Below are positions 1-59,005 of a stretch of DNA of 59,005 nucleotides, piece after piece. The position numbers were made by a program, and so were the translations under genes. The stretch lies in the NCBI GenBank assembly GCA_946183145.1, contig CAMGZM010000015.1, forward strand, positions 1 to 59,005, written 5' to 3'. The DNA is from an uncultured Fretibacterium sp. GTDB lineage: Bacteria; Synergistota; Synergistia; Synergistales; Aminobacteriaceae. The notes beneath the pieces are model-generated. The model did no database searches and was not told where the DNA came from. It saw only the letters and a program-made list of their open reading frames with translations. Within the stretch, counting starts at the first letter, position 1; each line of letters opens with the position of its first letter.

Positions 1-1
1 A

Positions 2-82
2 ATGAGGAAGAAAGCGTCAAAGCGAATAACTTTTTATAAGTCTTCTGTAACGGTATTTGAAGAATGGATAATGAGAATATGA
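2..82 (+). CDS. 3' end of an upstream phage gene (partial)
   Basis: Frame 2 is open from the window edge and ends with TGA at 80-82. That stop overlaps the ATG at 79-81 in an ATGA arrangement, the coupling used elsewhere in this tail operon. The visible residues are basic (RKKASKR near the start) and too few to identify. Frame 1 stops at 37-39, so it is the less attractive candidate. In this gene order it could be a head-tail joining or tail-completion protein, but nothing visible shows that. Confidence 0.3.
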   Translation: MRKKASKRITFYKSSVTVFEEWIMRI

Positions 83-324
83 CAGAGAGTTTGACAGTGA
101 TATACACAGGACCTACGGTACACAGTTTAGGGCTGAAGCATAATCAGGTATATGATAACGGACTGCCTGAATATCAAGCGGCCATGATAGAGGAATACCC
201 GTTATTGTCAGAATTATTTGCGACAGTAGAGGACTATTCAGAGGGAAAATTCTTGAGCGTGAGGAGTCCTAAATGGGAGTCAGTGTATAAGCTCCTGAAA
301 GAAATTGAGGTGAAGCGTGCATGA
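79..324 (+). CDS. small phage protein upstream of tail sheath
   Basis: A protein of about 81 residues (86 if the ATG at 64 is used) that I do not recognise. The ATG at 79 is preferred because it overlaps the stop of the preceding frame. Its last codons overlap the sheath start at 321 (ATGA), so it is translationally coupled to the sheath gene. It begins with a short beta-rich stretch (LTVIYTGP) and ends in a charged helix (KWESVYKLLKEIEVKRA). Small genes directly before the sheath in P2/Mu-like phages are often tail-completion or joining proteins. That role here is inferred from position only. Confidence 0.6.
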   Translation: MTESLTVIYTGPTVHSLGLKHNQVYDNGLPEYQAAMIEEYPLLSELFATVEDYSEGKFLSVRSPKWESVYKLLKEIEVKRA

Positions 325-1511
325 ATCACGGTATATACATAACCGAGATAGAGACGGGAATAATCGCGCCAAGTGAAGGATACTGCGGGCTTCCTGTAGT
401 TGTGGGGACGTCATCAAAAGGCCCTGAGAATGACCCTGTATTAGTGCACACATACGCCGAAGCAGTCGAGACATTTGGCTTTGTGGATGACTGGTACAAA
501 GACGGAGAATATTGGGCCAGTAACACGATCAGCGAATTTATATACACGCAGTTTGTGTTATACGGGCAGAGTCCAGCGGTGATAATACGAGCGTCAACAG
601 CAACACCATCGGGGATAATCGGAGGCTACAACGCACAGACGGGGAAATACTCGGGGCTTGAGTTAGTGAGTCAGGTGTATCACAGATTCGGGATTGTGCC
701 GGGGATAATATTATGTCCGGGATATTCGCATTATCCAGAAGTAGCCGCCGTTATGCGTGCAAAAGCTGATGCTGTATCAGGCCTCTTCAAATGTATATGT
801 ATGACGGATATAAATTTCGCAAAGTATACGGACGTATCAGCGTGGAAATCACAGCATAATTATTCGGACAAACGTCAAATAGTCTGCTGGCCTAAGGTGA
901 AATTAGGGAGCAAGAAATTTCACTTGTCGACTCATCTATGCGGAGTAACAAATCGAACCGATAACGCGCATAATGATGTGCCGTATAAATCGCCGTCAAA
1001 TGAATCACTTCAGATAGACTCATGCGAGAATGATTCAAAAGAAGAAGTAATGTTGACGCTTGACGAGGCTAATTATCTGAATTCGCAGGGGATTGTTACG
1101 GCGTTGAATTGGGCGGGAGATTGGCGGACATGGGGAAACCGTACGAGCATTTATCCCCGGTCAACCGACGTAAAAGACTGTTTTATCTCCGTACGCAGAA
1201 TGTTTGATTACATAGGCAACACGTTCATAAATACGATGTGGCAGAAGACAGATCAGTCCATGACCGTAAGACTCATACGTGAGACGGTCAACAGCTTCAA
1301 CCTCTATTTGAACGGACTAACAGCGCGCGAAATGATATTAGGCGGCCGTATTGAGTTCCGTGAAGATGAGAATCCTCGTACGAGTATAGCGGCGGGAAAA
1401 CTGACATTTCATATCTATATCACGCCCCCGGTGCCAGCCGAAAGCATCGAGGGAATATTAGAGTATGACGCAGAGAATCTTGACATACTTTATGACGCAG
1501 TGAGGGGTTAA
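321..1511 (+). CDS. contractile tail sheath protein (P2 FI-like)
   Basis: 396 residues, the usual size for a P2-family sheath. It polymerises around the tail tube and contracts to drive the tube through the host envelope. The N-terminus (HGIYITEIETG, then a GLPVVVGTSSKGP stretch) and the C-terminal half match what I know of P2 gpFI. The best landmark is the GDWRTWGNRT segment, which corresponds to the conserved FRFWGNRT region of gpFI. The C-terminal pattern of a short beta segment followed by ITPPVPAE is also typical. The start overlaps the upstream gene by 4 bases. The stop TAA at 1509-1511 shares a TTAA with the stop of the antisense gene at 1508-1729, leaving no room for a terminator between them. 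Confidence 0.93.
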   Translation: MNHGIYITEIETGIIAPSEGYCGLPVVVGTSSKGPENDPVLVHTYAEAVETFGFVDDWYKDGEYWASNTISEFIYTQFVLYGQSPAVIIRASTATPSGIIGGYNAQTGKYSGLELVSQVYHRFGIVPGIILCPGYSHYPEVAAVMRAKADAVSGLFKCICMTDINFAKYTDVSAWKSQHNYSDKRQIVCWPKVKLGSKKFHLSTHLCGVTNRTDNAHNDVPYKSPSNESLQIDSCENDSKEEVMLTLDEANYLNSQGIVTALNWAGDWRTWGNRTSIYPRSTDVKDCFISVRRMFDYIGNTFINTMWQKTDQSMTVRLIRETVNSFNLYLNGLTAREMILGGRIEFREDENPRTSIAAGKLTFHIYITPPVPAESIEGILEYDAENLDILYDAVRG

Positions 1512-1729
1512 GGCTTCATAGTGAGAATGTAGAGGAATATAGCAAGGCCTAATTGCAATCCCGCAAAGAGGAACGCAATCACGCTGATAGTAATTCCCCA
1601 GAAGGAGATTTGACGGTCAACATGTTTTTGAAGATTGTCAATCATTTCTCGGGTATCGTTTATTGCAGTTGTCAAATGGTCGGTGCGTTCGTCTAAAATA
1701 TCTTTGCGGGCGTATTCAGTTTCATTCAT
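1508..1729 (-). CDS. antisense small coiled-coil membrane protein, copy 1
   Basis: 73 residues: a charged N-terminal helix of about 40 residues (heptad-like, TTAINDTREMIDNLQKHV) followed by one C-terminal transmembrane segment (ISVIAFLFAGLQLGLAIFLYIL). The start has a good SD (GGAGG, 10 bases upstream). It is a clear paralogue of the protein at 2531-2725: MNE at the start, TAIN.T in the middle, FLYILT at the end. Size and topology resemble XhlA-type phage haemolysin/holin accessory proteins, but that is analogy. It lies 7 bases behind the 51-residue gene at 1737-1892 and shares its promoter at 1935-1943. It converges on the sheath gene with overlapping stops, so its transcript would run antisense into the sheath gene. 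Confidence 0.75.
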   Translation of the reverse strand: MNETEYARKDILDERTDHLTTAINDTREMIDNLQKHVDRQISFWGITISVIAFLFAGLQLGLAIFLYILTMKP

Positions 1730-1736
1730 GGCCGTA

Positions 1737-1892
1737 TTACCTCCAGAAAAGATAAACAGTAACAGCCCATGCGGTTATCTGCATAGCAACAGCCGCGATT
1801 AAGCACAGCCACATAATATTACGCAGTCTTTTGTTGTCATCATCACTGTATTGATTACGCTTGCGGCTCATAAGTTTTTCATGAATATTCAC
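1737..1892 (-). CDS. antisense 51-residue membrane protein, copy 1
   Basis: A short gene starting at GTG (1890-1892) and ending with TAA (1737-1739). The 51 residues have a hydrophilic, positively charged N-terminus (HEKLMSRKRNQYSDDDNKR) and a single hydrophobic segment (MWLCLIAAVAMQITAWAV). The SD is AAAGGTGTGATTT, identical to that of the gene at 2730-2885, which also encodes exactly 51 residues with the same layout. An extended -10 element lies at 1935-1943. It is transcribed with the coiled-coil protein at 1508-1729 as a two-gene cassette inserted between sheath and tube. Function unknown; superinfection exclusion or lysis control are possibilities for membrane proteins in this setting. 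Confidence 0.7.
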   Translation of the reverse strand: MNIHEKLMSRKRNQYSDDDNKRLRNIMWLCLIAAVAMQITAWAVTVYLFWR

Positions 1893-1934
1893 AGAAATCA
1901 CACCTTTATGTTAGGAGATAAGGGAATGTGAAGA

Positions 1935-1943
1935 ATTATAGCA
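1935..1943 (-). promoter_or_regulatory. extended -10 promoter of antisense cassette 1
   Basis: On the minus strand the sequence reads TGCTATAAT, a perfect extended -10. Transcription would begin near 1928 and give a leader of about 36 bases before the GTG at 1892. No good -35 is visible, as expected for extended -10 promoters. It sits immediately upstream of the SD of the tube gene. Confidence 0.6.
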
Positions 1944-1969
1944 TCACACACTTGAAAGGAGGTGAGAAT

Positions 1970-2494
1970 ATGAGCAATATCGTACCTGAAAAGATGAATA
2001 ATTTTAACGTATACATTGACGGAGAAGAGCAGAACGGAATAGCTGAGGGAAGTTTTCCGGCCATGCAGTTTATGACGAGTGAAGTGCGCGGCGCGGGCAT
2101 TGCAGGAGTAATAGACTCTCCGGGGCTCGGTCATATGCAGTCTATGACGGTTGAATTAACATGGCGAGCAATCACCGACAAATTCATTGAGCTTCTCAAG
2201 CCGGGCGGTCATACCCTGAACATGTTCGCGGAGCATCTGAGCTTTGACGCTGGCAGGGGTGAATATGTCTCACGTTCCGTCAATATCTTCATGAAGGCCG
2301 TAACGAAAGAATACGAATTAGGCCGCTTAGTCGTTAATGATTCAGCCGAGACAAAAACGACTCATGAAGTGTATTACCTGATAATGTTTGTTGACGGCGC
2401 GGAAGTGTTATGCGTCGATAAGTACAACTTCATTTACCGAGTGAAAGGCACGGACTATCTTGCGCAGACACGCAGGGCATTAGGCAAAATGTAG
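1970..2494 (+). CDS. major tail tube protein (P2 FII-like)
   Basis: 174 residues from the ATG at 1970, which follows a strong SD (AAAGGAGGTGAGAAT). An upstream in-frame start at 1928 has no SD. The protein forms the inner tube of the contractile tail. The conserved C-terminal pattern is present: a VDKYNFIYRVKGTDYL segment followed by QTRRALG, matching the IDTINMIEKVNGVD...HRRNIGL end of P2 gpFII. The RGAG motif near residue 40 is also shared. It follows the sheath gene, as in P2, except that about 460 bases of antisense cassette separate them. A GC-rich hairpin follows the stop codon. Confidence 0.92.
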   Translation: MSNIVPEKMNNFNVYIDGEEQNGIAEGSFPAMQFMTSEVRGAGIAGVIDSPGLGHMQSMTVELTWRAITDKFIELLKPGGHTLNMFAEHLSFDAGRGEYVSRSVNIFMKAVTKEYELGRLVVNDSAETKTTHEVYYLIMFVDGAEVLCVDKYNFIYRVKGTDYLAQTRRALGKM

Positions 2495-2501
2495 CGCATT
2501 A

Positions 2502-2527
2502 CCCCCGGTTGTCATGGCCGGGGGATT
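2502..2527 (+). terminator. hairpin after tail tube gene
   Basis: CCCCCGG at 2502-2508 pairs with CCGGGGG at 2518-2524, with a 9-base loop. The following ATTTCGT has only a short T run, so it may be a weak terminator or RNA-stabilising stem. Its loop and right arm contain one copy of the iterated octamer CATGGCCG. Confidence 0.45.
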
Positions 2528-2530
2528 TCG

Positions 2531-2725
2531 TCATTTCGTGAGGATGTACAGCAGGAAGCCGATACCTATCTGCACCATGATGAAGGATACACTGATTATC
2601 GCAATTCCCCATGATACATAGTCTTTGAGGTCATCAATACGCTTGTTTGTGTGGTTGATAGCTGTAGCAACAATATCCGTTTCACGGTCGCACTGTTCTT
2701 TTGTAACGTAATCTTTCTCGTTCAT
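2531..2725 (-). CDS. antisense small coiled-coil membrane protein, copy 2
   Basis: 64 residues, a paralogue of the protein at 1508-1729. It starts MNEKDYVTKEQCDRETD, carries the shared TAIN.T and ID.LKDYV positions, and ends with a transmembrane segment (WGIAIISVSFIMVQIGIGFLLYIL). The linker between coil and membrane segment is shorter than in copy 1. It lies 4 bases behind the 51-residue gene at 2730-2885. The pair is the second occurrence of the same two-gene cassette, this time between tube and tail-assembly chaperone. An SD-like GAGAGGG precedes the ATG. Confidence 0.75.
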   Translation of the reverse strand: MNEKDYVTKEQCDRETDIVATAINHTNKRIDDLKDYVSWGIAIISVSFIMVQIGIGFLLYILTK

Positions 2726-2729
2726 GTTT

Positions 2730-2885
2730 CTACCCTCTCAGGAGCCAGACAGTAAACAGCCCAGCCGCTACCCATGAAGAGATTATCCCGGCCAAGAGAA
2801 GCCAGAATCCGCGTTTAGTATTGCGCCGCCATTCTTCATATGATGACGGTGAATTGATGGTTAATTTTTCACGAATGCTTTTCAT
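2730..2885 (-). CDS. antisense 51-residue membrane protein, copy 2
   Basis: 51 residues from the ATG at 2883-2885. The SD block AAAGGTGTGATTT is identical to that of copy 1 at 1737-1892. Layout: basic N-terminus (KSIREKLTIN...EEWRRNTKRG) then one membrane segment (FWLLLAGIISSWVAAGLFTVWLL). Sequence identity to copy 1 is modest, but length, SD, spacing to the next gene and promoter are all conserved, which argues that both are real. A longer in-frame version starting at 2948 is rejected because it would begin upstream of the predicted transcription start. Confidence 0.7.
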   Translation of the reverse strand: MKSIREKLTINSPSSYEEWRRNTKRGFWLLLAGIISSWVAAGLFTVWLLRG

Positions 2886-2920
2886 CAAGAAATCACACCT
2901 TTGTTTTGTGGGATAAAAAT

Positions 2921-2929
2921 ATTTTAGCA
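2921..2929 (-). promoter_or_regulatory. extended -10 promoter of antisense cassette 2
   Basis: The minus strand reads TGCTAAAAT. Predicted start near 2914 gives a leader of about 29 bases. The surrounding block (GGGAT, then A/T-rich, then TAGCA and GGAGG on the plus strand) is repeated almost exactly at the tape-measure gene, 3624-3650. Confidence 0.55.
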
Positions 2930-2946
2930 CAGGAGGAATTTTACAC

Positions 2947-3255
2947 ATGATTATTACACTTTCACACCCAGTAAATTACAGGGACACGGAACTCACACAG
3001 CTTGAACTTGATTTTGACAGCCTGACGGGAAATGATTTGATTCAGGCAGAAGAGAATCTCAAACGCTCAAAGCCTGATGCGTCATTATGGGGGTCGCTTC
3101 ACACAGCATATATTGCCGCAAAAGCCTCGCATATTCCCGCAGAGATCATACTCACATTGCCGGCAAAAGACTTCATGAATGTGTACACGTCAGCCATAAA
3201 TTTTTTCAGCGCAACGGACTCGGAGGTCTCACGGCGCGAGGGTACAGACGATTAA
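2947..3255 (+). CDS. tail assembly chaperone, short form (P2 E-like)
   Basis: 102 residues, SD GGAGGA 8 bases upstream of the ATG. It is the N-terminal product of a two-frame tail-assembly chaperone gene located between tube and tape measure, the standard place in contractile- and siphophage-tail operons. Visible features are a beta-rich start (ITLSHPVNYRDTELTQLELDF) and a helical middle. Chaperones of this type bind the tape-measure protein before tube assembly. The reading frame contains a slippery T TTT TTC at 3201-3207, just before its end, which feeds ribosomes into the longer form. Confidence 0.85.
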   Translation: MIITLSHPVNYRDTELTQLELDFDSLTGNDLIQAEENLKRSKPDASLWGSLHTAYIAAKASHIPAEIILTLPAKDFMNVYTSAINFFSATDSEVSRREGTDD

Positions 3256-3389
3256 TCATCAGCCTGGCAAGCTGTGAATTGTCGACAAGTATTCTTGACT
3301 GGATGAAGATACCGTTAAAGGAGATAGGGCAATGGTGCGAGGCAGTAGACGAATGGCAGAAGGAAGTAATCAAACGCCTAAAGAAATAA
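2947..3389 (+). CDS. tail assembly chaperone, -1 frameshift form (E+E'-like)
   Basis: A -1 shift on the heptamer T TTT TTC (3201-3207, in phase with the 2947 frame) joins the short form to an overlapping open frame ending at 3389. The product is about 147 residues. After the slip both tRNAs can re-pair with TTT TTT. The extension continues FFQRNGLGGLTARGY and ends in a helical, charged tail (EWQKEVIKRLKK). P2 E/E' and lambda G/GT use the same arrangement at the same place, and a -1 shift is what the frames require. The downstream frame has no convincing SD or start of its own, which supports frameshifting over an independent gene. Confidence 0.8.
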
Positions 3390-3599
3390 GCACACCGCAA
3401 AAATTATCAGGAAAATCACGCCCAAACCCAATAACGCAAAATCACACAGGATATTAACCAGCTCAAAATATGAGGGGTTCAAGTCCTCAGGAGGAACGGA
3501 AAAAGACGGGTCAATATCATTGCGGAGAGTTTCAAGCTCATTGATGATGTTATTGACGGAATGGGCATGTCTTCTTTCAGGTGAAAATATCCGGGACAA
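3378..3599 (-). CDS. antisense small membrane protein, cassette 3
   Basis: 73 residues if translation starts at the TTG at 3597-3599, behind a variant of the shared leader (AAAGGTCTGTGATT). Layout: polar N-terminus (SRIFSPERRHAHSVNNIINELETLRNDIDPSF), a Pro-containing linker, then one strong membrane segment (LCDFALLGLGVIFLIIFAVCLFL) at the very C-terminus. Not visibly homologous to the coiled-coil copies, but same strand, size, location and promoter type. Its end overlaps the frameshifted chaperone frame by 12 bases. The start codon is uncertain. Confidence 0.55.
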   Translation of the reverse strand: MSRIFSPERRHAHSVNNIINELETLRNDIDPSFSVPPEDLNPSYFELVNILCDFALLGLGVIFLIIFAVCLFL

Positions 3600-3634
3600 T
3601 ATAATCACAGACCTTTTTTTTATGGGATGAAAAT

Positions 3635-3643
3635 ATTTTAGCA
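3635..3643 (-). promoter_or_regulatory. extended -10 promoter of antisense cassette 3
   Basis: The minus strand reads TGCTAAAAT, identical to the element at 2921-2929, and lies just upstream of the tape-measure SD. Predicted leader of about 29 bases before the TTG at 3599. Confidence 0.5.
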
Positions 3644-3659
3644 TAAGGAGGTGAGAATT

Positions 3660-6287
3660 ATGGGACAAGTATTAGATTTCATGTTTAAACTTGACGTAGC
3701 AATGACAGGAGGCTTCCCCGGTCAAGTCTCAAAAGCAGCTCAATCATTGCAGAAGTTGCAGGATCAGACTCAGGCATTACAGCAGGCGAGCGGGAAAATT
3801 ACAGCATTCAGCAAACAGCAGGACGCAATCACGAAATCAACATCAAAACTTGAGTCATTGAGGGAGAAATTAACGGCGCAACAATCGGTAATAGCCGGAG
3901 CGCGTGAAAGTGTTTCGTCATTATCACAGCAGTACAAAACAGCGGAGAAGAATCTTGCGGCCATGTCAAAAACTGAGGATAAAGACTCCGCCGCTTACCT
4001 CAAAGCACAGCAGGAAGTACAGAAATTAGGGGAGCAATTCAGCAAGGCAAAAGGTGAACTGAAACAGTTTGAGCAGGTAGAGGGCGAATTATCGCGCAAA
4101 GTGAAAGAGGCTGAAGAGTCATTATCAGGGCAGAAGCAAAAGTTATCCGACATGGAGAGCGGACTCAAATCAGCCGGAATTAACACGAAAAATCTAGCTT
4201 CCGAACATGAGAGATTATCAGCCGTCATAAAACGTTCACAGGATGCAATGACACGCTATAACGCCCTGAAGTCAAAATTATCATGGGGAAATCTCAAAAG
4301 CGAATTCATGAATGTTTATGCCGCTGTCAAACCTCTTCAAGCTCCCGTGAAATTAGCGATGGATTTCGAGTCGGCAATAGCACGAGTACAGGCAGTAGGC
4401 TTCACAGACGGGAAAAATCTTGATGGACTCGAACGGATGAAGGAGCAAGCGTTAGAGTTAGGAGCGGCAACGAAATTTACAGCAGTAGAAGCCGCCCGCG
4501 CACAAGAGAATCTAATCCGTGCAGGTATGACCCCCCAGCAGACTATGAGCGCAATGACCGGGACTCTCAACATGGCCGCCGCTGAAGGCATGAGCATAGA
4601 CGAAGCAAGTGCAATAATCGCAAAAGGACTCGGAGGTATGGGACTCGCCGCTAATCTCGCTCCACGTTACGCCGATGTTTTAGCCTACACATCAAGCAAA
4701 AGCAACACTGATATACGCACAATTTCCGAGGCAATGAGGATCGCCGCTCCTACAGCCGCAGGGCAGAATATACAGCTTGAACAGTTAGCATCATATATCG
4801 GAGCATTGGCGAATAAAGGCTATGAAGGCTCAGACGTAGGAACAGCATTAGCATCATCAATCTCACGGCTTGCACGCAGGCCAAAACAAGCCGCTGACGC
4901 TTTGAGGGAATTGGGCGTAAGTGTCATGACGAAATCCGGCGGACTCGTTCAATTACCCGTCATAATGAAACAGCTTGACGAGAAAATGAAAGGTATGGGC
5001 GAACTTCAGAAGCAGGGCTATTTATCGCGCATTTTCGGCGGTAATTATGACAAAATCATGCTCGCTTTCATGTCCGCTGTTACGTCAGGCGAGCAGGAAA
5101 AATTACAATCAGGCGAGTACACAGAGTCATTCGGCTGGTCAAAAAATCAGGCCGATATAAATCTCAATACATTAGCCGGGCAATTGGACATTCTGCAATC
5201 ATCTTGGGACGGTTTGCGCATAACGATAGGCGATATATTTTCACCAGCTGTACGCAGAGGAGTCGAATTCTTATCGGAAGGACTCTCACGCATCAACAAA
5301 ATCATAAAGGATTATCCCCGCATAATGAAGCCGTTAATATGGCTTGGGACGGGAGTATTATTCACCAAAACTTTATCGGGCATAGGCTCAATAGCAAGCG
5401 CAATCATTCAATTACCATTCGCAAAATTAGCACTGTGGAACGCTCAGAAAGCCGCCCTATCTGCATTACCCGGCGGATTAGGCGCATTATCAGCAGGCGC
5501 AAACGGTCTCGCTAATGGCATGTCATCAGCCGCAAAAGGTGCATCATTATTCGGTATGAGTATCAGTTCTGCATTAGGGACTCTTAGTCTGATTGTTACA
5601 GCGACTCTCTTGATTGTCGACAACTGGAAGGAGATTACTCAATGGGCGGAAAATGCCGGGCGCGCTATTACGTCAATTGATACGGGGAAAATCTCAGCCG
5701 CTAAAGCAGGGACTCTCTCACGTGATGATCCTGATTATGGAGTGTCGGTTATGAATATGACTTACGCACCGGCAGAAATCCCTCAACACGCTAAAGGCGG
5801 CATTATGACTCATCCTCATATCGGGCTTGTTGCTGAAAGAGGCCCTGAAGCTATTATCCCGTTAAGAGACAAATCACGAGGATTATCGGTTCTGAATACG
5901 GCCATGAATATTTTGGGCGTAACATCTCCCGTCAACAATAATTCTCAGTCTCAAAACTCAGTCTCAAGGATTACAGACTCAATTTCACAGCAAAAATTTT
6001 CGGTTGCAGGTACAAATTCACAGCAAAATTTTACGTCTAATGTAACAGATTTCACGGATAAAATTTCAGCTCAAAGGAGGATTTATGACAATGGAAGATA
6101 CATTAATGACAGCAGTATTAGCCGTGTTGACAGTAGCAGCACTTCACAACATATTGCGCCCGTGATTAACATAACGCTGAACAGTCAGGGCGATAACGAC
6201 ATGAGCATAGCACAGAGAATAAAGCAGGCAGTAATTGAGGCCATGAATGAATTATCATCACGGGAGGAGAGATTGAGTTTTGCGTAG
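3660..6287 (+). CDS. tail tape measure protein
   Basis: 875 residues from the ATG at 3660 (SD AAGGAGGTGAGAATT); the in-frame GTG at 3651 lies inside the SD. It sets tail length and occupies the tube lumen. Residues about 20-210 are a long Gln/Lys/Ser-rich coiled coil. A PhageMin_Tail-type domain follows (roughly 235-440; SAIARVQAVGF, then AATKFTAVEAARAQENL and the EGSDVGTALASSISRL region). Hydrophobic segments lie around 560-660. The GGIMTHPHIGLVAERGPEAIIPL motif near 715-740 is typical of tape-measure C-terminal regions. The tail end is Ser/Asn/Gln-rich and low in complexity. It overlaps the gpX gene by 8 bases. Confidence 0.93.
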   Translation: MGQVLDFMFKLDVAMTGGFPGQVSKAAQSLQKLQDQTQALQQASGKITAFSKQQDAITKSTSKLESLREKLTAQQSVIAGARESVSSLSQQYKTAEKNLAAMSKTEDKDSAAYLKAQQEVQKLGEQFSKAKGELKQFEQVEGELSRKVKEAEESLSGQKQKLSDMESGLKSAGINTKNLASEHERLSAVIKRSQDAMTRYNALKSKLSWGNLKSEFMNVYAAVKPLQAPVKLAMDFESAIARVQAVGFTDGKNLDGLERMKEQALELGAATKFTAVEAARAQENLIRAGMTPQQTMSAMTGTLNMAAAEGMSIDEASAIIAKGLGGMGLAANLAPRYADVLAYTSSKSNTDIRTISEAMRIAAPTAAGQNIQLEQLASYIGALANKGYEGSDVGTALASSISRLARRPKQAADALRELGVSVMTKSGGLVQLPVIMKQLDEKMKGMGELQKQGYLSRIFGGNYDKIMLAFMSAVTSGEQEKLQSGEYTESFGWSKNQADINLNTLAGQLDILQSSWDGLRITIGDIFSPAVRRGVEFLSEGLSRINKIIKDYPRIMKPLIWLGTGVLFTKTLSGIGSIASAIIQLPFAKLALWNAQKAALSALPGGLGALSAGANGLANGMSSAAKGASLFGMSISSALGTLSLIVTATLLIVDNWKEITQWAENAGRAITSIDTGKISAAKAGTLSRDDPDYGVSVMNMTYAPAEIPQHAKGGIMTHPHIGLVAERGPEAIIPLRDKSRGLSVLNTAMNILGVTSPVNNNSQSQNSVSRITDSISQQKFSVAGTNSQQNFTSNVTDFTDKISAQRRIYDNGRYINDSSISRVDSSSTSQHIAPVINITLNSQGDNDMSIAQRIKQAVIEAMNELSSREERLSFA

Positions 6288-6483
6288 TTATACGACAATT
6301 CAGGGTGATACTTGGGATATGATAGCGTATAAGTATATGGCTGACGGGGAAAAAGGAGTCTCACGCTTCATCATGCTTAATTCACAGTTTGCTGACGTTG
6401 TGAGATTCTCGGCAGGTTTAACGCTCAATATTCCTGATGATGTTTACGGGACTGTTACAGAAATTCCGCCGTGGAGGAGGTGA
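6280..6483 (+). CDS. tail protein X (P2 gpX-like, LysM-type)
   Basis: 67 residues starting at TTG (6280), about 10 bases after GGGAGGAGAG. The N-terminal half has the LysM/gpX signature (TTIQGDTWDMIAYKYMAD), followed by a loop and the LTLNIPDD segment that corresponds to the AVELPD end of P2 gpX. The protein is a small baseplate or tail-tip component that may contact peptidoglycan. It overlaps the end of the tape-measure gene and ends just before the holin SD. Confidence 0.85.
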   Translation: MRSYTTIQGDTWDMIAYKYMADGEKGVSRFIMLNSQFADVVRFSAGLTLNIPDDVYGTVTEIPPWRR

Positions 6484-6487
6484 GATT

Positions 6488-6832
6488 ATGAGAGATAACG
6501 TTCTTAAGGCTGAAGGCGAATTAGAGACGATGTTAATGGTTGTGTGTATGTCAGTATTTGGAGGGGTAACAAACTTCTTCAAGAATGACGGCCCCCCAAA
6601 GCTCGCTAAGGTTATTGCCGCATTAGTTACGAGTGCTTTTGCGGGACTCTTGAGCTATCAGATTACGATTGCGATGGGGTTTGATATTCACGTTCAATGT
6701 ATTGTAGCGGGGATTGCTGGTTATGGCGGAGGTACTATGTTAGATGAGACGTACCAGAAAATTCACGACTTCATTATGAAAAAAGCGGATGACAATCTCA
6801 ACAGCAACAAGGAAATTCACCCGGAAGATTAA
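6488..6832 (+). CDS. phage holin (LydA-like, three membrane segments)
   Basis: 114 residues from the ATG at 6488, behind a strong SD (GGAGGAGGTGAGATT). Three hydrophobic segments are visible: LMVVCMSVFGGVTNFF, IAALVTSAFAGLLSYQITIAMGF and QCIVAGIAGYGGG, followed by a charged C-terminal tail. Size and topology match the class of three-segment phage holins that permeabilise the inner membrane at lysis. No endolysin gene is next to it in this window, which is unusual. Its TAA shares a TTAA with the stop of the antisense gene at 6829-7183. Confidence 0.7.
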   Translation: MRDNVLKAEGELETMLMVVCMSVFGGVTNFFKNDGPPKLAKVIAALVTSAFAGLLSYQITIAMGFDIHVQCIVAGIAGYGGGTMLDETYQKIHDFIMKKADDNLNSNKEIHPED

Positions 6833-7183
6833 CCCCCCCGCACCGCTAATAGCACCTGTATTCCCGCTATTACTACCGCCGCAAATCCTATCGCCCAGCC
6901 TATGAGGTTATACCGCAATGATTTTATGTCGGCTTTGATTTCGGCCATGTCGGATTTCATATCTTTCACAGTTTCTTTCATGTCCTGAACTGTTACGCGC
7001 AGTTCTTTCACTTCTCCGCGTATTTCCGCTATTTGCGCCTGACATCTTGCCTCGCTCGCCTCTTCTTTGGCCTCTATGCGGGCTATATTCGCTTGTGTCT
7101 CTTCACGGTTGGCGATTATCATTGCTTCCGTGCGCTTCATAAATTCGCTGAACTCGTTGCGTGTTACGTATTCTTCATTCATA
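6829..7183 (-). CDS. antisense coiled-coil membrane protein, cassette 4
   Basis: About 117 residues from the ATG at 7181-7183. The N-terminus (MNEEYVTRNEF) resembles that of copy 2 (MNEKDYVTKEQ). A long heptad-rich coiled coil follows (IARIEAKEEAS through VQDMKETVKDMKSDMAEIKADIKSL in pieces), then one C-terminal transmembrane segment (WAIGFAAVVIAGIQVLLAV). An in-frame extension to 7236 is rejected because the predicted transcription start lies near 7207. It sits between holin and gpD and converges on the holin gene with shared TTAA stops. The topology matches XhlA-like proteins enlarged by extra coil. The SD is weak (AAGAGTGA). Confidence 0.7.
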
Positions 7184-7213
7184 TTTATCACTCTTTCTGA
7201 AAGGGGATGACTT

Positions 7214-7222
7214 ATTATAGCA
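7214..7222 (-). promoter_or_regulatory. extended -10 promoter of antisense cassette 4
   Basis: The minus strand reads TGCTATAAT, identical to the element of cassette 1. It overlaps the presumed start codon of gpD on the plus strand. Confidence 0.6.
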
Positions 7223-8278
7223 AACATCAAAATCATCTATGAAGGCCGCGACATTACGCAGGATATTTCACCGTTCTTAACAGCATTCACATTCACCGAC
7301 AACTCAGGCTCTAAAGCTGATGACATAACATTAACCCTTCAGGACAAAGACTCGTTATGGCTCAAAGACTGGACTGTCTCAAAATCAGACAAAATTTCAC
7401 CGTCAATAATTTCTGACAATGAGGAGCTTTCTTGCGGTACGTTTCAGGTTGACCAGATAGAATATTCAATCCCGCCTCATGTCCTCACGATTAAAGCCGT
7501 ATCATCTCACGTAGCAGGATCATCACGCTTTGAGAAGCACAATAAAGCATGGGAGAATTTCACACTTTCGCAAATCGCAAACGACATTGCATCTGCAAAC
7601 AGTCTCACACTCTTTTATGACGCTGAGGACTTCCCGATAGAGAGGCGCGAACAAATTCACATGGCCGATATGACATTTCTTGTTACGCTGTGCGAGTCAT
7701 TCGGGCTTAATGTGAAAATTTCTGACGGTAAATTAATCGTCTACTCTCTCTCTCAATATGAAGACCGTGAAAGCTCATCGGAAATTTCAGCTGATGACAA
7801 GCGCATAATCTCCGCAAAATTCACCAGCAAATCAGCAAAAATTTTCAGGAAAGCACGCGTGAAATATCATCATCCTGTCAAAAATGAATACTACGAGTCA
7901 GAATATGAGGACGAGAACGAGGAAGGCAGCGAGGAAGAACTCGAAATCTATACCCATGTAGACTCGCAATCGCAGGCCGAAAAAGTCGCACGTGAATCCC
8001 TCATCAAAGCAAACAGCAACGAAATCACCGCTCAAATCACCATGACGGGAGCAAAATTCTTAGCGGGTGTAAACATAACGTTATCGGGTTTCGGAATGTT
8101 CAGCGGGAAATATTTTTGTGAGACTGTTACGCATAATTTCTCGCAAGGTTGGATTACGACTCTTAGTCTCAAAATGGGAGGCGAGTCAAAAAAATCTGTC
8201 AAGACTCGCAAGTCAAAATCATCATCATCACAATCACAAGGAGGGGTAATTCTTGCAGATGATTCACTCGGTTATTGA
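7214..8278 (+). CDS. baseplate hub / late control protein D-like (gpD), non-canonical start
   Basis: About 354 residues. The frame is open from just after TGA at 7208-7210 and contains no ATG, GTG or TTG before residue 150 or so. Yet it encodes the conserved start of the gpD family at once: NIKIIYEGRDITQDISPFL, then TFTDNSGSKADDI, matching the DSRDITGNISDRL and TDNRGFEADQL segments of P2 gpD. An SD (AAGGGG, 7201-7206) points to ATT at 7214 or ATA at 7217 as the start. The ATG at 7207 is in another frame and gives only 11 codons. gpD forms the hub below the spike in the contractile baseplate. The C-terminus is Ser/Lys-rich and overlaps the gpV gene. Confidence 0.82.
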   Translation: MIANIKIIYEGRDITQDISPFLTAFTFTDNSGSKADDITLTLQDKDSLWLKDWTVSKSDKISPSIISDNEELSCGTFQVDQIEYSIPPHVLTIKAVSSHVAGSSRFEKHNKAWENFTLSQIANDIASANSLTLFYDAEDFPIERREQIHMADMTFLVTLCESFGLNVKISDGKLIVYSLSQYEDRESSSEISADDKRIISAKFTSKSAKIFRKARVKYHHPVKNEYYESEYEDENEEGSEEELEIYTHVDSQSQAEKVARESLIKANSNEITAQITMTGAKFLAGVNITLSGFGMFSGKYFCETVTHNFSQGWITTLSLKMGGESKKSVKTRKSKSSSSQSQGGVILADDSLGY

Positions 8279-8933
8279 GCCGTCATGTTTCTTACGGTTC
8301 GGGTACGTCTCTGCTTATGACGCAAAAAGGCACATGGCAAGAGTCATATTTCCGGCCATGAATAACGTTGTCTCGGCGTGGCTTCCTGTATGCGTATCAA
8401 GTTCGGCGGGCAATACTTTCGAGCATCATTTGACCGTGGGGACTCATGTCTCCTGCATCATGGCCGGGGAAGGCACAGAATCAGGCATAATCACAGGCTG
8501 TATTTACGATGACTCTAACAAGCCTCATACAGGCAATGAGAATGTAGAGTGCATAGAGTTTTCAGACGGAACGAGAGTCAGTTATGACCGCGAGAATCAT
8601 TCAGCTGAAATCAATTCTCAGGGCGAAATCACAATATCAGCCCAGAACGCCGTAACAGTAAACGCACAATCAGCTACCGTAAACGCTTCAGGAGATGTTA
8701 CGATAAACTGCGCGGGATTTACAGTTAATGCAGGGGATATGTCTATGAGCTTCAGCCCCTCAAAAAATTTTCTGTCATTAGAGTCGCCCGGCACTACTGA
8801 TATATTCTCGCAGGACAGATTCAGGCTTGAGTCCCCGTCAAAACTCTCTTTCATGTCGGCTGACGAAATCAACATTGATGCAGTACACGCAATCAACATC
8901 CGCGCTAAATCCGTAAATATTGAGGAGGGATAA
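8253..8933 (+). CDS. baseplate spike protein (P2 gpV-like)
   Basis: 226 residues from TTG at 8253 (SD AAGGAGGGG); the ATG at 8259 is the alternative. The N-terminal part is an OB-fold-like domain (FGYVSAYDAKRHMARVIFP, then WLPVCVSSSAGN). The middle carries the family motif with IEFSDGTRVSYD, equivalent to the IRFPDGAVIEYE segment of P2 gpV. The C-terminal third is a run of short beta repeats (EITISAQNAVTVNAQSATV, DVTINCAGFTVNAG), which in gpV forms the trimeric membrane-piercing beta-helix. It overlaps gpD by 26 bases. Confidence 0.88.
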   Translation: MQMIHSVIEPSCFLRFGYVSAYDAKRHMARVIFPAMNNVVSAWLPVCVSSSAGNTFEHHLTVGTHVSCIMAGEGTESGIITGCIYDDSNKPHTGNENVECIEFSDGTRVSYDRENHSAEINSQGEITISAQNAVTVNAQSATVNASGDVTINCAGFTVNAGDMSMSFSPSKNFLSLESPGTTDIFSQDRFRLESPSKLSFMSADEINIDAVHAINIRAKSVNIEEG

Positions 8934-8936
8934 TTC

Positions 8937-9338
8937 ATGCTTGGGAGTATCGGCCCTGTAGAATTTACGGTCTCTGAGTCAGAAGTCAAAACTTTCACGG
9001 AGATGAATTTCACGCACAAAGCCTCGTATGCTTCACACAAGATTATCGCACGCAATGAGCTTGTAGAGTTTACCGGGATTGACGCTTCATCATGCAACTT
9101 GCGTATAGTCTTAAGCACTGACAGAGGGAATGACGTACATAATGACATTGAGTCGCTGAAGGAGCTTTTGACTTCACATTATCCCGCTCCGTTCACATTG
9201 GGGGGTAATGTTATGGGTTCGGGGTTATGGGTTATTGAGACTATGAATGTCGGACTTCAGAGAGTTGATGCTTACGGTAATATATTGATGGCTGATATAG
9301 CTTTAACGTTAAAGGAGTTTTTCGACAATGACATATGA
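8937..9338 (+). CDS. phage tail protein of the gpU family
   Basis: 133 residues, SD GGAGGGATAATTC. The pattern G-x-F/V-F-x-V at the start (IGPVEFTVSESEVKTF), the ELVEFTGID strand near residue 45 and the final beta-hairpin (GLWVIETMN...NILMADIALTLKEF) fit the P2 gpU family, which terminates or caps the tail tube. Unlike P2, where U follows the tape measure, it lies here between V and W. It overlaps gpW by 11 bases. Confidence 0.72.
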   Translation: MLGSIGPVEFTVSESEVKTFTEMNFTHKASYASHKIIARNELVEFTGIDASSCNLRIVLSTDRGNDVHNDIESLKELLTSHYPAPFTLGGNVMGSGLWVIETMNVGLQRVDAYGNILMADIALTLKEFFDNDI

Positions 9339-9645
9339 GACGCTTATCACACAGAATATGACGGTTGACTTTTCGCCGCCTGATTTGCTTTCAGAGGTTA
9401 CACAGAACTTGCGCACGATCATCACAACTCCTAAAGGTAGCGTGCCTATGTTCAGAGATTTCGGGGTTGATGGGGGGATTGTTGATTTGCCGGTTAATTC
9501 TGCACTCGCTAAAATTCAGAGTGATATTATCATGGCCGTAAAGAAATTTGAGCCGCGTATTTCACTCACACATATTAACTTTGAGGGCGATAATGACGGT
9601 AAATTGTGCGTCAGAATAAAATTCAAGCTGGAGGGGTTATCATGA
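9328..9645 (+). CDS. baseplate wedge protein (gpW / gp25-like)
   Basis: 105 residues. The family signature is complete: LRTIITTPKGSVPMFRDFGVD early, and the P..P..S.. equivalent, then the strand pattern ending CVRIKFKLEG. gp25/gpW proteins form the inner wedge of the baseplate and nucleate sheath assembly. The gene starts inside the end of the gpU-like gene and ends 3 bases into gpJ, so it is tightly coupled on both sides. Confidence 0.88.
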   Translation: MTYETLITQNMTVDFSPPDLLSEVTQNLRTIITTPKGSVPMFRDFGVDGGIVDLPVNSALAKIQSDIIMAVKKFEPRISLTHINFEGDNDGKLCVRIKFKLEGLS

Positions 9646-10787
9646 AAAAATCTGACTTGTTCCCGGGACTCGCTGACATAAATTTTGCCGTAAAAGATCC
9701 TGACACTATCACACGCCAAATCATTAACGCTTACGAGAACGCTTCAGGCCGTACCCTCTCACAGTCTGACCCCGTAAGACTCTTCCTCGACTCCATCATC
9801 CTCATCATCATTCAGCAGCGTAACATTATCGACTTGGCCGCTAAAAATAATCTCATCGCTTATGCTGAAGGGGAATATTTAGACCATATAGGAGCATTGT
9901 TCGGCGTTACGAGAAGGGGCGCGGGTCATGCTACTGTTACGGCCATTTTCTTTATCGATGAGCCTCTTACGGGCGCGGATATTATCATACCTAAAGGCAC
10001 TCGCATTACTTCCGACGGCAAAATTACTTTCTCCACTGTCATTGATACGGTTATTCCAGACGGAAATATTACCGCTGTTACTGAATTGATTTGTGATACT
10101 GCTGGTGCTATTGGCAATGGATTTGTTCCCGGACAATTAAACAAACTCGTTGACGTTTTCCCATTCTCATTAACCGTTGAGAGTCTTCACGAGTCATACG
10201 GCGGTTATGACGCTGAGTCTGATGAGGCATTCCGCGAACGCATTCACATAGCCCCGGAGCATTATTCAACCGCAGGACCCGTTAAAGCATACGAGTATTA
10301 CGCAAAGAGCGCAGACAATGACATTATTGACGTTAGAGTCTCCGTTCCTCCTGAAACTTCCCCCGGCCATGTCGATATTTACCCCTTAATGTCAGGCGGT
10401 AATCTGCCCTCTGATGATGTTATCGCTAAAGTTCGTGATACTGTGTCTGCTGATGATATTAGGCCTGATACCGATTATGTGAGTGTCAAGAAGCCTGAAG
10501 TCGTATTGTATCGTGTTGATGTGGATTACTGGATTGATGATGCTCATTCGGCCATGTCGGAAAGTATACAGTCATCCGTGAATAGTGCTGTGAATGATTT
10601 TGTGATGTGGCAACGCTCAAAGCTCGGCCGTGATATTAACCCCTCCGAACTTACCCGCAGGATCATTAACGCGGGCGCAAAAAGATGCGTGATTAATTCC
10701 CCTGTCTTTACGGCGTTAAAGGGCTATGAATTGGCGGTGCTTGAGGGGGATGCGGGGATATCTTTCGGAGGCGTTGAGGAGTCTTGA
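9642..10787 (+). CDS. baseplate assembly protein J
   Basis: 381 residues from the ATG at 9642 (SD GGAGGGG), overlapping the end of gpW. Typical baseplate-J features: a helical N-terminus (ITRQIINAYENASG), the AEGEYLDHIGALFGVTRRGAG motif near residues 75-95, the PKGTRITSDGKITFST segment, and a later GGYDAESDEAFRERI segment followed by the AGPVKAYEYYAKSA stretch. It builds the wedge arms linking hub to fibres. The last 64 bases overlap, convergently, the antisense gene at 10724-11116. Confidence 0.92.
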   Translation: MKKSDLFPGLADINFAVKDPDTITRQIINAYENASGRTLSQSDPVRLFLDSIILIIIQQRNIIDLAAKNNLIAYAEGEYLDHIGALFGVTRRGAGHATVTAIFFIDEPLTGADIIIPKGTRITSDGKITFSTVIDTVIPDGNITAVTELICDTAGAIGNGFVPGQLNKLVDVFPFSLTVESLHESYGGYDAESDEAFRERIHIAPEHYSTAGPVKAYEYYAKSADNDIIDVRVSVPPETSPGHVDIYPLMSGGNLPSDDVIAKVRDTVSADDIRPDTDYVSVKKPEVVLYRVDVDYWIDDAHSAMSESIQSSVNSAVNDFVMWQRSKLGRDINPSELTRRIINAGAKRCVINSPVFTALKGYELAVLEGDAGISFGGVEES

Positions 10788-11116
10788 CCGCGTATCATGG
10801 CCGCTATTCGTTCTACTGCGTCTAATGTAAATGTCATCTGTGAGGGGGGTATTTCAGGCTGAATTTTTACGTCTGGTTTTTCTTTCGGCTGACGAATACC
10901 CATATATGTTACAAGCACGCTTAACAATGCAAATCCTAACGCTATTGCCCATAACATTACATCAAATTTTCCCTCTATCACTGATAATCTTTTGTCCATC
11001 TGAATAATTCCTGACTCGACTCGTTCCATTCGCAACTCGATTTTCCCGACTCGCGTTTCAAGCCTCATTAATCGCCCGTTAATCTCTATCAATATTTCTC
11101 TGTCGGTGCTCGTCAT
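10724..11116 (-). CDS. antisense coiled-coil membrane protein, cassette 5
   Basis: 130 residues from the ATG at 11114-11116 (SD GGGAG, 9 bases away). An upstream ATG at 11125 is too close to the SD. Layout: coiled-coil N-terminus with LIEINGRLMRLETRVGKIEL-type heptads, one transmembrane segment (VMLWAIALGFALLSVLVTYMG), then a Pro-rich C-terminal tail that the other copies lack. The tail ends inside the region that overlaps gpJ, so part of it may have arisen by overprinting of gpJ. Same strand, promoter position and topology as the other antisense cassettes. Confidence 0.7.
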   Translation of the reverse strand: MTSTDREILIEINGRLMRLETRVGKIELRMERVESGIIQMDKRLSVIEGKFDVMLWAIALGFALLSVLVTYMGIRQPKEKPDVKIQPEIPPSQMTFTLDAVERIAAMIRGQDSSTPPKDIPASPSSTANS

Positions 11117-11137
11117 TCTCTTCATCTCCCTTGCTAC

Positions 11138-11143
11138 ATTATA
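11138..11143 (-). promoter_or_regulatory. -10 element of antisense cassette 5
   Basis: The minus strand reads TATAAT, preceded by AAG instead of the TGC found at the other four cassettes. Predicted leader of about 15 bases before the ATG at 11116. It lies directly upstream of the gpI SD. Confidence 0.45.
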
Positions 11144-11159
11144 CTTGAAAGGTGATTAC

Positions 11160-12074
11160 ATGAACGATATTTTCACAGTCTCACTTAACGACATTTCACC
11201 CCCTAATCTCATTCATGACAATAACATTCACAGCATCATAACCGCTTTAGACCCTCAACTTCAGGAAGTCTCACATGACACTCAATCATTGCTCCTTATC
11301 CCCAACATCAAGAATTTACCCGATAATGTTCTCGATAACTTAGCGTTACAGTTCCATTGCGATTTTTACGACCTCGCGCAAGGCCATGACATGAAGATTG
11401 CGGCTGTATCTTCCTCGCTGCATTGGCACATGAAGAAGGGAACTCCCTCCGCTATCATTCAGGCACTGGCGGCTATAGGCATTGACGCAGAATTTATCCC
11501 TTGGTGGGAATTTGACGGAGCTCCGTATACTTTCAGAATCAAAGCTGAGATTACAGGCGATTTCTACAGAGGAGCGGGAAAAGACAGAATCACACGACTC
11601 ATTACCCGCGCCATTAATGAGTCTAAATCTGCACGCTCTTTGATGGTTGACCTTGAGACCGCGTTAAACTTTTCGGAACGTATCAACATTTCCACAGCGA
11701 ATTTTACAGGGCTTCAGGGAAATCAAATTTTGCGTATATTACAGCCTGACAAAATTCATCATAATGTGATATATTCTTCCTGCATCACTGATTTTTCTGG
11801 CACTTTTGCTTTTGGCGTTAATCATTTCAATCACATTGATACTCAGATTCTTTGCGGCAGTCTCAGCTTCACATACTGGAATATCAATACAGGAGTTGAG
11901 ATTAATATCATGATGGATTTGCTGTTACAGTTTGAAGACCGTATACGCAGGCATTTCGACTCGTCCGTCAAATCTCTTGATGAAAAAATTGACTCCCGCT
12001 TTAAAAGTGTTGATGAAAAAATTGATTATGTCATTGAGCTTTTACGCTGGAAGGGAGATGATGAAGAATTATGA
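11160..12074 (+). CDS. tail protein I with C-terminal coiled-coil extension
   Basis: 304 residues from the ATG at 11160 (SD AAAGGTGAT); a longer frame from 11106 runs through the antisense promoter region and is rejected. The N-terminal 200 residues fit P2 gpI: IPNIKNLPDNVLDNLALQFHCDFYD in parts, then KKGTPSAIIQALAAIG and the RAINESKSARS segment. gpI joins fibres to the baseplate. The last 55 residues are an added charged coiled coil with a repeated unit (VKSLDEKIDSRF / FKSVDEKIDYV), not part of the usual family length. It overlaps the fibre gene by 4 bases. Confidence 0.85.
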   Translation: MNDIFTVSLNDISPPNLIHDNNIHSIITALDPQLQEVSHDTQSLLLIPNIKNLPDNVLDNLALQFHCDFYDLAQGHDMKIAAVSSSLHWHMKKGTPSAIIQALAAIGIDAEFIPWWEFDGAPYTFRIKAEITGDFYRGAGKDRITRLITRAINESKSARSLMVDLETALNFSERINISTANFTGLQGNQILRILQPDKIHHNVIYSSCITDFSGTFAFGVNHFNHIDTQILCGSLSFTYWNINTGVEINIMMDLLLQFEDRIRRHFDSSVKSLDEKIDSRFKSVDEKIDYVIELLRWKGDDEEL

Positions 12075-13237
12075 GCGATGGAATGATTCTCACTCAGAAA
12101 GGACGCATTCTCCTCGCTAAAGCTATTACGGGGAAAACTCTCACATTCACACGGGCTTTTGTCGGCACCGGCGATTTGGGGAATAAAGACCCGTTTTTGC
12201 TTGAAGACTTGATTGCGCGGAAATTGTCATTGCCTGTTACGGCCATGCGTACCGCCCAGACTGGAGTCGCCGAGGTTACTGTTGAAATCTCGAACAAGAA
12301 TATTACGCAGGGATTCTTCATGAAGGAATACGGACTCTTTGCGCGGGACCCGGACAATAACGCCGAAATCCTTTACTCGTACTGCAACAAGGGCGATCGT
12401 TCGGGTTACCTTGAGGGATTTGACGGCACTAACCCCGTAAACTTTACGCTAAGTTTCATCACCGTAATTGACCAGGCTCAAAATGTTACGGCCGTAATAG
12501 AATCAGGGTATAATTACGTTACGCATACTTCACTTGATGCGAGGATTGAATCTCTTTTCGCACCTTCCGTGAATCCCGCGGGGTTCTTCGTTTACTCACA
12601 GAATGATGAACGCAGACTCCGCCCTTTACCCCTTCAAGACACCCGCAAATCCATTATGGGACTCACCGACATTAACAGCATCGTAAACAGAGTCGAACGC
12701 CTTGAAGACGCTATCAATCAAATCAATTTGGCCCTCAACGTTCAGGAGATTTTCCCCGGCACTTCTCACTTCATGGCCGAGGACTTCATCAACCCGGACA
12801 CTATAGACTTATACACAGCACAGGTTACGAGCGTTATTGCGGGTGATGACTCAATTGACTGTCTGCCGCTTGAAGGCTTATTGCCCGGAAGCATCTACAC
12901 ATTAACCGACGGAGCTTTATCGGAAGATGTGCAGGTTGAATCTATTTCATACGAGAACGGCATTATGCGCGTGATACTTTATGACCGCGTCAAGAATACA
13001 TACAATCTCCCTAATACACGGCTCATACGCACAACCGCTGATATTCAGCAGGGAAATGCTTACGGCTCAGCAGCCCAGCATAATACGGTGTGGATTCCTT
13101 CTGTTACGTGGCGGGGATTATCGGCTTCAGGCAGTTTCAACGCTCCGTTAGACTCTTCCGTCAGCAATATTGACTCGTTTACGTTTTACGGAAATGCGAC
13201 TCTCAATTCTGACGGCTATTTTACTTTAGGTAGGTGA
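12071..13237 (+). CDS. tail fibre protein, gpH-like N-terminal domain
   Basis: 388 residues, start coupled to gpI by ATGA. The first 150 residues match the N-terminal tail-collar/fibre domain of P2-like gpH: MILTQKGRILLAKAITGK, FTRAFVGTGD, then the FMKEYGLFARDPD and EILYSYCNKGD motifs. A coiled-coil stretch (IVNRVERLEDAINQINLAL) near residue 210 leads into a beta-rich C-terminal region without recognisable homology. Fibres of this type carry the receptor-binding region at the C-terminus. Confidence 0.85.
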   Translation: MSDGMILTQKGRILLAKAITGKTLTFTRAFVGTGDLGNKDPFLLEDLIARKLSLPVTAMRTAQTGVAEVTVEISNKNITQGFFMKEYGLFARDPDNNAEILYSYCNKGDRSGYLEGFDGTNPVNFTLSFITVIDQAQNVTAVIESGYNYVTHTSLDARIESLFAPSVNPAGFFVYSQNDERRLRPLPLQDTRKSIMGLTDINSIVNRVERLEDAINQINLALNVQEIFPGTSHFMAEDFINPDTIDLYTAQVTSVIAGDDSIDCLPLEGLLPGSIYTLTDGALSEDVQVESISYENGIMRVILYDRVKNTYNLPNTRLIRTTADIQQGNAYGSAAQHNTVWIPSVTWRGLSASGSFNAPLDSSVSNIDSFTFYGNATLNSDGYFTLGR

Positions 13238-13242
13238 TTGAC

Positions 13243-14712
13243 ATGTATACGCGCAAAGTTTCAACGGGCATATTATCACTCGTACATTTCGACTTCCCTC
13301 ACTATTACGCGCTTAATTCGGGCCTCAAAGACGAAATACCAGGCAACTCTTGGTACATTGCCGGTAATGCTAATTTCGCGGGTAAATATCAGCCTGTTGA
13401 CGTCGTAATCTCTAACGCTCCGAAATTCGGTTACAGATGCTTGTACACTCAGAGCAATTCAGATTATATTTTTTCAAGAGGCTTAACGGGAACGGTTAAC
13501 TCTTTATGCGCGGAAATTTGGCTTAACATTCAATCGTCTACAACAGGGAATATTTTTGCGGCCATGAATGCAAGTGATGAAATTTTCTCTTTATCGGTTA
13601 CTGCTTCCCGCAATGTCAAATTTTCCTCCAACAACTGGAATATTACAGTCACTTCCGATAATGCCCTCTCGTTAAACTCTTGGCATCATATCAGGCTCGC
13701 TATCTCAAACAGGACTGTTACAGTTTATGCTGACGGCGTGCAAATTATTTCCACTAATACTGACGTTGAGTCTGTTACGTTTACGATGATAAGAATCGGC
13801 GGGGCTAATGCGTTATATGACGAGTTCATTTTACGCGATAACATTCCTACATTCACCGTTACTTCTCAGCCGTATAATCTTGCGCTCGACATCACAAAGA
13901 TGGGCGGGTTTGGCACGGGCAGGGACGGAGAATTGATTATTGACACGGGCAATGTCGCCATCAATACTTGCGGCCATGTTACGGCGGTTAATGCCAAGAA
14001 TTTCACGCTGGCTTTATTAACGTATGCTACCTATAAGCCTGTAAAGGAAATTAACGCGGGCGATGAAGTTATGTTCCTCGTATTGCAGAAATCTTCCGGC
14101 CCTGATGAATTATGCGGCCTTTACGCTTTCAGAAATATTATCTCTGTTGACGGCAAAAATTTTTCGGTTGACGCTCCTGTTAATGATGAGTTTGACATGG
14201 CCGAAGCCGTGAACAATTACAACGTTTACTGCTACAAGATACCGCATTTCTCAAAGGCTGATATTTCCGCTAACCTGCTCACCAGACATTACGTTATTGC
14301 TTTCAGGTGCTCAGGGGACGTAAATTTTACGGGCGGGACTAAAGCTCAAGACGGCACTGTTACAGCTCGGAGCGACACGCATAATCTCACGCATTCAGAT
14401 TTGCCCGACAGAATGATTCCGTCATTAGGCAACATCATTATCACATGCGGCGGGAAATTCACTGCTCCTGAAGGCGCGAGACTCGGCCATGAAAAAGCAG
14501 GCACTATTACACACCCTGCTGGTTACGGCGGCAGAGTCATCAACGGCGAAAACTGCATCATGATTCCTTATTCACCGTCTTCAACCGCTTACGGATTCAA
14601 CATTCTCATTGCCGCAAAAAGATTAGCCATTGACGAAAACGCTTTAGCTTACGGCGCGAGGGCTACTAACTGGTATTCAGGATTATGCTATCTGGCAGGT
14701 GATTTAGCTTGA
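13243..14712 (+). CDS. LamG/concanavalin-like tail fibre or adhesin protein
   Basis: About 489 residues from the ATG at 13243 (SD AGGTGATTG); GTG at 13234 is the alternative. Residues about 15-200 have the alternating strands of a LamG-like jelly roll, including LCAEIWLNIQ, the SWHHIRLAISNRTVTVYADGVQI segment and LYDEFILRDN. This fold commonly binds carbohydrate and occurs in phage tail tips. The C-terminal part (from about residue 370) is beta-rich and contains a GGKFTAPEGARLGH segment. It overlaps the next gene by 4 bases. Confidence 0.6.
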   Translation: MYTRKVSTGILSLVHFDFPHYYALNSGLKDEIPGNSWYIAGNANFAGKYQPVDVVISNAPKFGYRCLYTQSNSDYIFSRGLTGTVNSLCAEIWLNIQSSTTGNIFAAMNASDEIFSLSVTASRNVKFSSNNWNITVTSDNALSLNSWHHIRLAISNRTVTVYADGVQIISTNTDVESVTFTMIRIGGANALYDEFILRDNIPTFTVTSQPYNLALDITKMGGFGTGRDGELIIDTGNVAINTCGHVTAVNAKNFTLALLTYATYKPVKEINAGDEVMFLVLQKSSGPDELCGLYAFRNIISVDGKNFSVDAPVNDEFDMAEAVNNYNVYCYKIPHFSKADISANLLTRHYVIAFRCSGDVNFTGGTKAQDGTVTARSDTHNLTHSDLPDRMIPSLGNIIITCGGKFTAPEGARLGHEKAGTITHPAGYGGRVINGENCIMIPYSPSSTAYGFNILIAAKRLAIDENALAYGARATNWYSGLCYLAGDLA

Positions 14713-16166
14713 ACATTTCAGCACAAGACAATCTCATTTACACGCTTGATACTTTGTCGCACGATTCTTACGGCGTTATCATCTCAAAACCTGACAACGG
14801 CATCGATTGCAGAAACGCTGACAAGGTCAACAAACTCATCATTACCGCTAATCAGCCTTCAGGAACGGGGATATTCTTCGCATTCAATACGGGGGATGAT
14901 TGGTTCAGGCTCGCAAATGACGGCACTGCATTTTACATCTCACATGATACGCCGGATTTTGAGACTCTAAGATCAGCAGGAAATTCCGTATCACAGCTCA
15001 ATGCCATAACAAACATTCCTGCGTTCGTAAAATCTCTCGTGCGGGTTGCTATCGCTGTTTCATCTCCTGACCCCGATAATTTCGTCCCTTCCGTCAAAAT
15101 TTCTGCTGATTGCTCCGTCTCGTCTCAAACCCTGTATTACACCGAGTACTCTCCTGTTTACGATTTGGGCGATAATGCAGTGATTTCGGAACTACTTTTT
15201 GACACGGTTAAAGCGTCAGGGGGAACGGTTGACGTAACCGCGAAAATCATACGGCCTGACGATTCAGAATCCTTATGGCTCACTCCTGAACAGTTACGTG
15301 GCTCGCAGGCTAAAGCTGTTCAGGTTAAGGCTGTCTACTATGCTCCTACACCGGGCGTTTCTTCCGCTAAAATCTCGCAGTTATACATCAACTATTACCG
15401 TAACAGCTCCGCAGTCCCTTCCGCTACTGGTAGAATTTTCTCCTTGACTCAGGACTGGTACATGAGCATAAAATCAGCCCGCGTTAATATCAGGCATTCG
15501 GCACTTGATGAGTCTACGATGAAAGTTTATGCGGCGTTCAGGAAATCTCCCGGCCATGTCATAAAGGAAAATTTAGGTGTTTCAACTGGTGAGCGCAAAA
15601 CATTCCAGCTTTCACATACAGGCGGGATTTTATTCGACAGCGTTAAAATTTTTGCTGACAATCAACAGCTTTTCACGGGCTACGATATCAACGGTGAATC
15701 TGCTCGCGTTACCGTTACGGCTCCTGAAGGTTGTATCATTACAGCGTCCTATGATTACGGTTACGAGCGTGAAATTTGGCGCGAAATGACTCTCACTTCA
15801 CGGGTCTCACTTGACGATTACGACATGAGCGAATACAGGCTTGACACTGAAGGAGGGTTTTCCGTAAGCGCATTCATGATTGAGACTTCCGGGACATCAG
15901 GCCATTATCACAGCCAAACTTTAGGACTCGGAACAGGGTATCCTAAAACATACAAGCTGTTGCACAGGGCTGTTAAAACTCCTTACGTTGCATACGGTGA
16001 TGAAACTCACAATACAGCCTCTCTTGACCCTAAGAATTACGCGCTTCTTGAGGATACAAGATTATTCAGGGTCGCCGCTCCTGCTGGGGTATATATACGG
16101 TGCAATTACGACTGGCAGTCTGAACCCGTCAGAATCTATCAAGTTACTGCTTCATACACTGACTGA
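14709..16166 (+). CDS. tail fibre / distal tail protein, unknown family
   Basis: 485 residues starting at TTG (14709) behind AGGTGA; the TTG overlaps the stop of the preceding gene. The protein is almost entirely beta-rich. Two related segments near the C-terminal half (LGVSTGERKTFQLSHTGGI near residue 290 and LGLGTGYPKTYKLLHRAV near 400) are each followed by a short strand ending in a ...YDYG / ...YDWQ turn. This suggests a duplicated beta-sandwich domain. No enzyme motif is visible. Position between two fibre-type genes supports a structural role. Confidence 0.6.
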   Translation: MNISAQDNLIYTLDTLSHDSYGVIISKPDNGIDCRNADKVNKLIITANQPSGTGIFFAFNTGDDWFRLANDGTAFYISHDTPDFETLRSAGNSVSQLNAITNIPAFVKSLVRVAIAVSSPDPDNFVPSVKISADCSVSSQTLYYTEYSPVYDLGDNAVISELLFDTVKASGGTVDVTAKIIRPDDSESLWLTPEQLRGSQAKAVQVKAVYYAPTPGVSSAKISQLYINYYRNSSAVPSATGRIFSLTQDWYMSIKSARVNIRHSALDESTMKVYAAFRKSPGHVIKENLGVSTGERKTFQLSHTGGILFDSVKIFADNQQLFTGYDINGESARVTVTAPEGCIITASYDYGYEREIWREMTLTSRVSLDDYDMSEYRLDTEGGFSVSAFMIETSGTSGHYHSQTLGLGTGYPKTYKLLHRAVKTPYVAYGDETHNTASLDPKNYALLEDTRLFRVAAPAGVYIRCNYDWQSEPVRIYQVTASYTD

Positions 16167-16183
16167 AAAAAGGAGGTTATATT

Positions 16184-16237
16184 ATGGGTAAAATTAAACG
16201 TCCAAAGCCTAAAGATACAGGAGATGATGAAGAATGA
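16184..16237 (+). CDS. 17-residue mini-gene between fibre genes
   Basis: An ATG at 16184 with a near-perfect SD (AAAGGAGGTTATATT) opens a 17-codon frame, MGKIKRPKPKDTGDDEE, ending TGA. The stop overlaps the ATG of the next gene (ATGA). The product is basic at the front and acidic at the end. It may be a real micropeptide or simply a translation-coupling leader that brings ribosomes to the downstream gene, which has no SD of its own. Confidence 0.55.
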   Translation: MGKIKRPKPKDTGDDEE

Positions 16238-16947
16238 GCAGGCCTTTATTCAGCGTTAAAACAGTCGCAACTGAGGCATTATTGCCCAAAAAACTCACAA
16301 TCGGACGCGCTTACTTTGTCCAGGACGAACAAATAATCATCATAGACCACGGGGACGGAAGAGGTCAAATACGTTACGGAGGAAAGCCGGGACCTCAGGG
16401 CATGGCCGGAGAACCTATCCCGTCATTGCAGGGACAAATTGACGAGCTTGCGGCCGCTTCATTGCAGACTACTATCAACATTCACACCCTCAACACTCAG
16501 CATAAAGCCGGTTTTGAGCATCTCCAGAAATTAATCGAGGACAATATTGACATGATAAAATCACAGAGTCAGGAGAATGCAAATGCACTCATGAACCTGT
16601 TAATCATCGTCAACAAAAAATTCAACGATTACGACAACGCTATTAACATCCTCGCTTCTACATTAAGCAAGTTTTACCCCCCTGATTACGCCGGTACTTC
16701 AGGCGACGGATCAAACTCTACTCCTAAAGGCGTTTTTACCGCTGAGGACGGCACTTCATACAAAATTGAACAGGCTTACACACAGGGCGATTCAGGCGTG
16801 ATTGTCGTCTCTCTTTATGACACATCTAAAATCTCTCAGCTCAAAACAGGCGACACCGTTAATCTTGACTCAGGCTATTACGTCGTCAATGATATTCAGT
16901 CAAATGATGACTCTGGCGTTATTTCCATCACTCTTTACGAAAGCTGA
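16234..16947 (+). CDS. tail-associated protein with collagen-like turn and coiled coil
   Basis: 237 residues. The N-terminal 55 residues form a small beta domain (FSVKTVATEALLPKKLTIG...QIIIIDHGDG). A short collagen-like GPQGMAGEP follows, as often found at the neck of phage fibres. Next is a helical coiled coil of about 80 residues (ASLQTTINIHTLNTQHKAGF onward). The last third is two short repeats of the type QGDSGVIVVSLYDTS and NDDSGVISITLYES. It is the last gene of the late operon. Translation depends on coupling with the mini-gene at 16184. Confidence 0.6.
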   Translation: MSRPLFSVKTVATEALLPKKLTIGRAYFVQDEQIIIIDHGDGRGQIRYGGKPGPQGMAGEPIPSLQGQIDELAAASLQTTINIHTLNTQHKAGFEHLQKLIEDNIDMIKSQSQENANALMNLLIIVNKKFNDYDNAINILASTLSKFYPPDYAGTSGDGSNSTPKGVFTAEDGTSYKIEQAYTQGDSGVIVVSLYDTSKISQLKTGDTVNLDSGYYVVNDIQSNDDSGVISITLYES

Positions 16948-17338
16948 TTGTCTCATGGTGTATCACTTGACTTTTTCCCCCTCTTCTGAATTTACGGTTT
17001 TGCCCTGAATATCGGAAGAGGGGGCTTCCATTTGGTCAGAAATAGTAAAGGAAATTGCGCAACTTTTAGACACAATTTCACGCGCTTAATTGTCCCCTGA
17101 ATTTATACCTGATTGTAAACCCTAAAATATAAAAGTGATGATATTCTCCACTCCTCAAATATTTTTTTTTTGACTTTTCGGGTACGTAATTATACACAAT
17201 GATTTTCTAATATAGTCAGACTTGCAGAAATTACTGATTTGCATTTTCGCATAAGAAAAATCCCCCCATATCGTTATCGGGAGGATCATCATTCTTCTCT
17301 TCACTCTATTTATTCTTGCGGCAGTCGTTTAATTTATT
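16948..17338. other. convergent intergenic region between late and early operons
   Basis: 391 bases without a credible gene. An inverted repeat (CCCCCTCTTC at 16977-16986 with GAAGAGGGGG at 17015-17024) follows the late operon. It has a 28-base loop and no T run, so it is a poor terminator. The rest is A/T-rich with a T9 run near 17165. The only clear signal is the minus-strand terminator at 17256-17286. Confidence 0.6.
17256..17286 (-). terminator. terminator of the early/replication operon
   Basis: On the minus strand ATCCTCCC and GGGGGGAT form a stem (one G-T pair, inner GATA/ATAT partly pairing) followed by five T residues. It lies 53 bases past the stop of the gene at 17339-17734. Confidence 0.65.
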
Positions 17339-17734
17339 TTACACGTATTCGGGATGTTTGTACAGGTTATAGAGTATGCGCTTGTTGCGTTCTCCCGTGC
17401 TCATTTCCCAGTCATCAAGCCCGGGTGTTAGCACATAATACCGTATCGCGTGATTCAGTGTGCAAGGATAATCATGCTCAAACAACGCCTTCATTATCGC
17501 TTCCCAGAACTCCAGCATGAAGCCTCCTGTCGTCAATCCTACACACTTGCGCGGCTCTATTTCCTCGTGCGTTATTGCATTGTATATCGGCCCCCTGTAT
17601 TCTTTGTAGTTCGGCCAATTCCACCATTTTTTTCCACGTTCAGGAGTACCAGCTTCTACTCCTAAACTCTTGAGGCAATTCCAGATTTCAAGGCAACGTT
17701 TACGCTGTACTTTCGTGAGCTCGTATCTGGTCAT
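17339..17734 (-). CDS. hypothetical phage protein downstream of primase
   Basis: 131 residues, not recognised. Its ATG overlaps the stop of the primase gene (TAATG), so the two are co-translated. The sequence is rich in Trp and Tyr (KKWWNWPNYKEYRGPIYNAI, then FMLEFWEAIMKALFEHDYP) and has a basic N-terminus. It is probably cytoplasmic; there is no membrane segment or signal peptide. Position suggests a replication accessory role. Confidence 0.65.
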   Translation of the reverse strand: MTRYELTKVQRKRCLEIWNCLKSLGVEAGTPERGKKWWNWPNYKEYRGPIYNAITHEEIEPRKCVGLTTGGFMLEFWEAIMKALFEHDYPCTLNHAIRYYVLTPGLDDWEMSTGERNKRILYNLYKHPEYV

Positions 17735-20166
17735 TAGTCCCAGCCCTCCGAATCGCCGGTTATCATGCCTTCACCGAAATCATAGAGATTACCTTTATTT
17801 GACACTGTGATTTTCACTTTCGGCATCATCTGACGCATTAATACTTTCAGCTGACGGGTAAAATTTATCAGGCTCATTTTCCCGGTGTTCGTCTCATTCG
17901 TCCACGGAATATATAGCGACTTGTACAGGTCAACAGCCGTAAACTTTCCGCATATTCCCTCCAAGCTCATACGGATAAACGCCGCCAATGGGTTCGCCAA
18001 CATCAGGAACTCTTCACGCGTACGAACTTCCTCGCTCGTCTCGATATACTTCCCGGACTCCTTAAGCATCTTCCAGCCCTCAATCATCCAGTTCAATATA
18101 CCGGGAGCTTCTGCCTTCAACTTGTCCAGTAATTCCGGGTCCGCTGTCCTATCGTCATATATCTTTGGGAACACGATAAATTTCAACCGTCTCACAAATC
18201 CGTGTGTTATGTCCTTGCTGTTGATGAAGTTGTTGCATGCGGCTATGATTTTGCAGTGTGGCTCAAATTCGACTGCGTCTACTCCCTTATGCGCCGCGCT
18301 TATCGTTTCACCTGAGATTACTTTCTTGATTGCTGTCTCGGCTCCCTTAAGGTCAACACGAGTCTCTGTCGCAAAATTCACCATCTTGTTGCGCAGTCTC
18401 AAAGGCTCAAATCTGTCGGCCATGTCGGATAATTCCACGTTTGAACAATTGCGGGGGTCTATCACGTAGCGTATTGTCTCAATCATTACGGATTTCCCAT
18501 TTGCACCGTCGCCCATCAGGAAAAATCCCTTGTTCAGCTTATTATTCTTCATGAAGAGACTCCCCCACATCTGCTGGCATAACGTTATCTTGTCGCGTTT
18601 GCCGTCCATTACGTCCCACACAAATTGCTCCCATCCTGGGCATTTTGCTTCAGGCTGATACGTACGCGGTATCTGTATCGTTGACAGGTATGTATTCGCA
18701 TGAGGCTTCAGCTCCATCGTGTCAAGCTCTAACACTCCGTCAAGAAAATTTATGATGTTCTGTGTGTTGAACTCGTGAGTCGTGTGAGTCAGAGTCATTA
18801 CGTGCCTCGTTACTGCTGACATGGCCGCGGCTGTCGCGTATCTGCCTAACCTTTCTCGTACGTAATACTGCACCGTGAATACAGGCTCAGCGTTCCATAC
18901 ACCATGCGCATACTCATAGAATGAGTCATTAACGAGGTAACGCAGATCATGACGCTTTGTTACTTCCTCTGCTATAGTAGTTTCAAGCGGAGGGCGTTTA
19001 GCTTCCTTGAGGCATTCCTTCACGTAATCGGGATCAAGTACACAGTGCTTTGCAAGACGCGTTAATTCTGCCTTGTCAACAAATCTCCCCGCTGTCGTTA
19101 TGAATTTGTGAAACTCTTTCTCCTCGCCATCGTGATAACTCCGCGCTAGGTCTATTATCCCTTCCGTAGCCTCTTCAACAAGACGCTCAATCGGATAACC
19201 GACAGTGTACAAGTCTGACACGTCTTTTATCGGAGTACCATTAAATTCGCTGGGAACATGGCCGCATACGAACGGTATTTGATTGCTGAAAAGGAACTCC
19301 GCCATTGCCCGCTGGAATGATACCCCGGGCCCGTCATTGTCCATGCAGATAAATACCTTCTCAAAATTTTTGCAGATTGACTTGATGAGAGGCATTAACT
19401 TTTTTGCGAAATGACCGCCGATAGGACTCAATACATGCCAGTGTTCCTGCTCAAAGCTCATAACGTCAAACTGACCTTCCAGAATGAGAAGATACTTGTG
19501 CTTTTCGGGAGTGTCGCACCAATCGGGAACGTGTGTATGCAATCCCCACATGTAATTTTCACTGAACTCGTTGCGTTTCGTCCACATCTTTTTGTACTTG
19601 GGATGATTCTTGCTGTCAGTCTTCCATAACCCTGAACAGTCGCGCCCCGCATAGTAAACAGGTTTTCCGTTCTTCCAGTAAGGAATGATTATGCGGTCAT
19701 AGTACCATGAGCGTTTATCCCCGCAATAGCCCAATTTGAGACGGTCTATAGTCTCGTCCGTAATCCTGCGAGCGTGGAGATATTCTCTGTCTTCAGGGCG
19801 TAACGCTTTGTGCCACCGGTCTATGATGTGCTCAAGTGATTCCTGATGGCGTTTGTAGACTGAGGGCGTTAAACCGTCTGTGAAGAACTCCGCTCCTAAT
19901 TCCCTGAATGCCGCTGACTTGTCTCCGTTATGCCTGACGATTGCGCACAGTTCTATCACATCACCGTATATATTCCCTGAATAGTCATACCACCAGTCCT
20001 CATGGATCACAAATCCGTTATTGTGAGTGTGAGGCCCGGGCGTTATTGATGTGCATCTGTCTCCGTCCCTGTTTACGGGTAAGCACAGGACATTGCGAGC
20101 GTAATCGAGGCATGACCATTTTGCTCTGATTAATCCGGGAATATCTGATATACTACGCTTTGCCAT
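17734..20166 (-). CDS. phage primase-helicase (Toprim plus D5/SF3 helicase)
   Basis: 810 residues. N-terminal region (1-100) resembles a primase zinc-binding domain but lacks the usual Cys set. A Toprim-type core follows around 215-300: YLLILEGQFDVMSF supplies the acidic first motif and FICMDNDGPG the D-x-D motif. A D5_N-type linker precedes an SF3 helicase at about 530-720 with Walker A (GDGANGKS), a Walker B-like NFATETR segment and the sensor-like IIAACNNF. This is the P4 alpha/D5 type that primes and unwinds the phage origin. SD is AGGAG 8-10 bases upstream of the ATG. It is followed by the unknown gene at 17339 and preceded by a terminator and the AlpA-like gene. Confidence 0.9.
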   Translation of the reverse strand: MAKRSISDIPGLIRAKWSCLDYARNVLCLPVNRDGDRCTSITPGPHTHNNGFVIHEDWWYDYSGNIYGDVIELCAIVRHNGDKSAAFRELGAEFFTDGLTPSVYKRHQESLEHIIDRWHKALRPEDREYLHARRITDETIDRLKLGYCGDKRSWYYDRIIIPYWKNGKPVYYAGRDCSGLWKTDSKNHPKYKKMWTKRNEFSENYMWGLHTHVPDWCDTPEKHKYLLILEGQFDVMSFEQEHWHVLSPIGGHFAKKLMPLIKSICKNFEKVFICMDNDGPGVSFQRAMAEFLFSNQIPFVCGHVPSEFNGTPIKDVSDLYTVGYPIERLVEEATEGIIDLARSYHDGEEKEFHKFITTAGRFVDKAELTRLAKHCVLDPDYVKECLKEAKRPPLETTIAEEVTKRHDLRYLVNDSFYEYAHGVWNAEPVFTVQYYVRERLGRYATAAAMSAVTRHVMTLTHTTHEFNTQNIINFLDGVLELDTMELKPHANTYLSTIQIPRTYQPEAKCPGWEQFVWDVMDGKRDKITLCQQMWGSLFMKNNKLNKGFFLMGDGANGKSVMIETIRYVIDPRNCSNVELSDMADRFEPLRLRNKMVNFATETRVDLKGAETAIKKVISGETISAAHKGVDAVEFEPHCKIIAACNNFINSKDITHGFVRRLKFIVFPKIYDDRTADPELLDKLKAEAPGILNWMIEGWKMLKESGKYIETSEEVRTREEFLMLANPLAAFIRMSLEGICGKFTAVDLYKSLYIPWTNETNTGKMSLINFTRQLKVLMRQMMPKVKITVSNKGNLYDFGEGMITGDSEGWD

Positions 20167-20187
20167 TTGTTAATCTCCTTTCTGAAT

Positions 20188-20223
20188 AAAAAAACCCCCC
20201 GGCCATGTGAAAGCACCGGGGTT
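20188..20223 (-). terminator. terminator after the AlpA-like gene
   Basis: On the minus strand AACCCCGG pairs with CCGGGGGGTT around a 13-base loop and is followed by seven T residues. It separates the 20233-20589 gene from the primase gene, so read-through or an internal promoter must feed the primase. The loop contains a copy of the octamer CATGGCCG. Confidence 0.7.
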
Positions 20224-20232
20224 ATGTGTGTG

Positions 20233-20589
20233 TTAAAACGACTTCCAGAATTTTTTGCGCCAGTCAAGAATTTCGCCGTTGATCCATTTGCTGAAGGATA
20301 TATTTCTGTTGCGTTCAACGGGAAGGGGAAATCCAGCGCATTTTTCATCAAGTGCAATAAGCTCATTGATTGAGATGTTGAGGAGGCAGGCAACATATTT
20401 TGCGGGGATAAGTCTCTGACGGTTGATTTCGTTCCATTCGGTAATATCGTCGAGGCTGTACATGAGTACCCCCTTGTGTTTTGTTACGGAGCAGGGGAAA
20501 TCACCGCACGCGTTCATTAACATCAATTCCCCGGGCTTGTAACCTGTTATGTGTGAAACTGCGTTAATTGAGATGAGCTGATTTTTCAT
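20233..20589 (-). CDS. tandem AlpA/excisionase-like DNA-binding protein
   Basis: 118 residues from the ATG at 20587-20589 (SD AGGTGA, 5 bases away). Two related winged-helix units are visible. Residues about 5-55 read AVSHITGYKPGELM...FPCSVTKHKGVLMYSLDDITEW. Residues about 60-115 read VACLLNISINELIAL...GFPLPVERNRNISFSKWINGEILDW. Both have the AlpA/MerR-like layout of HTH, FP-x-V, a wing, and a terminal W. Single-unit proteins of this kind act as excisionases or transcription activators. A fused pair could bind a two-half-site operator. It lies directly behind the SSB-like gene and ahead of the terminator. Confidence 0.65.
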   Translation of the reverse strand: MKNQLISINAVSHITGYKPGELMLMNACGDFPCSVTKHKGVLMYSLDDITEWNEINRQRLIPAKYVACLLNISINELIALDEKCAGFPLPVERNRNISFSKWINGEILDWRKKFWKSF

Positions 20590-20598
20590 GCTGATCAC

Positions 20599-21147
20599 CT
20601 AGAATATTATTCCCGAGTCATCCTCGATAGTTTCAGGTAGCCAGTGTTTATTGACGGACTGAGCATTAGGCTTAGGAGCGGGGTCAGTATTATTCTTGAT
20701 TTCGTCCGAGAACTCATTATCAGCCTGTGTGAAGAATTTTTCTGCCTCTAACTGCTGTTTGTAGCTGAAGAGTTGATTTTTGCCAGTTTTGGGGTCAAAG
20801 AATTTTTTGATAGTGAAGAATACGGCTCCAGATTCAGAAACAGTATCGCCGGCCTGAATGATCCCTGTGTGGCCTATCCAGTCGTTTGGGGTATTACCGG
20901 GGGGAGTAACGGAGAAGCAAACGGCCATGTCGTGAAGTCTTCTGCGGATGAAAGCCATAGCACCTGGTTTTGTGAATTTGCCGTCTATTACCTGGTAAAT
21001 AGTGCGTGTTACGGGTGCGTCTTTGAACGCGAGGGTAATGCGCCACATGGGATTGCCGGAAGATTTTGAGGTAGTTTCCTCGATGGAAGTAATTTTGACG
21101 TGAAAAACTCCGTCAGGAAGATCGTTATTATCGTACCAATTGAGCAA
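20599..21147 (-). CDS. phage single-strand DNA-binding-like protein (DUF669-type)
   Basis: 182 residues starting at TTG (21145-21147), behind the leader AAAGGTGTGATTT that also precedes antisense cassettes 1 and 2. The N-terminal domain has the DUF669/gp2.5-like pattern: LPDGVFHVKITSIEE, SSGNPMWRITLAFKD, then a helical middle and KTGKNQLFSYK. The C-terminus is acidic and ends DDSGIIF, resembling the protein-interaction tip of SSB proteins (DDDIPF). A candidate minus-strand -10 (GATATT preceded by TGC) lies at 21174-21182. This would be the first gene of the early operon. Confidence 0.65.
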   Translation of the reverse strand: MLNWYDNNDLPDGVFHVKITSIEETTSKSSGNPMWRITLAFKDAPVTRTIYQVIDGKFTKPGAMAFIRRRLHDMAVCFSVTPPGNTPNDWIGHTGIIQAGDTVSESGAVFFTIKKFFDPKTGKNQLFSYKQQLEAEKFFTQADNEFSDEIKNNTDPAPKPNAQSVNKHWLPETIEDDSGIIF

Positions 21148-21208
21148 ATGAAATCACACCTTTTTTTCCGAGAAATATCGCAGTAAGACGCGCCTTTACT
21201 CACAAGGT

Positions 21209-21244
21209 AAAAAAAATCCCCCAGTCCATAAATGAAACCGGGGG
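21209..21244 (-). terminator. terminator of the purL / HEPN-protein operon
   Basis: On the minus strand ACCCCCGGT-type and ACTGGGGGA arms form an 8-pair stem followed by eight T residues. It lies about 40 bases beyond the stop of the 1018-residue gene and marks the boundary between host genes and the phage early operon. Confidence 0.7.
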
Positions 21245-21285
21245 TAATTCTTATTTTTCACAAAAATTTATATTAACTCTAACAC

Positions 21286-24200
21286 TTAACCTGACAAAGC
21301 CGACAATGATTCTGTTATCTCACGGCATATATCCCGCGCCTCGTCTATATCCTTATCCGTAATGTATTCAGGATGAGCATGAAACACAGGATCTCTCACC
21401 CATTGCAATTTCGCAAACTTGTCCCGCCAATATGACCCATAAGGCTTATTCCCGAAATATTTCCCGAAACATTCAGCCCAATAATTACGCATAACAGCTC
21501 CCAATACATTAACGGGCAATACGTCAAGCAGTCCCGCATCAGGATTATATTTTCGCTTTGTCTTCTCCAATGAGCTCACATATTCATCTGACGCTAAAAT
21601 GGGATTAGCTTTCTTGAGTGCTTCATCAAGATTTTCGGGTGATGTGCCTAAAATGCGCGGGAGTTCTTCCTTCATCAATCTAACAATCATTTTCTGAACG
21701 CTGAGGATTCTCAGAATTTCGGGTGATAATTTGACTTCCGCATCCTGTAACATATCTCGTCCGCTGTAACTGTCGGCTAATTTCATGAATGCTTCACGTA
21801 TAACAGTGTCAGAATTTTCTTGTGAGAATATATTTGCGTCAAGCCCTAATTTTGACAGGAGAGTCCCGGAATATTCGAGGCTCTGAAGGAGTGATTTCAG
21901 CACGGGGAGTATGACATCAGAACCAGCGAGATAAGCGAGGGTCAATAATCCGTCAAAGAATTTCGTGAAATCATTAACCTCAAGGAGACTGCATCCAGAG
22001 AGGGAGAATTTTTGCGCCGACCATTTCCCCGAAGAGCTGTGAAAGTGAAGGCCGTTGACGAAATACGAATAGACATAAATTCTCAGCCACGCATTATTGC
22101 TGTCAATGCGGCGTGTTTCCTGAATCTCGTCAGCAATTTTCAGCAGGCAGTAACGTCTTGCGGTGTCATAATTAGCCTCGTTCTTTGAAGCTCCGTCTAA
22201 CTGAGCGTAAATGAGGTATTCAAGCCCTTTATAGGCCATAATTCTGATATTGTCCTCTTCAGAAGCGGGATAAATTTTCTTGTCTTCATCATCGGCGAAC
22301 AGGAAGAAATTGTAGACGTAACGGGCCATGACGAAGCAACGTTCAGCGCGTTCGGAGTTAGTGAGTGATGAGTCGTCATTGTTGAAGCGGCTTACCATAG
22401 CGAGGTAATCGGCTCTGATTTCGCGTGCATGGCCTTTAGCGTAATACGAGTCTGTGAGATATTGCGAGCTGTATTTTCCGTTTGTGGGAATGCTGAGAAT
22501 TTTATCCTGCAAAAATTTGGGTAATTCGCTGAAAGTTTCGGGTACTGATGCCTTTTTGGGCATAATTTCGCCTGAAATTTGCGCTGAATTATCCTTAGTG
22601 CTGTCGACTGGTGTATATGCTTCGAGTGGTACATAGCCGCGAGTAATGAGCATCTCAATTTCTGGACTCATGTCATCGGGGATTTCTGGTACTGAGTCAT
22701 TCTGTGATTGGGGTGATAAGGCGTTAAGTCGCTCGCAGGCTTTTTTGACGAGGCCGGAATTTTCCCATGCTTTAACCTTTTCTTCTGGGAATGGGACTGC
22801 TGACTCTACATTCTGTATCTGAATTTTACCGCTGTCATTCATGCTCCGTGTGAATCTTACGGGGTGGCCTTCTGCTGACGGCTCAACCTCTAAGAACACG
22901 GCTAAAAGGGGGTCAGTGATATTTTTCTCGTTGAAGGTGAACAAGTCTCTGTTTTTTGTGCGAACTTTCCCGAAAGGCGGATTATTGTACCTGCTGAAAA
23001 AGTCTATTTCACCCTCTTCTGAAAGCACCGACATTACGTCAACCGAAAGAGTCGGCATATCCTCAGTTTTTTCTTTAACGTCATAAGCGGCCGGGCCTTC
23101 TACGTTATTGCCGAGCCTGAACGTTACGCGTATCATGGGCTTCATTTTCCCGCAAGTCAATAATTTGCGCCGTAATACTCTATCTTCAACCTGATTCAGA
23201 TGTACGAACACTGAGCCTTCAGAACGTAACGGGACGTTATATTTTTTGAGTACGGGGCATTTTATGAAGCCGTATAATTTATCTCTGTTAGGGTTGAAGT
23301 AGTCAAAATCGCCCTCAAAACGCTGAGTTTTCCAGTCAATGCGCTTAATCTGCGGTTCATTTCTGACGGTGAGATTAGCTTTGTCGGAGATTCTCATAGC
23401 GTCATCAATAATCTTTGAGTCAGTCGGACATTCATCGAGCCAATTTCTTAAAGCGTCAATATTTTTGTGTGAGAATAATGCTTCTTTGTCGGGCAATGCG
23501 CTAATCTGATACTCCAAGAATTTCCATGAGACAGCGCATACGCACCTGAAGCAAAACTCCCTGTAATCGTCTGGAAAATCATTATTCATCACAATACTGT
23601 CAACAACCCATCTCAACAACGCATTAACCTGCGGAGGTTCAAGCCTTAAGATTACGGCGAAATTTTTGGGTGTCAAAGGCTCGCTTACGATGAGACATGC
23701 GGCGGCTAACATTCTTGAAGCTGCTGACGTTGAAGCGGTGAAAGCGGCCCTGAAATCATGAATGCCCATGAAAGTTTTTACGCTCCGTGCATTTTCACCC
23801 ATGAGGTAGAGAATGAACCCGTAAATCTCTGAAGCTGGAATGCTGTCTTTGTTTGACCGCCATAAATTTTTGGCCTCGTCTAATATTTGTCGCATCCTCA
23901 TAGAATACGGCCTGTCTTCATGAACTTTCACGGCGTAACTGTATTTCGTGAGTATGCTGTCAAGTGCTGACTGTACTTTGTCCTGCCTGTCAGTCCTGAA
24001 TTTTCTCACGTAATCGGCATTGAGAATATAGCTGTCAAGTTTAGAGTCAATATCATCATAACATTCATCAAGCTCATTAATGAACGGTGAAGTTTCAGGC
24101 ACAGCAGGAGCATGATGCGTAACGACAGGCAAAGCAGGGGGCTGGAACTGAGGCACGGAGGAAGAAAGCGGACTTATCCCCCAAATCATGGGATAAACGT

Positions 24201-24342
24201 AAAGAGCCTCGCCCGACTCATTCCCAAGCGCAATAAGCTCATCCTCGCACCTGAGGAGAACGCCGGAAGTTTTGCGCCCGTCCGGCATCAGCATAATCTC
24301 AACATGTTTGCCGAGATATTGCTCAATATTTTTCCGTTCCAA
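21286..24342 (-). CDS. 1018-residue protein with LSm-like, cold-shock-like and HEPN-like regions
   Basis: Starts at TTG (24340-24342), 11 bases after AGGAG and 15 bases after the purL stop, so it is in the purL operon. I do not recognise the whole protein. Residues 1-55 resemble an LSm/Hfq-like fold (YLGKHVEIMLMPDGRKTSG, VLLRCEDELIALG). A helical region of about 250 residues follows. Residues 355-425 (KLYGFIKCP, SVFVHLNQVED, VTFRLGNNVEGPAAYDV) and 455-500 (FGKVRTKNRDLFTFNEKNI, then PVRF) each have cold-shock/OB-like strand order. After a linker, residues 640-920 are helical. The last 80 residues look like a Swt1-type HEPN domain with R983-x4-H988 (RDPVFH), the catalytic spacing of HEPN RNases. 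Inference: an RNA-binding and possibly RNA-cleaving factor, with a host or defence role. Confidence 0.6.
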   Translation of the reverse strand: MERKNIEQYLGKHVEIMLMPDGRKTSGVLLRCEDELIALGNESGEALYVYPMIWGISPLSSSVPQFQPPALPVVTHHAPAVPETSPFINELDECYDDIDSKLDSYILNADYVRKFRTDRQDKVQSALDSILTKYSYAVKVHEDRPYSMRMRQILDEAKNLWRSNKDSIPASEIYGFILYLMGENARSVKTFMGIHDFRAAFTASTSAASRMLAAACLIVSEPLTPKNFAVILRLEPPQVNALLRWVVDSIVMNNDFPDDYREFCFRCVCAVSWKFLEYQISALPDKEALFSHKNIDALRNWLDECPTDSKIIDDAMRISDKANLTVRNEPQIKRIDWKTQRFEGDFDYFNPNRDKLYGFIKCPVLKKYNVPLRSEGSVFVHLNQVEDRVLRRKLLTCGKMKPMIRVTFRLGNNVEGPAAYDVKEKTEDMPTLSVDVMSVLSEEGEIDFFSRYNNPPFGKVRTKNRDLFTFNEKNITDPLLAVFLEVEPSAEGHPVRFTRSMNDSGKIQIQNVESAVPFPEEKVKAWENSGLVKKACERLNALSPQSQNDSVPEIPDDMSPEIEMLITRGYVPLEAYTPVDSTKDNSAQISGEIMPKKASVPETFSELPKFLQDKILSIPTNGKYSSQYLTDSYYAKGHAREIRADYLAMVSRFNNDDSSLTNSERAERCFVMARYVYNFFLFADDEDKKIYPASEEDNIRIMAYKGLEYLIYAQLDGASKNEANYDTARRYCLLKIADEIQETRRIDSNNAWLRIYVYSYFVNGLHFHSSSGKWSAQKFSLSGCSLLEVNDFTKFFDGLLTLAYLAGSDVILPVLKSLLQSLEYSGTLLSKLGLDANIFSQENSDTVIREAFMKLADSYSGRDMLQDAEVKLSPEILRILSVQKMIVRLMKEELPRILGTSPENLDEALKKANPILASDEYVSSLEKTKRKYNPDAGLLDVLPVNVLGAVMRNYWAECFGKYFGNKPYGSYWRDKFAKLQWVRDPVFHAHPEYITDKDIDEARDICREITESLSALSG

Positions 24343-24357
24343 AAATTAACAACTCCT

Positions 24358-27300
24358 TTATGATTTTGCGAAATATTTACAGGCCGCCTCAAAAAATCTC
24401 ACATCATAATTACCCGCAACATTCCTGTAAAGATTTCTCCCGTTGCGCTCAATATGTCCCATTCGCCCGATAATTCTGCCGTCTGGTGATGATATACATT
24501 CGACAGCATATTTTGAGCCTGAGGGATTATACTGCGTTGACATTGACGGCTTCCCATCATAATCGCAGTACTGTGCGCAAATCTGCCCGTTCATCATTAA
24601 CCGCCTGAACTCCTCCTCATCACACAAAAATCTTCCTTCACCGTGCGAAATTGGCATAGAATACACATCACCTTTATGCGTTAAGCTCATCCACGGAGAA
24701 TTATTGCTCACTACTACAGAGCGTATTATTCTCGACTGATGCCGCCCGATTCTGTTGAATGTCAATGTTGCTGACAGCTCAGAAGGCTTTACGAATTTCC
24801 CATGAGGCAATAACCCTGTTTTTATGAGTGCCTGAAATCCGTTGCATATCCCGCAGATTAACCCGCCTCGCTCATCAATGAGATTTTCTACAGCACTTCT
24901 CACAACAGGACTCCTCAGAAATATAGCGATGAATTTCCCGCTTCCGTCAGGCTCATCACCATTTGAGAAGCCTCCGGGAATGATTAACGCCTGTGAATCT
25001 CTCAGCGCATCAGAAAATCTTTCGGCCGACTCTCTCATCATTTCGGGCGTAAGCGAACGCACAACAAAAATTTCTGCGTTCCCTCCTGCCATATTAACGG
25101 CTCTTGCTGTCTCATACTCGCAATTAGTCCCTGTGAAGACTGGTATCAAGAATTTCGCGCTCTTAAGGGGATTAAGCGGGTATACAGCTATTTTATTGTC
25201 AAAATTTGGGGTAATGTTGGGCAAATCTTCAGGCTCATCCGTAAAAGTCGGGAAAATTTCAGCCATACATGAATCATACACCTTTTCGGCATCTTTGAGC
25301 GCAATTTTCACACCATCAGAAATTATTTCACCCTCATTAATCACATGGCCGATAACAGTATAACCCGCGTCATCAAGAACTTCTGCGAGGAACATACAGC
25401 GGTTGTCTTCAGGAACAAACGAGAACTCAAAGCCCAGATTATTCCCTAAGCACATTCTGAAAATCTCCGTCATAATCCCGTCCGTAACGAGCGAGCACGC
25501 AAGAATTTTCCCCTGACTGTTGAGCGTCATGATGTCGTCAAAAATCTTCAGCATTGACTCTTTCACCGGCAATCCTCGCGAGTCATATTCAGGCTTCATG
25601 ATTATGACCTTTGAGCCTGCTTGTTTGAACTCAGGGGAGATTATGCGGTTTACGTTTGAGACTGAGACCGCAAACGCCGCCAATGTCGGAGGAACATCGA
25701 GCCTTTTTCCGTCAGAACCCGTAAATGTTCCGCTCATTGAGTCCTTTCCGCCAATCGCGCCGACTCCGTAATCAATTTGCGCCCTCAATGCTCCCAATAA
25801 CGCCCCGAAAGGTAATCCCCATTTTGACGGGTCATCAGGTTTCCCGAAATATTCCTGCAATGTCAGCCAGCAATGACTCAAATCACCGCCGCTTGCCACA
25901 ATCCTGCATAACGCCTCAAGTACCGCGATATATCCCCCGTCAAACGGAGAAATTTCCGACAAATAGGGGTCAAATCCGTACGACATTAGCGAGCAGACAT
26001 CAGTCTCACGCATGGCGGGGATTTTTGCGCACATAGCCATAACAGGAGTTTTCTGGAATTTACCCCCGAAAGGCATCAATACCGTATTTCCTCCCACAGT
26101 AGAGTCAAATCTCTCAGATAATCCGCGCCCTGAACACGTATTAAGCTCGCTGAGGCATTGCGGGAATTTTGCGGGTGAAATGTGTGATTGTGATTTGGGG
26201 CTGACTTTCACCGTGATATGCCGTGATGCTCCGTTTGTGTTGATGAAAGCTCTTGAGATGTTTACGGTTTCTTTTCCCCGCCACGTCATACGCATTCTTC
26301 CTGAGTCATTAACCTTTGCGATAACAGTAGCTTCAACGCCTTCTGACAATGAAATATCCTTTACACGCTCTTCATTCTCGGGAGAAATCACGACCGCCAT
26401 ACGCTCTTGAGACTCGCTTACTGCAATTTCAGTCCCGTCAAGTCCTGAATATTTCAGCGGAACAGCATCAAGATTTATGTCAAGCCCGTCTGCCAATTCA
26501 CCGACTGCGACACTGACTCCGCCCGCACCGAAATCATTGCACCGTTTTATGAGCCTCGTAAACTCAGGATTTCGGAATAACCGTTGTAATTTGCGCTCTT
26601 CTGGTGCGTTGCCTTTCTGGACCTCAGCCCCGCATGTCTCAATTGATGATGCTGTATGTGAGACTGATGACCCTGTTGCGCCGCCTATACCGTCCCTGCC
26701 TGTCCTGCCTCCGAGAAGTAATACTATGTCGCCTGAAACGGGATTTTCGCGGATAACGTCATCTTCCTTCACAGCCGCGATTACTGCGCCGATTTCGAGC
26801 CTTTTAGCCCTGTAACCCTCATGATAGATTTCCCGTACAATTCCCGTCGGAAGCCCGATTTGATTGCCGTATGAGCTGTAACCCTGGGCGGCTTTTGTGA
26901 TGATTGTGCGCTGTGGTAATTTCCCGTCAATATTTTCTGTGAATGGATTTGCGGCTCCCGTTATCCTCATGGCCTGATAGACATATGCCCGGCCTGAAAG
27001 AGGGTCTCTTATCGCTCCCCCTATACATGTTGCGGCACCCCCGAAAGGCTCGATTTCTGTCGGGTGATTGTGAGTCTCATTCTTGAAGAGCAACAGCCAT
27101 TTTTCACCGTCAACATCAATTCTCACTGTGCACGCGTTATTCTCCTCGCTGTCGTAAATGTCGCTGAGTAATCCTTTTGACCGCAAATATTTCGCGCCTA
27201 TCGTGGCAATATCCATCAGCGTAACAGGCCGTGAGTCAGAATATCCCAGCTCTTTGCGTATATCGAGATATTTCCCGTAAGCGTCTCTCACAGCGTCATC

Positions 27301-27966
27301 AAGAATTTCCGCACCGTCAATATGAGTTGTGAATGTTGTGTGCCTGCAATGGTCGCTCCAGTAAGTATCAAGCACTTTTACTTCTGAGAATGTCGGTTTA
27401 CGTCCTTCGTCATCAAAATATTTCTTAACGCATAATAGGTCTTCACTGCTCATAGCAAGCCCCGTAACGCTCATAACGTCATCAACAGTTTTCACATCCT
27501 CAGGAACGGGATAATCAGCCTCAAGAGATTCATACTCGCCGATTTGCGCCTCTCTTGCCTCTACAGGGTTAATGATATGCTTTTTCACTGCCATGAAGTC
27601 AGACGTTTCACCGTAAAAGAGATATATCCTCGCAGTTCGTATCATTGGCCTGAAACCGAGCAATAACCCCGCGCACTGTACAGCCGCATCCGCCCTCTGG
27701 TCATATTGCCCCGGCAGATATTCGACAGCAAGGACATAATCAGCGTCAGGAATCGCCGTCAGTATATTGTCCGTGAAAGGCTCTGCGAAAATCGCGTCTC
27801 TGCACTCCTCAAGCTGTGAGTCACTCAAGCCCTGAACATCATAGCGGTTGAGAATGCGCAAGCCTGTGATGCCCTGAGAGCCTTTAATCGTCCTTATTTC
27901 AGCGAGAAGCGATAACGTTTCGGGACTTTGCGAGTCTTTTCGCTCCGTATAAATTCTGTGTACCAT
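24358..27966 (-). CDS. purL: phosphoribosylformylglycinamidine synthase, single-chain PurL
   Basis: 1202 residues from the ATG at 27964-27966 (SD GGGGG 8 bases away); a longer frame from 28008 has no SD. It catalyses the fourth step of purine synthesis, FGAR plus glutamine plus ATP to FGAM. The large one-chain type is used: an N-terminal PurS-like region, the ATP-binding synthase halves (WSDHCRHTTF near 215, HNHPTEIEPFGGAATCIGG near 300, DFGAGGVSVAVGELADG near 490) and a C-terminal glutaminase. The glutaminase shows LIIPGGFSNGDE, the nucleophile in GICNGFQ and the SHGEGRF histidine. All catalytic landmarks are present. No purine riboswitch was seen upstream. Confidence 0.95.
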   Translation of the reverse strand: MVHRIYTERKDSQSPETLSLLAEIRTIKGSQGITGLRILNRYDVQGLSDSQLEECRDAIFAEPFTDNILTAIPDADYVLAVEYLPGQYDQRADAAVQCAGLLLGFRPMIRTARIYLFYGETSDFMAVKKHIINPVEAREAQIGEYESLEADYPVPEDVKTVDDVMSVTGLAMSSEDLLCVKKYFDDEGRKPTFSEVKVLDTYWSDHCRHTTFTTHIDGAEILDDAVRDAYGKYLDIRKELGYSDSRPVTLMDIATIGAKYLRSKGLLSDIYDSEENNACTVRIDVDGEKWLLLFKNETHNHPTEIEPFGGAATCIGGAIRDPLSGRAYVYQAMRITGAANPFTENIDGKLPQRTIITKAAQGYSSYGNQIGLPTGIVREIYHEGYRAKRLEIGAVIAAVKEDDVIRENPVSGDIVLLLGGRTGRDGIGGATGSSVSHTASSIETCGAEVQKGNAPEERKLQRLFRNPEFTRLIKRCNDFGAGGVSVAVGELADGLDINLDAVPLKYSGLDGTEIAVSESQERMAVVISPENEERVKDISLSEGVEATVIAKVNDSGRMRMTWRGKETVNISRAFINTNGASRHITVKVSPKSQSHISPAKFPQCLSELNTCSGRGLSERFDSTVGGNTVLMPFGGKFQKTPVMAMCAKIPAMRETDVCSLMSYGFDPYLSEISPFDGGYIAVLEALCRIVASGGDLSHCWLTLQEYFGKPDDPSKWGLPFGALLGALRAQIDYGVGAIGGKDSMSGTFTGSDGKRLDVPPTLAAFAVSVSNVNRIISPEFKQAGSKVIIMKPEYDSRGLPVKESMLKIFDDIMTLNSQGKILACSLVTDGIMTEIFRMCLGNNLGFEFSFVPEDNRCMFLAEVLDDAGYTVIGHVINEGEIISDGVKIALKDAEKVYDSCMAEIFPTFTDEPEDLPNITPNFDNKIAVYPLNPLKSAKFLIPVFTGTNCEYETARAVNMAGGNAEIFVVRSLTPEMMRESAERFSDALRDSQALIIPGGFSNGDEPDGSGKFIAIFLRSPVVRSAVENLIDERGGLICGICNGFQALIKTGLLPHGKFVKPSELSATLTFNRIGRHQSRIIRSVVVSNNSPWMSLTHKGDVYSMPISHGEGRFLCDEEEFRRLMMNGQICAQYCDYDGKPSMSTQYNPSGSKYAVECISSPDGRIIGRMGHIERNGRNLYRNVAGNYDVRFFEAACKYFAKS

Positions 27967-28189
27967 GATGATACCCCCATGTATATGTTTTGACGCTAAG
28001 TTTAACATGCAGGGATTAATTCATGATGCTGACAAATTTATAGGGATTTGACTCAGCGGTGAAGTAAATGTATCAAAAATTTACCTGAGCCGATAAAATA
28101 TGCGTTTTGTTCAGGCAAATTAAACTTGAAGACTCAACACTGCGAAAAACAATGCCGAGAATGACAAGCGGAAATGAATTTTTCAGGAA

Positions 28190-28351
28190 CTAGAACACCT
28201 GCGAGATAATGTAGACGAGAGTAACAACAGCTCCTGACACGTAAGCAAATAACTTGTAGACCTTCATAGCATTGTCGTAGGCTGCATCAGACGGACATGC
28301 GGGAGGCTCTTTTCTTCTGCGTACAATGCTTCCGTATAGAAATTTCTTCAT
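28190..28351 (-). CDS. small membrane protein, unknown
   Basis: 53 residues from the ATG at 28349-28351 (SD GGGAG, 9 bases upstream); longer in-frame extensions have no SD. Basic N-terminus (KKFLYGSIVRRRKEPP), a Cys-Pro-Ser-Asp-Ala segment, then one hydrophobic C-terminal segment (LFAYVSGAVVTLVYIISQVF). Not recognised. It stands alone, divergent from sbcD, with about 220 bases to purL. Likely a single-pass inner-membrane protein. Confidence 0.5.
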   Translation of the reverse strand: MKKFLYGSIVRRRKEPPACPSDAAYDNAMKVYKLFAYVSGAVVTLVYIISQVF

Positions 28352-28478
28352 CGCAAGGACTCCCTTTCTTACTTTGTATGCAAATATTTCGTGGATGGTT
28401 GAATTATACTGAAGTTTACGTACTGAATCAAGCAAAAATTTCTGTAATATATTTCTCAAAAAGGGGAGAAAAAATCAC

Positions 28479-29684
28479 TTGCGTATACTTCACACATCAG
28501 ACTGGCACATAGGCAAAAAGCTCAAAGAACACGACAGATTAACCGAGTTCCGAAAATTTTTCGCATGGCTCGCAGACGTAATAGCCCGTGAAAACATTGA
28601 CGCGCTCATAGTTTCAGGAGATATATTTGACTCGCGCAATCCATCAGCCGAGTCGCAAGAGATATACTATTCGTTTTTGGCTGAAATCGCTGGGAAATCA
28701 TGCCGCCACGCAGTAATCACATCAGGGAACCACGACTCCGCCGCATTAATAGACGCTCCCGCCGGAATAATGAGCCGTCTTGATGTTCATGTTGTGGGAC
28801 GTTCGCGGAGAAACGAGATTATTACGCTCAACGATGAGTCGGGAAATCCTGAGATGATAGTATGCGCTGTACCATTTCTGCGGGAAGATGACGTAATTCC
28901 GGCCGTGAATGATGAAGCGTCAGAAAAGAGCGTGAGAATCCGTGAGGGCATAAAGAGTCATTACGCGGAAATATTTTCACGTTCGCTTGAGACCCGCGGG
29001 GATTACGACATACCGATTATTGCGACAGGTCATATATTTCTCCAGAACGGCAAGACTCAGCCTGATGAGGGAGAACGCTCGATATATCTGGGAACAGCTC
29101 CCAATGTAGGCACAGACATTTTCCCCGAATATATAGCGTACACAGCGTTAGGACATCTTCATTCACCGCAGAGAGTCGGACGTGCGAATATACGTTACAG
29201 CGGTTCGCCTCTTGCGATGTCATTCGGTGAATTGGGCGCAACGAAAACCGTAAGCATAGTAGATTTTGACGGGAAGAATTTTGCGGGAATACGTGAGATT
29301 GATATACCCGTTTTTCAGGAGATGACGAGAATCTCCGGGGACATGGCCGGAATTGAGCGTGAAATACGGAGTCTTATTGCGCTTAATGAGTCAGTGTGGG
29401 CTGAAGTAACGTACACGGGAAATACTCAGCCCGTAAACCTTCAGGAGAGACTCGCGGAAATGGTGAGAGACACAGCGGTTGAAATTCTCAGCATAATAGA
29501 CGATGGAAAATACAAAGTGCATGATACTACGGATGAATTTGACGGTAAAACCCTCGATGCAATAGACCCTCTGAAAATGTTTGAGCATCTCATGAAAGCA
29601 GAAGGAACGCCGGAAGAAAAGCAAGAGAAAATGAAGGAGCTTTACATGAAAATACTTCAGGAAGTAAGAGCGGAGGAGAAATAA
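28479..29684 (+). CDS. sbcD: exonuclease subunit SbcD (Mre11 family)
   Basis: 401 residues starting at TTG (28479) with SD GGGGAG. Metal-binding phosphoesterase motifs are in order: SDWHIGK (D and H), VSGDIFDSRNP, TSGNHDSA, TGHIFLQ and GHLHSPQ. This is the nuclease subunit that, with SbcC, opens hairpins and trims ends at stalled or broken DNA. The gene is followed by sbcC after 3 bases. The SbcCD type cleaves palindromic structures, which bears on how inverted repeats in this genome survive. Confidence 0.95.
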   Translation: MRILHTSDWHIGKKLKEHDRLTEFRKFFAWLADVIARENIDALIVSGDIFDSRNPSAESQEIYYSFLAEIAGKSCRHAVITSGNHDSAALIDAPAGIMSRLDVHVVGRSRRNEIITLNDESGNPEMIVCAVPFLREDDVIPAVNDEASEKSVRIREGIKSHYAEIFSRSLETRGDYDIPIIATGHIFLQNGKTQPDEGERSIYLGTAPNVGTDIFPEYIAYTALGHLHSPQRVGRANIRYSGSPLAMSFGELGATKTVSIVDFDGKNFAGIREIDIPVFQEMTRISGDMAGIEREIRSLIALNESVWAEVTYTGNTQPVNLQERLAEMVRDTAVEILSIIDDGKYKVHDTTDEFDGKTLDAIDPLKMFEHLMKAEGTPEEKQEKMKELYMKILQEVRAEEK

Positions 29685-29687
29685 ATC

Positions 29688-32399
29688 ATGAAGATACTAG
29701 CAATAACACTCAGAAATCTTAACTCACTTCGCGGGGAATGGAATATCAATCTTGAAGACAGCGTATATACTTCAAGCGGAATATTCGCCGTAACAGGCCC
29801 AACAGGAGCAGGAAAGACAACAATATTTGACGCTGTATGTCTTGCGCTCTACAAAAGGACTCCGAGGCTCTCAAAAGTCAGCGCGAACGATAACGAAATA
29901 ATGTCAAAGCACACTGATAACTGCATGGCTGAAGTGAAATTTGAGACAAACGGGAAAATTTATGTCTGCAATTGGACACAGAAACGTACAGGCAGAACAA
30001 TTCAGACATCACACACAATAACGATTGACGGCATAACCCTTAATGATTCTCATAAATCAGCGTCAGAAATCGTGAAGGATATAACCCGTATGGATTTTGA
30101 CCGCTTTGTACAGTCAGTTCTGCTTGAACAGGGAGGTTTTGACAGTTTCCTGAAGGCTGGGAAAAATGAGCGTGCGGAAGTCTTAGAGCTAATCACAGGA
30201 ACAGGAATATACAGCGAGATATCAGAGCGAGTATTTTACCGCAACAAGGAAGAGCAGAAAGCACTTTGCGACAAGCGGGACGATATAGCCGCAGAGAAAT
30301 CACGATATGCCGGAATGACGGAAGAAAGTTTGCAGTCAGAAATCTCACGGAAAGAGGCAGAAATCACACACGCCGAATCAAAGCACAAGTCAACCGAAAA
30401 ATTATTGTCGTGGTATAAGGAAATTATGAGCCTGAAAAATGACATGGCCGGAATAATGGAGGAGCTGAGTCTTCATATAGAGCGGGAGAAAAGTTTTGAG
30501 GCTAAACGTGTAATCTTAGATTTGGCAGAACGTGCAAGAAGTTTAGCGGGTGAATATAGTACTCTCATTGCAAAACGTAAAGCAAAGGATGACGCAGGCA
30601 ATGAGATTTCTGGTCTGTCAGCAAAAATTTCATCACAAGAATCAGAATGCGCGAGAATTTCGGAGACTCTTCCAGGGCTTATTGATGAGGTGTCGCGCCT
30701 CAAAGGGAATATCACCGAGTCGCCTGAAGCTGTGTTAGCTAGGATAGAGTCAGCCGTGAGCAATTATGACACTCAGAGAAAAGCAAGAGATGACGCAGAC
30801 AAAGCATTATCGGACGCAAAACGAGAGCTTGAGAAAGCACAGGAAGTATCAGCCCGCGCAATTTCAGAAGGCAAAACCGCCCGCGCAAGGATGAATGACG
30901 CAAACGACAATTACAGCAGAATATTTGAGCAGATTATGAGCATGAGAGCGAAAACAGCCTCAGCAGTTCTTGAGCAGGAACGCGCAAAACTCAAGCACGG
31001 AATGCCCTGCCCCCTTTGCGGCTCATTGACTCACCCCTTAACGGCTCATAATGATTCAGGCGGTGAAAATCCTGATGACCTTTTCAGGCAGACAGAACTT
31101 CTTGAAGCTGAACTCAAACGGGCAAAATCAGCAGCAGATTCAGCGCAGAAATTTTTTGACAGTGCCGTAACAAACTGGAATGAAGCATCAGCAAATATCA
31201 GCGCGGCAGAACAGAAGCACAAGCAATGCAGTGAAAATTCTCCTGCCATGCGCGTAAAACTTAACGAATGCCATAAAGCACTCACTGACGCAATACGCCG
31301 TGCGGGGATCTCTTTCGATAATGACACTCACAGAATAATCACGCACGCACGCCAATGGTCAGCAAGAATTAAGGCTCTTGAAGACCGCATACAGTCTTTA
31401 CAGCAGAAAATAGGCGAGATAAAAGCAGTAATAGTTTCTGACAATAAATCGCTTGCCGTTAAGTGCAAGGAGTTTCAGGCAATTGCAGAAGAGCTTGACG
31501 GCCTCGAAGGAACATTTTCGGAAAAACTCAGAGGTGAAAATTTTGACGGAGAAGAATCGTTGCGGCGTTCGCTGAGTCATTCGGGCGAAATTGAGACATT
31601 GAGAGCGGAACAGCAGAAACTAGCCCAGGAATCAGCCATGCTTAACGGGAAATTAGCGGGCATTCGTAATCAGCTTGACGCAAAACAGTCCATGAATCTC
31701 ACGCATGAATCCTTTGAGGCAATAGAAGCACGAAACAGCCAGGAAGAAGAGAGGCTCAATACTCTTCATCAGGAAAAAGGCATATTGACACAGAAATTGC
31801 AGGACGTAAAAGACAGCGCGGAAAAAGTCAAAGCCCTTCAGAATGAATATGACAAGATGAAAGCAGAAGCAGAAGACTGGAAAATGCTATGCTCTCTGAT
31901 AGGGTCGGCAAAAGGAGACAAATTCCGAATTTACGCGCAAAAAGTAACACTCGCTCTTGTAGTGAACAACGCAAACGATTACTTGAAGAAAATGAACGGC
32001 CGTTATACACTGATTCTTACGCCGGAAAGTGAAGAGCTTGAACTCAGCGTAAAAGACAGCGAGCAAGCCGGGATAATCCGCCCAACGTCAAATTTATCGG
32101 GCGGGGAAAAATTCATCATAAGCCTCGCATTAGCGTTAGGACTCTCGCAGATTTCCGGCAGCAGGGCACAAGTAGACTCGCTCTTTATTGATGAGGGATT
32201 CGGCTCACTCGATGAAGATGCACTGAACGCGGCACTTGACGCACTCGGAGAAATCAAGCGCGACGGAAGAATGATCGGCATAATCTCCCACATCTCAGGA
32301 ATAAGCGAGCGAATCCCCGCAAGAATCAGCGTCATCCCAAAATCTGAAGGCACAAGCATTATCACCGGGCCGGGGTGTTCAGGTTCATCAAGAGTTTGA
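29688..32399 (+). CDS. sbcC: exonuclease subunit SbcC (Rad50-like ATPase)
   Basis: 903 residues. Walker A GPTGAGKTT at 37-45 and the N-terminal ATPase lobe; long coiled coils; a zinc hook CPLCG near residue 440 at the apex; returning coil; then the signature NLSGGEKFIISLALALG, Walker B SLFIDEGFGSLDED and the D-loop region near the C-terminus. It forms the ATP-driven clamp that loads SbcD on DNA ends. It is coupled to sbcD. Its stop codon overlaps the -35 of the tRNA promoter. Confidence 0.95.
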   Translation: MKILAITLRNLNSLRGEWNINLEDSVYTSSGIFAVTGPTGAGKTTIFDAVCLALYKRTPRLSKVSANDNEIMSKHTDNCMAEVKFETNGKIYVCNWTQKRTGRTIQTSHTITIDGITLNDSHKSASEIVKDITRMDFDRFVQSVLLEQGGFDSFLKAGKNERAEVLELITGTGIYSEISERVFYRNKEEQKALCDKRDDIAAEKSRYAGMTEESLQSEISRKEAEITHAESKHKSTEKLLSWYKEIMSLKNDMAGIMEELSLHIEREKSFEAKRVILDLAERARSLAGEYSTLIAKRKAKDDAGNEISGLSAKISSQESECARISETLPGLIDEVSRLKGNITESPEAVLARIESAVSNYDTQRKARDDADKALSDAKRELEKAQEVSARAISEGKTARARMNDANDNYSRIFEQIMSMRAKTASAVLEQERAKLKHGMPCPLCGSLTHPLTAHNDSGGENPDDLFRQTELLEAELKRAKSAADSAQKFFDSAVTNWNEASANISAAEQKHKQCSENSPAMRVKLNECHKALTDAIRRAGISFDNDTHRIITHARQWSARIKALEDRIQSLQQKIGEIKAVIVSDNKSLAVKCKEFQAIAEELDGLEGTFSEKLRGENFDGEESLRRSLSHSGEIETLRAEQQKLAQESAMLNGKLAGIRNQLDAKQSMNLTHESFEAIEARNSQEEERLNTLHQEKGILTQKLQDVKDSAEKVKALQNEYDKMKAEAEDWKMLCSLIGSAKGDKFRIYAQKVTLALVVNNANDYLKKMNGRYTLILTPESEELELSVKDSEQAGIIRPTSNLSGGEKFIISLALALGLSQISGSRAQVDSLFIDEGFGSLDEDALNAALDALGEIKRDGRMIGIISHISGISERIPARISVIPKSEGTSIITGPGCSGSSRV

Positions 32400-32424
32400 C
32401 GGGATAATTTGAGCGTGATAGAAT
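32396..32424 (+). promoter_or_regulatory. sigma-70-type promoter of tRNA-Pro
   Basis: TTGACG at 32396-32401 and TAGAAT at 32419-32424 are separated by 17 bases. Predicted start near 32431, nine bases before the tRNA. The -35 overlaps the sbcC stop codon. Confidence 0.7.
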
Positions 32425-32439
32425 GCACTTTGTGATTCA

Positions 32440-32518
<79 letters not shown>

Positions 32519-32531
32519 TGAGAAAACAAAG

Positions 32532-32564
32532 CGGGATTCCTTTTGAGGGAGTCCCGTTTTTTTT
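32532..32564 (+). terminator. terminator after tRNA-Pro
   Basis: CGGGATTCC pairs with GGGAGTCCCG (nine pairs, one T-G) and is followed by eight T residues. Confidence 0.85.
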
Positions 32565-32577
32565 GCGCGGATTGTAA

Positions 32578-32583
32578 TATAAT
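32578..32583 (+). promoter_or_regulatory. -10 element of the EF-G-like gene
   Basis: TATAAT about 50 bases upstream of the start at 32633. The -35 position falls in the T run of the tRNA terminator, so only the -10 is convincing. Confidence 0.4.
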
Positions 32584-32632
32584 AGGCTCATTCACAATTC
32601 ACATCACAGAATCAGGGAAGGTGTTTATCACT

Positions 32633-34711
32633 ATGGGGGTACGAAAGCCCGAAGACACTCGCAGCTTCGCATTATGCGCGCACGGCGGAGCGGGAAAAAC
32701 ATCACTCGCTGAAGCAATGCTTTTCGACAACGGAAATATTACCCGCATGGGCAATGTCCAGAACGGCAACACAGTAAGCGATTTTCAGTCCGAAGAACAG
32801 AAGCGCAACATCTCAATATCAACATCACTCCTCACACTTGAACGCAAAGGAAAAACATTCTACGTCCTCGACGCTCCAGGCTATGCAGACTTCACCGGCG
32901 AAATGAGCGCGGCAATCCGTGTAGCAGATACAGCCGTAATACTCGTAAGCAGCGTAGGAGGAATCGAAGTCCAGACCTCAAAAGCATGGGAGTACGCAGA
33001 GCATCACAATGCGCCCGTTTCGTTCGTAGTCTCAAAAATGGACAGGGAAAACGCAGACTTTGAGAAAGTTATTGCTGACATAAAATCTCAGTTCTCACAG
33101 AATGCTCTGCCCGTGTTTTTGCCGATTGGAGCAGGTGAGAAATTTACGGGTATCGTTGACGTTCTCAAAGGGAAATCATACACGTACAAACCTGACGGAA
33201 CAGGCAAATTCACGGAGGGCGAAATCCCCGCAGATCTTGCTGACGAATCAGCCTCAGCGCGTGAAGCACTTGTTGAAGCCGCCGTTGAGATGGACGATGC
33301 TTTGATGGAGAAATATCTTGAGGGTGAAGAAGTTTCACAGGCAGATTTTGAGCGCACACTCAAGAAAGCAATTGCCGCAAAAAGAATCATGCCCGTTTTC
33401 GCACTCTCAGCAACCGCAAATATCGGTGTGCCTCAGTTTATGGATTTCGTAGCGGACTATTTCCCGTCCCCTGTAGACATCGGAGCAATTGACGCTGACG
33501 GAGCAAAAGCAGAGCCGAAAGTTGACGCGCCTTTTTCCGCATTATGCTTCAAGGTCATGGCCGATGCTTTTGTGGGAAAACTCTCGTTCATCCGCGTGTA
33601 TTCGGGTACTCTCTCGTCAGAAGGAAGCAACATCTACAACGTCGACAAGGGCGAGGACGAACGCATATCATCATTCAAGCTCATGACGGGCAAAGACGGA
33701 AAAGACGTTAAGGAAGTAATAGCGGGGGACATAGTAGCAATCCCGAAATTACAGAGCGCAAAAGTCGGCAATACCCTCGCGACAAAGGGAGGATTTTCCG
33801 CGAAATTCCCGCCGATTGAGTTCCCCAAACCCGTCTACAGCGTTGCAGTAATCGCAAAAACCAGAGCAGACGAGGACAAACTCGGTACTGCAATATCACG
33901 AATACTTGAAGAGGACTGCTCGCTCACGTTCGAGAAAAACGCAGAGACACGCGACAATGTTTTATCCGGCATGGGAGATATGCACATCAACATAGTACTC
34001 TCAAAGCTCAAGGAACGCTACAATGTTGACCTTGACACAAAGACTCCTCAAGTGCCTTACCGTGAGACAATCCGCAAAATGTCAGAAGCTCAGGGCAAGC
34101 ACAAAAAGCAGTCCGGCGGTCATGGGCAGTACGGCGATGTGTATATCCGTTACAGGCCGCTTGAGAGGGGCGAGGGCTTCAAGTTCATTGACAGCGTAGT
34201 AGGCGGTGCAGTCCCGCGCAACTTCATTCCGGCGGTCGAAAAGGGATTGCGTGAGTACATGACTTCAGGGCCTCTTGCGGGATTTCCTGTTGTTGACTTC
34301 AGTGCAGAGTTGTATTACGGCTCATATCACGATGTAGACAGCTCCGAAATGTCGTTCAAGCTCGCGACTCGTCTGTCGTTCCGCAAAGGAATTATGGACG
34401 CGAATCCCGTACTGCTTGAGCCTGTTATGGACGTTGAAGTTACAGTGCCGGATCAGTTTATGGGCGATGTTATGGGCGATTTCAACTCACGGCGCGGGCG
34501 TGTCATGGGCATGGAGGCTCACGGAAAATTGCAGGTCGTAAAAGCTCAGGTGCCTTTGTCGGAAATGTTCAGGTACGCGACTGATCTGCGGTCAATGACA
34601 TCAGGCGAGGGATCATTCTCGATGGAGTACTCTCACTATGAGGAAGTCCCCGGCGACATCGCAAAGAAAGTTATCGCAGCTCACAAGAAAGAAGACGAAG
34701 AAGAGGAATAA
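32633..34711 (+). CDS. elongation factor G-like GTPase (EF-G paralogue)
   Basis: 692 residues from the ATG at 32633 (SD GAAGGTG); a longer in-frame version would run back through the terminator and promoter. It has EF-G domain order: GTPase domain with G1 AHGGAGKTS (canonical EF-G: AHIDAGKTT), G3 DAPGYADF and G4 SKMD (usually NKMD); then domains II-V, including GGHGQYGDVYIRYRPLE in domain IV and the RRGRVMGMEAHG segment in domain V. The altered G1 and G4 motifs mark it as one of the EF-G-like paralogues rather than the main fusA product, and no rpsL/rpsG/tuf neighbours are present. Role may be in translocation under special conditions or ribosome recycling. It is followed by a terminator. Confidence 0.88.
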   Translation: MGVRKPEDTRSFALCAHGGAGKTSLAEAMLFDNGNITRMGNVQNGNTVSDFQSEEQKRNISISTSLLTLERKGKTFYVLDAPGYADFTGEMSAAIRVADTAVILVSSVGGIEVQTSKAWEYAEHHNAPVSFVVSKMDRENADFEKVIADIKSQFSQNALPVFLPIGAGEKFTGIVDVLKGKSYTYKPDGTGKFTEGEIPADLADESASAREALVEAAVEMDDALMEKYLEGEEVSQADFERTLKKAIAAKRIMPVFALSATANIGVPQFMDFVADYFPSPVDIGAIDADGAKAEPKVDAPFSALCFKVMADAFVGKLSFIRVYSGTLSSEGSNIYNVDKGEDERISSFKLMTGKDGKDVKEVIAGDIVAIPKLQSAKVGNTLATKGGFSAKFPPIEFPKPVYSVAVIAKTRADEDKLGTAISRILEEDCSLTFEKNAETRDNVLSGMGDMHINIVLSKLKERYNVDLDTKTPQVPYRETIRKMSEAQGKHKKQSGGHGQYGDVYIRYRPLERGEGFKFIDSVVGGAVPRNFIPAVEKGLREYMTSGPLAGFPVVDFSAELYYGSYHDVDSSEMSFKLATRLSFRKGIMDANPVLLEPVMDVEVTVPDQFMGDVMGDFNSRRGRVMGMEAHGKLQVVKAQVPLSEMFRYATDLRSMTSGEGSFSMEYSHYEEVPGDIAKKVIAAHKKEDEEEE

Positions 34712-34722
34712 TCAGCTCGGAA

Positions 34723-34764
34723 ATTTCCCCCTCCTCGAAACAAAACGGGGCGGGGAATTTTTTT
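34723..34764 (+). terminator. terminator after the EF-G-like gene
   Basis: AAATTTCCCC arm pairs with GGGGAATTT, with an inner CCTCG/CGGGG part, followed by a T run (seven T in total). Confidence 0.75.
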
Positions 34765-34795
34765 GACAGCAGGAAAGGAGTCGCGCGAAAAATTT

Positions 34796-36007
34796 ATGGA
34801 CAGCGGCAATAAAGTTATCATCATCGGCAAAAATCATCATCACATTCTCGCAATGGCCCGCGTTTTCGGCGTGAACGGCATAAAGCCTTACGGGATTTTC
34901 GTAGGCATGTTCTCCGTCATGGGATTCGCCCGGCGTTCAAAGTACTGGCGCAAAGTCTGGTCAGCAAAAAATAATGCACAAGTCATTGACATTCTCAGGC
35001 GCGAATTTCAGAACGAGACGCAAAAGCCCGTAGTCATTCCGTGTTCCGACGCGGCCGCCATTGAGCTTGATAATCATCTTGATGAGCTGAGGCAGAAATA
35101 CATTCTCGGCAGCTTCAATCATGAGCAGGGCAGAATCCCTCAGCTTATGGACAAATTCTCGCAGGTTGAGTTCGTGAAAAATAATCTCGGTCTCTGCATG
35201 GCCGAAAGTTTCATCATTAATCTTTCTGACGGGGAAATACCCACCGGGCTTCCGTTCCCGTGCATAGTGAAGCCGGTTGTCAGCGCGGAAGGCAACAAGG
35301 GCGACATCAGGAAGTTCGATGACACAGAAAGCCTCCGGGAATATCTCGGCGTTCTGAAAGCTAAAGGGTATGAGAGGATTCTTGCACAAAAATTTCTTGA
35401 TATTGATTACGAGTTTTGCTTGTCGGGCTGCTGCGGGGAAATTATTTCTTACTTTGTCTCAAAAACTGTAAGGGCTTGGCCTATTGTCGGCGGTACTGGC
35501 TGCTGGGATAAAATTATGAATGAGACTGAAATACATGAGCTTTGCATTAACATTCTCAAGAAACTATCTTATGAAGGTTATTCAGGATTAATAGACATAG
35601 AATTTTTCAAGGTAGGCGAAAAAATATATTTATCCGAAATTAATTGGCGTAACAGCGCACGAGTCTTCATGTGCACCGGGACAAAAATATTTTACCCGCT
35701 CATATGGTACTGGTCAGTTACGGGGCAGTCCGAGAAGATTCAGAATATCCCCCTCACGACAAAGGATACATCACTATACGGAATGGACGAACGAAACGAC
35801 ATAGCCCACGTGATAAATTTAGGGCTAAATTCCGGGCGGCTATCTCTGCGCGAATGGGTGCGGGACGTAAAACGCTCGTGCAGTTTCTCGGCGTGGTACA
35901 GAGATGACAAGCTCCCGGCGTTTTGGAGTTATCCCTCGGCGTTGTTCCTCAGCCTTATTCCCCTCTGCGCAAAAGAGTTCATTAAGAAGCTGCTGAAGTG
36001 GAAATAG
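34796..36007 (+). CDS. ATP-grasp family ligase, unknown substrate
   Basis: 403 residues from the ATG at 34796; the SD-like AAAGGAG is 17 bases away, so the start is uncertain (TTG 34763 is the alternative). Visible pieces of an ATP-grasp fold: a Rossmann-like N-terminal domain (KVIIIGKNHHHILAMARVFG), the nucleotide-binding strand PFPCIVKPVVSAEGNKGD near 155-175, an acidic DIDYEFCLSG segment, and the metal-binding end GLIDIEFFKVGEKIYLSEINWRNS near 270-290. These features resemble carboxylate-amine ligases of the PylC/CarB kind. The substrate cannot be inferred. It stands between two terminators and appears monocistronic. Confidence 0.7.
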   Translation: MDSGNKVIIIGKNHHHILAMARVFGVNGIKPYGIFVGMFSVMGFARRSKYWRKVWSAKNNAQVIDILRREFQNETQKPVVIPCSDAAAIELDNHLDELRQKYILGSFNHEQGRIPQLMDKFSQVEFVKNNLGLCMAESFIINLSDGEIPTGLPFPCIVKPVVSAEGNKGDIRKFDDTESLREYLGVLKAKGYERILAQKFLDIDYEFCLSGCCGEIISYFVSKTVRAWPIVGGTGCWDKIMNETEIHELCINILKKLSYEGYSGLIDIEFFKVGEKIYLSEINWRNSARVFMCTGTKIFYPLIWYWSVTGQSEKIQNIPLTTKDTSLYGMDERNDIAHVINLGLNSGRLSLREWVRDVKRSCSFSAWYRDDKLPAFWSYPSALFLSLIPLCAKEFIKKLLKWK

Positions 36008-36012
36008 ATTCG

Positions 36013-36047
36013 TCCCTCCTCAAAGCGGAAAGAGGAGGGAAATTTTT
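36013..36047. terminator. bidirectional terminator between convergent genes
   Basis: TCCCTCCTC pairs perfectly with GAGGAGGGA (10-base loop). The plus strand continues AATTTTT and the minus strand has a weaker run, so it can end the ATP-grasp gene and possibly the opposite gene. Confidence 0.7.
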
Positions 36048-36049
36048 GG

Positions 36050-37093
36050 CTACATGAAGAAATACCGTATCACGAAAAGAAGCGCAACTAACGCAACTCC
36101 AAGCAGCCCGAAAAAGAACATATCTCCCATGAATGAAGCTCTCTTGCTGTCTTGGTTATCATTCCGGGGCTGTTCCTTAACACGTATCTTGATGTCTTTC
36201 GTTATAGCTATGTAGCCGCGTATTTCATCGCTGATTTTCACGTAGATAAATTTCTTCCCCTGAGTCTCTCTTATCTCGTCAACAGGGAATAACGGTTCTA
36301 TGTCATTCTCAGAAAGATATTTGTTGACGACTGCGCTTGTTCCCTCGCCCTCTATCTGAACTCCGATAATATCCCCCGGCATAACTTCTGATGAGGCTTT
36401 TCCCTTCACGGGGTCAACTTGAGGATTGCACTTGATTATTGTACCCTCAAAATTTCCTTCTTTCTTGGCTTCTTCTCTTTCTTTTGCTTCCTTCTCAGCC
36501 TTCTCTTTTTCTTCCTGCTCTTTCTTCATCCGTTCGAGTTCTGCGGGTGAAGGCGGCAAAGGCTTTATGACTTTTGCGCGTTCAAGCTCTGGGCGTGCTA
36601 TCGGTTCTGCTTCTGTTGATGAGCTGAATACACATTGCGCTATAGCCTCAAAGCTGCGTCGTACAATGCTCTCAAGTTGCCGTATTTTTACTTTCGTGTA
36701 ATTCTCGTAAAGTTTCTTTTTCTCGTCAGTCGTGAGAATCTCTTTGAGTTTAGCCTGTAATTTTTCAGCCCAGTCTTTGTCAAGCGGTCCCATTGAAGGA
36801 AGGCTTTTCACGAAATTGCGCCAGTCTTTTCCGACTTCTGGTATTTGCCCGTTCGCGTAAGGTTTCGCAAGCCAGAATATCTGGAACACCGTCCGTCCCG
36901 TATTACCCTCGAATATCACGCAGAATCCTCCGCCCATATCACCTCTTGAAGGCGTAAACACCGATTTTATTCCGAGAAATTCGGGTGTCTCATTCTTCTT
37001 TACGGGTTCAGCTGGAGGCGGCATATCATCTTTCTTGCGTGATGACTCGGCCATGTCTTTTACGTCTTGTACTGTGAAAATTTCTTCCGGCAT
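36050..37093 (-). CDS. tail-anchored protein with coiled coil, unknown
   Basis: 347 residues, not recognised. N-terminal 40 residues are polar; residues about 40-75 form a small beta domain (SVFTPSRGDMGGGFCVIFEG); 85-160 helical. A very charged helix (EEKEKAEKEAKEREEAKKEG) lies near 190-215. Another beta domain (GTIIKCNPQVDP...KFIYVKISDEIRGYIAI) follows, and a single C-terminal transmembrane segment (FFFGLLGVALVALLFVIRYFF). With no signal peptide, it is probably anchored in the inner membrane by its C-terminus with the bulk in the cytoplasm. The start is 6 bases from the end of the zinc-ribbon gene, so the two form an operon. Confidence 0.6.
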   Translation of the reverse strand: MPEEIFTVQDVKDMAESSRKKDDMPPPAEPVKKNETPEFLGIKSVFTPSRGDMGGGFCVIFEGNTGRTVFQIFWLAKPYANGQIPEVGKDWRNFVKSLPSMGPLDKDWAEKLQAKLKEILTTDEKKKLYENYTKVKIRQLESIVRRSFEAIAQCVFSSSTEAEPIARPELERAKVIKPLPPSPAELERMKKEQEEKEKAEKEAKEREEAKKEGNFEGTIIKCNPQVDPVKGKASSEVMPGDIIGVQIEGEGTSAVVNKYLSENDIEPLFPVDEIRETQGKKFIYVKISDEIRGYIAITKDIKIRVKEQPRNDNQDSKRASFMGDMFFFGLLGVALVALLFVIRYFFM

Positions 37094-37099
37094 GATTCT

Positions 37100-37261
37100 T
37101 TACCTTGCTGAATAGCTTTTTGCGCTCCAGGATTTTCCGCGAGGAATCTCCCCCGATACGACTTCAAGATAACGGCTCATGCAGTGCGGGCATTTTCTGT
37201 CCGGCGATGATGAGTCATTCTCAAACTCCTTTTTGCACTCAAGGCATCTGAATACGGCCAT
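37100..37261 (-). CDS. small zinc-ribbon protein
   Basis: 53 residues from the ATG at 37259-37261 (SD GGAGG, 12 bases away). Two CxxC pairs (CLECKKEF and CPHCMSR) separated by about 18 residues make a single zinc ribbon of the FmdB-like type. The C-terminus is short and basic. Such proteins are usually regulators or RNA/DNA-binding adaptors. It is the first gene of a two-gene operon with the membrane protein at 36050. Confidence 0.65.
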   Translation of the reverse strand: MAVFRCLECKKEFENDSSSPDRKCPHCMSRYLEVVSGEIPRGKSWSAKSYSAR

Positions 37262-37413
37262 GATTTTATGAATCCTCCTTGAAGGTTTTATATGACAGTG
37301 AACGCCTTGCATTATAGCCCGTAAAATATTTATGGGCAAATGCGTTTGATACGGCGCGAATCGAATCGGCAAAATCCGAAATAATTACGTAATATTTTTC
37401 ACGGGTAATTCAT

Positions 37414-37419
37414 TATAAT
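37414..37419 (+). promoter_or_regulatory. -10 element of the CAP-domain gene
   Basis: TATAAT 45 bases upstream of the start at 37464, in an A/T-rich stretch. No convincing -35 at 17 bases. Confidence 0.4.
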
Positions 37420-37463
37420 ATGCTCAATTTCACACAACAAAATTTTTCACGGAGGCTGTATCT

Positions 37464-39563
37464 TTGAGGCTGAAAAAATTTTCTGCAATCCTCTTCATCC
37501 TCTTTATATCCGCAACGTTGCTTCACGCTTCTGACATTTACGACTCAGAGCCGGGATTTTCTCCGTATTATGCCGGGTCAGTGAGAAGCGATGTGTTGTA
37601 TGACGCGCTTGATGAGCTGAACTATGTACGATGGCTCATAGGAGTCCCCGATGATGTTGTTCTCGACTCTGAGATGACACGGAAGGCGCAGCACGGTGCA
37701 GTTCTCCTTGATGCTGTTGACAGGCTGACTCATACTCCGTCAAAACCTTCTGACATGAGCGACTCATTCTACAGCTTGGGCTATGACGCAACGACTCACG
37801 GAAATATAGCGGTCGCAAAAATGTACACAGGCTCAGAAGTTCAAAGCTATATGACTCTCAGTTACAGCACAAAAATGTACATGGATGACTCTGACAGCTC
37901 TAACATTTCCCGTGTAGGCCACAGAAGATGGCTAATGAATCCCCGCATGACACGAACAGGATTCGGCATAAGCACACGAAACGGATATGCAGTAACGTAC
38001 GTTATTGATGAGTTTGACAGCAATTCTGACACTTTGAGCGAGGAAGAATACGCACGTTATCTTGAGTGGCTTGAATGGCCGATTTCGGATGAATATATCA
38101 CATGGCCGGCATCAAAGCATTCACACCCCTTAACGTATTTTGACGCTGATACAGCATGGTCTGTTACGCTCAACAGGAATGTATTTGACACATGCACGGC
38201 TTCTTCTGTGGGAGTTATGTTAGTCCGAGAGTCTGACGGTGAAACTTGGCATTTCGGCGCGTCTGGCAATGACGGATATTTTAACGTCGCAGATGACTCT
38301 GTAGCGTATGACCAGTGCATAATATTCCGCCCTGACGGTGTGAGCGGTTATTCATCGGGTGAAACATGGAGCGTATATATCACGGGGCTTAACAGGTCAG
38401 ACGGCAATTCAGGAAGCATATCATACAGCGTAACATTCACGGACACTTCAACAGGCTACGAGGAAGATTTGCCCGCAACAACTCAGAACGGCTCAAAGAG
38501 TTCGGGCGGCGGAGGATGTGAGTCGGGATTCGGAGTTTATGCCGTGATTCTCCTGTTTATGCCCGCAGTAATCAGACGGAGAAAACTTGCTGTGATTTTG
38601 GCGTTGTTGATGATAGTTGTGATTGTGCCTTCGGTTTTTGCTGACGAAAATATTTACCTCACGAGGCCGGAATTTTCACCCTACAAAGCCGGCTCAGTAA
38701 GGCGCGAAATTCTGAACGAGGCATTAGCGGAACTCAATTATGCCCGCTGGCTTTCAGGAGTCCCGAACAACGTAACACTCAACGAGGAATATACACGGCG
38801 CGCGCAAATGGGAGCGGTATTGCTTGACGCTAACGACATACTGACTCACACGCCCGAAAAGCCTCATGACATGCCTGAAAATTTCTACGAGCTGGGATAT
38901 GACGCGGCATCACACGGAAATATAGCGTACTACAAAGTCTACAAAGGCTCAAAAGTTTACGGAGCTTTGCGGCTCAAAGACACAACGAAAATGTACATGG
39001 AAGATACAGACGGGCATAATGTCGGCGCGTTAGGCCACAGGAGATGGATAATGAATCCGCGCTTAAAGCAGGTTGGATTCGGAATAAGCACGCGGCTCGG
39101 ATATTCAGTAACGTATGTGATTGAGGAGTTCCCGATAAAGAAGCAGGAACTTTCACGCTCGGAATACGCAAAATATCTTGACTGGCTGAAGTGGCCGATT
39201 GATGACGAGTTCATCACGTGGCCTTCAAGCAAGCGCCCTCACCCGTTAAGCTGGTTTGAGGCAAAAACAGCATGGTCAGTAACGTTAAACCGGAATGTTT
39301 TTGACGAATGCAACCCCGGCTCTGTGAGCGTGATAATGACTCGTATTGATGACGGAAAAATGTGGAGATTCGGCCATGCGGGGAATGACGGATATTTTGA
39401 GGTCGCCCCGAATAACGTAGCATATGATGAATGCCTGATATTTTGCCCCGATGACATAAAGCGGTATAGTCCCGGTGAAACATGGCGCGTTGATGTTCAC
39501 GGACTCAAACGCAAAGACGGCAGGCCGGGAAATCTCTCGTACATAGTGAGCTTCACGAGATGA
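37464..39563 (+). CDS. double CAP (SCP/PR-1)-domain protein with internal Synergist-CTERM and internal signal peptide
   Basis: 699 residues starting at TTG (SD GGAGG). Copy A: signal peptide (KKFSAILFILFISATLLHA), CAP domain about 35-330 with LNYVRWLIGVPDDV, the HGNIAV histidine and GHRRWLMNPRM, then GGGGCESGFG, a hydrophobic segment and RRRK near 350-375. The last block has the form of a Synergist-CTERM sorting signal. Copy B follows without a stop: a second signal-like segment (AVILALLMIVVIVPSVFA), then a full CAP domain (LNYARWLSGVPNN, HGNIAYYK, GHRRWIMNPRL) and no CTERM. The two copies are clearly paralogous along their whole length. Secreted CAP proteins act as proteases, lipid-binding or cell-wall proteins. 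The fusion is odd; see findings. Confidence 0.8.
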   Translation: MRLKKFSAILFILFISATLLHASDIYDSEPGFSPYYAGSVRSDVLYDALDELNYVRWLIGVPDDVVLDSEMTRKAQHGAVLLDAVDRLTHTPSKPSDMSDSFYSLGYDATTHGNIAVAKMYTGSEVQSYMTLSYSTKMYMDDSDSSNISRVGHRRWLMNPRMTRTGFGISTRNGYAVTYVIDEFDSNSDTLSEEEYARYLEWLEWPISDEYITWPASKHSHPLTYFDADTAWSVTLNRNVFDTCTASSVGVMLVRESDGETWHFGASGNDGYFNVADDSVAYDQCIIFRPDGVSGYSSGETWSVYITGLNRSDGNSGSISYSVTFTDTSTGYEEDLPATTQNGSKSSGGGGCESGFGVYAVILLFMPAVIRRRKLAVILALLMIVVIVPSVFADENIYLTRPEFSPYKAGSVRREILNEALAELNYARWLSGVPNNVTLNEEYTRRAQMGAVLLDANDILTHTPEKPHDMPENFYELGYDAASHGNIAYYKVYKGSKVYGALRLKDTTKMYMEDTDGHNVGALGHRRWIMNPRLKQVGFGISTRLGYSVTYVIEEFPIKKQELSRSEYAKYLDWLKWPIDDEFITWPSSKRPHPLSWFEAKTAWSVTLNRNVFDECNPGSVSVIMTRIDDGKMWRFGHAGNDGYFEVAPNNVAYDECLIFCPDDIKRYSPGETWRVDVHGLKRKDGRPGNLSYIVSFTR

Positions 39564-39624
39564 CACAAGGAATCCCGCGCAAATTTTCACGCGCTGGAAA
39601 ATATATTAGGAGGTAAGATTTTCC

Positions 39625-40641
39625 ATGAAGAAACACGCAGTAATACTCGCAGCAGCAGTACTCGCAGTATCGGCACTCGCAGCATTTGCCGCAACGGACG
39701 CACTTGTAGGAGCATGTATCTACAAGTTCGATGACACGTTCATGACGGGCGTACGAAACGCAATGCGCGCACAGATGGACAAAGAAGGCGGAGAACTCGA
39801 AATCGTTGACAGCCAGAACCGCCAGCCCACGCAGAACGATCAAGTTGACGCGTACATCTCAAAGGGCGCGAATGCTCTCATCGTCAACCCCGTAGACCGC
39901 ACAGCCGCTCAGCCCCTCATGGAGAAAGCAAAAGCTGAGAATCTCCCCATCGTTTTCGTGAACCGCGAACCCTATGAGGAAGTCATGAAGGCTTATGACA
40001 AAATCTGGTACGTAGGCGCAAAAGCTGAGGAGTCCGGCACACAGTCAGGGCAGATAATCGTAGACTACTTCAAGGCAAATCCCAAAGCTGACAAGAACGG
40101 CGACGGAAAAATTCAGTACATCATGATTCGCGGCGAACAGGGACATCAGGACGCAACATTACGCACAGAGTATTCACTCAAAGCCATAAAGGACGGCGGA
40201 TTTGACGTTGTAGAGCTCGGCAATGACACAGCGAACTGGGACAAAGTTCAGGCGACCGACAAAATGAAGGGCTTTATCTCCGCTGTAGGTGTCGACAACA
40301 TCGAGGCAGTACTCGCAAACAATGACGATATGGCACTCGGAGCAATCGAGGCACTCAAGGCAGAAGGCTACAACATGGGCGACGCAAGCAAGTACGTACC
40401 CGTTGTAGGAGTTGACGCGACAGCACCCGCGCTTGAGGCCATGAGCAAAGGCGAGATGCTTGGCACAGTGCTTAATGACGCGGACAACCAGGGATTCGCG
40501 GCTGTGAAAGTTGCAGTAGTCGCGGCAGATGACAAGCCCGTAACAGAGGAGTCAATCGGCTACAAGATCACGGACGGAAAATATATCTGGATACCCTACA
40601 GACCCGTTACAGTCGAAAACTACAAGCAGTTCATGAAATAA
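39625..40641 (+). CDS. mglB: galactose/methyl-galactoside ABC transporter binding protein (MglB-like) 1
   Basis: 338 residues with SD AGGAGG. Signal peptide KKHAVILAAAVLAVSALAAFA. The periplasmic binding fold follows: GACIYKFDDTFMTGVRNAM, LIVNPVDRTA, VFVNREPYEEV, then an EF-hand-like calcium loop (DKNGDGKIQ, near residue 158), as in enteric MglB, and the hinge/closing motifs NNDDMALGAIEAL and VVGVDATAPALEAM. It captures galactose or glucose in the periplasm and hands it to MglAC. It is followed by a terminator, which should make its mRNA more abundant than the downstream genes. Confidence 0.9.
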   Translation: MKKHAVILAAAVLAVSALAAFAATDALVGACIYKFDDTFMTGVRNAMRAQMDKEGGELEIVDSQNRQPTQNDQVDAYISKGANALIVNPVDRTAAQPLMEKAKAENLPIVFVNREPYEEVMKAYDKIWYVGAKAEESGTQSGQIIVDYFKANPKADKNGDGKIQYIMIRGEQGHQDATLRTEYSLKAIKDGGFDVVELGNDTANWDKVQATDKMKGFISAVGVDNIEAVLANNDDMALGAIEALKAEGYNMGDASKYVPVVGVDATAPALEAMSKGEMLGTVLNDADNQGFAAVKVAVVAADDKPVTEESIGYKITDGKYIWIPYRPVTVENYKQFMK

Positions 40642-40660
40642 GCAGAAGTGTTAATCATTG

Positions 40661-40692
40661 CCCCCGTTTGATTTGCGGCGGGGGTTTCTTTT
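40661..40692 (+). terminator. intercistronic terminator after mglB copy 1
   Basis: CCCCCG pairs with CGGGGG around a 12-base loop, followed by TTTCTTTT. It lies inside the mgl operon and probably attenuates transcription into mglB copy 2, mglA and mglC. Confidence 0.75.
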
Positions 40693-40711
40693 AATGGAAG
40701 AGGTGATTTTT

Positions 40712-41695
40712 TTGCGTAAAGTTTTTGTTACAGCATTGATACTCGTGCTTGCTTTTGCTTCATGTTCTTTTGCTGACGGCGTGAAAATCGGCTCATGTAT
40801 TTACCGCTTCAGTGATGCTTTCATGCTGAGATTCAGAAACGCAATGTCATCCGAAAGCACCAAAGAAGGAGCAGAGTTAGTACTCGCAGATTCACAGAAT
40901 GACCAGGCGACTCAGGATTCGCAGGTTGACGAATTCATAGCAAACGGCGTAAACGTCCTGATCATTAACCCTGTTGACCGAATGAAGTCCCAAAGCATAA
41001 TCGACAAAGCAAAATCAGCGGACATTCCCGTAGTATTCATCAACAGAGAGCCTCCCGCAAGCATTCTCAGCACGTACAGCAAAGCATATTACGTAGGGGC
41101 AAAGGCAGAAGAGTCCGGGATTGAGGCAGGAGAAATCATAGCGGCATACTTCAAGTCCCACCCAGAAGCCGACAAGAACAAAGACGGAAAATTACAGTTC
41201 GTTATGCTGCGCGGTGAAAACGGACATCAGGATATGATTCTCAGGTCAAGATATTCTGTCGAGGCAATAAGCAAAGCAGGCATCCCGCCCGTAGAAATTG
41301 CCGGAGCAATCGCAAACTGGGACAAACTGCAGGCCATGAACATAATGAACGCTTTTATCATGTCAATCGGCCCTGAGAATATAGAGGCAGTAATCGCTAA
41401 TAATGATGAGATGGCATTAGGAGCGGTTGAGGCACTGAAAGCGAATGACTACAACAAGGGCAGTGCTGAGATGTACATTCCTGTTGTAGGTGTTGACGCA
41501 AACGCCTCGGCACTTGACGCGATGGACAGAGGCGAAATGCTCGGTACTGTGCTTAATGACGCAGACGGCCAAGGAGCTGCGGCGGTGAAACTTGCGGTAA
41601 TGCTCGCAAAAGGTCAGGACGTAAGCAAAGAAGTTACAGACGGTAAATATATCTGGATTCCTTACCAGAAAATTGCAAGGGGTGAGAAGAAGTGA
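40712..41695 (+). CDS. galactose-type ABC transporter binding protein (MglB-like) 2
   Basis: 327 residues starting at TTG (40712; SD AGAGGTG); the ATG at 40694 lies upstream of that SD. Signal peptide RKVFVTALILVLAFASCSFA. A paralogue of the protein at 39625, with the same landmarks (GSCIYRFSDAFMLRFRNAM, LIINPVDRM, calcium loop DKNKDGKLQ, NNDEMALGAVEAL, VVGVDANASALDAM) but a diverged sequence. The stop overlaps the GTG start of mglA (GTGA). Two binding proteins feeding one ATPase/permease pair suggests different sugar specificity or affinity. Confidence 0.88.
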   Translation: MRKVFVTALILVLAFASCSFADGVKIGSCIYRFSDAFMLRFRNAMSSESTKEGAELVLADSQNDQATQDSQVDEFIANGVNVLIINPVDRMKSQSIIDKAKSADIPVVFINREPPASILSTYSKAYYVGAKAEESGIEAGEIIAAYFKSHPEADKNKDGKLQFVMLRGENGHQDMILRSRYSVEAISKAGIPPVEIAGAIANWDKLQAMNIMNAFIMSIGPENIEAVIANNDEMALGAVEALKANDYNKGSAEMYIPVVGVDANASALDAMDRGEMLGTVLNDADGQGAAAVKLAVMLAKGQDVSKEVTDGKYIWIPYQKIARGEKK

Positions 41696-43227
41696 GCGAA
41701 TATTTGCTTGAGATGAAGAATATCACAAAGACATTCCCCGGCGTTAAGGCTCTCGACAACGTAAACCTGAATGTCCGTCCGGGCACAGTTCACGCGCTCA
41801 TGGGTGAAAACGGAGCGGGGAAATCTACGCTGATGAAATGCCTTTTCGGGATATATGAGCCTGACGGAGGAGAAATTTTCCTTGAAGGGAAGAAGGCCGA
41901 AATACATTCAGCGCGTCAGGCAATGGACAAAGGAATCGCAATGGTACATCAGGAGCTTCACCCGATAAGATTCCGTTCGGTCATGGAGAATGTTTATCTC
42001 GGAAGATTCCCCGGCCATTTCGGAGTCGTTGACCACAAAGCGATGTACGAGAAGACAAAAGCACTCTTTGAGGACTTAGAGCTTGATGTTGATCCATTAG
42101 CGTTGGCGGGTGAACAGTCAGCGGCGATTTTGCAGATGATGGAAATTGCGCGCGCTGTTGACATGAAAGCAAAGATAATCATTCTTGACGAGCCTACATC
42201 ATCATTATCTGACAGGGAAGTAGATCACCTCTTCAAGATAATCAACCGTTTACGCGCACAGGGAGTCGCATTCGTCTACATTTCGCACAAGATGAAAGAG
42301 ATATTAGAGATTTCAGACGAGATTACGGTTATGCGTGACGGAACATATGTAGGAACATGGCCGGTAACAGACTCAAACGGCGAGAAGCTCACGATTGACT
42401 TCATCATTAAACAGATGGTAGGCCGCGAGATGACAAATCAATTCCCCGTCAGAGAAGGCAAACCGTCAGAAGAAGTTGTGCTGAAAGTTGAGAATGTCTG
42501 TTCCACCGCAAGAAAGTCATTCCAGAATGTGAGTTTTGAGTTGCACCGTCAGGAAATTTTAGGCATCGGCGGTCTTGTAGGTGCTCAGAGGACGGAATTT
42601 GTAGAGGCATTATTCGGACTCAGGGGAATCGCGTCAGGAACAATCACCCTCAACGGAAAAACTTACGTCAACAAATCACCGGGCTTTGCGAAATCACGCG
42701 GGCTTGCATTGTTGACGGAGGAACGCCGCGCAACGGGTATATTCGGAATCCTTCCCATTCTCGAAAATACCGTTATTGCACATCAGAAACATTATGCACA
42801 TTTCGGAGTCCTGAATGACTCAAGGAGACGCGCTGACGCTGATACGGAATGCAAAAAGCTCAATGTCAAAACACCCTCGCTCAACACGTTAATACAGAAT
42901 CTTTCAGGCGGTAACCAGCAGAAAGTTCTGATTGCACGCTGGCTTCTCACGAACTCGGACATACTCATACTTGACGAACCCACAAGAGGAATTGACGTAG
43001 GAGCAAAGTACGAGATCTACAACATAATGTTAGAGCAGATCGCGCAGGGGAAATCAATCATCATGATTTCGTCCGAAATGCCCGAATTAATGGGAATGTC
43101 AGACCGTATCATGGTAATGTGCGAGGGACGCGTTACAGGCTTCCTCAACAAGGGAGAATACACGCAGGAAAAAATCATGGCACTTGCGACTCAGTTTGCC
43201 GGGCGCAAGGACACATCAGCAGCATAA
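41692..43227 (+). CDS. mglA: galactose ABC transporter ATPase MglA
   Basis: 511 residues, GTG start coupled to the second binding-protein gene. Two ABC domains in tandem, the sugar-importer type: Walker A GENGAGKST near 40 and signature-equivalent LAGEQSAAILQMMEIARA, Walker B IIILDEPTSSL. The second domain has a degenerate Walker A (GGLVGAQRTEF), signature LSGGNQQKVLIARWL and Walker B ILILDEPTRGIDV. The second P-loop is typically degenerate in this family. It supplies energy for MglC. SD is within the upstream gene (AGGGGTGAG). Confidence 0.94.
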   Translation: MSEYLLEMKNITKTFPGVKALDNVNLNVRPGTVHALMGENGAGKSTLMKCLFGIYEPDGGEIFLEGKKAEIHSARQAMDKGIAMVHQELHPIRFRSVMENVYLGRFPGHFGVVDHKAMYEKTKALFEDLELDVDPLALAGEQSAAILQMMEIARAVDMKAKIIILDEPTSSLSDREVDHLFKIINRLRAQGVAFVYISHKMKEILEISDEITVMRDGTYVGTWPVTDSNGEKLTIDFIIKQMVGREMTNQFPVREGKPSEEVVLKVENVCSTARKSFQNVSFELHRQEILGIGGLVGAQRTEFVEALFGLRGIASGTITLNGKTYVNKSPGFAKSRGLALLTEERRATGIFGILPILENTVIAHQKHYAHFGVLNDSRRRADADTECKKLNVKTPSLNTLIQNLSGGNQQKVLIARWLLTNSDILILDEPTRGIDVGAKYEIYNIMLEQIAQGKSIIMISSEMPELMGMSDRIMVMCEGRVTGFLNKGEYTQEKIMALATQFAGRKDTSAA

Positions 43228-43245
43228 CAAGGAGGATTAATCATA

Positions 43246-44466
43246 ATGGCGGAAAAATCACGTTCAAAGCGTCTCATGACAATCGGGGGATTAATATTCC
43301 TCGCGCTTGGGATAATACTGTATTTCGCAAAAGAACCGATGGGACTTAACAGGAAGATTTACGACCTGCCTATATTCCTTATCATCATCGGCGTATGTTC
43401 CGCGCTGAAAGGCTACATGTCAAAAGACAAGACAGAGGAAGAAGCAGCATTAGCGGGAAAAACATTCGCGGAATTTCTGACGAACAACGCAATTTTGCTC
43501 GCAATGCTTGTGCTTGTCGTTGTGATTTGCATACTTCAGCCGAGATTTATGCAGATACGAGTCGCGCTTGATATTCTGACTCAGTCGTCCACAAAATTAA
43601 TCATGGCATTAGGGATATGCTTCACGCTGTTAATTGCAGGCACAGACCTTTCAGCGGGGCGAATGGTAGGACTCGCGGCGGTAATTTCGGCCTCAATGAT
43701 GCAGACAGCGACATACGCAAACAGATTTTTCCCGGATCTGCCTCAAGTCGCTGTGTGGATGCCGATAATCATCGCTATAATTGCGTGCATGGTATTCGGA
43801 GCGTTAAACGGATTCTTAGTCGCAAAATATGACATGCACCCGTTCATAGCGACTCTTGCTGTTCAGGTCATAATTTACGGCGCGTGCTCTCTGTATTTCG
43901 ACATGCCCCCGAACAACTCTCAGCCCATCGGAGGAATTAGACCCGATTTCGCGCAGTTAGGGCAGATGAGACTGTTCAGCGGAATATACAGAGGCTTCCC
44001 CGGCATAAGCATTTTGATTCCGATTGCGGTTGTGATTTGCGTCATAATCTGGTTCATTCTCAACAAGACAGTGTTCGGGAAAAACGTCTACGCTATCGGC
44101 GGAAACCGTGAGGCGGCAGTTGTGGCGGGAATTAACGTATTCCGCAACATCATGGGAATCTTCATTCTTGCGTCGTGCCTTTACGGTATCGCGGGCGTTC
44201 TTGAGGCGGCGAGGACAGCAGGAGCTACGAACAATTACGGGAATGGCTACGAGCTTGATGCTATTGCGGCGTGCGTTGTCGGCGGTGTCTCGCTTAACGG
44301 CGGTATCGGCAAAGTCGGCGGAATCATCATGGGCGTGCTGATCTTCACGATAATACAATACGGCTTGCAGTTCATCAACGTGTCGCCTATGTGGCAGCAG
44401 GTAATCAAGGGCGTAATCATAGCGGTTGCGGTTGCGATTGACCTTACGAAATACCGCAGGAAGTAA
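43246..44466 (+). CDS. mglC: galactose ABC transporter permease MglC, with extra N-terminal membrane segments
   Basis: 406 residues, SD AAGGAGGAT. From about residue 80 onward it is a normal MglC-type permease: LILTQSSTKLIMALGICFTLL-type segment, the LIAGTDLSAGRMVGLAA signature, FGALNGFLVAKY, YAIGGNREAAVVAG and VVGGVSLNGGIGKVGG. About 70 extra N-terminal residues carry two more hydrophobic segments (TIGGLIFLALGIILYF and LPIFLIIIGVCSALKG) and a charged linker; family members are usually near 330-340 residues. The extension may modify assembly or regulation. A 10-pair hairpin terminator follows. Confidence 0.93.
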   Translation: MAEKSRSKRLMTIGGLIFLALGIILYFAKEPMGLNRKIYDLPIFLIIIGVCSALKGYMSKDKTEEEAALAGKTFAEFLTNNAILLAMLVLVVVICILQPRFMQIRVALDILTQSSTKLIMALGICFTLLIAGTDLSAGRMVGLAAVISASMMQTATYANRFFPDLPQVAVWMPIIIAIIACMVFGALNGFLVAKYDMHPFIATLAVQVIIYGACSLYFDMPPNNSQPIGGIRPDFAQLGQMRLFSGIYRGFPGISILIPIAVVICVIIWFILNKTVFGKNVYAIGGNREAAVVAGINVFRNIMGIFILASCLYGIAGVLEAARTAGATNNYGNGYELDAIAACVVGGVSLNGGIGKVGGIIMGVLIFTIIQYGLQFINVSPMWQQVIKGVIIAVAVAIDLTKYRRK

Positions 44467-44495
44467 AAATTTTTTGCGGATGAGATAACGTTTTG

Positions 44496-44528
44496 CCCTC
44501 TGTCAAAATTTGGCGGAGGGTAATTTTT
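44496..44528 (+). terminator. terminator after mglC
   Basis: CCCTCTGTCA pairs with TGGCGGAGGG (ten pairs including wobble) followed by TAATTTTT. Confidence 0.75.
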
Positions 44529-44554
44529 CAGAAATCAGGAAGAAGAAATCAATC

Positions 44555-44803
44555 ATGATGTACACATATTCGTTTGAGCTTGACGAGACGGACAAGAAAT
44601 TTCTTGAGGCTTACGCGGAAGAAATCGGAGAGTCCATCGGCGAAATGGCAAAAAGATTCATGCTTGAATATGTTCAGGACATCATAGATGCAAGAGAAGC
44701 TGATAAAGCATTGGCAGAATATCTTGCTAATCCTGTGAGTTACAGGCTCAATGATGTAATAAACGAAATAAATGAAAACTTAGTATACACTTCAAGAAAT
44801 TAG
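44555..44803 (+). CDS. RelB/DUF6290-like antitoxin-type protein, no partner toxin
   Basis: 82 residues from ATG 44555 (44558 also possible), SD AGGAAGAAG. The N-terminal YTYSFELDETDKKFLEAYAEEIGES has the ribbon-helix-helix layout of DUF6290/RelB-type antitoxins: a beta strand with D-x-x-D then two helices. The C-terminal half is acidic and helical, the part that normally wraps a toxin. No RelE/ParE-like gene lies next to it: the downstream neighbour is galK, 15 bases away. It follows the mglC terminator and could act as an orphan regulator of the gal genes or be a relic of a lost pair. Confidence 0.6.
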   Translation: MMYTYSFELDETDKKFLEAYAEEIGESIGEMAKRFMLEYVQDIIDAREADKALAEYLANPVSYRLNDVINEINENLVYTSRN

Positions 44804-44818
44804 AAAGGAGAATCACAC

Positions 44819-45997
44819 ATGCTTGAAGAAATGTACGAAGCATACGGAAAAATTTTCGGCTCGGACTCAGTTGCAGAACCGTTCTTTTCACCCGGAAGAG
44901 TCAACCTAATCGGCGAACATACAGATCATGAAGGAGGCTGCGTATTCCCCTGCGCTATAGATTACGGAATTTACGCCCTCGCACAGAAAAACTCTCTCGG
45001 AAAATTGCGGCTTTACTCAATGAATTTTGACGGAGATTATGACTCACCGTTTGAGATTGAGTACGACAGAATCACAGAGAAATTACCCGGCCCGCGCTCA
45101 TGGGTGAATTATCCCTTGGGAGTCGTAAGCGCGCTCAGGAGTCATTGCAACTCATTTTTACACGGCGTTGATATTCTGTATTATGGCAATCTTCCTGACG
45201 GGGCGGGACTCTCATCTTCAGCAGCTATTGAGGTTTTGACGGCAAAAATCTTCAGCGAGCTTTTAGGGTTTGGGATTGACGGAGTAAAAGCGGCGTTATA
45301 CTCTCAGGAAGCGGAGAATAATTTTGTCGGAATGCGCTGCGGAATCATGGATCAATTCGCCGTAAGCATGGGCAAAAAGAATCACGCAATACTCCTGAAC
45401 TGTTCAACGCTCGAATATTCATACGCACCCGTTCAGCTTGGCACAAAGAAAATCATCATCACAAACTCAAATGTACCTCATTCCCTCGTAGGAAGCGAGT
45501 ACAATTTACGCCGTCAGCAGTGCGAGAAAGCATTAGCCGACATAAAGAGAGTCCGCGATATCTCATGCCTCTGTGATTTGACCGTGAATGAGCTTGACGA
45601 ACTCTCGTACACCGTGAAAGACCCCGTGAATTTGCGCCGCGCTGTTCATGCAGTCAGCGAGAACGAACGCGCCAAAAGAGCAGCTGACTCCCTCATGGCC
45701 GGAGATCTTCTCACGTTCGGGAGACTCATGAACGCATCACATGTATCACTGCGCGACAATTACGCCGTAACAGTTCCAGAACTCGACATATTAGCGTCTC
45801 TTGCGTGGGAATTTCCCGGCGTTATAGGCTCAAGGATGACGGGCGGGGGATTCGGAGGCTGCACGGTGAGCATTGTTGACGGTGAACGCGTAAATGACTT
45901 CAAGAATCATATCGGCTCAGAGTATGAGAGGCTGACAGGGAGAAAAGCAAGTTTCTACGAGACAGGAATAACAGACGGCGCAGGAAGAATCAGCTAG
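44819..45997 (+). CDS. galK: galactokinase
   Basis: 392 residues with SD AAAGGAG. Galactose plus ATP to galactose-1-phosphate. GHMP kinase landmarks: galactose signature PGRVNLIGEHTDHEGGCV near 25-45, ATP loop LPDGAGLSSSAAIEV near 125-140, catalytic-base region GMRCGIMDQFAVSMG near 170, and the C-terminal MTGGGFGGCTVSIV. With mglBAC it makes a compact galactose uptake and activation cluster; galT, galE or mutarotase are not in the window. Confidence 0.95.
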   Translation: MLEEMYEAYGKIFGSDSVAEPFFSPGRVNLIGEHTDHEGGCVFPCAIDYGIYALAQKNSLGKLRLYSMNFDGDYDSPFEIEYDRITEKLPGPRSWVNYPLGVVSALRSHCNSFLHGVDILYYGNLPDGAGLSSSAAIEVLTAKIFSELLGFGIDGVKAALYSQEAENNFVGMRCGIMDQFAVSMGKKNHAILLNCSTLEYSYAPVQLGTKKIIITNSNVPHSLVGSEYNLRRQQCEKALADIKRVRDISCLCDLTVNELDELSYTVKDPVNLRRAVHAVSENERAKRAADSLMAGDLLTFGRLMNASHVSLRDNYAVTVPELDILASLAWEFPGVIGSRMTGGGFGGCTVSIVDGERVNDFKNHIGSEYERLTGRKASFYETGITDGAGRIS

Positions 45998-46009
45998 GAG
46001 CGATTGATA

Positions 46010-47548
46010 TTGCACTCATCATCAGAGCCGGCATTAACGCACGTGTACATGTGGACGGAACACGGCTGGGAACACGTTACAGCAGAGGTGTTTGCGAAAA
46101 AATATCCGGGAGGCAAAGAATCACGCCCGCAGTGTGTGTGTTGGCTTTGCGGGCAGGCTGTTAATTTCTCAAAAGGTTCATCAAAAGTGCGGCCATACTT
46201 CAAGCACCGTGATGAAGACGACAAGTCTTGCCCTGACCGTGTATCAAGAGACTCCGCAAACATAACGCTAGATCCTAAGCATCGTGAATTGCCGTTGCAC
46301 ATTGTAGTCAGCGAAAACAGTTTTACATTGTGGCTTGGATTCATCTATATCCCGTCAGATATTTTTGACACCCGTCAGCATCATACAATAAAAATTGTCA
46401 TATCAAACAATATTGCGGCACACAGCTTTAAGAGGCTTCATGGCGGAATAACATATCTTGATGTCGGAAATCAGCCGTCAAATGATTATCTTGTTGATGT
46501 CAGTGAAGACTTGGGAAAATTCTGCCCTAACCGTGAAAGCAGCGTCAGTTTCTCAAGCATAAGCGGAGTTGATTTCAAAAGGGGAAGCGTTTTCGACAAA
46601 ATTACGGGGATAAAAGTCCCTCTTTACGGCGATGTTCAGCCCGGAAGAAAATATTACATTCTCACGCGCAAGAAAATAGCTCATAATGCTGATGTTGTTA
46701 CACGCAAGATTCTTTATTCGGGAGGCTGGCTGATATATGAAGCTGAAGCGCAAAGACTTTCGAGAGGCGCCGCAGAATTTTTCATGAAGTTCGGCTGCAG
46801 GCTTACGGATTCCCCGCTTGAGATAAATATGATCTGGCCTGTTCACGCTGAAATCCCTTACGCTTTCATATACTCCGGGGATTACGCTGTGTTTCACATT
46901 AAGGGTATGCGTGATATTCATGTCAGAATTTATCCGGGGACAAGAAAGCCTGATTACTATTGCGGCGGCCATGTCATGAAGATATTTCCTGATGAACGGC
47001 ATCAGCAGATGATTTACGCAGGATCATTCCGCGTCATAAAGTACAGTTACTTGTGGAGGAAAGAGCTTCAGCGAAGGACATCGCCCCCTCGTGTTGAAGT
47101 GAGAGACGGCGAAAACAGAATCATAGAACCGGGAGAACATGCGCAGCTTCCTGGCGGGAAATCCATAACAGTAACAGGAGAATTTGACGGCCATGTAATT
47201 ACGCGCATTGACGGCAGAATCACAGGCAGATACGAACTGCGTTCCGGCGGGAAATTCACGCTCCCTGATGTTTGTTACGGGCTTCATGTCTCAGTCCTGC
47301 AGGGGCTTGATGAGGTATTCAGCGCGTCATTCAGGAAGGATGAAGACTCTGACGGCGAATTACTGTCGCGGCTTTGCAGGTTCAGGGAAAATCTTGTTCC
47401 TTTGCCGGGCTTTATCTCTTCTGTTTACGGAAAATTATCGGGCTTCCCTAAGGTCAAAGAATGGATTTTACGTTCAGCAAGAAGAGGATCAATCCCGGAA
47501 CGCTCGCTCAAGCTCCTGAAAAAATATATTATTGGCATGGGTGAGTAA
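46010..47548 (+). CDS. CoiA-like zinc-finger protein, unknown function (module gene 1)
   Basis: About 512 residues, starting at TTG 46010 (GGAG 9 bases before) or TTG 46004. It begins 12 bases after galK. Near residues 40-75 is a treble-clef-like motif CWLCGQAV...RPYFKHRDED...CPDR, as at the N-terminus of CoiA-like competence-family proteins (CxxC...HFxH...C). The PD-(D/E)xK nuclease expected after it is not visible. The rest is beta-rich with repeated FxYSGD / YCGG-type turns, a segment resembling an Ig-like domain near 370-430 (HAQLPGGKSITVTGEFDGHV), and a helical basic C-terminus (KVKEWILRSARRGSIPERSL). No transmembrane segment. With the genes at 47937 and 49384 it may form a functional module. 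Confidence 0.55.
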   Translation: MHSSSEPALTHVYMWTEHGWEHVTAEVFAKKYPGGKESRPQCVCWLCGQAVNFSKGSSKVRPYFKHRDEDDKSCPDRVSRDSANITLDPKHRELPLHIVVSENSFTLWLGFIYIPSDIFDTRQHHTIKIVISNNIAAHSFKRLHGGITYLDVGNQPSNDYLVDVSEDLGKFCPNRESSVSFSSISGVDFKRGSVFDKITGIKVPLYGDVQPGRKYYILTRKKIAHNADVVTRKILYSGGWLIYEAEAQRLSRGAAEFFMKFGCRLTDSPLEINMIWPVHAEIPYAFIYSGDYAVFHIKGMRDIHVRIYPGTRKPDYYCGGHVMKIFPDERHQQMIYAGSFRVIKYSYLWRKELQRRTSPPRVEVRDGENRIIEPGEHAQLPGGKSITVTGEFDGHVITRIDGRITGRYELRSGGKFTLPDVCYGLHVSVLQGLDEVFSASFRKDEDSDGELLSRLCRFRENLVPLPGFISSVYGKLSGFPKVKEWILRSARRGSIPERSLKLLKKYIIGMGE

Positions 47549-47870
47549 GCCACCTCACGGATAAAGCCGGAGGCTTTCAGAGAAGTATGGTACACGGACT
47601 AATGTCTGAACACGCTTGTTACCGCTTCAGAATACCCTTATTCACTGGGGCGTGCTTACTCGCCTCTACCCGGTAGAGCATTGCTACTCATCCGCTTACT
47701 TTTTACGGCTTACTCCCACACCTCATGTTTTGGCAATTTTTATGCGAAAATCGCAAGGGCGACATGCCAGCCCGGAACGGCTCTAAGACCGTTAGTTATT
47801 TATCCGTCCTGATTTTACTCAGAACGCCCATTTGAAATGTGTTAGTATTGTAAAAAAGAAAGGGGAAAAA
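47544..47870 (-). ncRNA. structured noncoding segment, candidate solo TnpB-type omega-RNA / IS200-IS605 remnant
   Basis: The 388-base gap 47549-47936 contains no gene but many stems: CCTCACGG/CCGGAGG (47553-47573, one bulge), CTCTAC/GTAGAG (47664-47678), TGCGA/TCGCA (47743-47755), GGGC/GCCC (47757-47773) and AACGG/CCGTT (47776-47793). GAGTAAGCC at 47544-47552 is inverted at 47707-47715, and GCTTACT occurs three times. Read on the minus strand, the segment has elements I associate with omega-RNAs of IS200/IS605 TnpB elements: a CCGGGTAGAGGCG stretch, GTTCAGACATTAGTCC, and a terminal hairpin next to the flanking gene. No tnpA or tnpB is present. Identification is from memory of family features and needs a covariance search. 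Confidence 0.45.
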
Positions 47871-47936
47871 GTGAAGCAGCGCACTTCCTCCACATAACTA
47901 AAGCTAGGGGTATCCGCGTGCGAGTTTTGATGAATC

Positions 47937-49421
47937 ATGAATTACATCGAGCTTCTCAATGATGACGAAATACTAGAGGTTTGCAGGATAATCACAGCTA
48001 AGAAACTCAGGGAGATTTACACGACCAATCCCAGATCTTTCAACAAGCTGATGCGCGGTTACAGACCCGACAAGCTGACAGATGAGCAGGCTTTTTCGTT
48101 TATCGTCAAGAACAAGGAGCAAAAATTTGCGGCTGAAATGTTCAATCGTTTTACTGCTAAGATAATGGCCGATTTTGCCAGCGTTCAGAGAAAACTTCAG
48201 GACAATGGCGCGAGTCAGTCATCAGCATTTATTGAAACGCTTGCTGAAAGTCCTTTTTCGGGTAATATCGGCTTGTATTTCAGGCTCAAGGGTGAGGAAT
48301 GCACGCCGGAAAAATTGGGCGCGGTTGAGTATGCTATGTATTTGCGCCGGATTAACGGTGAGAATATTCACAGGATAAATACGCTTGAAGCAGAATGTTC
48401 CGAACTGAGAAAAGCAGCGTCTGAGTCAGAAGATAAAATCTCGCAGGTGAAAAGTGATTTGCATGGTGATATTCAGAAACTGGCCTCAGCGTTAGAGCGT
48501 TTCATGAACGAATCAGACGGCAGACTAAGTGCTGTCATTCCGAAAATTGAGAGCATAATCAGCGAGCAGGAGTCAATTCTTTCGTCAGCAAATGAAGCAC
48601 CCTATGACGAATCGAACTTCACAGAAGGAAGAGCAGCGAATGAATGCAAAGTTTACGCTAACCGTGATGAATGTCTTGAAGCGCTTGAAGACAGCCTGAA
48701 GAAAGCCGGAGTCAGAAATTCCCGCGCAAAGTATCTTTCACTCTTCATGTATTCAGCTTTTGCCCGTAAAATACCTCTTCTCCTCGCAGGCCCTGACAGC
48801 AGCGCAATAGCAGAAGCATTTTCCCTGACTGTATGCGCTCAGACTCCCGGAATACTTCATTGTGAGGGAGATTTTTCGCGGCACTCACTCATTCAGTGCA
48901 GGGAGTCAAAATCGCCTGTAGTCGTCATTGATGGGATATTCCGTCATGACTGGTATCCCGGAGTCGTTGATATGATGTCGCGAAGGGAGAAATTCTGCAT
49001 CGCTGTTCACCCTTTCGCCGATGACTTGAAACTTGAGTCCCCCGGCCTAATGGATTACTGCCTTCCCGTGATTACGGCCATATTTGCAGAAAGATTCCCG
49101 GAAGGAAATTACAGGGCGGGGCGTATGTCAGACTCATTGCGTGATTTCGTGCGCAGAAAGCCGGAAAAAGACACGTACAGAGATTTTCTTGCTGAATTGG
49201 GCGCAAGTCCTCTTGCTGAGAATATAATCGCTGAAATAATTTCTGACATAAGAGACATGGCCGGAGCAGATTCCGACGGAGAATTTATCTTCATTCTTTA
49301 TCCTGCTGCTTATCTTTGCGGGAAAATTAATGCTCTCAGAGAATCGAAAGCTGTAAATATCTCAACAGACACAAGAAGGCTGCTTGAACGTTCTGGGGGC
49401 TTTGATGAACGGCCTTATTGA
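47937..49421 (+). CDS. coiled-coil protein with degenerate AAA-like segment (module gene 2)
   Basis: 494 residues, not recognised. No good SD precedes the ATG at 47937. Residues 1-120 are helical. About 125-210 is a coiled coil (RINTLEAECSELRKAASESE onward). Residues 265-330 have the order of an ATPase core, KIPLLLAGPDSSAIAEAFSL in the P-loop position and SPVVVIDGIF like a Walker B strand, but the P-loop lacks the GKS/T residues, so ATP hydrolysis is doubtful. The C-terminal 120 residues are helical. It overlaps the third gene by 38 bases. The lack of an SD fits insertion of the structured element just upstream. Confidence 0.5.
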   Translation: MNYIELLNDDEILEVCRIITAKKLREIYTTNPRSFNKLMRGYRPDKLTDEQAFSFIVKNKEQKFAAEMFNRFTAKIMADFASVQRKLQDNGASQSSAFIETLAESPFSGNIGLYFRLKGEECTPEKLGAVEYAMYLRRINGENIHRINTLEAECSELRKAASESEDKISQVKSDLHGDIQKLASALERFMNESDGRLSAVIPKIESIISEQESILSSANEAPYDESNFTEGRAANECKVYANRDECLEALEDSLKKAGVRNSRAKYLSLFMYSAFARKIPLLLAGPDSSAIAEAFSLTVCAQTPGILHCEGDFSRHSLIQCRESKSPVVVIDGIFRHDWYPGVVDMMSRREKFCIAVHPFADDLKLESPGLMDYCLPVITAIFAERFPEGNYRAGRMSDSLRDFVRRKPEKDTYRDFLAELGASPLAENIIAEIISDIRDMAGADSDGEFIFILYPAAYLCGKINALRESKAVNISTDTRRLLERSGGFDERPY

Positions 49422-50103
49422 TGACATAGCAAAAGAATACGGCATAAATCGCGGACTCGGCGAAACAAAATTGTCGTGGCTCTCGAGGGTAATATACTCT
49501 CTTTCAGGTCAGGCGGGATATTCATCGCTGTGGGATTTTCAGGAAGACTCAGACCCGCCGAATGAGCTTCACTTCAAGCAGAGAGTCAGAAATATTTACA
49601 GCAGCTTCACGGACATATACCCGCAAATCAGGGTGAATTTCCCGGACATCAATAACATCACAGAAGAGATATACAGGCTTATGAGCTCAGCGGGATATAT
49701 TTGGCGCAAGGGGAACAGAGTCTGCGCTCCGCTTTACAGGACTGCAAGAGGGGGAAAATATGTATTTGTTCGCGGCCATGCTCCAGGCGAAAAAATTTCA
49801 GTCAGCGGCCTTGGCTGTTACATTCCCGCAGGAAATTCATCACATACTGACTGCACATTGTCGGAAATGTTCGGGCTTTATCTTGATGATGAGAATTTTC
49901 CGGCGGTGAAATATTATCCTGACGGCGAAACAGTAAAGATGACTCTGAAAAATTTTCCGTATTACCATAAAAATTTTCTTGAGCTTTTCACGTGGCCGGC
50001 ATTCCCGCATAGTTCACACAGAATAATGAACGCGGATATTTTCACAGGCATAAAGAATATACTTGAAAGCAAAGGCTGTATTTTTGAGAGGCAATGCGTG
50101 TAA
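49384..50103 (+). CDS. hypothetical protein (module gene 3)
   Basis: 239 residues (start may be the ATG at 49405, NGLIDD). It overlaps gene 2. N-terminal half helical with GETKLSWLSRVIYSLSGQAG; a winged-helix-like ITEEIYRLMSSAGYIWRKGNRV near 95-120; C-terminal half beta-rich (KYVFVRGHAPGEKISVSGLG, ETVKMTLKNFPYY). No catalytic motif seen. Overlap with gene 2 implies co-translation and a shared task. The rsfS gene follows after 58 bases. Confidence 0.5.
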   Translation: MNVLGALMNGLIDDIAKEYGINRGLGETKLSWLSRVIYSLSGQAGYSSLWDFQEDSDPPNELHFKQRVRNIYSSFTDIYPQIRVNFPDINNITEEIYRLMSSAGYIWRKGNRVCAPLYRTARGGKYVFVRGHAPGEKISVSGLGCYIPAGNSSHTDCTLSEMFGLYLDDENFPAVKYYPDGETVKMTLKNFPYYHKNFLELFTWPAFPHSSHRIMNADIFTGIKNILESKGCIFERQCV

Positions 50104-50161
50104 AATATTTCGCCAGTCTCAACTATAATATTTGCGTGAAAGGAGCTGCAACAAAAAAGTA

Positions 50162-50473
50162 ATGGACAATATCATTCAGGAAATCACATCAGCGTTAGAC
50201 GCAAAGAGCGGAGAGAACATAATCGCGTTAGACCTCAAGGACAAAGGCGGGCTTGCGGATTCGTTCGTTCTTGTTACGGGAAATTCTGAGACTCACATGA
50301 GGACTCTTTCTGAGACTGCTGAAGAGATTCTCACGCGCTCGGGGAGAAAATGTCGGATTGAGGGCGAGCACAGTTTAAACTGGAGATTACTCGACGGCGG
50401 GGACGTAGTTGTTCATGTTTTCAGCCACAAGGGAAGAGATTTCTACAGGCTCGAAAGACTCTGGGAGGAATAA
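50162..50473 (+). CDS. rsfS: ribosomal silencing factor RsfS (Iojap family)
   Basis: 103 residues from the ATG at 50162; the nearest SD (AAAGGAG) is 16 bases away. Family landmarks: DLKDKGGLADSFVLVTGNSETHM near 25-45, IEGEHSLNWRLLDGGDVVVHVF near 70-90 and the terminal RDFYRLERLWEE. It binds ribosomal protein L14 and blocks subunit joining when nutrients run short. Its usual partner genes (nadD, yqeK) are not adjacent here. Confidence 0.93.
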   Translation: MDNIIQEITSALDAKSGENIIALDLKDKGGLADSFVLVTGNSETHMRTLSETAEEILTRSGRKCRIEGEHSLNWRLLDGGDVVVHVFSHKGRDFYRLERLWEE

Positions 50474-50476
50474 TTT

Positions 50477-50514
50477 TTCCCCTCTTGACTCAGAATCAGG
50501 AGGGGAATTTTTTT
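50477..50514 (+). terminator. terminator after rsfS
   Basis: TTCCCCT pairs with AGGGGAA, with CTT/AGG extension, followed by seven T residues. Confidence 0.8.
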
Positions 50515-50520
50515 GCGCTC

Positions 50521-50943
50521 TTACAGTCTGCTTGCGAGGTCGTCAACGCGCCTTGATTTTTCTTCAAGCTGTATTTTTGCGCGGTAATCCTCAAGGAAGC
50601 TGCGGGCTTCTTCATGGCCTTTGTCGGCGGCTTTCTGAAGGTAGCTCACTCCCTCGGATTCGTAGCCTCTGTTGACGAGATTGCGTCCGAGTTCATATTG
50701 AGCTTCAGTATCACCATTGAGGGCGGCTTGTGCAAGTTTTTCGTTGCGCTCGCGTTTCTCTTTATCTTCTTTTTCTTTTTGACGCTTCCCGAACACTGAA
50801 AGAAGATATGGGAACAACAAAACGATTCCGGTCCACATAGCCAAAAAATCACCCTTGAATAATCCGCCAACAGCACCAATAGCACCAATCATGGCCAAAA
50901 CGACAATAACACATCCGCAACCTAATTTTGCATCATCATCCAT
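50521..50943 (-). CDS. membrane protein with Sel1-like repeat
   Basis: 140 residues, SD AAGGGGG. N-terminal hydrophobic region in two segments (GCVIVVLAMIGAIGAVGGLF and WTGIVLLFPYLLSVFG), then a charged stretch (KRQKEKEDKEKRERNEK), then a Sel1/TPR-type repeat (AALNGDTEAQYELGRNLVNRGYESEGVSYLQKAAD in pieces) and a helical end. Sel1 repeats mediate protein contacts. Likely anchored in the inner membrane with the repeat in the cytoplasm. Convergent with rsfS. Confidence 0.7.
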   Translation of the reverse strand: MDDDAKLGCGCVIVVLAMIGAIGAVGGLFKGDFLAMWTGIVLLFPYLLSVFGKRQKEKEDKEKRERNEKLAQAALNGDTEAQYELGRNLVNRGYESEGVSYLQKAADKGHEEARSFLEDYRAKIQLEEKSRRVDDLASRL

Positions 50944-51093
50944 GTGATAAAATCCCCCTTGACGATAAAATTAGCTGTAATGATAACTTATAAGGGGGGG
51001 AGGGGGGGCAAGCAGTAAGTAATTTATGCAATAGCTATTGACTGAATGATTTTATGTCCTTATCGGGGACTTTGTGAAGGAAAATAAATTTTT

Positions 51094-51127
51094 ACCCCTC
51101 CTGAGAATTTTTACGGGAGGGGATTTT
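51094..51127 (-). terminator. terminator after topA
   Basis: CCCCTCC/GGAGGGG stem with a 14-base loop; on the minus strand it is followed by TAAAAATTT, so the T run is modest. The plus strand continues ATTTTG. It lies directly after the topA stop. Confidence 0.5.
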
Positions 51128-51128
51128 G

Positions 51129-53528
51129 TTACTCAGCTGACGACTCAGCCTCTGCTTTGTATTTGCACTTAGCGCAGTATATCGTTGAGCCTCTTCGGTA
51201 TAAATCTTCTCCGCATTCCGGGCATTTTTCACCCGCAGGACGATTCCACGAAACATAATCGCATTCAGGATAACGCGAACAGCCGTAAAACGTTCTCCCC
51301 TTTTTGCTCTTGCGCTGTACTATGTCGCCTTCTCCGCATTTGGGGCATGTTACGCCGATTTTGCTCAAGATGGGACGGGTATATTTGCACGCCGGATAAT
51401 TTGAGCACGCAATGAACTCCCCGAATCTCCCGCGTTTTTTCACTAAGTCATGGCCGCAATCCGGGCATAATTCGCCGATTGGTTCAGGTTCAGGCAATGG
51501 GACTTTGGGCGCGTCTTCTGCCTCATTGAGAGTCGCTGAAAATTCTCCCCAAAATTCGCTCACTACATCGAGCCATTTCCGAGAGGCTTCTTCTACCTCG
51601 TCAAGCTCTTTTTCCATCTGAGCCGTAAATCCTGCGTCAACGATTGATGACAAGTCTTTGCGGTTGAAGTACTGCGCTAAAAATTCGTCAACCGTCAAGC
51701 CCAGTGCTGTCGGGTAAAATCTCTTTTCCTCGTTCTTCTCGATATATCCGCGGGACTCTAACGTTCCTGCTATTGTCGCGTATGTTGAAGGCCGTCCGAC
51801 TCCGTTCTCCTCAAGCGTCTTGATTAATCCGGCCTCCGAATATCTTGCGGGCGGTTTCGTGTACTTCTTTTCGCTCTGAATGTCATTGAGAGTCAGAATT
51901 TCCCCCGATGAAATTTTCTCCAGTTCGCTCCCTTTAAGGTCAAGAGGCCACAAGAGGCTCCATCCGTCAAAAACTAATGTCTCGCCTTCCTGCTTTAACG
52001 TTACGCGGCCTGCTTCAGCTTTGAGGGTTGATTTTGCGGTTATTGCCGGGGTCATCTGGCTTGCTGTGAATCGTCTCCAGATCAGCGAGTAAAGTTTGTG
52101 CTGCTCAGGCGTAAGAGTCCCTTTCAGCGATTCGGGCGTTAATGTTATGTCGGTCGGGCGTATTGCCTCGTGCGCGTCCTGAATTTTCGCCTTGCTTGAT
52201 GAGCCGTAAACATTCGGGTTTTTCGGCAGATAATCCTTCTTGTAGTGCGAGAAAATATACTCACGGCATGACGCTATAGCCTCGTCGGAAATCCTGAGGC
52301 TGTCAGTTCGCATATACGTTATGAGTCCTATATGGCCGCGCCCGGGAATGTTCAGGCCCTCGTACAATGCCTGCGCGATTCTCATCGTGTGAGCTGGTAC
52401 AAAGCTGAGTTTTCTTGATGCTTCCTGCTGCAACGTGCTTGTTCTGAACGGCGCGGGGGCTGAGTGAGGGCTGTTCTTTGATTTGAACTCCGTAACAACA
52501 ATCTCATTTGCTTTTATCTCCGCAATAATCTCATTTGCTTTTTCCTCCGTGTCAATCAAAAGCGGCAATGTACCTTTCAGCAATGATTTTCCGTCAAGTT
52601 TATAGGGCTTAAGCTCGTATTTCCTCCCGTCATTCTCAGAAAACGCCGTAATCACAAAATACGGATCAGGTACAAACGACATAATTTCCCTCTCACGCTC
52701 ACAGATGAGATTCAGCGCGACAGACTGAACACGCCCTGCCGATAACCCGTAACGGATCTTCTTCCACAGCAGAGGGCTTAACGTATATCCCACAAGCCTG
52801 TCAAGAATCCTTCTGGCCTGCTGTGCGTCAACTTTGTTAGTGTCAATATAGTCCGGGTTCTGAACAGCGAGCTTCACGGCATTTTCTGTTATCTCGTAGA
52901 ATCTCACGCGGCATTTCTCAGCTAAATTCACTCCGAGAATGTCGGCCAAGTGCCACGCAATAGCTTCACCCTCTCTGTCAGGGTCAGAGGCAAGGAGAAT
53001 ATTTTTTGCGGATGACGCTAGTTTGAGAAGCTCATTCTTGAGGGCGGCTTTTCCCTTAACGAGTATGTATTCAGGCGTAAAACCGTTGTCGATGTCTATG
53101 GCCATTCTGCTTTTGGGAAGGTCTTTCATGTGGCCTTTGCTGGACTTGACGACATAATTTTTTCCGAGCATGTTCGAGAGGGTAGCGGCTTTTGACGGAG
53201 ACTCAACGATGATTAGAGTCTTGTTTGTCGATGAAGTTTTTGATGAGGATTTTGCGCCTGCCTTTTTGGGTTTTGCGGAAGATTTTGCGGCGGCCTTCTT
53301 AGTTTTTGCTGACGGAATTTTTGACGGTGATTCGGAGCTGTCAGCCTTCTTTTTTCTCGCGGGGGTTTTAGTTTTTGCTGCTGGAATTACGGTTGATATT
53401 GCTGACTCTTCAGGCTCTGACTCTAAAGCGGCCTTTACTCTTTTTGACAATGCTTTTTTCTTTGCGTCCTCTGTTTTTGGTGAGGATGCTTTTCTCACAG
53501 GTGAAATTTTGATTACCCCCAATTGCAA
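51129..53528 (-). CDS. topA: DNA topoisomerase I with basic N-terminal extension
   Basis: 799 residues as drawn from TTG 53526-53528; the start is uncertain (GTG a few codons on, reading RKASSPKTED, is possible). Core from about residue 102: Toprim TLIIVESPSKA, ASDPDREGEAIAWH acidic motif; active-site region GLITYMRTDSLRIS with the catalytic Tyr; VGRPSTYATI. Three C-terminal zinc ribbons (CPDCGHDL, CPKCGEGD, CPECGEDL) follow. It relaxes negative supercoils. About 100 residues before the core are Lys/Ala/Ser/Pro-rich and low in complexity (AKTKTPARKKKAD, KTKKAAAKSSAKPKKAGAKS), like a histone H1 tail. Family members normally start almost at the Toprim domain. Confidence 0.94.
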   Translation of the reverse strand: MQLGVIKISPVRKASSPKTEDAKKKALSKRVKAALESEPEESAISTVIPAAKTKTPARKKKADSSESPSKIPSAKTKKAAAKSSAKPKKAGAKSSSKTSSTNKTLIIVESPSKAATLSNMLGKNYVVKSSKGHMKDLPKSRMAIDIDNGFTPEYILVKGKAALKNELLKLASSAKNILLASDPDREGEAIAWHLADILGVNLAEKCRVRFYEITENAVKLAVQNPDYIDTNKVDAQQARRILDRLVGYTLSPLLWKKIRYGLSAGRVQSVALNLICEREREIMSFVPDPYFVITAFSENDGRKYELKPYKLDGKSLLKGTLPLLIDTEEKANEIIAEIKANEIVVTEFKSKNSPHSAPAPFRTSTLQQEASRKLSFVPAHTMRIAQALYEGLNIPGRGHIGLITYMRTDSLRISDEAIASCREYIFSHYKKDYLPKNPNVYGSSSKAKIQDAHEAIRPTDITLTPESLKGTLTPEQHKLYSLIWRRFTASQMTPAITAKSTLKAEAGRVTLKQEGETLVFDGWSLLWPLDLKGSELEKISSGEILTLNDIQSEKKYTKPPARYSEAGLIKTLEENGVGRPSTYATIAGTLESRGYIEKNEEKRFYPTALGLTVDEFLAQYFNRKDLSSIVDAGFTAQMEKELDEVEEASRKWLDVVSEFWGEFSATLNEAEDAPKVPLPEPEPIGELCPDCGHDLVKKRGRFGEFIACSNYPACKYTRPILSKIGVTCPKCGEGDIVQRKSKKGRTFYGCSRYPECDYVSWNRPAGEKCPECGEDLYRRGSTIYCAKCKYKAEAESSAE

Positions 53529-53564
53529 TTTTTGAACAGAGTAATTTATATCACATTTTTAGAA

Positions 53565-53570
53565 TATAAT
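53565..53570 (+). promoter_or_regulatory. -10 element of the TamB-like gene
   Basis: TATAAT in the 44-base gap between divergent topA and the TamB-like gene. Transcription would start near 53577, downstream of the first possible start codon (GTG 53573), which argues for a later start such as GTG 53603. No -35 at the proper distance. Confidence 0.4.
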
Positions 53571-53572
53571 TA

Positions 53573-56500
53573 GTGAAATTTTCTCAGGATGTGAATTTTA
53601 TCGTGCGTTTTATCGGCTCACTCATAAAATACTTGATATATATCTCCGTCATAACTGTTGCGGCGGGAGTCGCTCTCTTTTGGTTCGACACAGGCTCATG
53701 GCTCGTACACCCTCTTGCGGAACGTGCCGGGAGTTTCTTTCTTTCACCAATGAAACTCAAAATCCAGAACGTAAACGGCTCTCTGCGTAACGGCTATTCA
53801 CTTGACGGCTTGAGACTCTTTTCGGGCGACAAAGATCTGCTCACTCTCAATCATTTCTCCGTGAGTCCTGACTGGGATTTAGTGCTTGCGGGCATGGACG
53901 GACTCCCCTTCATCAGGTCTCTCAACGTGAACGGAGTCAGCACTGACCTTGACAGCGTTATGATGATAGCTTCAGTTTTTCCCCCGTCATCAGAGAACAA
54001 GCCCGAACCAGTCGCAGAACCTTTTGACCTGAGACTCAATCCTGCAAACATTTCCGTGAAGGATATATTTTTCGGGAGTCCATATGCTAATCTCAAACTT
54101 GACGCGTTGACTCTCAATGAGTCCGGGAAATTCCTCCTTGACGCAAAACTATCATCACGCGACAACGTATTACCCTTGAGGGCGAATGCGAGTCTCAATC
54201 TCTCACGGCTTGAAGTCATGAACTCCGATATACGGATAGGCTCAAAAGGAACGGGGAAAATTGTCGGGAAATTACAGCCCGTTGACGCAAAATTATTCCT
54301 GACTGCTATACAGCTTGGTGATTTCACGAGGCTAATATCACCCGACATGAAAGCATCAGGACGGATTGACGCGAAAATCACCGCAAAGGACAATGACGGA
54401 GCAGTTTCAGCTTCAGGAGTCGTATCAATGCCGCGCGCTGAAGTAATGAACATACCGCTGAATTTCCGGCTTCCGTTTACGTGGAACGGCAAAAACATTT
54501 TCACGCTTGATGACGCTTCACTAAGCACAAAGGCGGCGGGAATCTCTCTCAGCTTATCGGGCGACATTGAGCGGATGAGATTTTCGGCAAAAGGCGAGGG
54601 CAAAAATATATCTCTCACAGAAATAGGGAGTCTCTTTGCTCCTGACGTGAAACTTAAAGGTGAAAACGGCCATGTGAAATTTGACGTTGCAACAGAGTAC
54701 ACAGAAGACGTTATGAAGATGCTTCTTCAGCGCACAAGGGCATCAATCGCGGCAAATATCCCCTCAGTTACGGCGATGGGCATAAAGACAGCGGAGAATC
54801 TCACAGCAAACGTGAAACTTATCCCCAATCAGCCGCCAAAAATCGCGATGGGCGGAAAAGCATTCGGGGGAAAAATTTTCGCGCGCGGCGAGGCAACAGA
54901 AGACTCTGAAGGCAATATTCTCCCTCACAGCGTCATAATGTCTATTGTCGGGCTGGATCTTCCGTCAGTAATCGGGACATTCCCCGAAATCGCAAAGCAA
55001 ATCGGCAAAACTTCCGGCAAAATCACAGCAACCGTGAAAATCTCTGAGGCTCTCAACGTTACAGGCAAAATCACATCTGACAGACTCAGCGCATACGGCG
55101 TAACTTTGTCCGGGCTTAATGCTGACATGAATTATGACGTTGCGAACAGCACGGCGGAGCTTCAAGATTTTTCTGCGAACATGGGCAAAGGCCGAATCAC
55201 AGCAGACGCGGCGGCAAATCTCGCAGAAGGGACTTTCACGGCAAATGCTGACGCGAACAACATAACGCTGGGCACAATCCCAATGCTGAGGGGCGTATCA
55301 GGCGCGTATTCTCTCAAGGCTAAATCATCGGGGAATTTCAACGACATAAACACGATAACGGCGGACGCACTTTTGACGGCACGCAACGCAGGCTACGAGA
55401 AAATCACAAAGGGAAATATAGATATACCCGTAACATTTTCGCGTGGAGTCGTGAGAGTCTCAGACGCAAGCATAAGATTTCCGGGAAGTTCGGCAAAAGT
55501 CAGGGCAGAAGCGAACATCAACACCGGGACTTTTTCGGCAAATGCTGACGCTGACAATTTAGACCTGCGATTCATTCCTCGGCTCAAAGACTTGAGGGGG
55601 AAATATTCTCTCACTGCTGACGCTTCCGGGAATTTCTACAACACTAAGACGATAACGGGCAGCGCGCTCTTGACGGCTCAGAATGCGGGCTATTCGTCCT
55701 ACAGAATCGGGAACGCTGAAATACCCGCAACATTCCGCAACAACATTTTGACGGTCAGCAACGCTCATGCAGAACTCCCAAAAGGCTCGGCGAGTCTTAA
55801 TGCAGAAGTCAACCTCAACAACTCGACATTGAAAGCAAACGCAGACGTTCAGAATCTGGAGCTTGGATTCATTCCTGACCTGAAAGACGTAAAGGGGCGT
55901 TACTCGCTTATGGCTGATGCTTCCGGGAAATTCACCGACATTAACGCGATAACCGTAAACGCTTCACTTTCGGCGCAAAACGCAGGATTTCAGGAGATGA
56001 GATTCGGAAATGCTGATATACCCGTGTCATTCAAGAACGGAGTCTTGACCATCAACGGCGCAAAAGCATCATTACCGGGCGGAAATCTCAGCGCAAAAGG
56101 AACGGTAAACATCAGGAACATGAATAACCCGCTGTTAGATGTTACGGCTTCAACGGGAGGGATAAACATAGCCCAGCTTCTTGACGGCCTCAACATTAAC
56201 GACGTTCCAGCAGCGGGAAATATCAAGGGCAGTGTATCAGTGAAGGGACGCGCCGACAATCCGAGAGTCTCAGCGGCAGTAAACGCAGCGAATATTGACA
56301 TCAAAGCCGCCGAAATGGTGAAGATACCAAGCGCGAATATTGTTGCTGACGGTGATATGAAGCGTATAAACATCGTCAAGCTCAATGCGAAAGTAAACGG
56401 CTCAGAGATTAACGGCACCGGGAAAATTCTCCCCGACATGAACGACATAATGTCAACAGGAGTAGACGTTGAGACGACAATCAAGCACCTTGACTTGAAA

Positions 56501-57847
56501 GCGTTGCTGAAGAACTTTATGCAGAAAGCTCCCGTTGAAGGAGTAATTGACGCAATAGCGGGTGTTACAGGGACGATTGACCAGCCTACAGCATATTTGA
56601 AGCTCACAAGGCCGGTGCTTTACCAGAAATCCGAGATTCACGACATCGCCGTAAGCGTGAGATCCCCGGAGCCTAATCACTTCCTCATAAACGGTAAAGC
56701 AAGAATAGACAACTTCAAGCCGGAGTCAGACATTGACATACAGATAAAGGATGACGGTATATATTACACGGTCAACACAAAGCCCCTCGACATTGAGAGC
56801 GCAATAGAGTCGCAAATGCCCGAAATGGCCGGAATCGCAAAGGGATTCGCAACAGTAAGCGTAAAAGGCAGCACAAAGCCCCACGACAATATATCGATAA
56901 ACGCAAGGTCAAGAGCAATAACAGTAATGGACAAGATAAAAATTACGGACATAAACATACCAGTGAAATATATTATGGACAGCGGAAGAGTCCAAATGCG
57001 TAAAGCACGCGCCGAACTCAGCGGGGGGATAATCGAGTCTCAGTTTGACCTTGACACCGCCACAAACGAATGGGCCGGCCATGCTGAAATCTCACATCTT
57101 GATTTCGGGAAATTAGCACAGCCGTTTATGCCTGAAGGGGAATTAGTCGGCACTGTTGACGGCCATGTAGATATGAACGGAAGCTCGCCTATGGGAATGT
57201 CGCTGAATTTTGCTGAAGGAAGATTCAAGACTGGGTCGGGCTGTATTCAGAAAGTCGAGGCACTGAAACACATAACGCCGACGGAGAAAATAACGTTTGA
57301 GGAAATAAGCGGTTCATTCTTCTGGAACGGAAAGGATTTGTTCCTCAACCCCGGAACAGGAGCGCGGGCAGGAATTGATGAGCCATTGTACAGATATTTC
57401 ACCGTCAACGGCTCAGCGGGAATCCCGGGTAAGGGAATGAGGCTGCTATTTGACGGACGTTTTGACATGAAGATTCTTGACCGTCTTTTAGGTGCGATGA
57501 AGGGAGTCTTTCAGTACATGACGGGGAGTCTTGCGAGAAATGTTTTGCGTGATGCCGCAAGCAGGGTTATGGGCTTTCAAGGCCGCGACTATCAGAATGT
57601 ATCATTCACGCTGACTAATGCGTCGGGAAAAATTGCGCTCCAAGATTTGAAGGTTACGAAACCGATAGAAGACTTTTTGCCGATAGACATCCTCAACAAT
57701 GACCAGGAGAAGCAGAAAGAGACAACGCAGTTCAAGATGAGCTTCAAACTTCCTGTAGGAGAGGGCGCGCCGAGTGCGGAAGAAGAGTCAACAACGGATC
57801 AGTTCAAGCGTCAGTTGATAGATAATCTCTTCAACATCGGAATGTAA
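53573..57847 (+). CDS. TamB-like AsmA-family outer membrane biogenesis protein
   Basis: Up to 1424 residues; start uncertain (GTG 53573, or GTG 53603 after AGGATG). One N-terminal membrane segment (LIKYLIYISVITVAAGVALFWF) anchors it in the inner membrane. The periplasmic remainder is repetitive beta strand, as expected for a long lipid-conducting groove. The C-terminal region has DUF490/TamB-like features: GYLKLTRPVLYQKSEI-like strands, GSFFWNGKDLFLNPGTGARA and a final helical ...QLIDNLFNIGM. Three tandem 99-residue repeats lie near residues 548-845. TamB/YhdP-type proteins move phospholipids to the outer membrane or help BamA-family export. A TamA/BamA partner is not adjacent. The acyltransferase gene follows after 21 bases. 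Confidence 0.75.
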   Translation: MKFSQDVNFIVRFIGSLIKYLIYISVITVAAGVALFWFDTGSWLVHPLAERAGSFFLSPMKLKIQNVNGSLRNGYSLDGLRLFSGDKDLLTLNHFSVSPDWDLVLAGMDGLPFIRSLNVNGVSTDLDSVMMIASVFPPSSENKPEPVAEPFDLRLNPANISVKDIFFGSPYANLKLDALTLNESGKFLLDAKLSSRDNVLPLRANASLNLSRLEVMNSDIRIGSKGTGKIVGKLQPVDAKLFLTAIQLGDFTRLISPDMKASGRIDAKITAKDNDGAVSASGVVSMPRAEVMNIPLNFRLPFTWNGKNIFTLDDASLSTKAAGISLSLSGDIERMRFSAKGEGKNISLTEIGSLFAPDVKLKGENGHVKFDVATEYTEDVMKMLLQRTRASIAANIPSVTAMGIKTAENLTANVKLIPNQPPKIAMGGKAFGGKIFARGEATEDSEGNILPHSVIMSIVGLDLPSVIGTFPEIAKQIGKTSGKITATVKISEALNVTGKITSDRLSAYGVTLSGLNADMNYDVANSTAELQDFSANMGKGRITADAAANLAEGTFTANADANNITLGTIPMLRGVSGAYSLKAKSSGNFNDINTITADALLTARNAGYEKITKGNIDIPVTFSRGVVRVSDASIRFPGSSAKVRAEANINTGTFSANADADNLDLRFIPRLKDLRGKYSLTADASGNFYNTKTITGSALLTAQNAGYSSYRIGNAEIPATFRNNILTVSNAHAELPKGSASLNAEVNLNNSTLKANADVQNLELGFIPDLKDVKGRYSLMADASGKFTDINAITVNASLSAQNAGFQEMRFGNADIPVSFKNGVLTINGAKASLPGGNLSAKGTVNIRNMNNPLLDVTASTGGINIAQLLDGLNINDVPAAGNIKGSVSVKGRADNPRVSAAVNAANIDIKAAEMVKIPSANIVADGDMKRINIVKLNAKVNGSEINGTGKILPDMNDIMSTGVDVETTIKHLDLKALLKNFMQKAPVEGVIDAIAGVTGTIDQPTAYLKLTRPVLYQKSEIHDIAVSVRSPEPNHFLINGKARIDNFKPESDIDIQIKDDGIYYTVNTKPLDIESAIESQMPEMAGIAKGFATVSVKGSTKPHDNISINARSRAITVMDKIKITDINIPVKYIMDSGRVQMRKARAELSGGIIESQFDLDTATNEWAGHAEISHLDFGKLAQPFMPEGELVGTVDGHVDMNGSSPMGMSLNFAEGRFKTGSGCIQKVEALKHITPTEKITFEEISGSFFWNGKDLFLNPGTGARAGIDEPLYRYFTVNGSAGIPGKGMRLLFDGRFDMKILDRLLGAMKGVFQYMTGSLARNVLRDAASRVMGFQGRDYQNVSFTLTNASGKIALQDLKVTKPIEDFLPIDILNNDQEKQKETTQFKMSFKLPVGEGAPSAEEESTTDQFKRQLIDNLFNIGM
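55214..56104 (+). repeat. three tandem 297-bp (99-residue) repeats in the TamB-like gene
   Basis: Units begin at 55214, 55511 and 55808, each exactly 297 bases. Shared landmarks per unit: a N-x-x-x-G/S-T-x-x-A-N-A-D strand, IP.L....G.YSL.A..SG.F, a DINTIT-type segment, L.A.NAG, a G N-I-P stretch and a LP/FPG end. A partial fourth unit starts after 56104. Protein identity is high enough to indicate fairly recent duplication, so copy number may vary between strains. Confidence 0.85.
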
Positions 57848-57868
57848 TTTTTCAGAGGTGCGCATAAG

Positions 57869-58891
57869 ATGACAGACGAGAGCAGATATTACTACTTTGA
57901 CTTTTTGCGGGTAGTTGGTGCATTTGCGGTGATTGTGATTCATGTTGCAGCGTCAAAATGGTACATAACGGATATTCACACGTTTGAATGGGAAACGATG
58001 AATTTTTACGACAGCATAGTACGCTGGGCAGTTCCTGTTTTCGTGATGATAAGCGGCGCGTTGTTCCTCAGCAGGGATATACCCGTCAGGAAAATTTACG
58101 GCAAGTACATATTCAGGATATTCACGGCGTTTGTAGTATGGTCATTTTTCTATGTGTGCTTGAATTGCGTTGATATGGGTATACTGGGTGTAGATTTTAT
58201 TGAGGGGCGTTTTCTTCACATGTGGTTTTTGTTCCTGATTGCAGGGCTGTATATGATTGTGCCGTTTGTGAAGAAAATTGCGGAGTCCGAGTCTCTCACA
58301 AAATATTTTCTTGTGCTTGCGTTTTTCTTCGCGTTTCTTTTTCCTGAAACTGTCAACATCATTTCAGTATTCTCAGAGGAGTACGGGAAATTTGCCGGGA
58401 CATTTGCAGATCATTTTCACCTTAAGTTTGTAGGAGGGTTCACCGGGTATTTTCTCTTGGGATATGTCTTGAACAATGCGCGGATTTCAAGGAGAGCCGA
58501 ACGCGTGATATATTTTGCGGGGATTGCAGGATTTGCGGCAACGATGTTTATGACTCTTTATGCTTCGCTGTTCATTGGCAAACCTTCCGAAAAATTTTAC
58601 AGTAGCTATGCTGTAAATGTCATGTTTGAAGCGGTAAGTGTATTTGTGTTCTTCAAGGCAAAATTCAACCGGCCTTCGCGAATAATCCGGGCATTGTCGC
58701 AGTATTCATTCGGTGCGTACCTTGTTCATGTTGCTGTGATAGGTCTTATTACTAATAAGCTCGGACTTAATACGCTGACGTTCAATCCGCTGCTTTCCAT
58801 TCCTGTAATTTCTGTGATCGTATTTGTGATCTCGTTCGGAATTTCCGCAGCACTGAATCATATTCCCGTTCTCAAAAAATATATCGTGTGA
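57869..58891 (+). CDS. acyltransferase 3 family membrane protein
   Basis: 340 residues, SD AGAGGTGCG. About ten hydrophobic segments. The family signature is at the N-terminus: YYYFDFLRVVGAFAVIVIHVA, with the conserved R and H needed for acyl transfer, and a following WAVPVFVMISGALFLSR segment. The pattern fits OafA/WecH/NodX-type enzymes that add O-acetyl or other acyl groups to surface sugars. It lies behind the TamB-like gene and just before the gene with the 7-bp repeat, so this may be a surface-modification locus. Confidence 0.85.
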   Translation: MTDESRYYYFDFLRVVGAFAVIVIHVAASKWYITDIHTFEWETMNFYDSIVRWAVPVFVMISGALFLSRDIPVRKIYGKYIFRIFTAFVVWSFFYVCLNCVDMGILGVDFIEGRFLHMWFLFLIAGLYMIVPFVKKIAESESLTKYFLVLAFFFAFLFPETVNIISVFSEEYGKFAGTFADHFHLKFVGGFTGYFLLGYVLNNARISRRAERVIYFAGIAGFAATMFMTLYASLFIGKPSEKFYSSYAVNVMFEAVSVFVFFKAKFNRPSRIIRALSQYSFGAYLVHVAVIGLITNKLGLNTLTFNPLLSIPVISVIVFVISFGISAALNHIPVLKKYIV

Positions 58892-58933
58892 ATTAAGCAG
58901 TATTGCTCTTGAAATTTTTAGGAGGCGCATAAA

Positions 58934-59005
58934 ATGATAATCGAGACAGCAGACAGCAGACAGCAGACAGCAGACAGCAGACAGCAGACAGCAGACAGCA
59001 GACAG
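58934..59005 (+). CDS. start of a gene opening with a 7-bp repeat (partial)
   Basis: ATG at 58934 has a good SD (AGGAGGCGC, 6-7 bases away). After MIIE the frame runs into the ACAGCAG repeat, giving a cycle of T-A-D-S-R-Q-Q with no stop in any of the three frames. It continues past the window end, so the product is unknown. The SD and start codon make it unlikely to be a chance repeat in noncoding DNA. Confidence 0.55.
   Translation, partial: MIIETADSRQQTADSRQQTADSRQ
58946..59005 (+). repeat. heptanucleotide tandem repeat (ACAGCAG)n
   Basis: Sixty bases, eight full units plus four bases, perfect throughout, running off the end of the window. A 7-base unit changes the reading frame with each gain or loss, unlike trinucleotide repeats. 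Confidence 0.95.

Follow-up and report, generated by a model that had tools for sequence, protein, structure and literature searches.

The gene directly behind purL in the window (the whole 59,005-nt stretch of DNA analysed here, from an uncultured Fretibacterium sp.) encodes a protein of 1018 aa, in which LSm, cold-shock and HEPN modules appear to be joined in a single chain. The protein is stably kept in the purL operon, and a probability of about 0.5 is given to its being a self-contained HEPN endoribonuclease (RNase activity predicted) that senses RNA and serves in conflict or in surveillance.

Gene and Operon Layout

The 1018-aa ORF is real. It occupies positions 21286–24342 of the minus strand, begins with a TTG codon and starts 15 nt behind the purL stop, as an earlier sequence-only reading of this DNA had placed it. 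A Shine-Dalgarno sequence for the TTG at 24342 (AGGAG, 24353–24357, minus strand) is located between the two genes. The first gene, purL (24358–27966, minus strand; Pfam AIRS/FGAR-AT/GATase_5), probably starts at aa 15 of its mechanical ORF, from where the purL sequences of relatives align. An intrinsic terminator of 10 pairs followed by T8 (21218–21244, minus strand) closes the operon, and hairpin-T stretches of a similar kind lie 3′ of the gene in relatives (L003, L004, L005, L006, L015, and L016). The terminator search found none between purL and the ORF. Because of the 15-nt spacing, the strong terminator after the ORF and the absence of one between the genes, purL and the ORF look like a two-gene operon with a presumably shared transcription unit. 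The Rfam scan near both genes detected no RNA family, and a purine riboswitch at purL was rejected on the same scan.

A myovirus-like prophage of the contractile-tailed kind fills positions 1–21147 of the window; it has a tail sheath, a tape measure, a baseplate and a D5/DUF5906 primase, and the contig ends inside it. In the relatives, the gene is followed by the terminator and then, usually, by a permease gene of convergent orientation and a DUF362-like one, which in the window genome are located on another contig. Having a prophage as neighbour is peculiar to this genome and is therefore uninformative on function. The adjacency of the prophage, by which the sequence-only reading had kept a defence role open, was dropped as an argument.

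Domain Architecture

The protein was cut at conserved boundaries and each part was aligned with diverged relatives. The resulting layout (21286–24342, with all parts on the minus strand) is predicted to be LSm, helical, CSD, CSD-like, helical and HEPN. The RNA-linked modules named by the sequence-only reading, that is, an LSm-like fold, two cold-shock-like OB segments and a Swt1/HEPN-like domain with R983-x4-H988, are supported by profile matches, except that the second cold-shock segment remains weak and two large conserved helical regions had been missed.

The assignment of aa 1–62 (24157–24342) as an LSm/SH3-like (Sm-fold) domain is supported by family matches in the relatives, namely to DUF6897 (15 of 23), the RimP C-terminal SH3 (8 of 23) and LSM (1 of 23); one relative (L102) exceeds the RimP_C cut-off with 3.9e-7. 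These are small domains, which in the window protein are fused to CSDs and HEPN.

The cold-shock OB domain at aa 332–428 (CSD1, 23059–23349) is well supported by its profiles: Pfam CSD was matched in 21/21 members (best 4e-7), and the profile of this part finds CspB structures with an E of 0.002. The following segment, aa 436–545 (22708–23037), is a tentative OB/CSD-like one, weakly supported as a second cold-shock segment by its hhalign comparison with CSD1 (P 5e-4, probability 30%); it showed otherwise single stray weak matches and no solid Pfam match.

The two conserved helical regions together make up half of the protein. The first spans aa 86–325 (23368–24087, alignment A9) and is helical in a low-confidence model, and the second, at about aa 600–862 (21757–22545, alignment A8), is mostly helical. 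Neither aa 86–325 nor aa 601–861 gave a PDB match or a known family. A match of the full-length profile to nicotinamide phosphoribosyltransferase (E 0.25) was judged to be chance.

The C-terminal part, aa 862–1018 (21289–21759), is likely a HEPN domain, since the profiles converge on one superfamily and the R-[DN]-x3-H motif is invariant. The best family match is the Swt1-like HEPN (PF18731), with R-[ND]-x3-H common to both. HEPN_Swt1 was matched by 16 of the 20 members, with a best value of 1.2e-4 and always below the Pfam gathering cut-off, and the remaining HEPN-family matches among the members were to the RiboL-PSP, Apea and MAE_28990 HEPNs. Compared by hhalign with genuine Swt1-HEPNs of other Synergistota, the domain aligned through R-N-x3-H (P 4.7e-4, probability 32%). 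The predicted RNase motif, R983-x4-H988, is located at 21379–21396 (codons 21394–21396 for R983 and 21379–21381 for H988). Loss of this motif was looked for among the orthologues, and both residues are invariant, as R-[D/N]-x3-H, in 20/20 aligned HEPN domains, which are 28–82% identical to that of the window protein and include diverged ones of 28–49%. HEPNs with R-x4-6H are on record as metal-independent RNases (PMC3710099).

Structure prediction, proposed earlier as a check of the folds, did not confirm them. The HEPN domain modelled alone forms a confident helical bundle (pLDDT 79.5), whereas the AlphaFold model of the whole chain, made from seven sequences, has a mean pLDDT of 44 and is unusable. 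The fold search with the HEPN-domain model retrieved HEPN chains at Z 2.6–2.9, within the background of unrelated helical bundles, and no decisive structural match was obtained (Foldseek, VIA).

A C-terminal Swt1-like HEPN with R-N-x3-H is also found in a 515-aa frame of G014 (L115, 304–1848), together with an HD-type hydrolase-like and further domains.

Distribution and Evolution within the Genus

Relatives of the protein are present in 31 of the 43 genomes of the window's own Synergistaceae genus. None was found in about 145 other Synergistota; the search covered the 83 genomes of the family and then the order and phylum. A scan of 84,980 species, which detects close relatives only, matched nothing but six Synergistaceae MAG contigs, and phages, plasmids and IMG/VR contained no relatives of the protein. 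The gene or a rebuilt form of it lies directly behind purL, on the same strand, in all 27 genomes with the join on the contig, and the gap is within 30 nt in 19 of these.

The protein distances track those of purL in 22 genomes (Mantel r 0.81, 0/2000 permutations), with the protein changing 1.14 times as fast as purL. The dN/dS is 0.05–0.15 overall and about 0.01–0.12 in HEPN, values which are rough, several pairs being close to saturated at synonymous sites. The gene is under strong purifying selection, with HEPN among the constrained parts, and its inheritance within the genus is vertical and stable. A prophage-borne or mobile origin was rejected, because phages, plasmids and IMG/VR lack relatives and the gene follows the purL phylogeny.

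The full-length form is strongly clustered on the purL tree. The genomes without the gene include four beside G038 and three beside G040, and these absences inside the holder clade suggest losses, on a tree with several deep forks unresolved. A four-genome branch across the midpoint root lacks the gene at this place behind purL, and one of its genomes, G056, carries only a short paralogue. In genomes without the gene, the place behind purL is filled by unrelated genes. The orthologue of G058 (L027) is split by an apparent frameshift within the HEPN region, being either a pseudogene or an assembly error.

This mode of inheritance bears on a housekeeping role, in which the LSm and cold-shock domains would deliver mRNA or structured RNA to HEPN for turnover or maturation, with no part in defence. 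The vertical descent, purL-like rate and strong constraint fit such an endoribonuclease at least as well as a defence protein, and the locus fixed in most genomes and absent from mobile elements also speaks for it. However, the gene is missing in 12 of the 43 genus genomes, some of them within the holder clade, and in the other Synergistota searched, and is therefore dispensable. A housekeeping role is possible, but less probable than the conflict-type or surveillance one.

Rebuilt Forms and Paralogues

The gene has been rebuilt in several genomes. In G050, a 731-aa form (L033) is without the second helical region, and in G051 only an LSm-TPR protein is found behind purL. In G040, the purL-linked form consists of two ORFs (L093, 914–7449). 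The first encodes 1683 aa with LSm, the first helical region, two CSDs, TPRs, the second helical region and an AAA_16/STAND-like NTPase, and the second encodes another AAA_16/STAND-like NTPase and a HEPN with R-x4-H intact. This layout resembles the window protein with TPRs and two NTPases inserted ahead of HEPN, the order of the modules being kept. The NTPase-HEPN relative of G040 has a weak match to the PADLOC candidate PDC-M34B.

G033 has two CSD-HEPN relatives (L101 and L102), each preceded by a glycine-zipper gene. The glycine-zipper genes are 96% identical over their shared C-terminal stretch, with 134 aa of the second available. One of the CSD-HEPN relatives also adjoins a SpoVK/IetA-like AAA+ gene, and one adjoins the permease that flanks the place of the purL-linked gene in relatives. 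The AAA+/glycine-zipper cassette occurs without a HEPN gene in G045 (L138) and in another genus (L139, G141). Its glycine-zipper protein has about 480–530 aa and a possible nuclease-like middle part with the sequence RYQVKYG.

A better argument for defence than the prophage comes from the rebuilt versions, whether with STAND-like NTPases (L093) or with AAA+/glycine-zipper neighbours (L101, L102). Such associations are typical of conflict systems and stand against a purely housekeeping role. Together with the modular build of the protein, the rebuilt forms suggest that it arose as a conflict-type protein, for anti-phage defence or RNA surveillance, and is now stably inherited in the genus.

Short LSm-CSD-CSD paralogues of 310–496 aa, without HEPN, are found at scattered places in about 13 genomes, and several of them (among L094–L100 and L103–L105) lie behind or beside leuA-, argG- and lysC-like genes. 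The window genome has no such paralogue. Their existence indicates that the RNA-binding part can work alone, which favours a regulator that does not cut, such as an RNA chaperone or a protein controlling translation, in which HEPN would only dimerise or bind RNA; inactive HEPN domains are known in other proteins (PMC3710099). Inactive HEPNs, however, lose the motif, and R983 and H988 never vary in the 20 domains, so that a non-cutting regulator is improbable.

The same paralogues bear on the nucleotide-linked role that the sequence-only reading had drawn from the purL position. The linkage itself is real (27/27), but the short paralogues adjoin unrelated anabolic genes, and it is more likely for this reason that the purL position serves expression than a purine function. 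An RNase with its activity or expression tied to purine supply through purL would account for the tight conserved linkage and the putative shared transcription unit, but is very improbable given the leuA-, argG- and lysC-like neighbours of the paralogues, the unrelated genes behind purL where the gene is absent and the lack of a riboswitch in the Rfam scan.

Comparison with Known Systems

HEPN domains combined with cold-shock-like OB folds are already known, both as STAND fusions (PMC3710099) and in the CoCoNuTs (PMC11090510). The HEPN-STAND NTPases with Csp-like OB folds on record (PMC3710099) share HEPN and the OB folds with the window protein, and the G040 form shares also the STAND-like NTPases. 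Published HEPN-STAND proteins, however, have the HEPN at the N-terminus and the OB folds at the C-terminus, whereas the window protein lacks an NTPase but has in addition LSm and the two helical regions.

Similarly to the window protein, CoCoNuT type IV restriction systems combine CSD-like OB folds with HEPN nucleases (PMC11090510). The SpoVK-like AAA+ and glycine-zipper pair in their loci, which may be a defence cassette in its own right (PMC11090510), has a counterpart beside the G033 relative. On the contrary, the CoCoNuT parts McrB/McrC, coiled-coil, helicase and SmpB-like are absent near the window gene; the operon comprises purL and the window gene only, with no McrB/McrC homologues.

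In the Ava_2192 type of Swt1-like HEPN proteins, HEPN is fused to a DUF499 AAA+ ATPase. Such an ATPase is missing from the window protein, its gene has no restriction-modification neighbours, and its HEPN is C-terminal, behind the LSm and CSD modules. Other Synergistota have proteins resembling the Ava_2192 type, in which HEPN is N-terminal.

A toxin-antitoxin pair (HEPN/MNT and alike) was rejected. purL is the sole conserved neighbour and a terminator follows, which argues against such a pair, and no antitoxin partner was found. None of the PADLOC models matches the window protein. Each of the LSm, cold-shock and HEPN parts is common by itself. Their union in a single bacterial chain, as well as the polymorphic purL-linked place, was however not found in the literature searched, in agreement with the sequence-only reading, which knew of no described system with this layout.

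Proposed Function

For the preferred reading, an RNA-sensing HEPN endoribonuclease, we infer RNA binding, autoinhibition, cleavage, a trigger and a biological role from its parts. The LSm and cold-shock domains would bind RNA and, probably, bring the protein into oligomers, and the two helical regions may form a scaffold keeping the C-terminal HEPN inactive. Upon loading of the protein on foreign or aberrant RNA, two HEPN domains would pair and cut RNA by means of R983 and H988. Such a protein would need no partner gene, and transcription of the purL operon would provide steady expression, a purine signal not being required.

A wider reading, which is put forward tentatively and is rather unlikely as it stands, is that of a family of immune ribonucleases which sense RNA and are confined to this genus. 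The LSm-CSD sensor half would be fixed, and the effector half would be rebuilt behind purL between close relatives as a direct HEPN, a STAND-type NTPase with HEPN, or LSm-TPR alone. If true, bacteria would here have an innate RNA sensor with a stable place in the chromosome.

Stably inherited beside a core metabolic gene and outside defence islands, the gene would be missed by guilt-by-association searches for immune genes. Its natural forms, some with NTPases and some lacking them, and the nuclease-free paralogues offer ready comparisons for the wiring of RNA sensing to HEPN.
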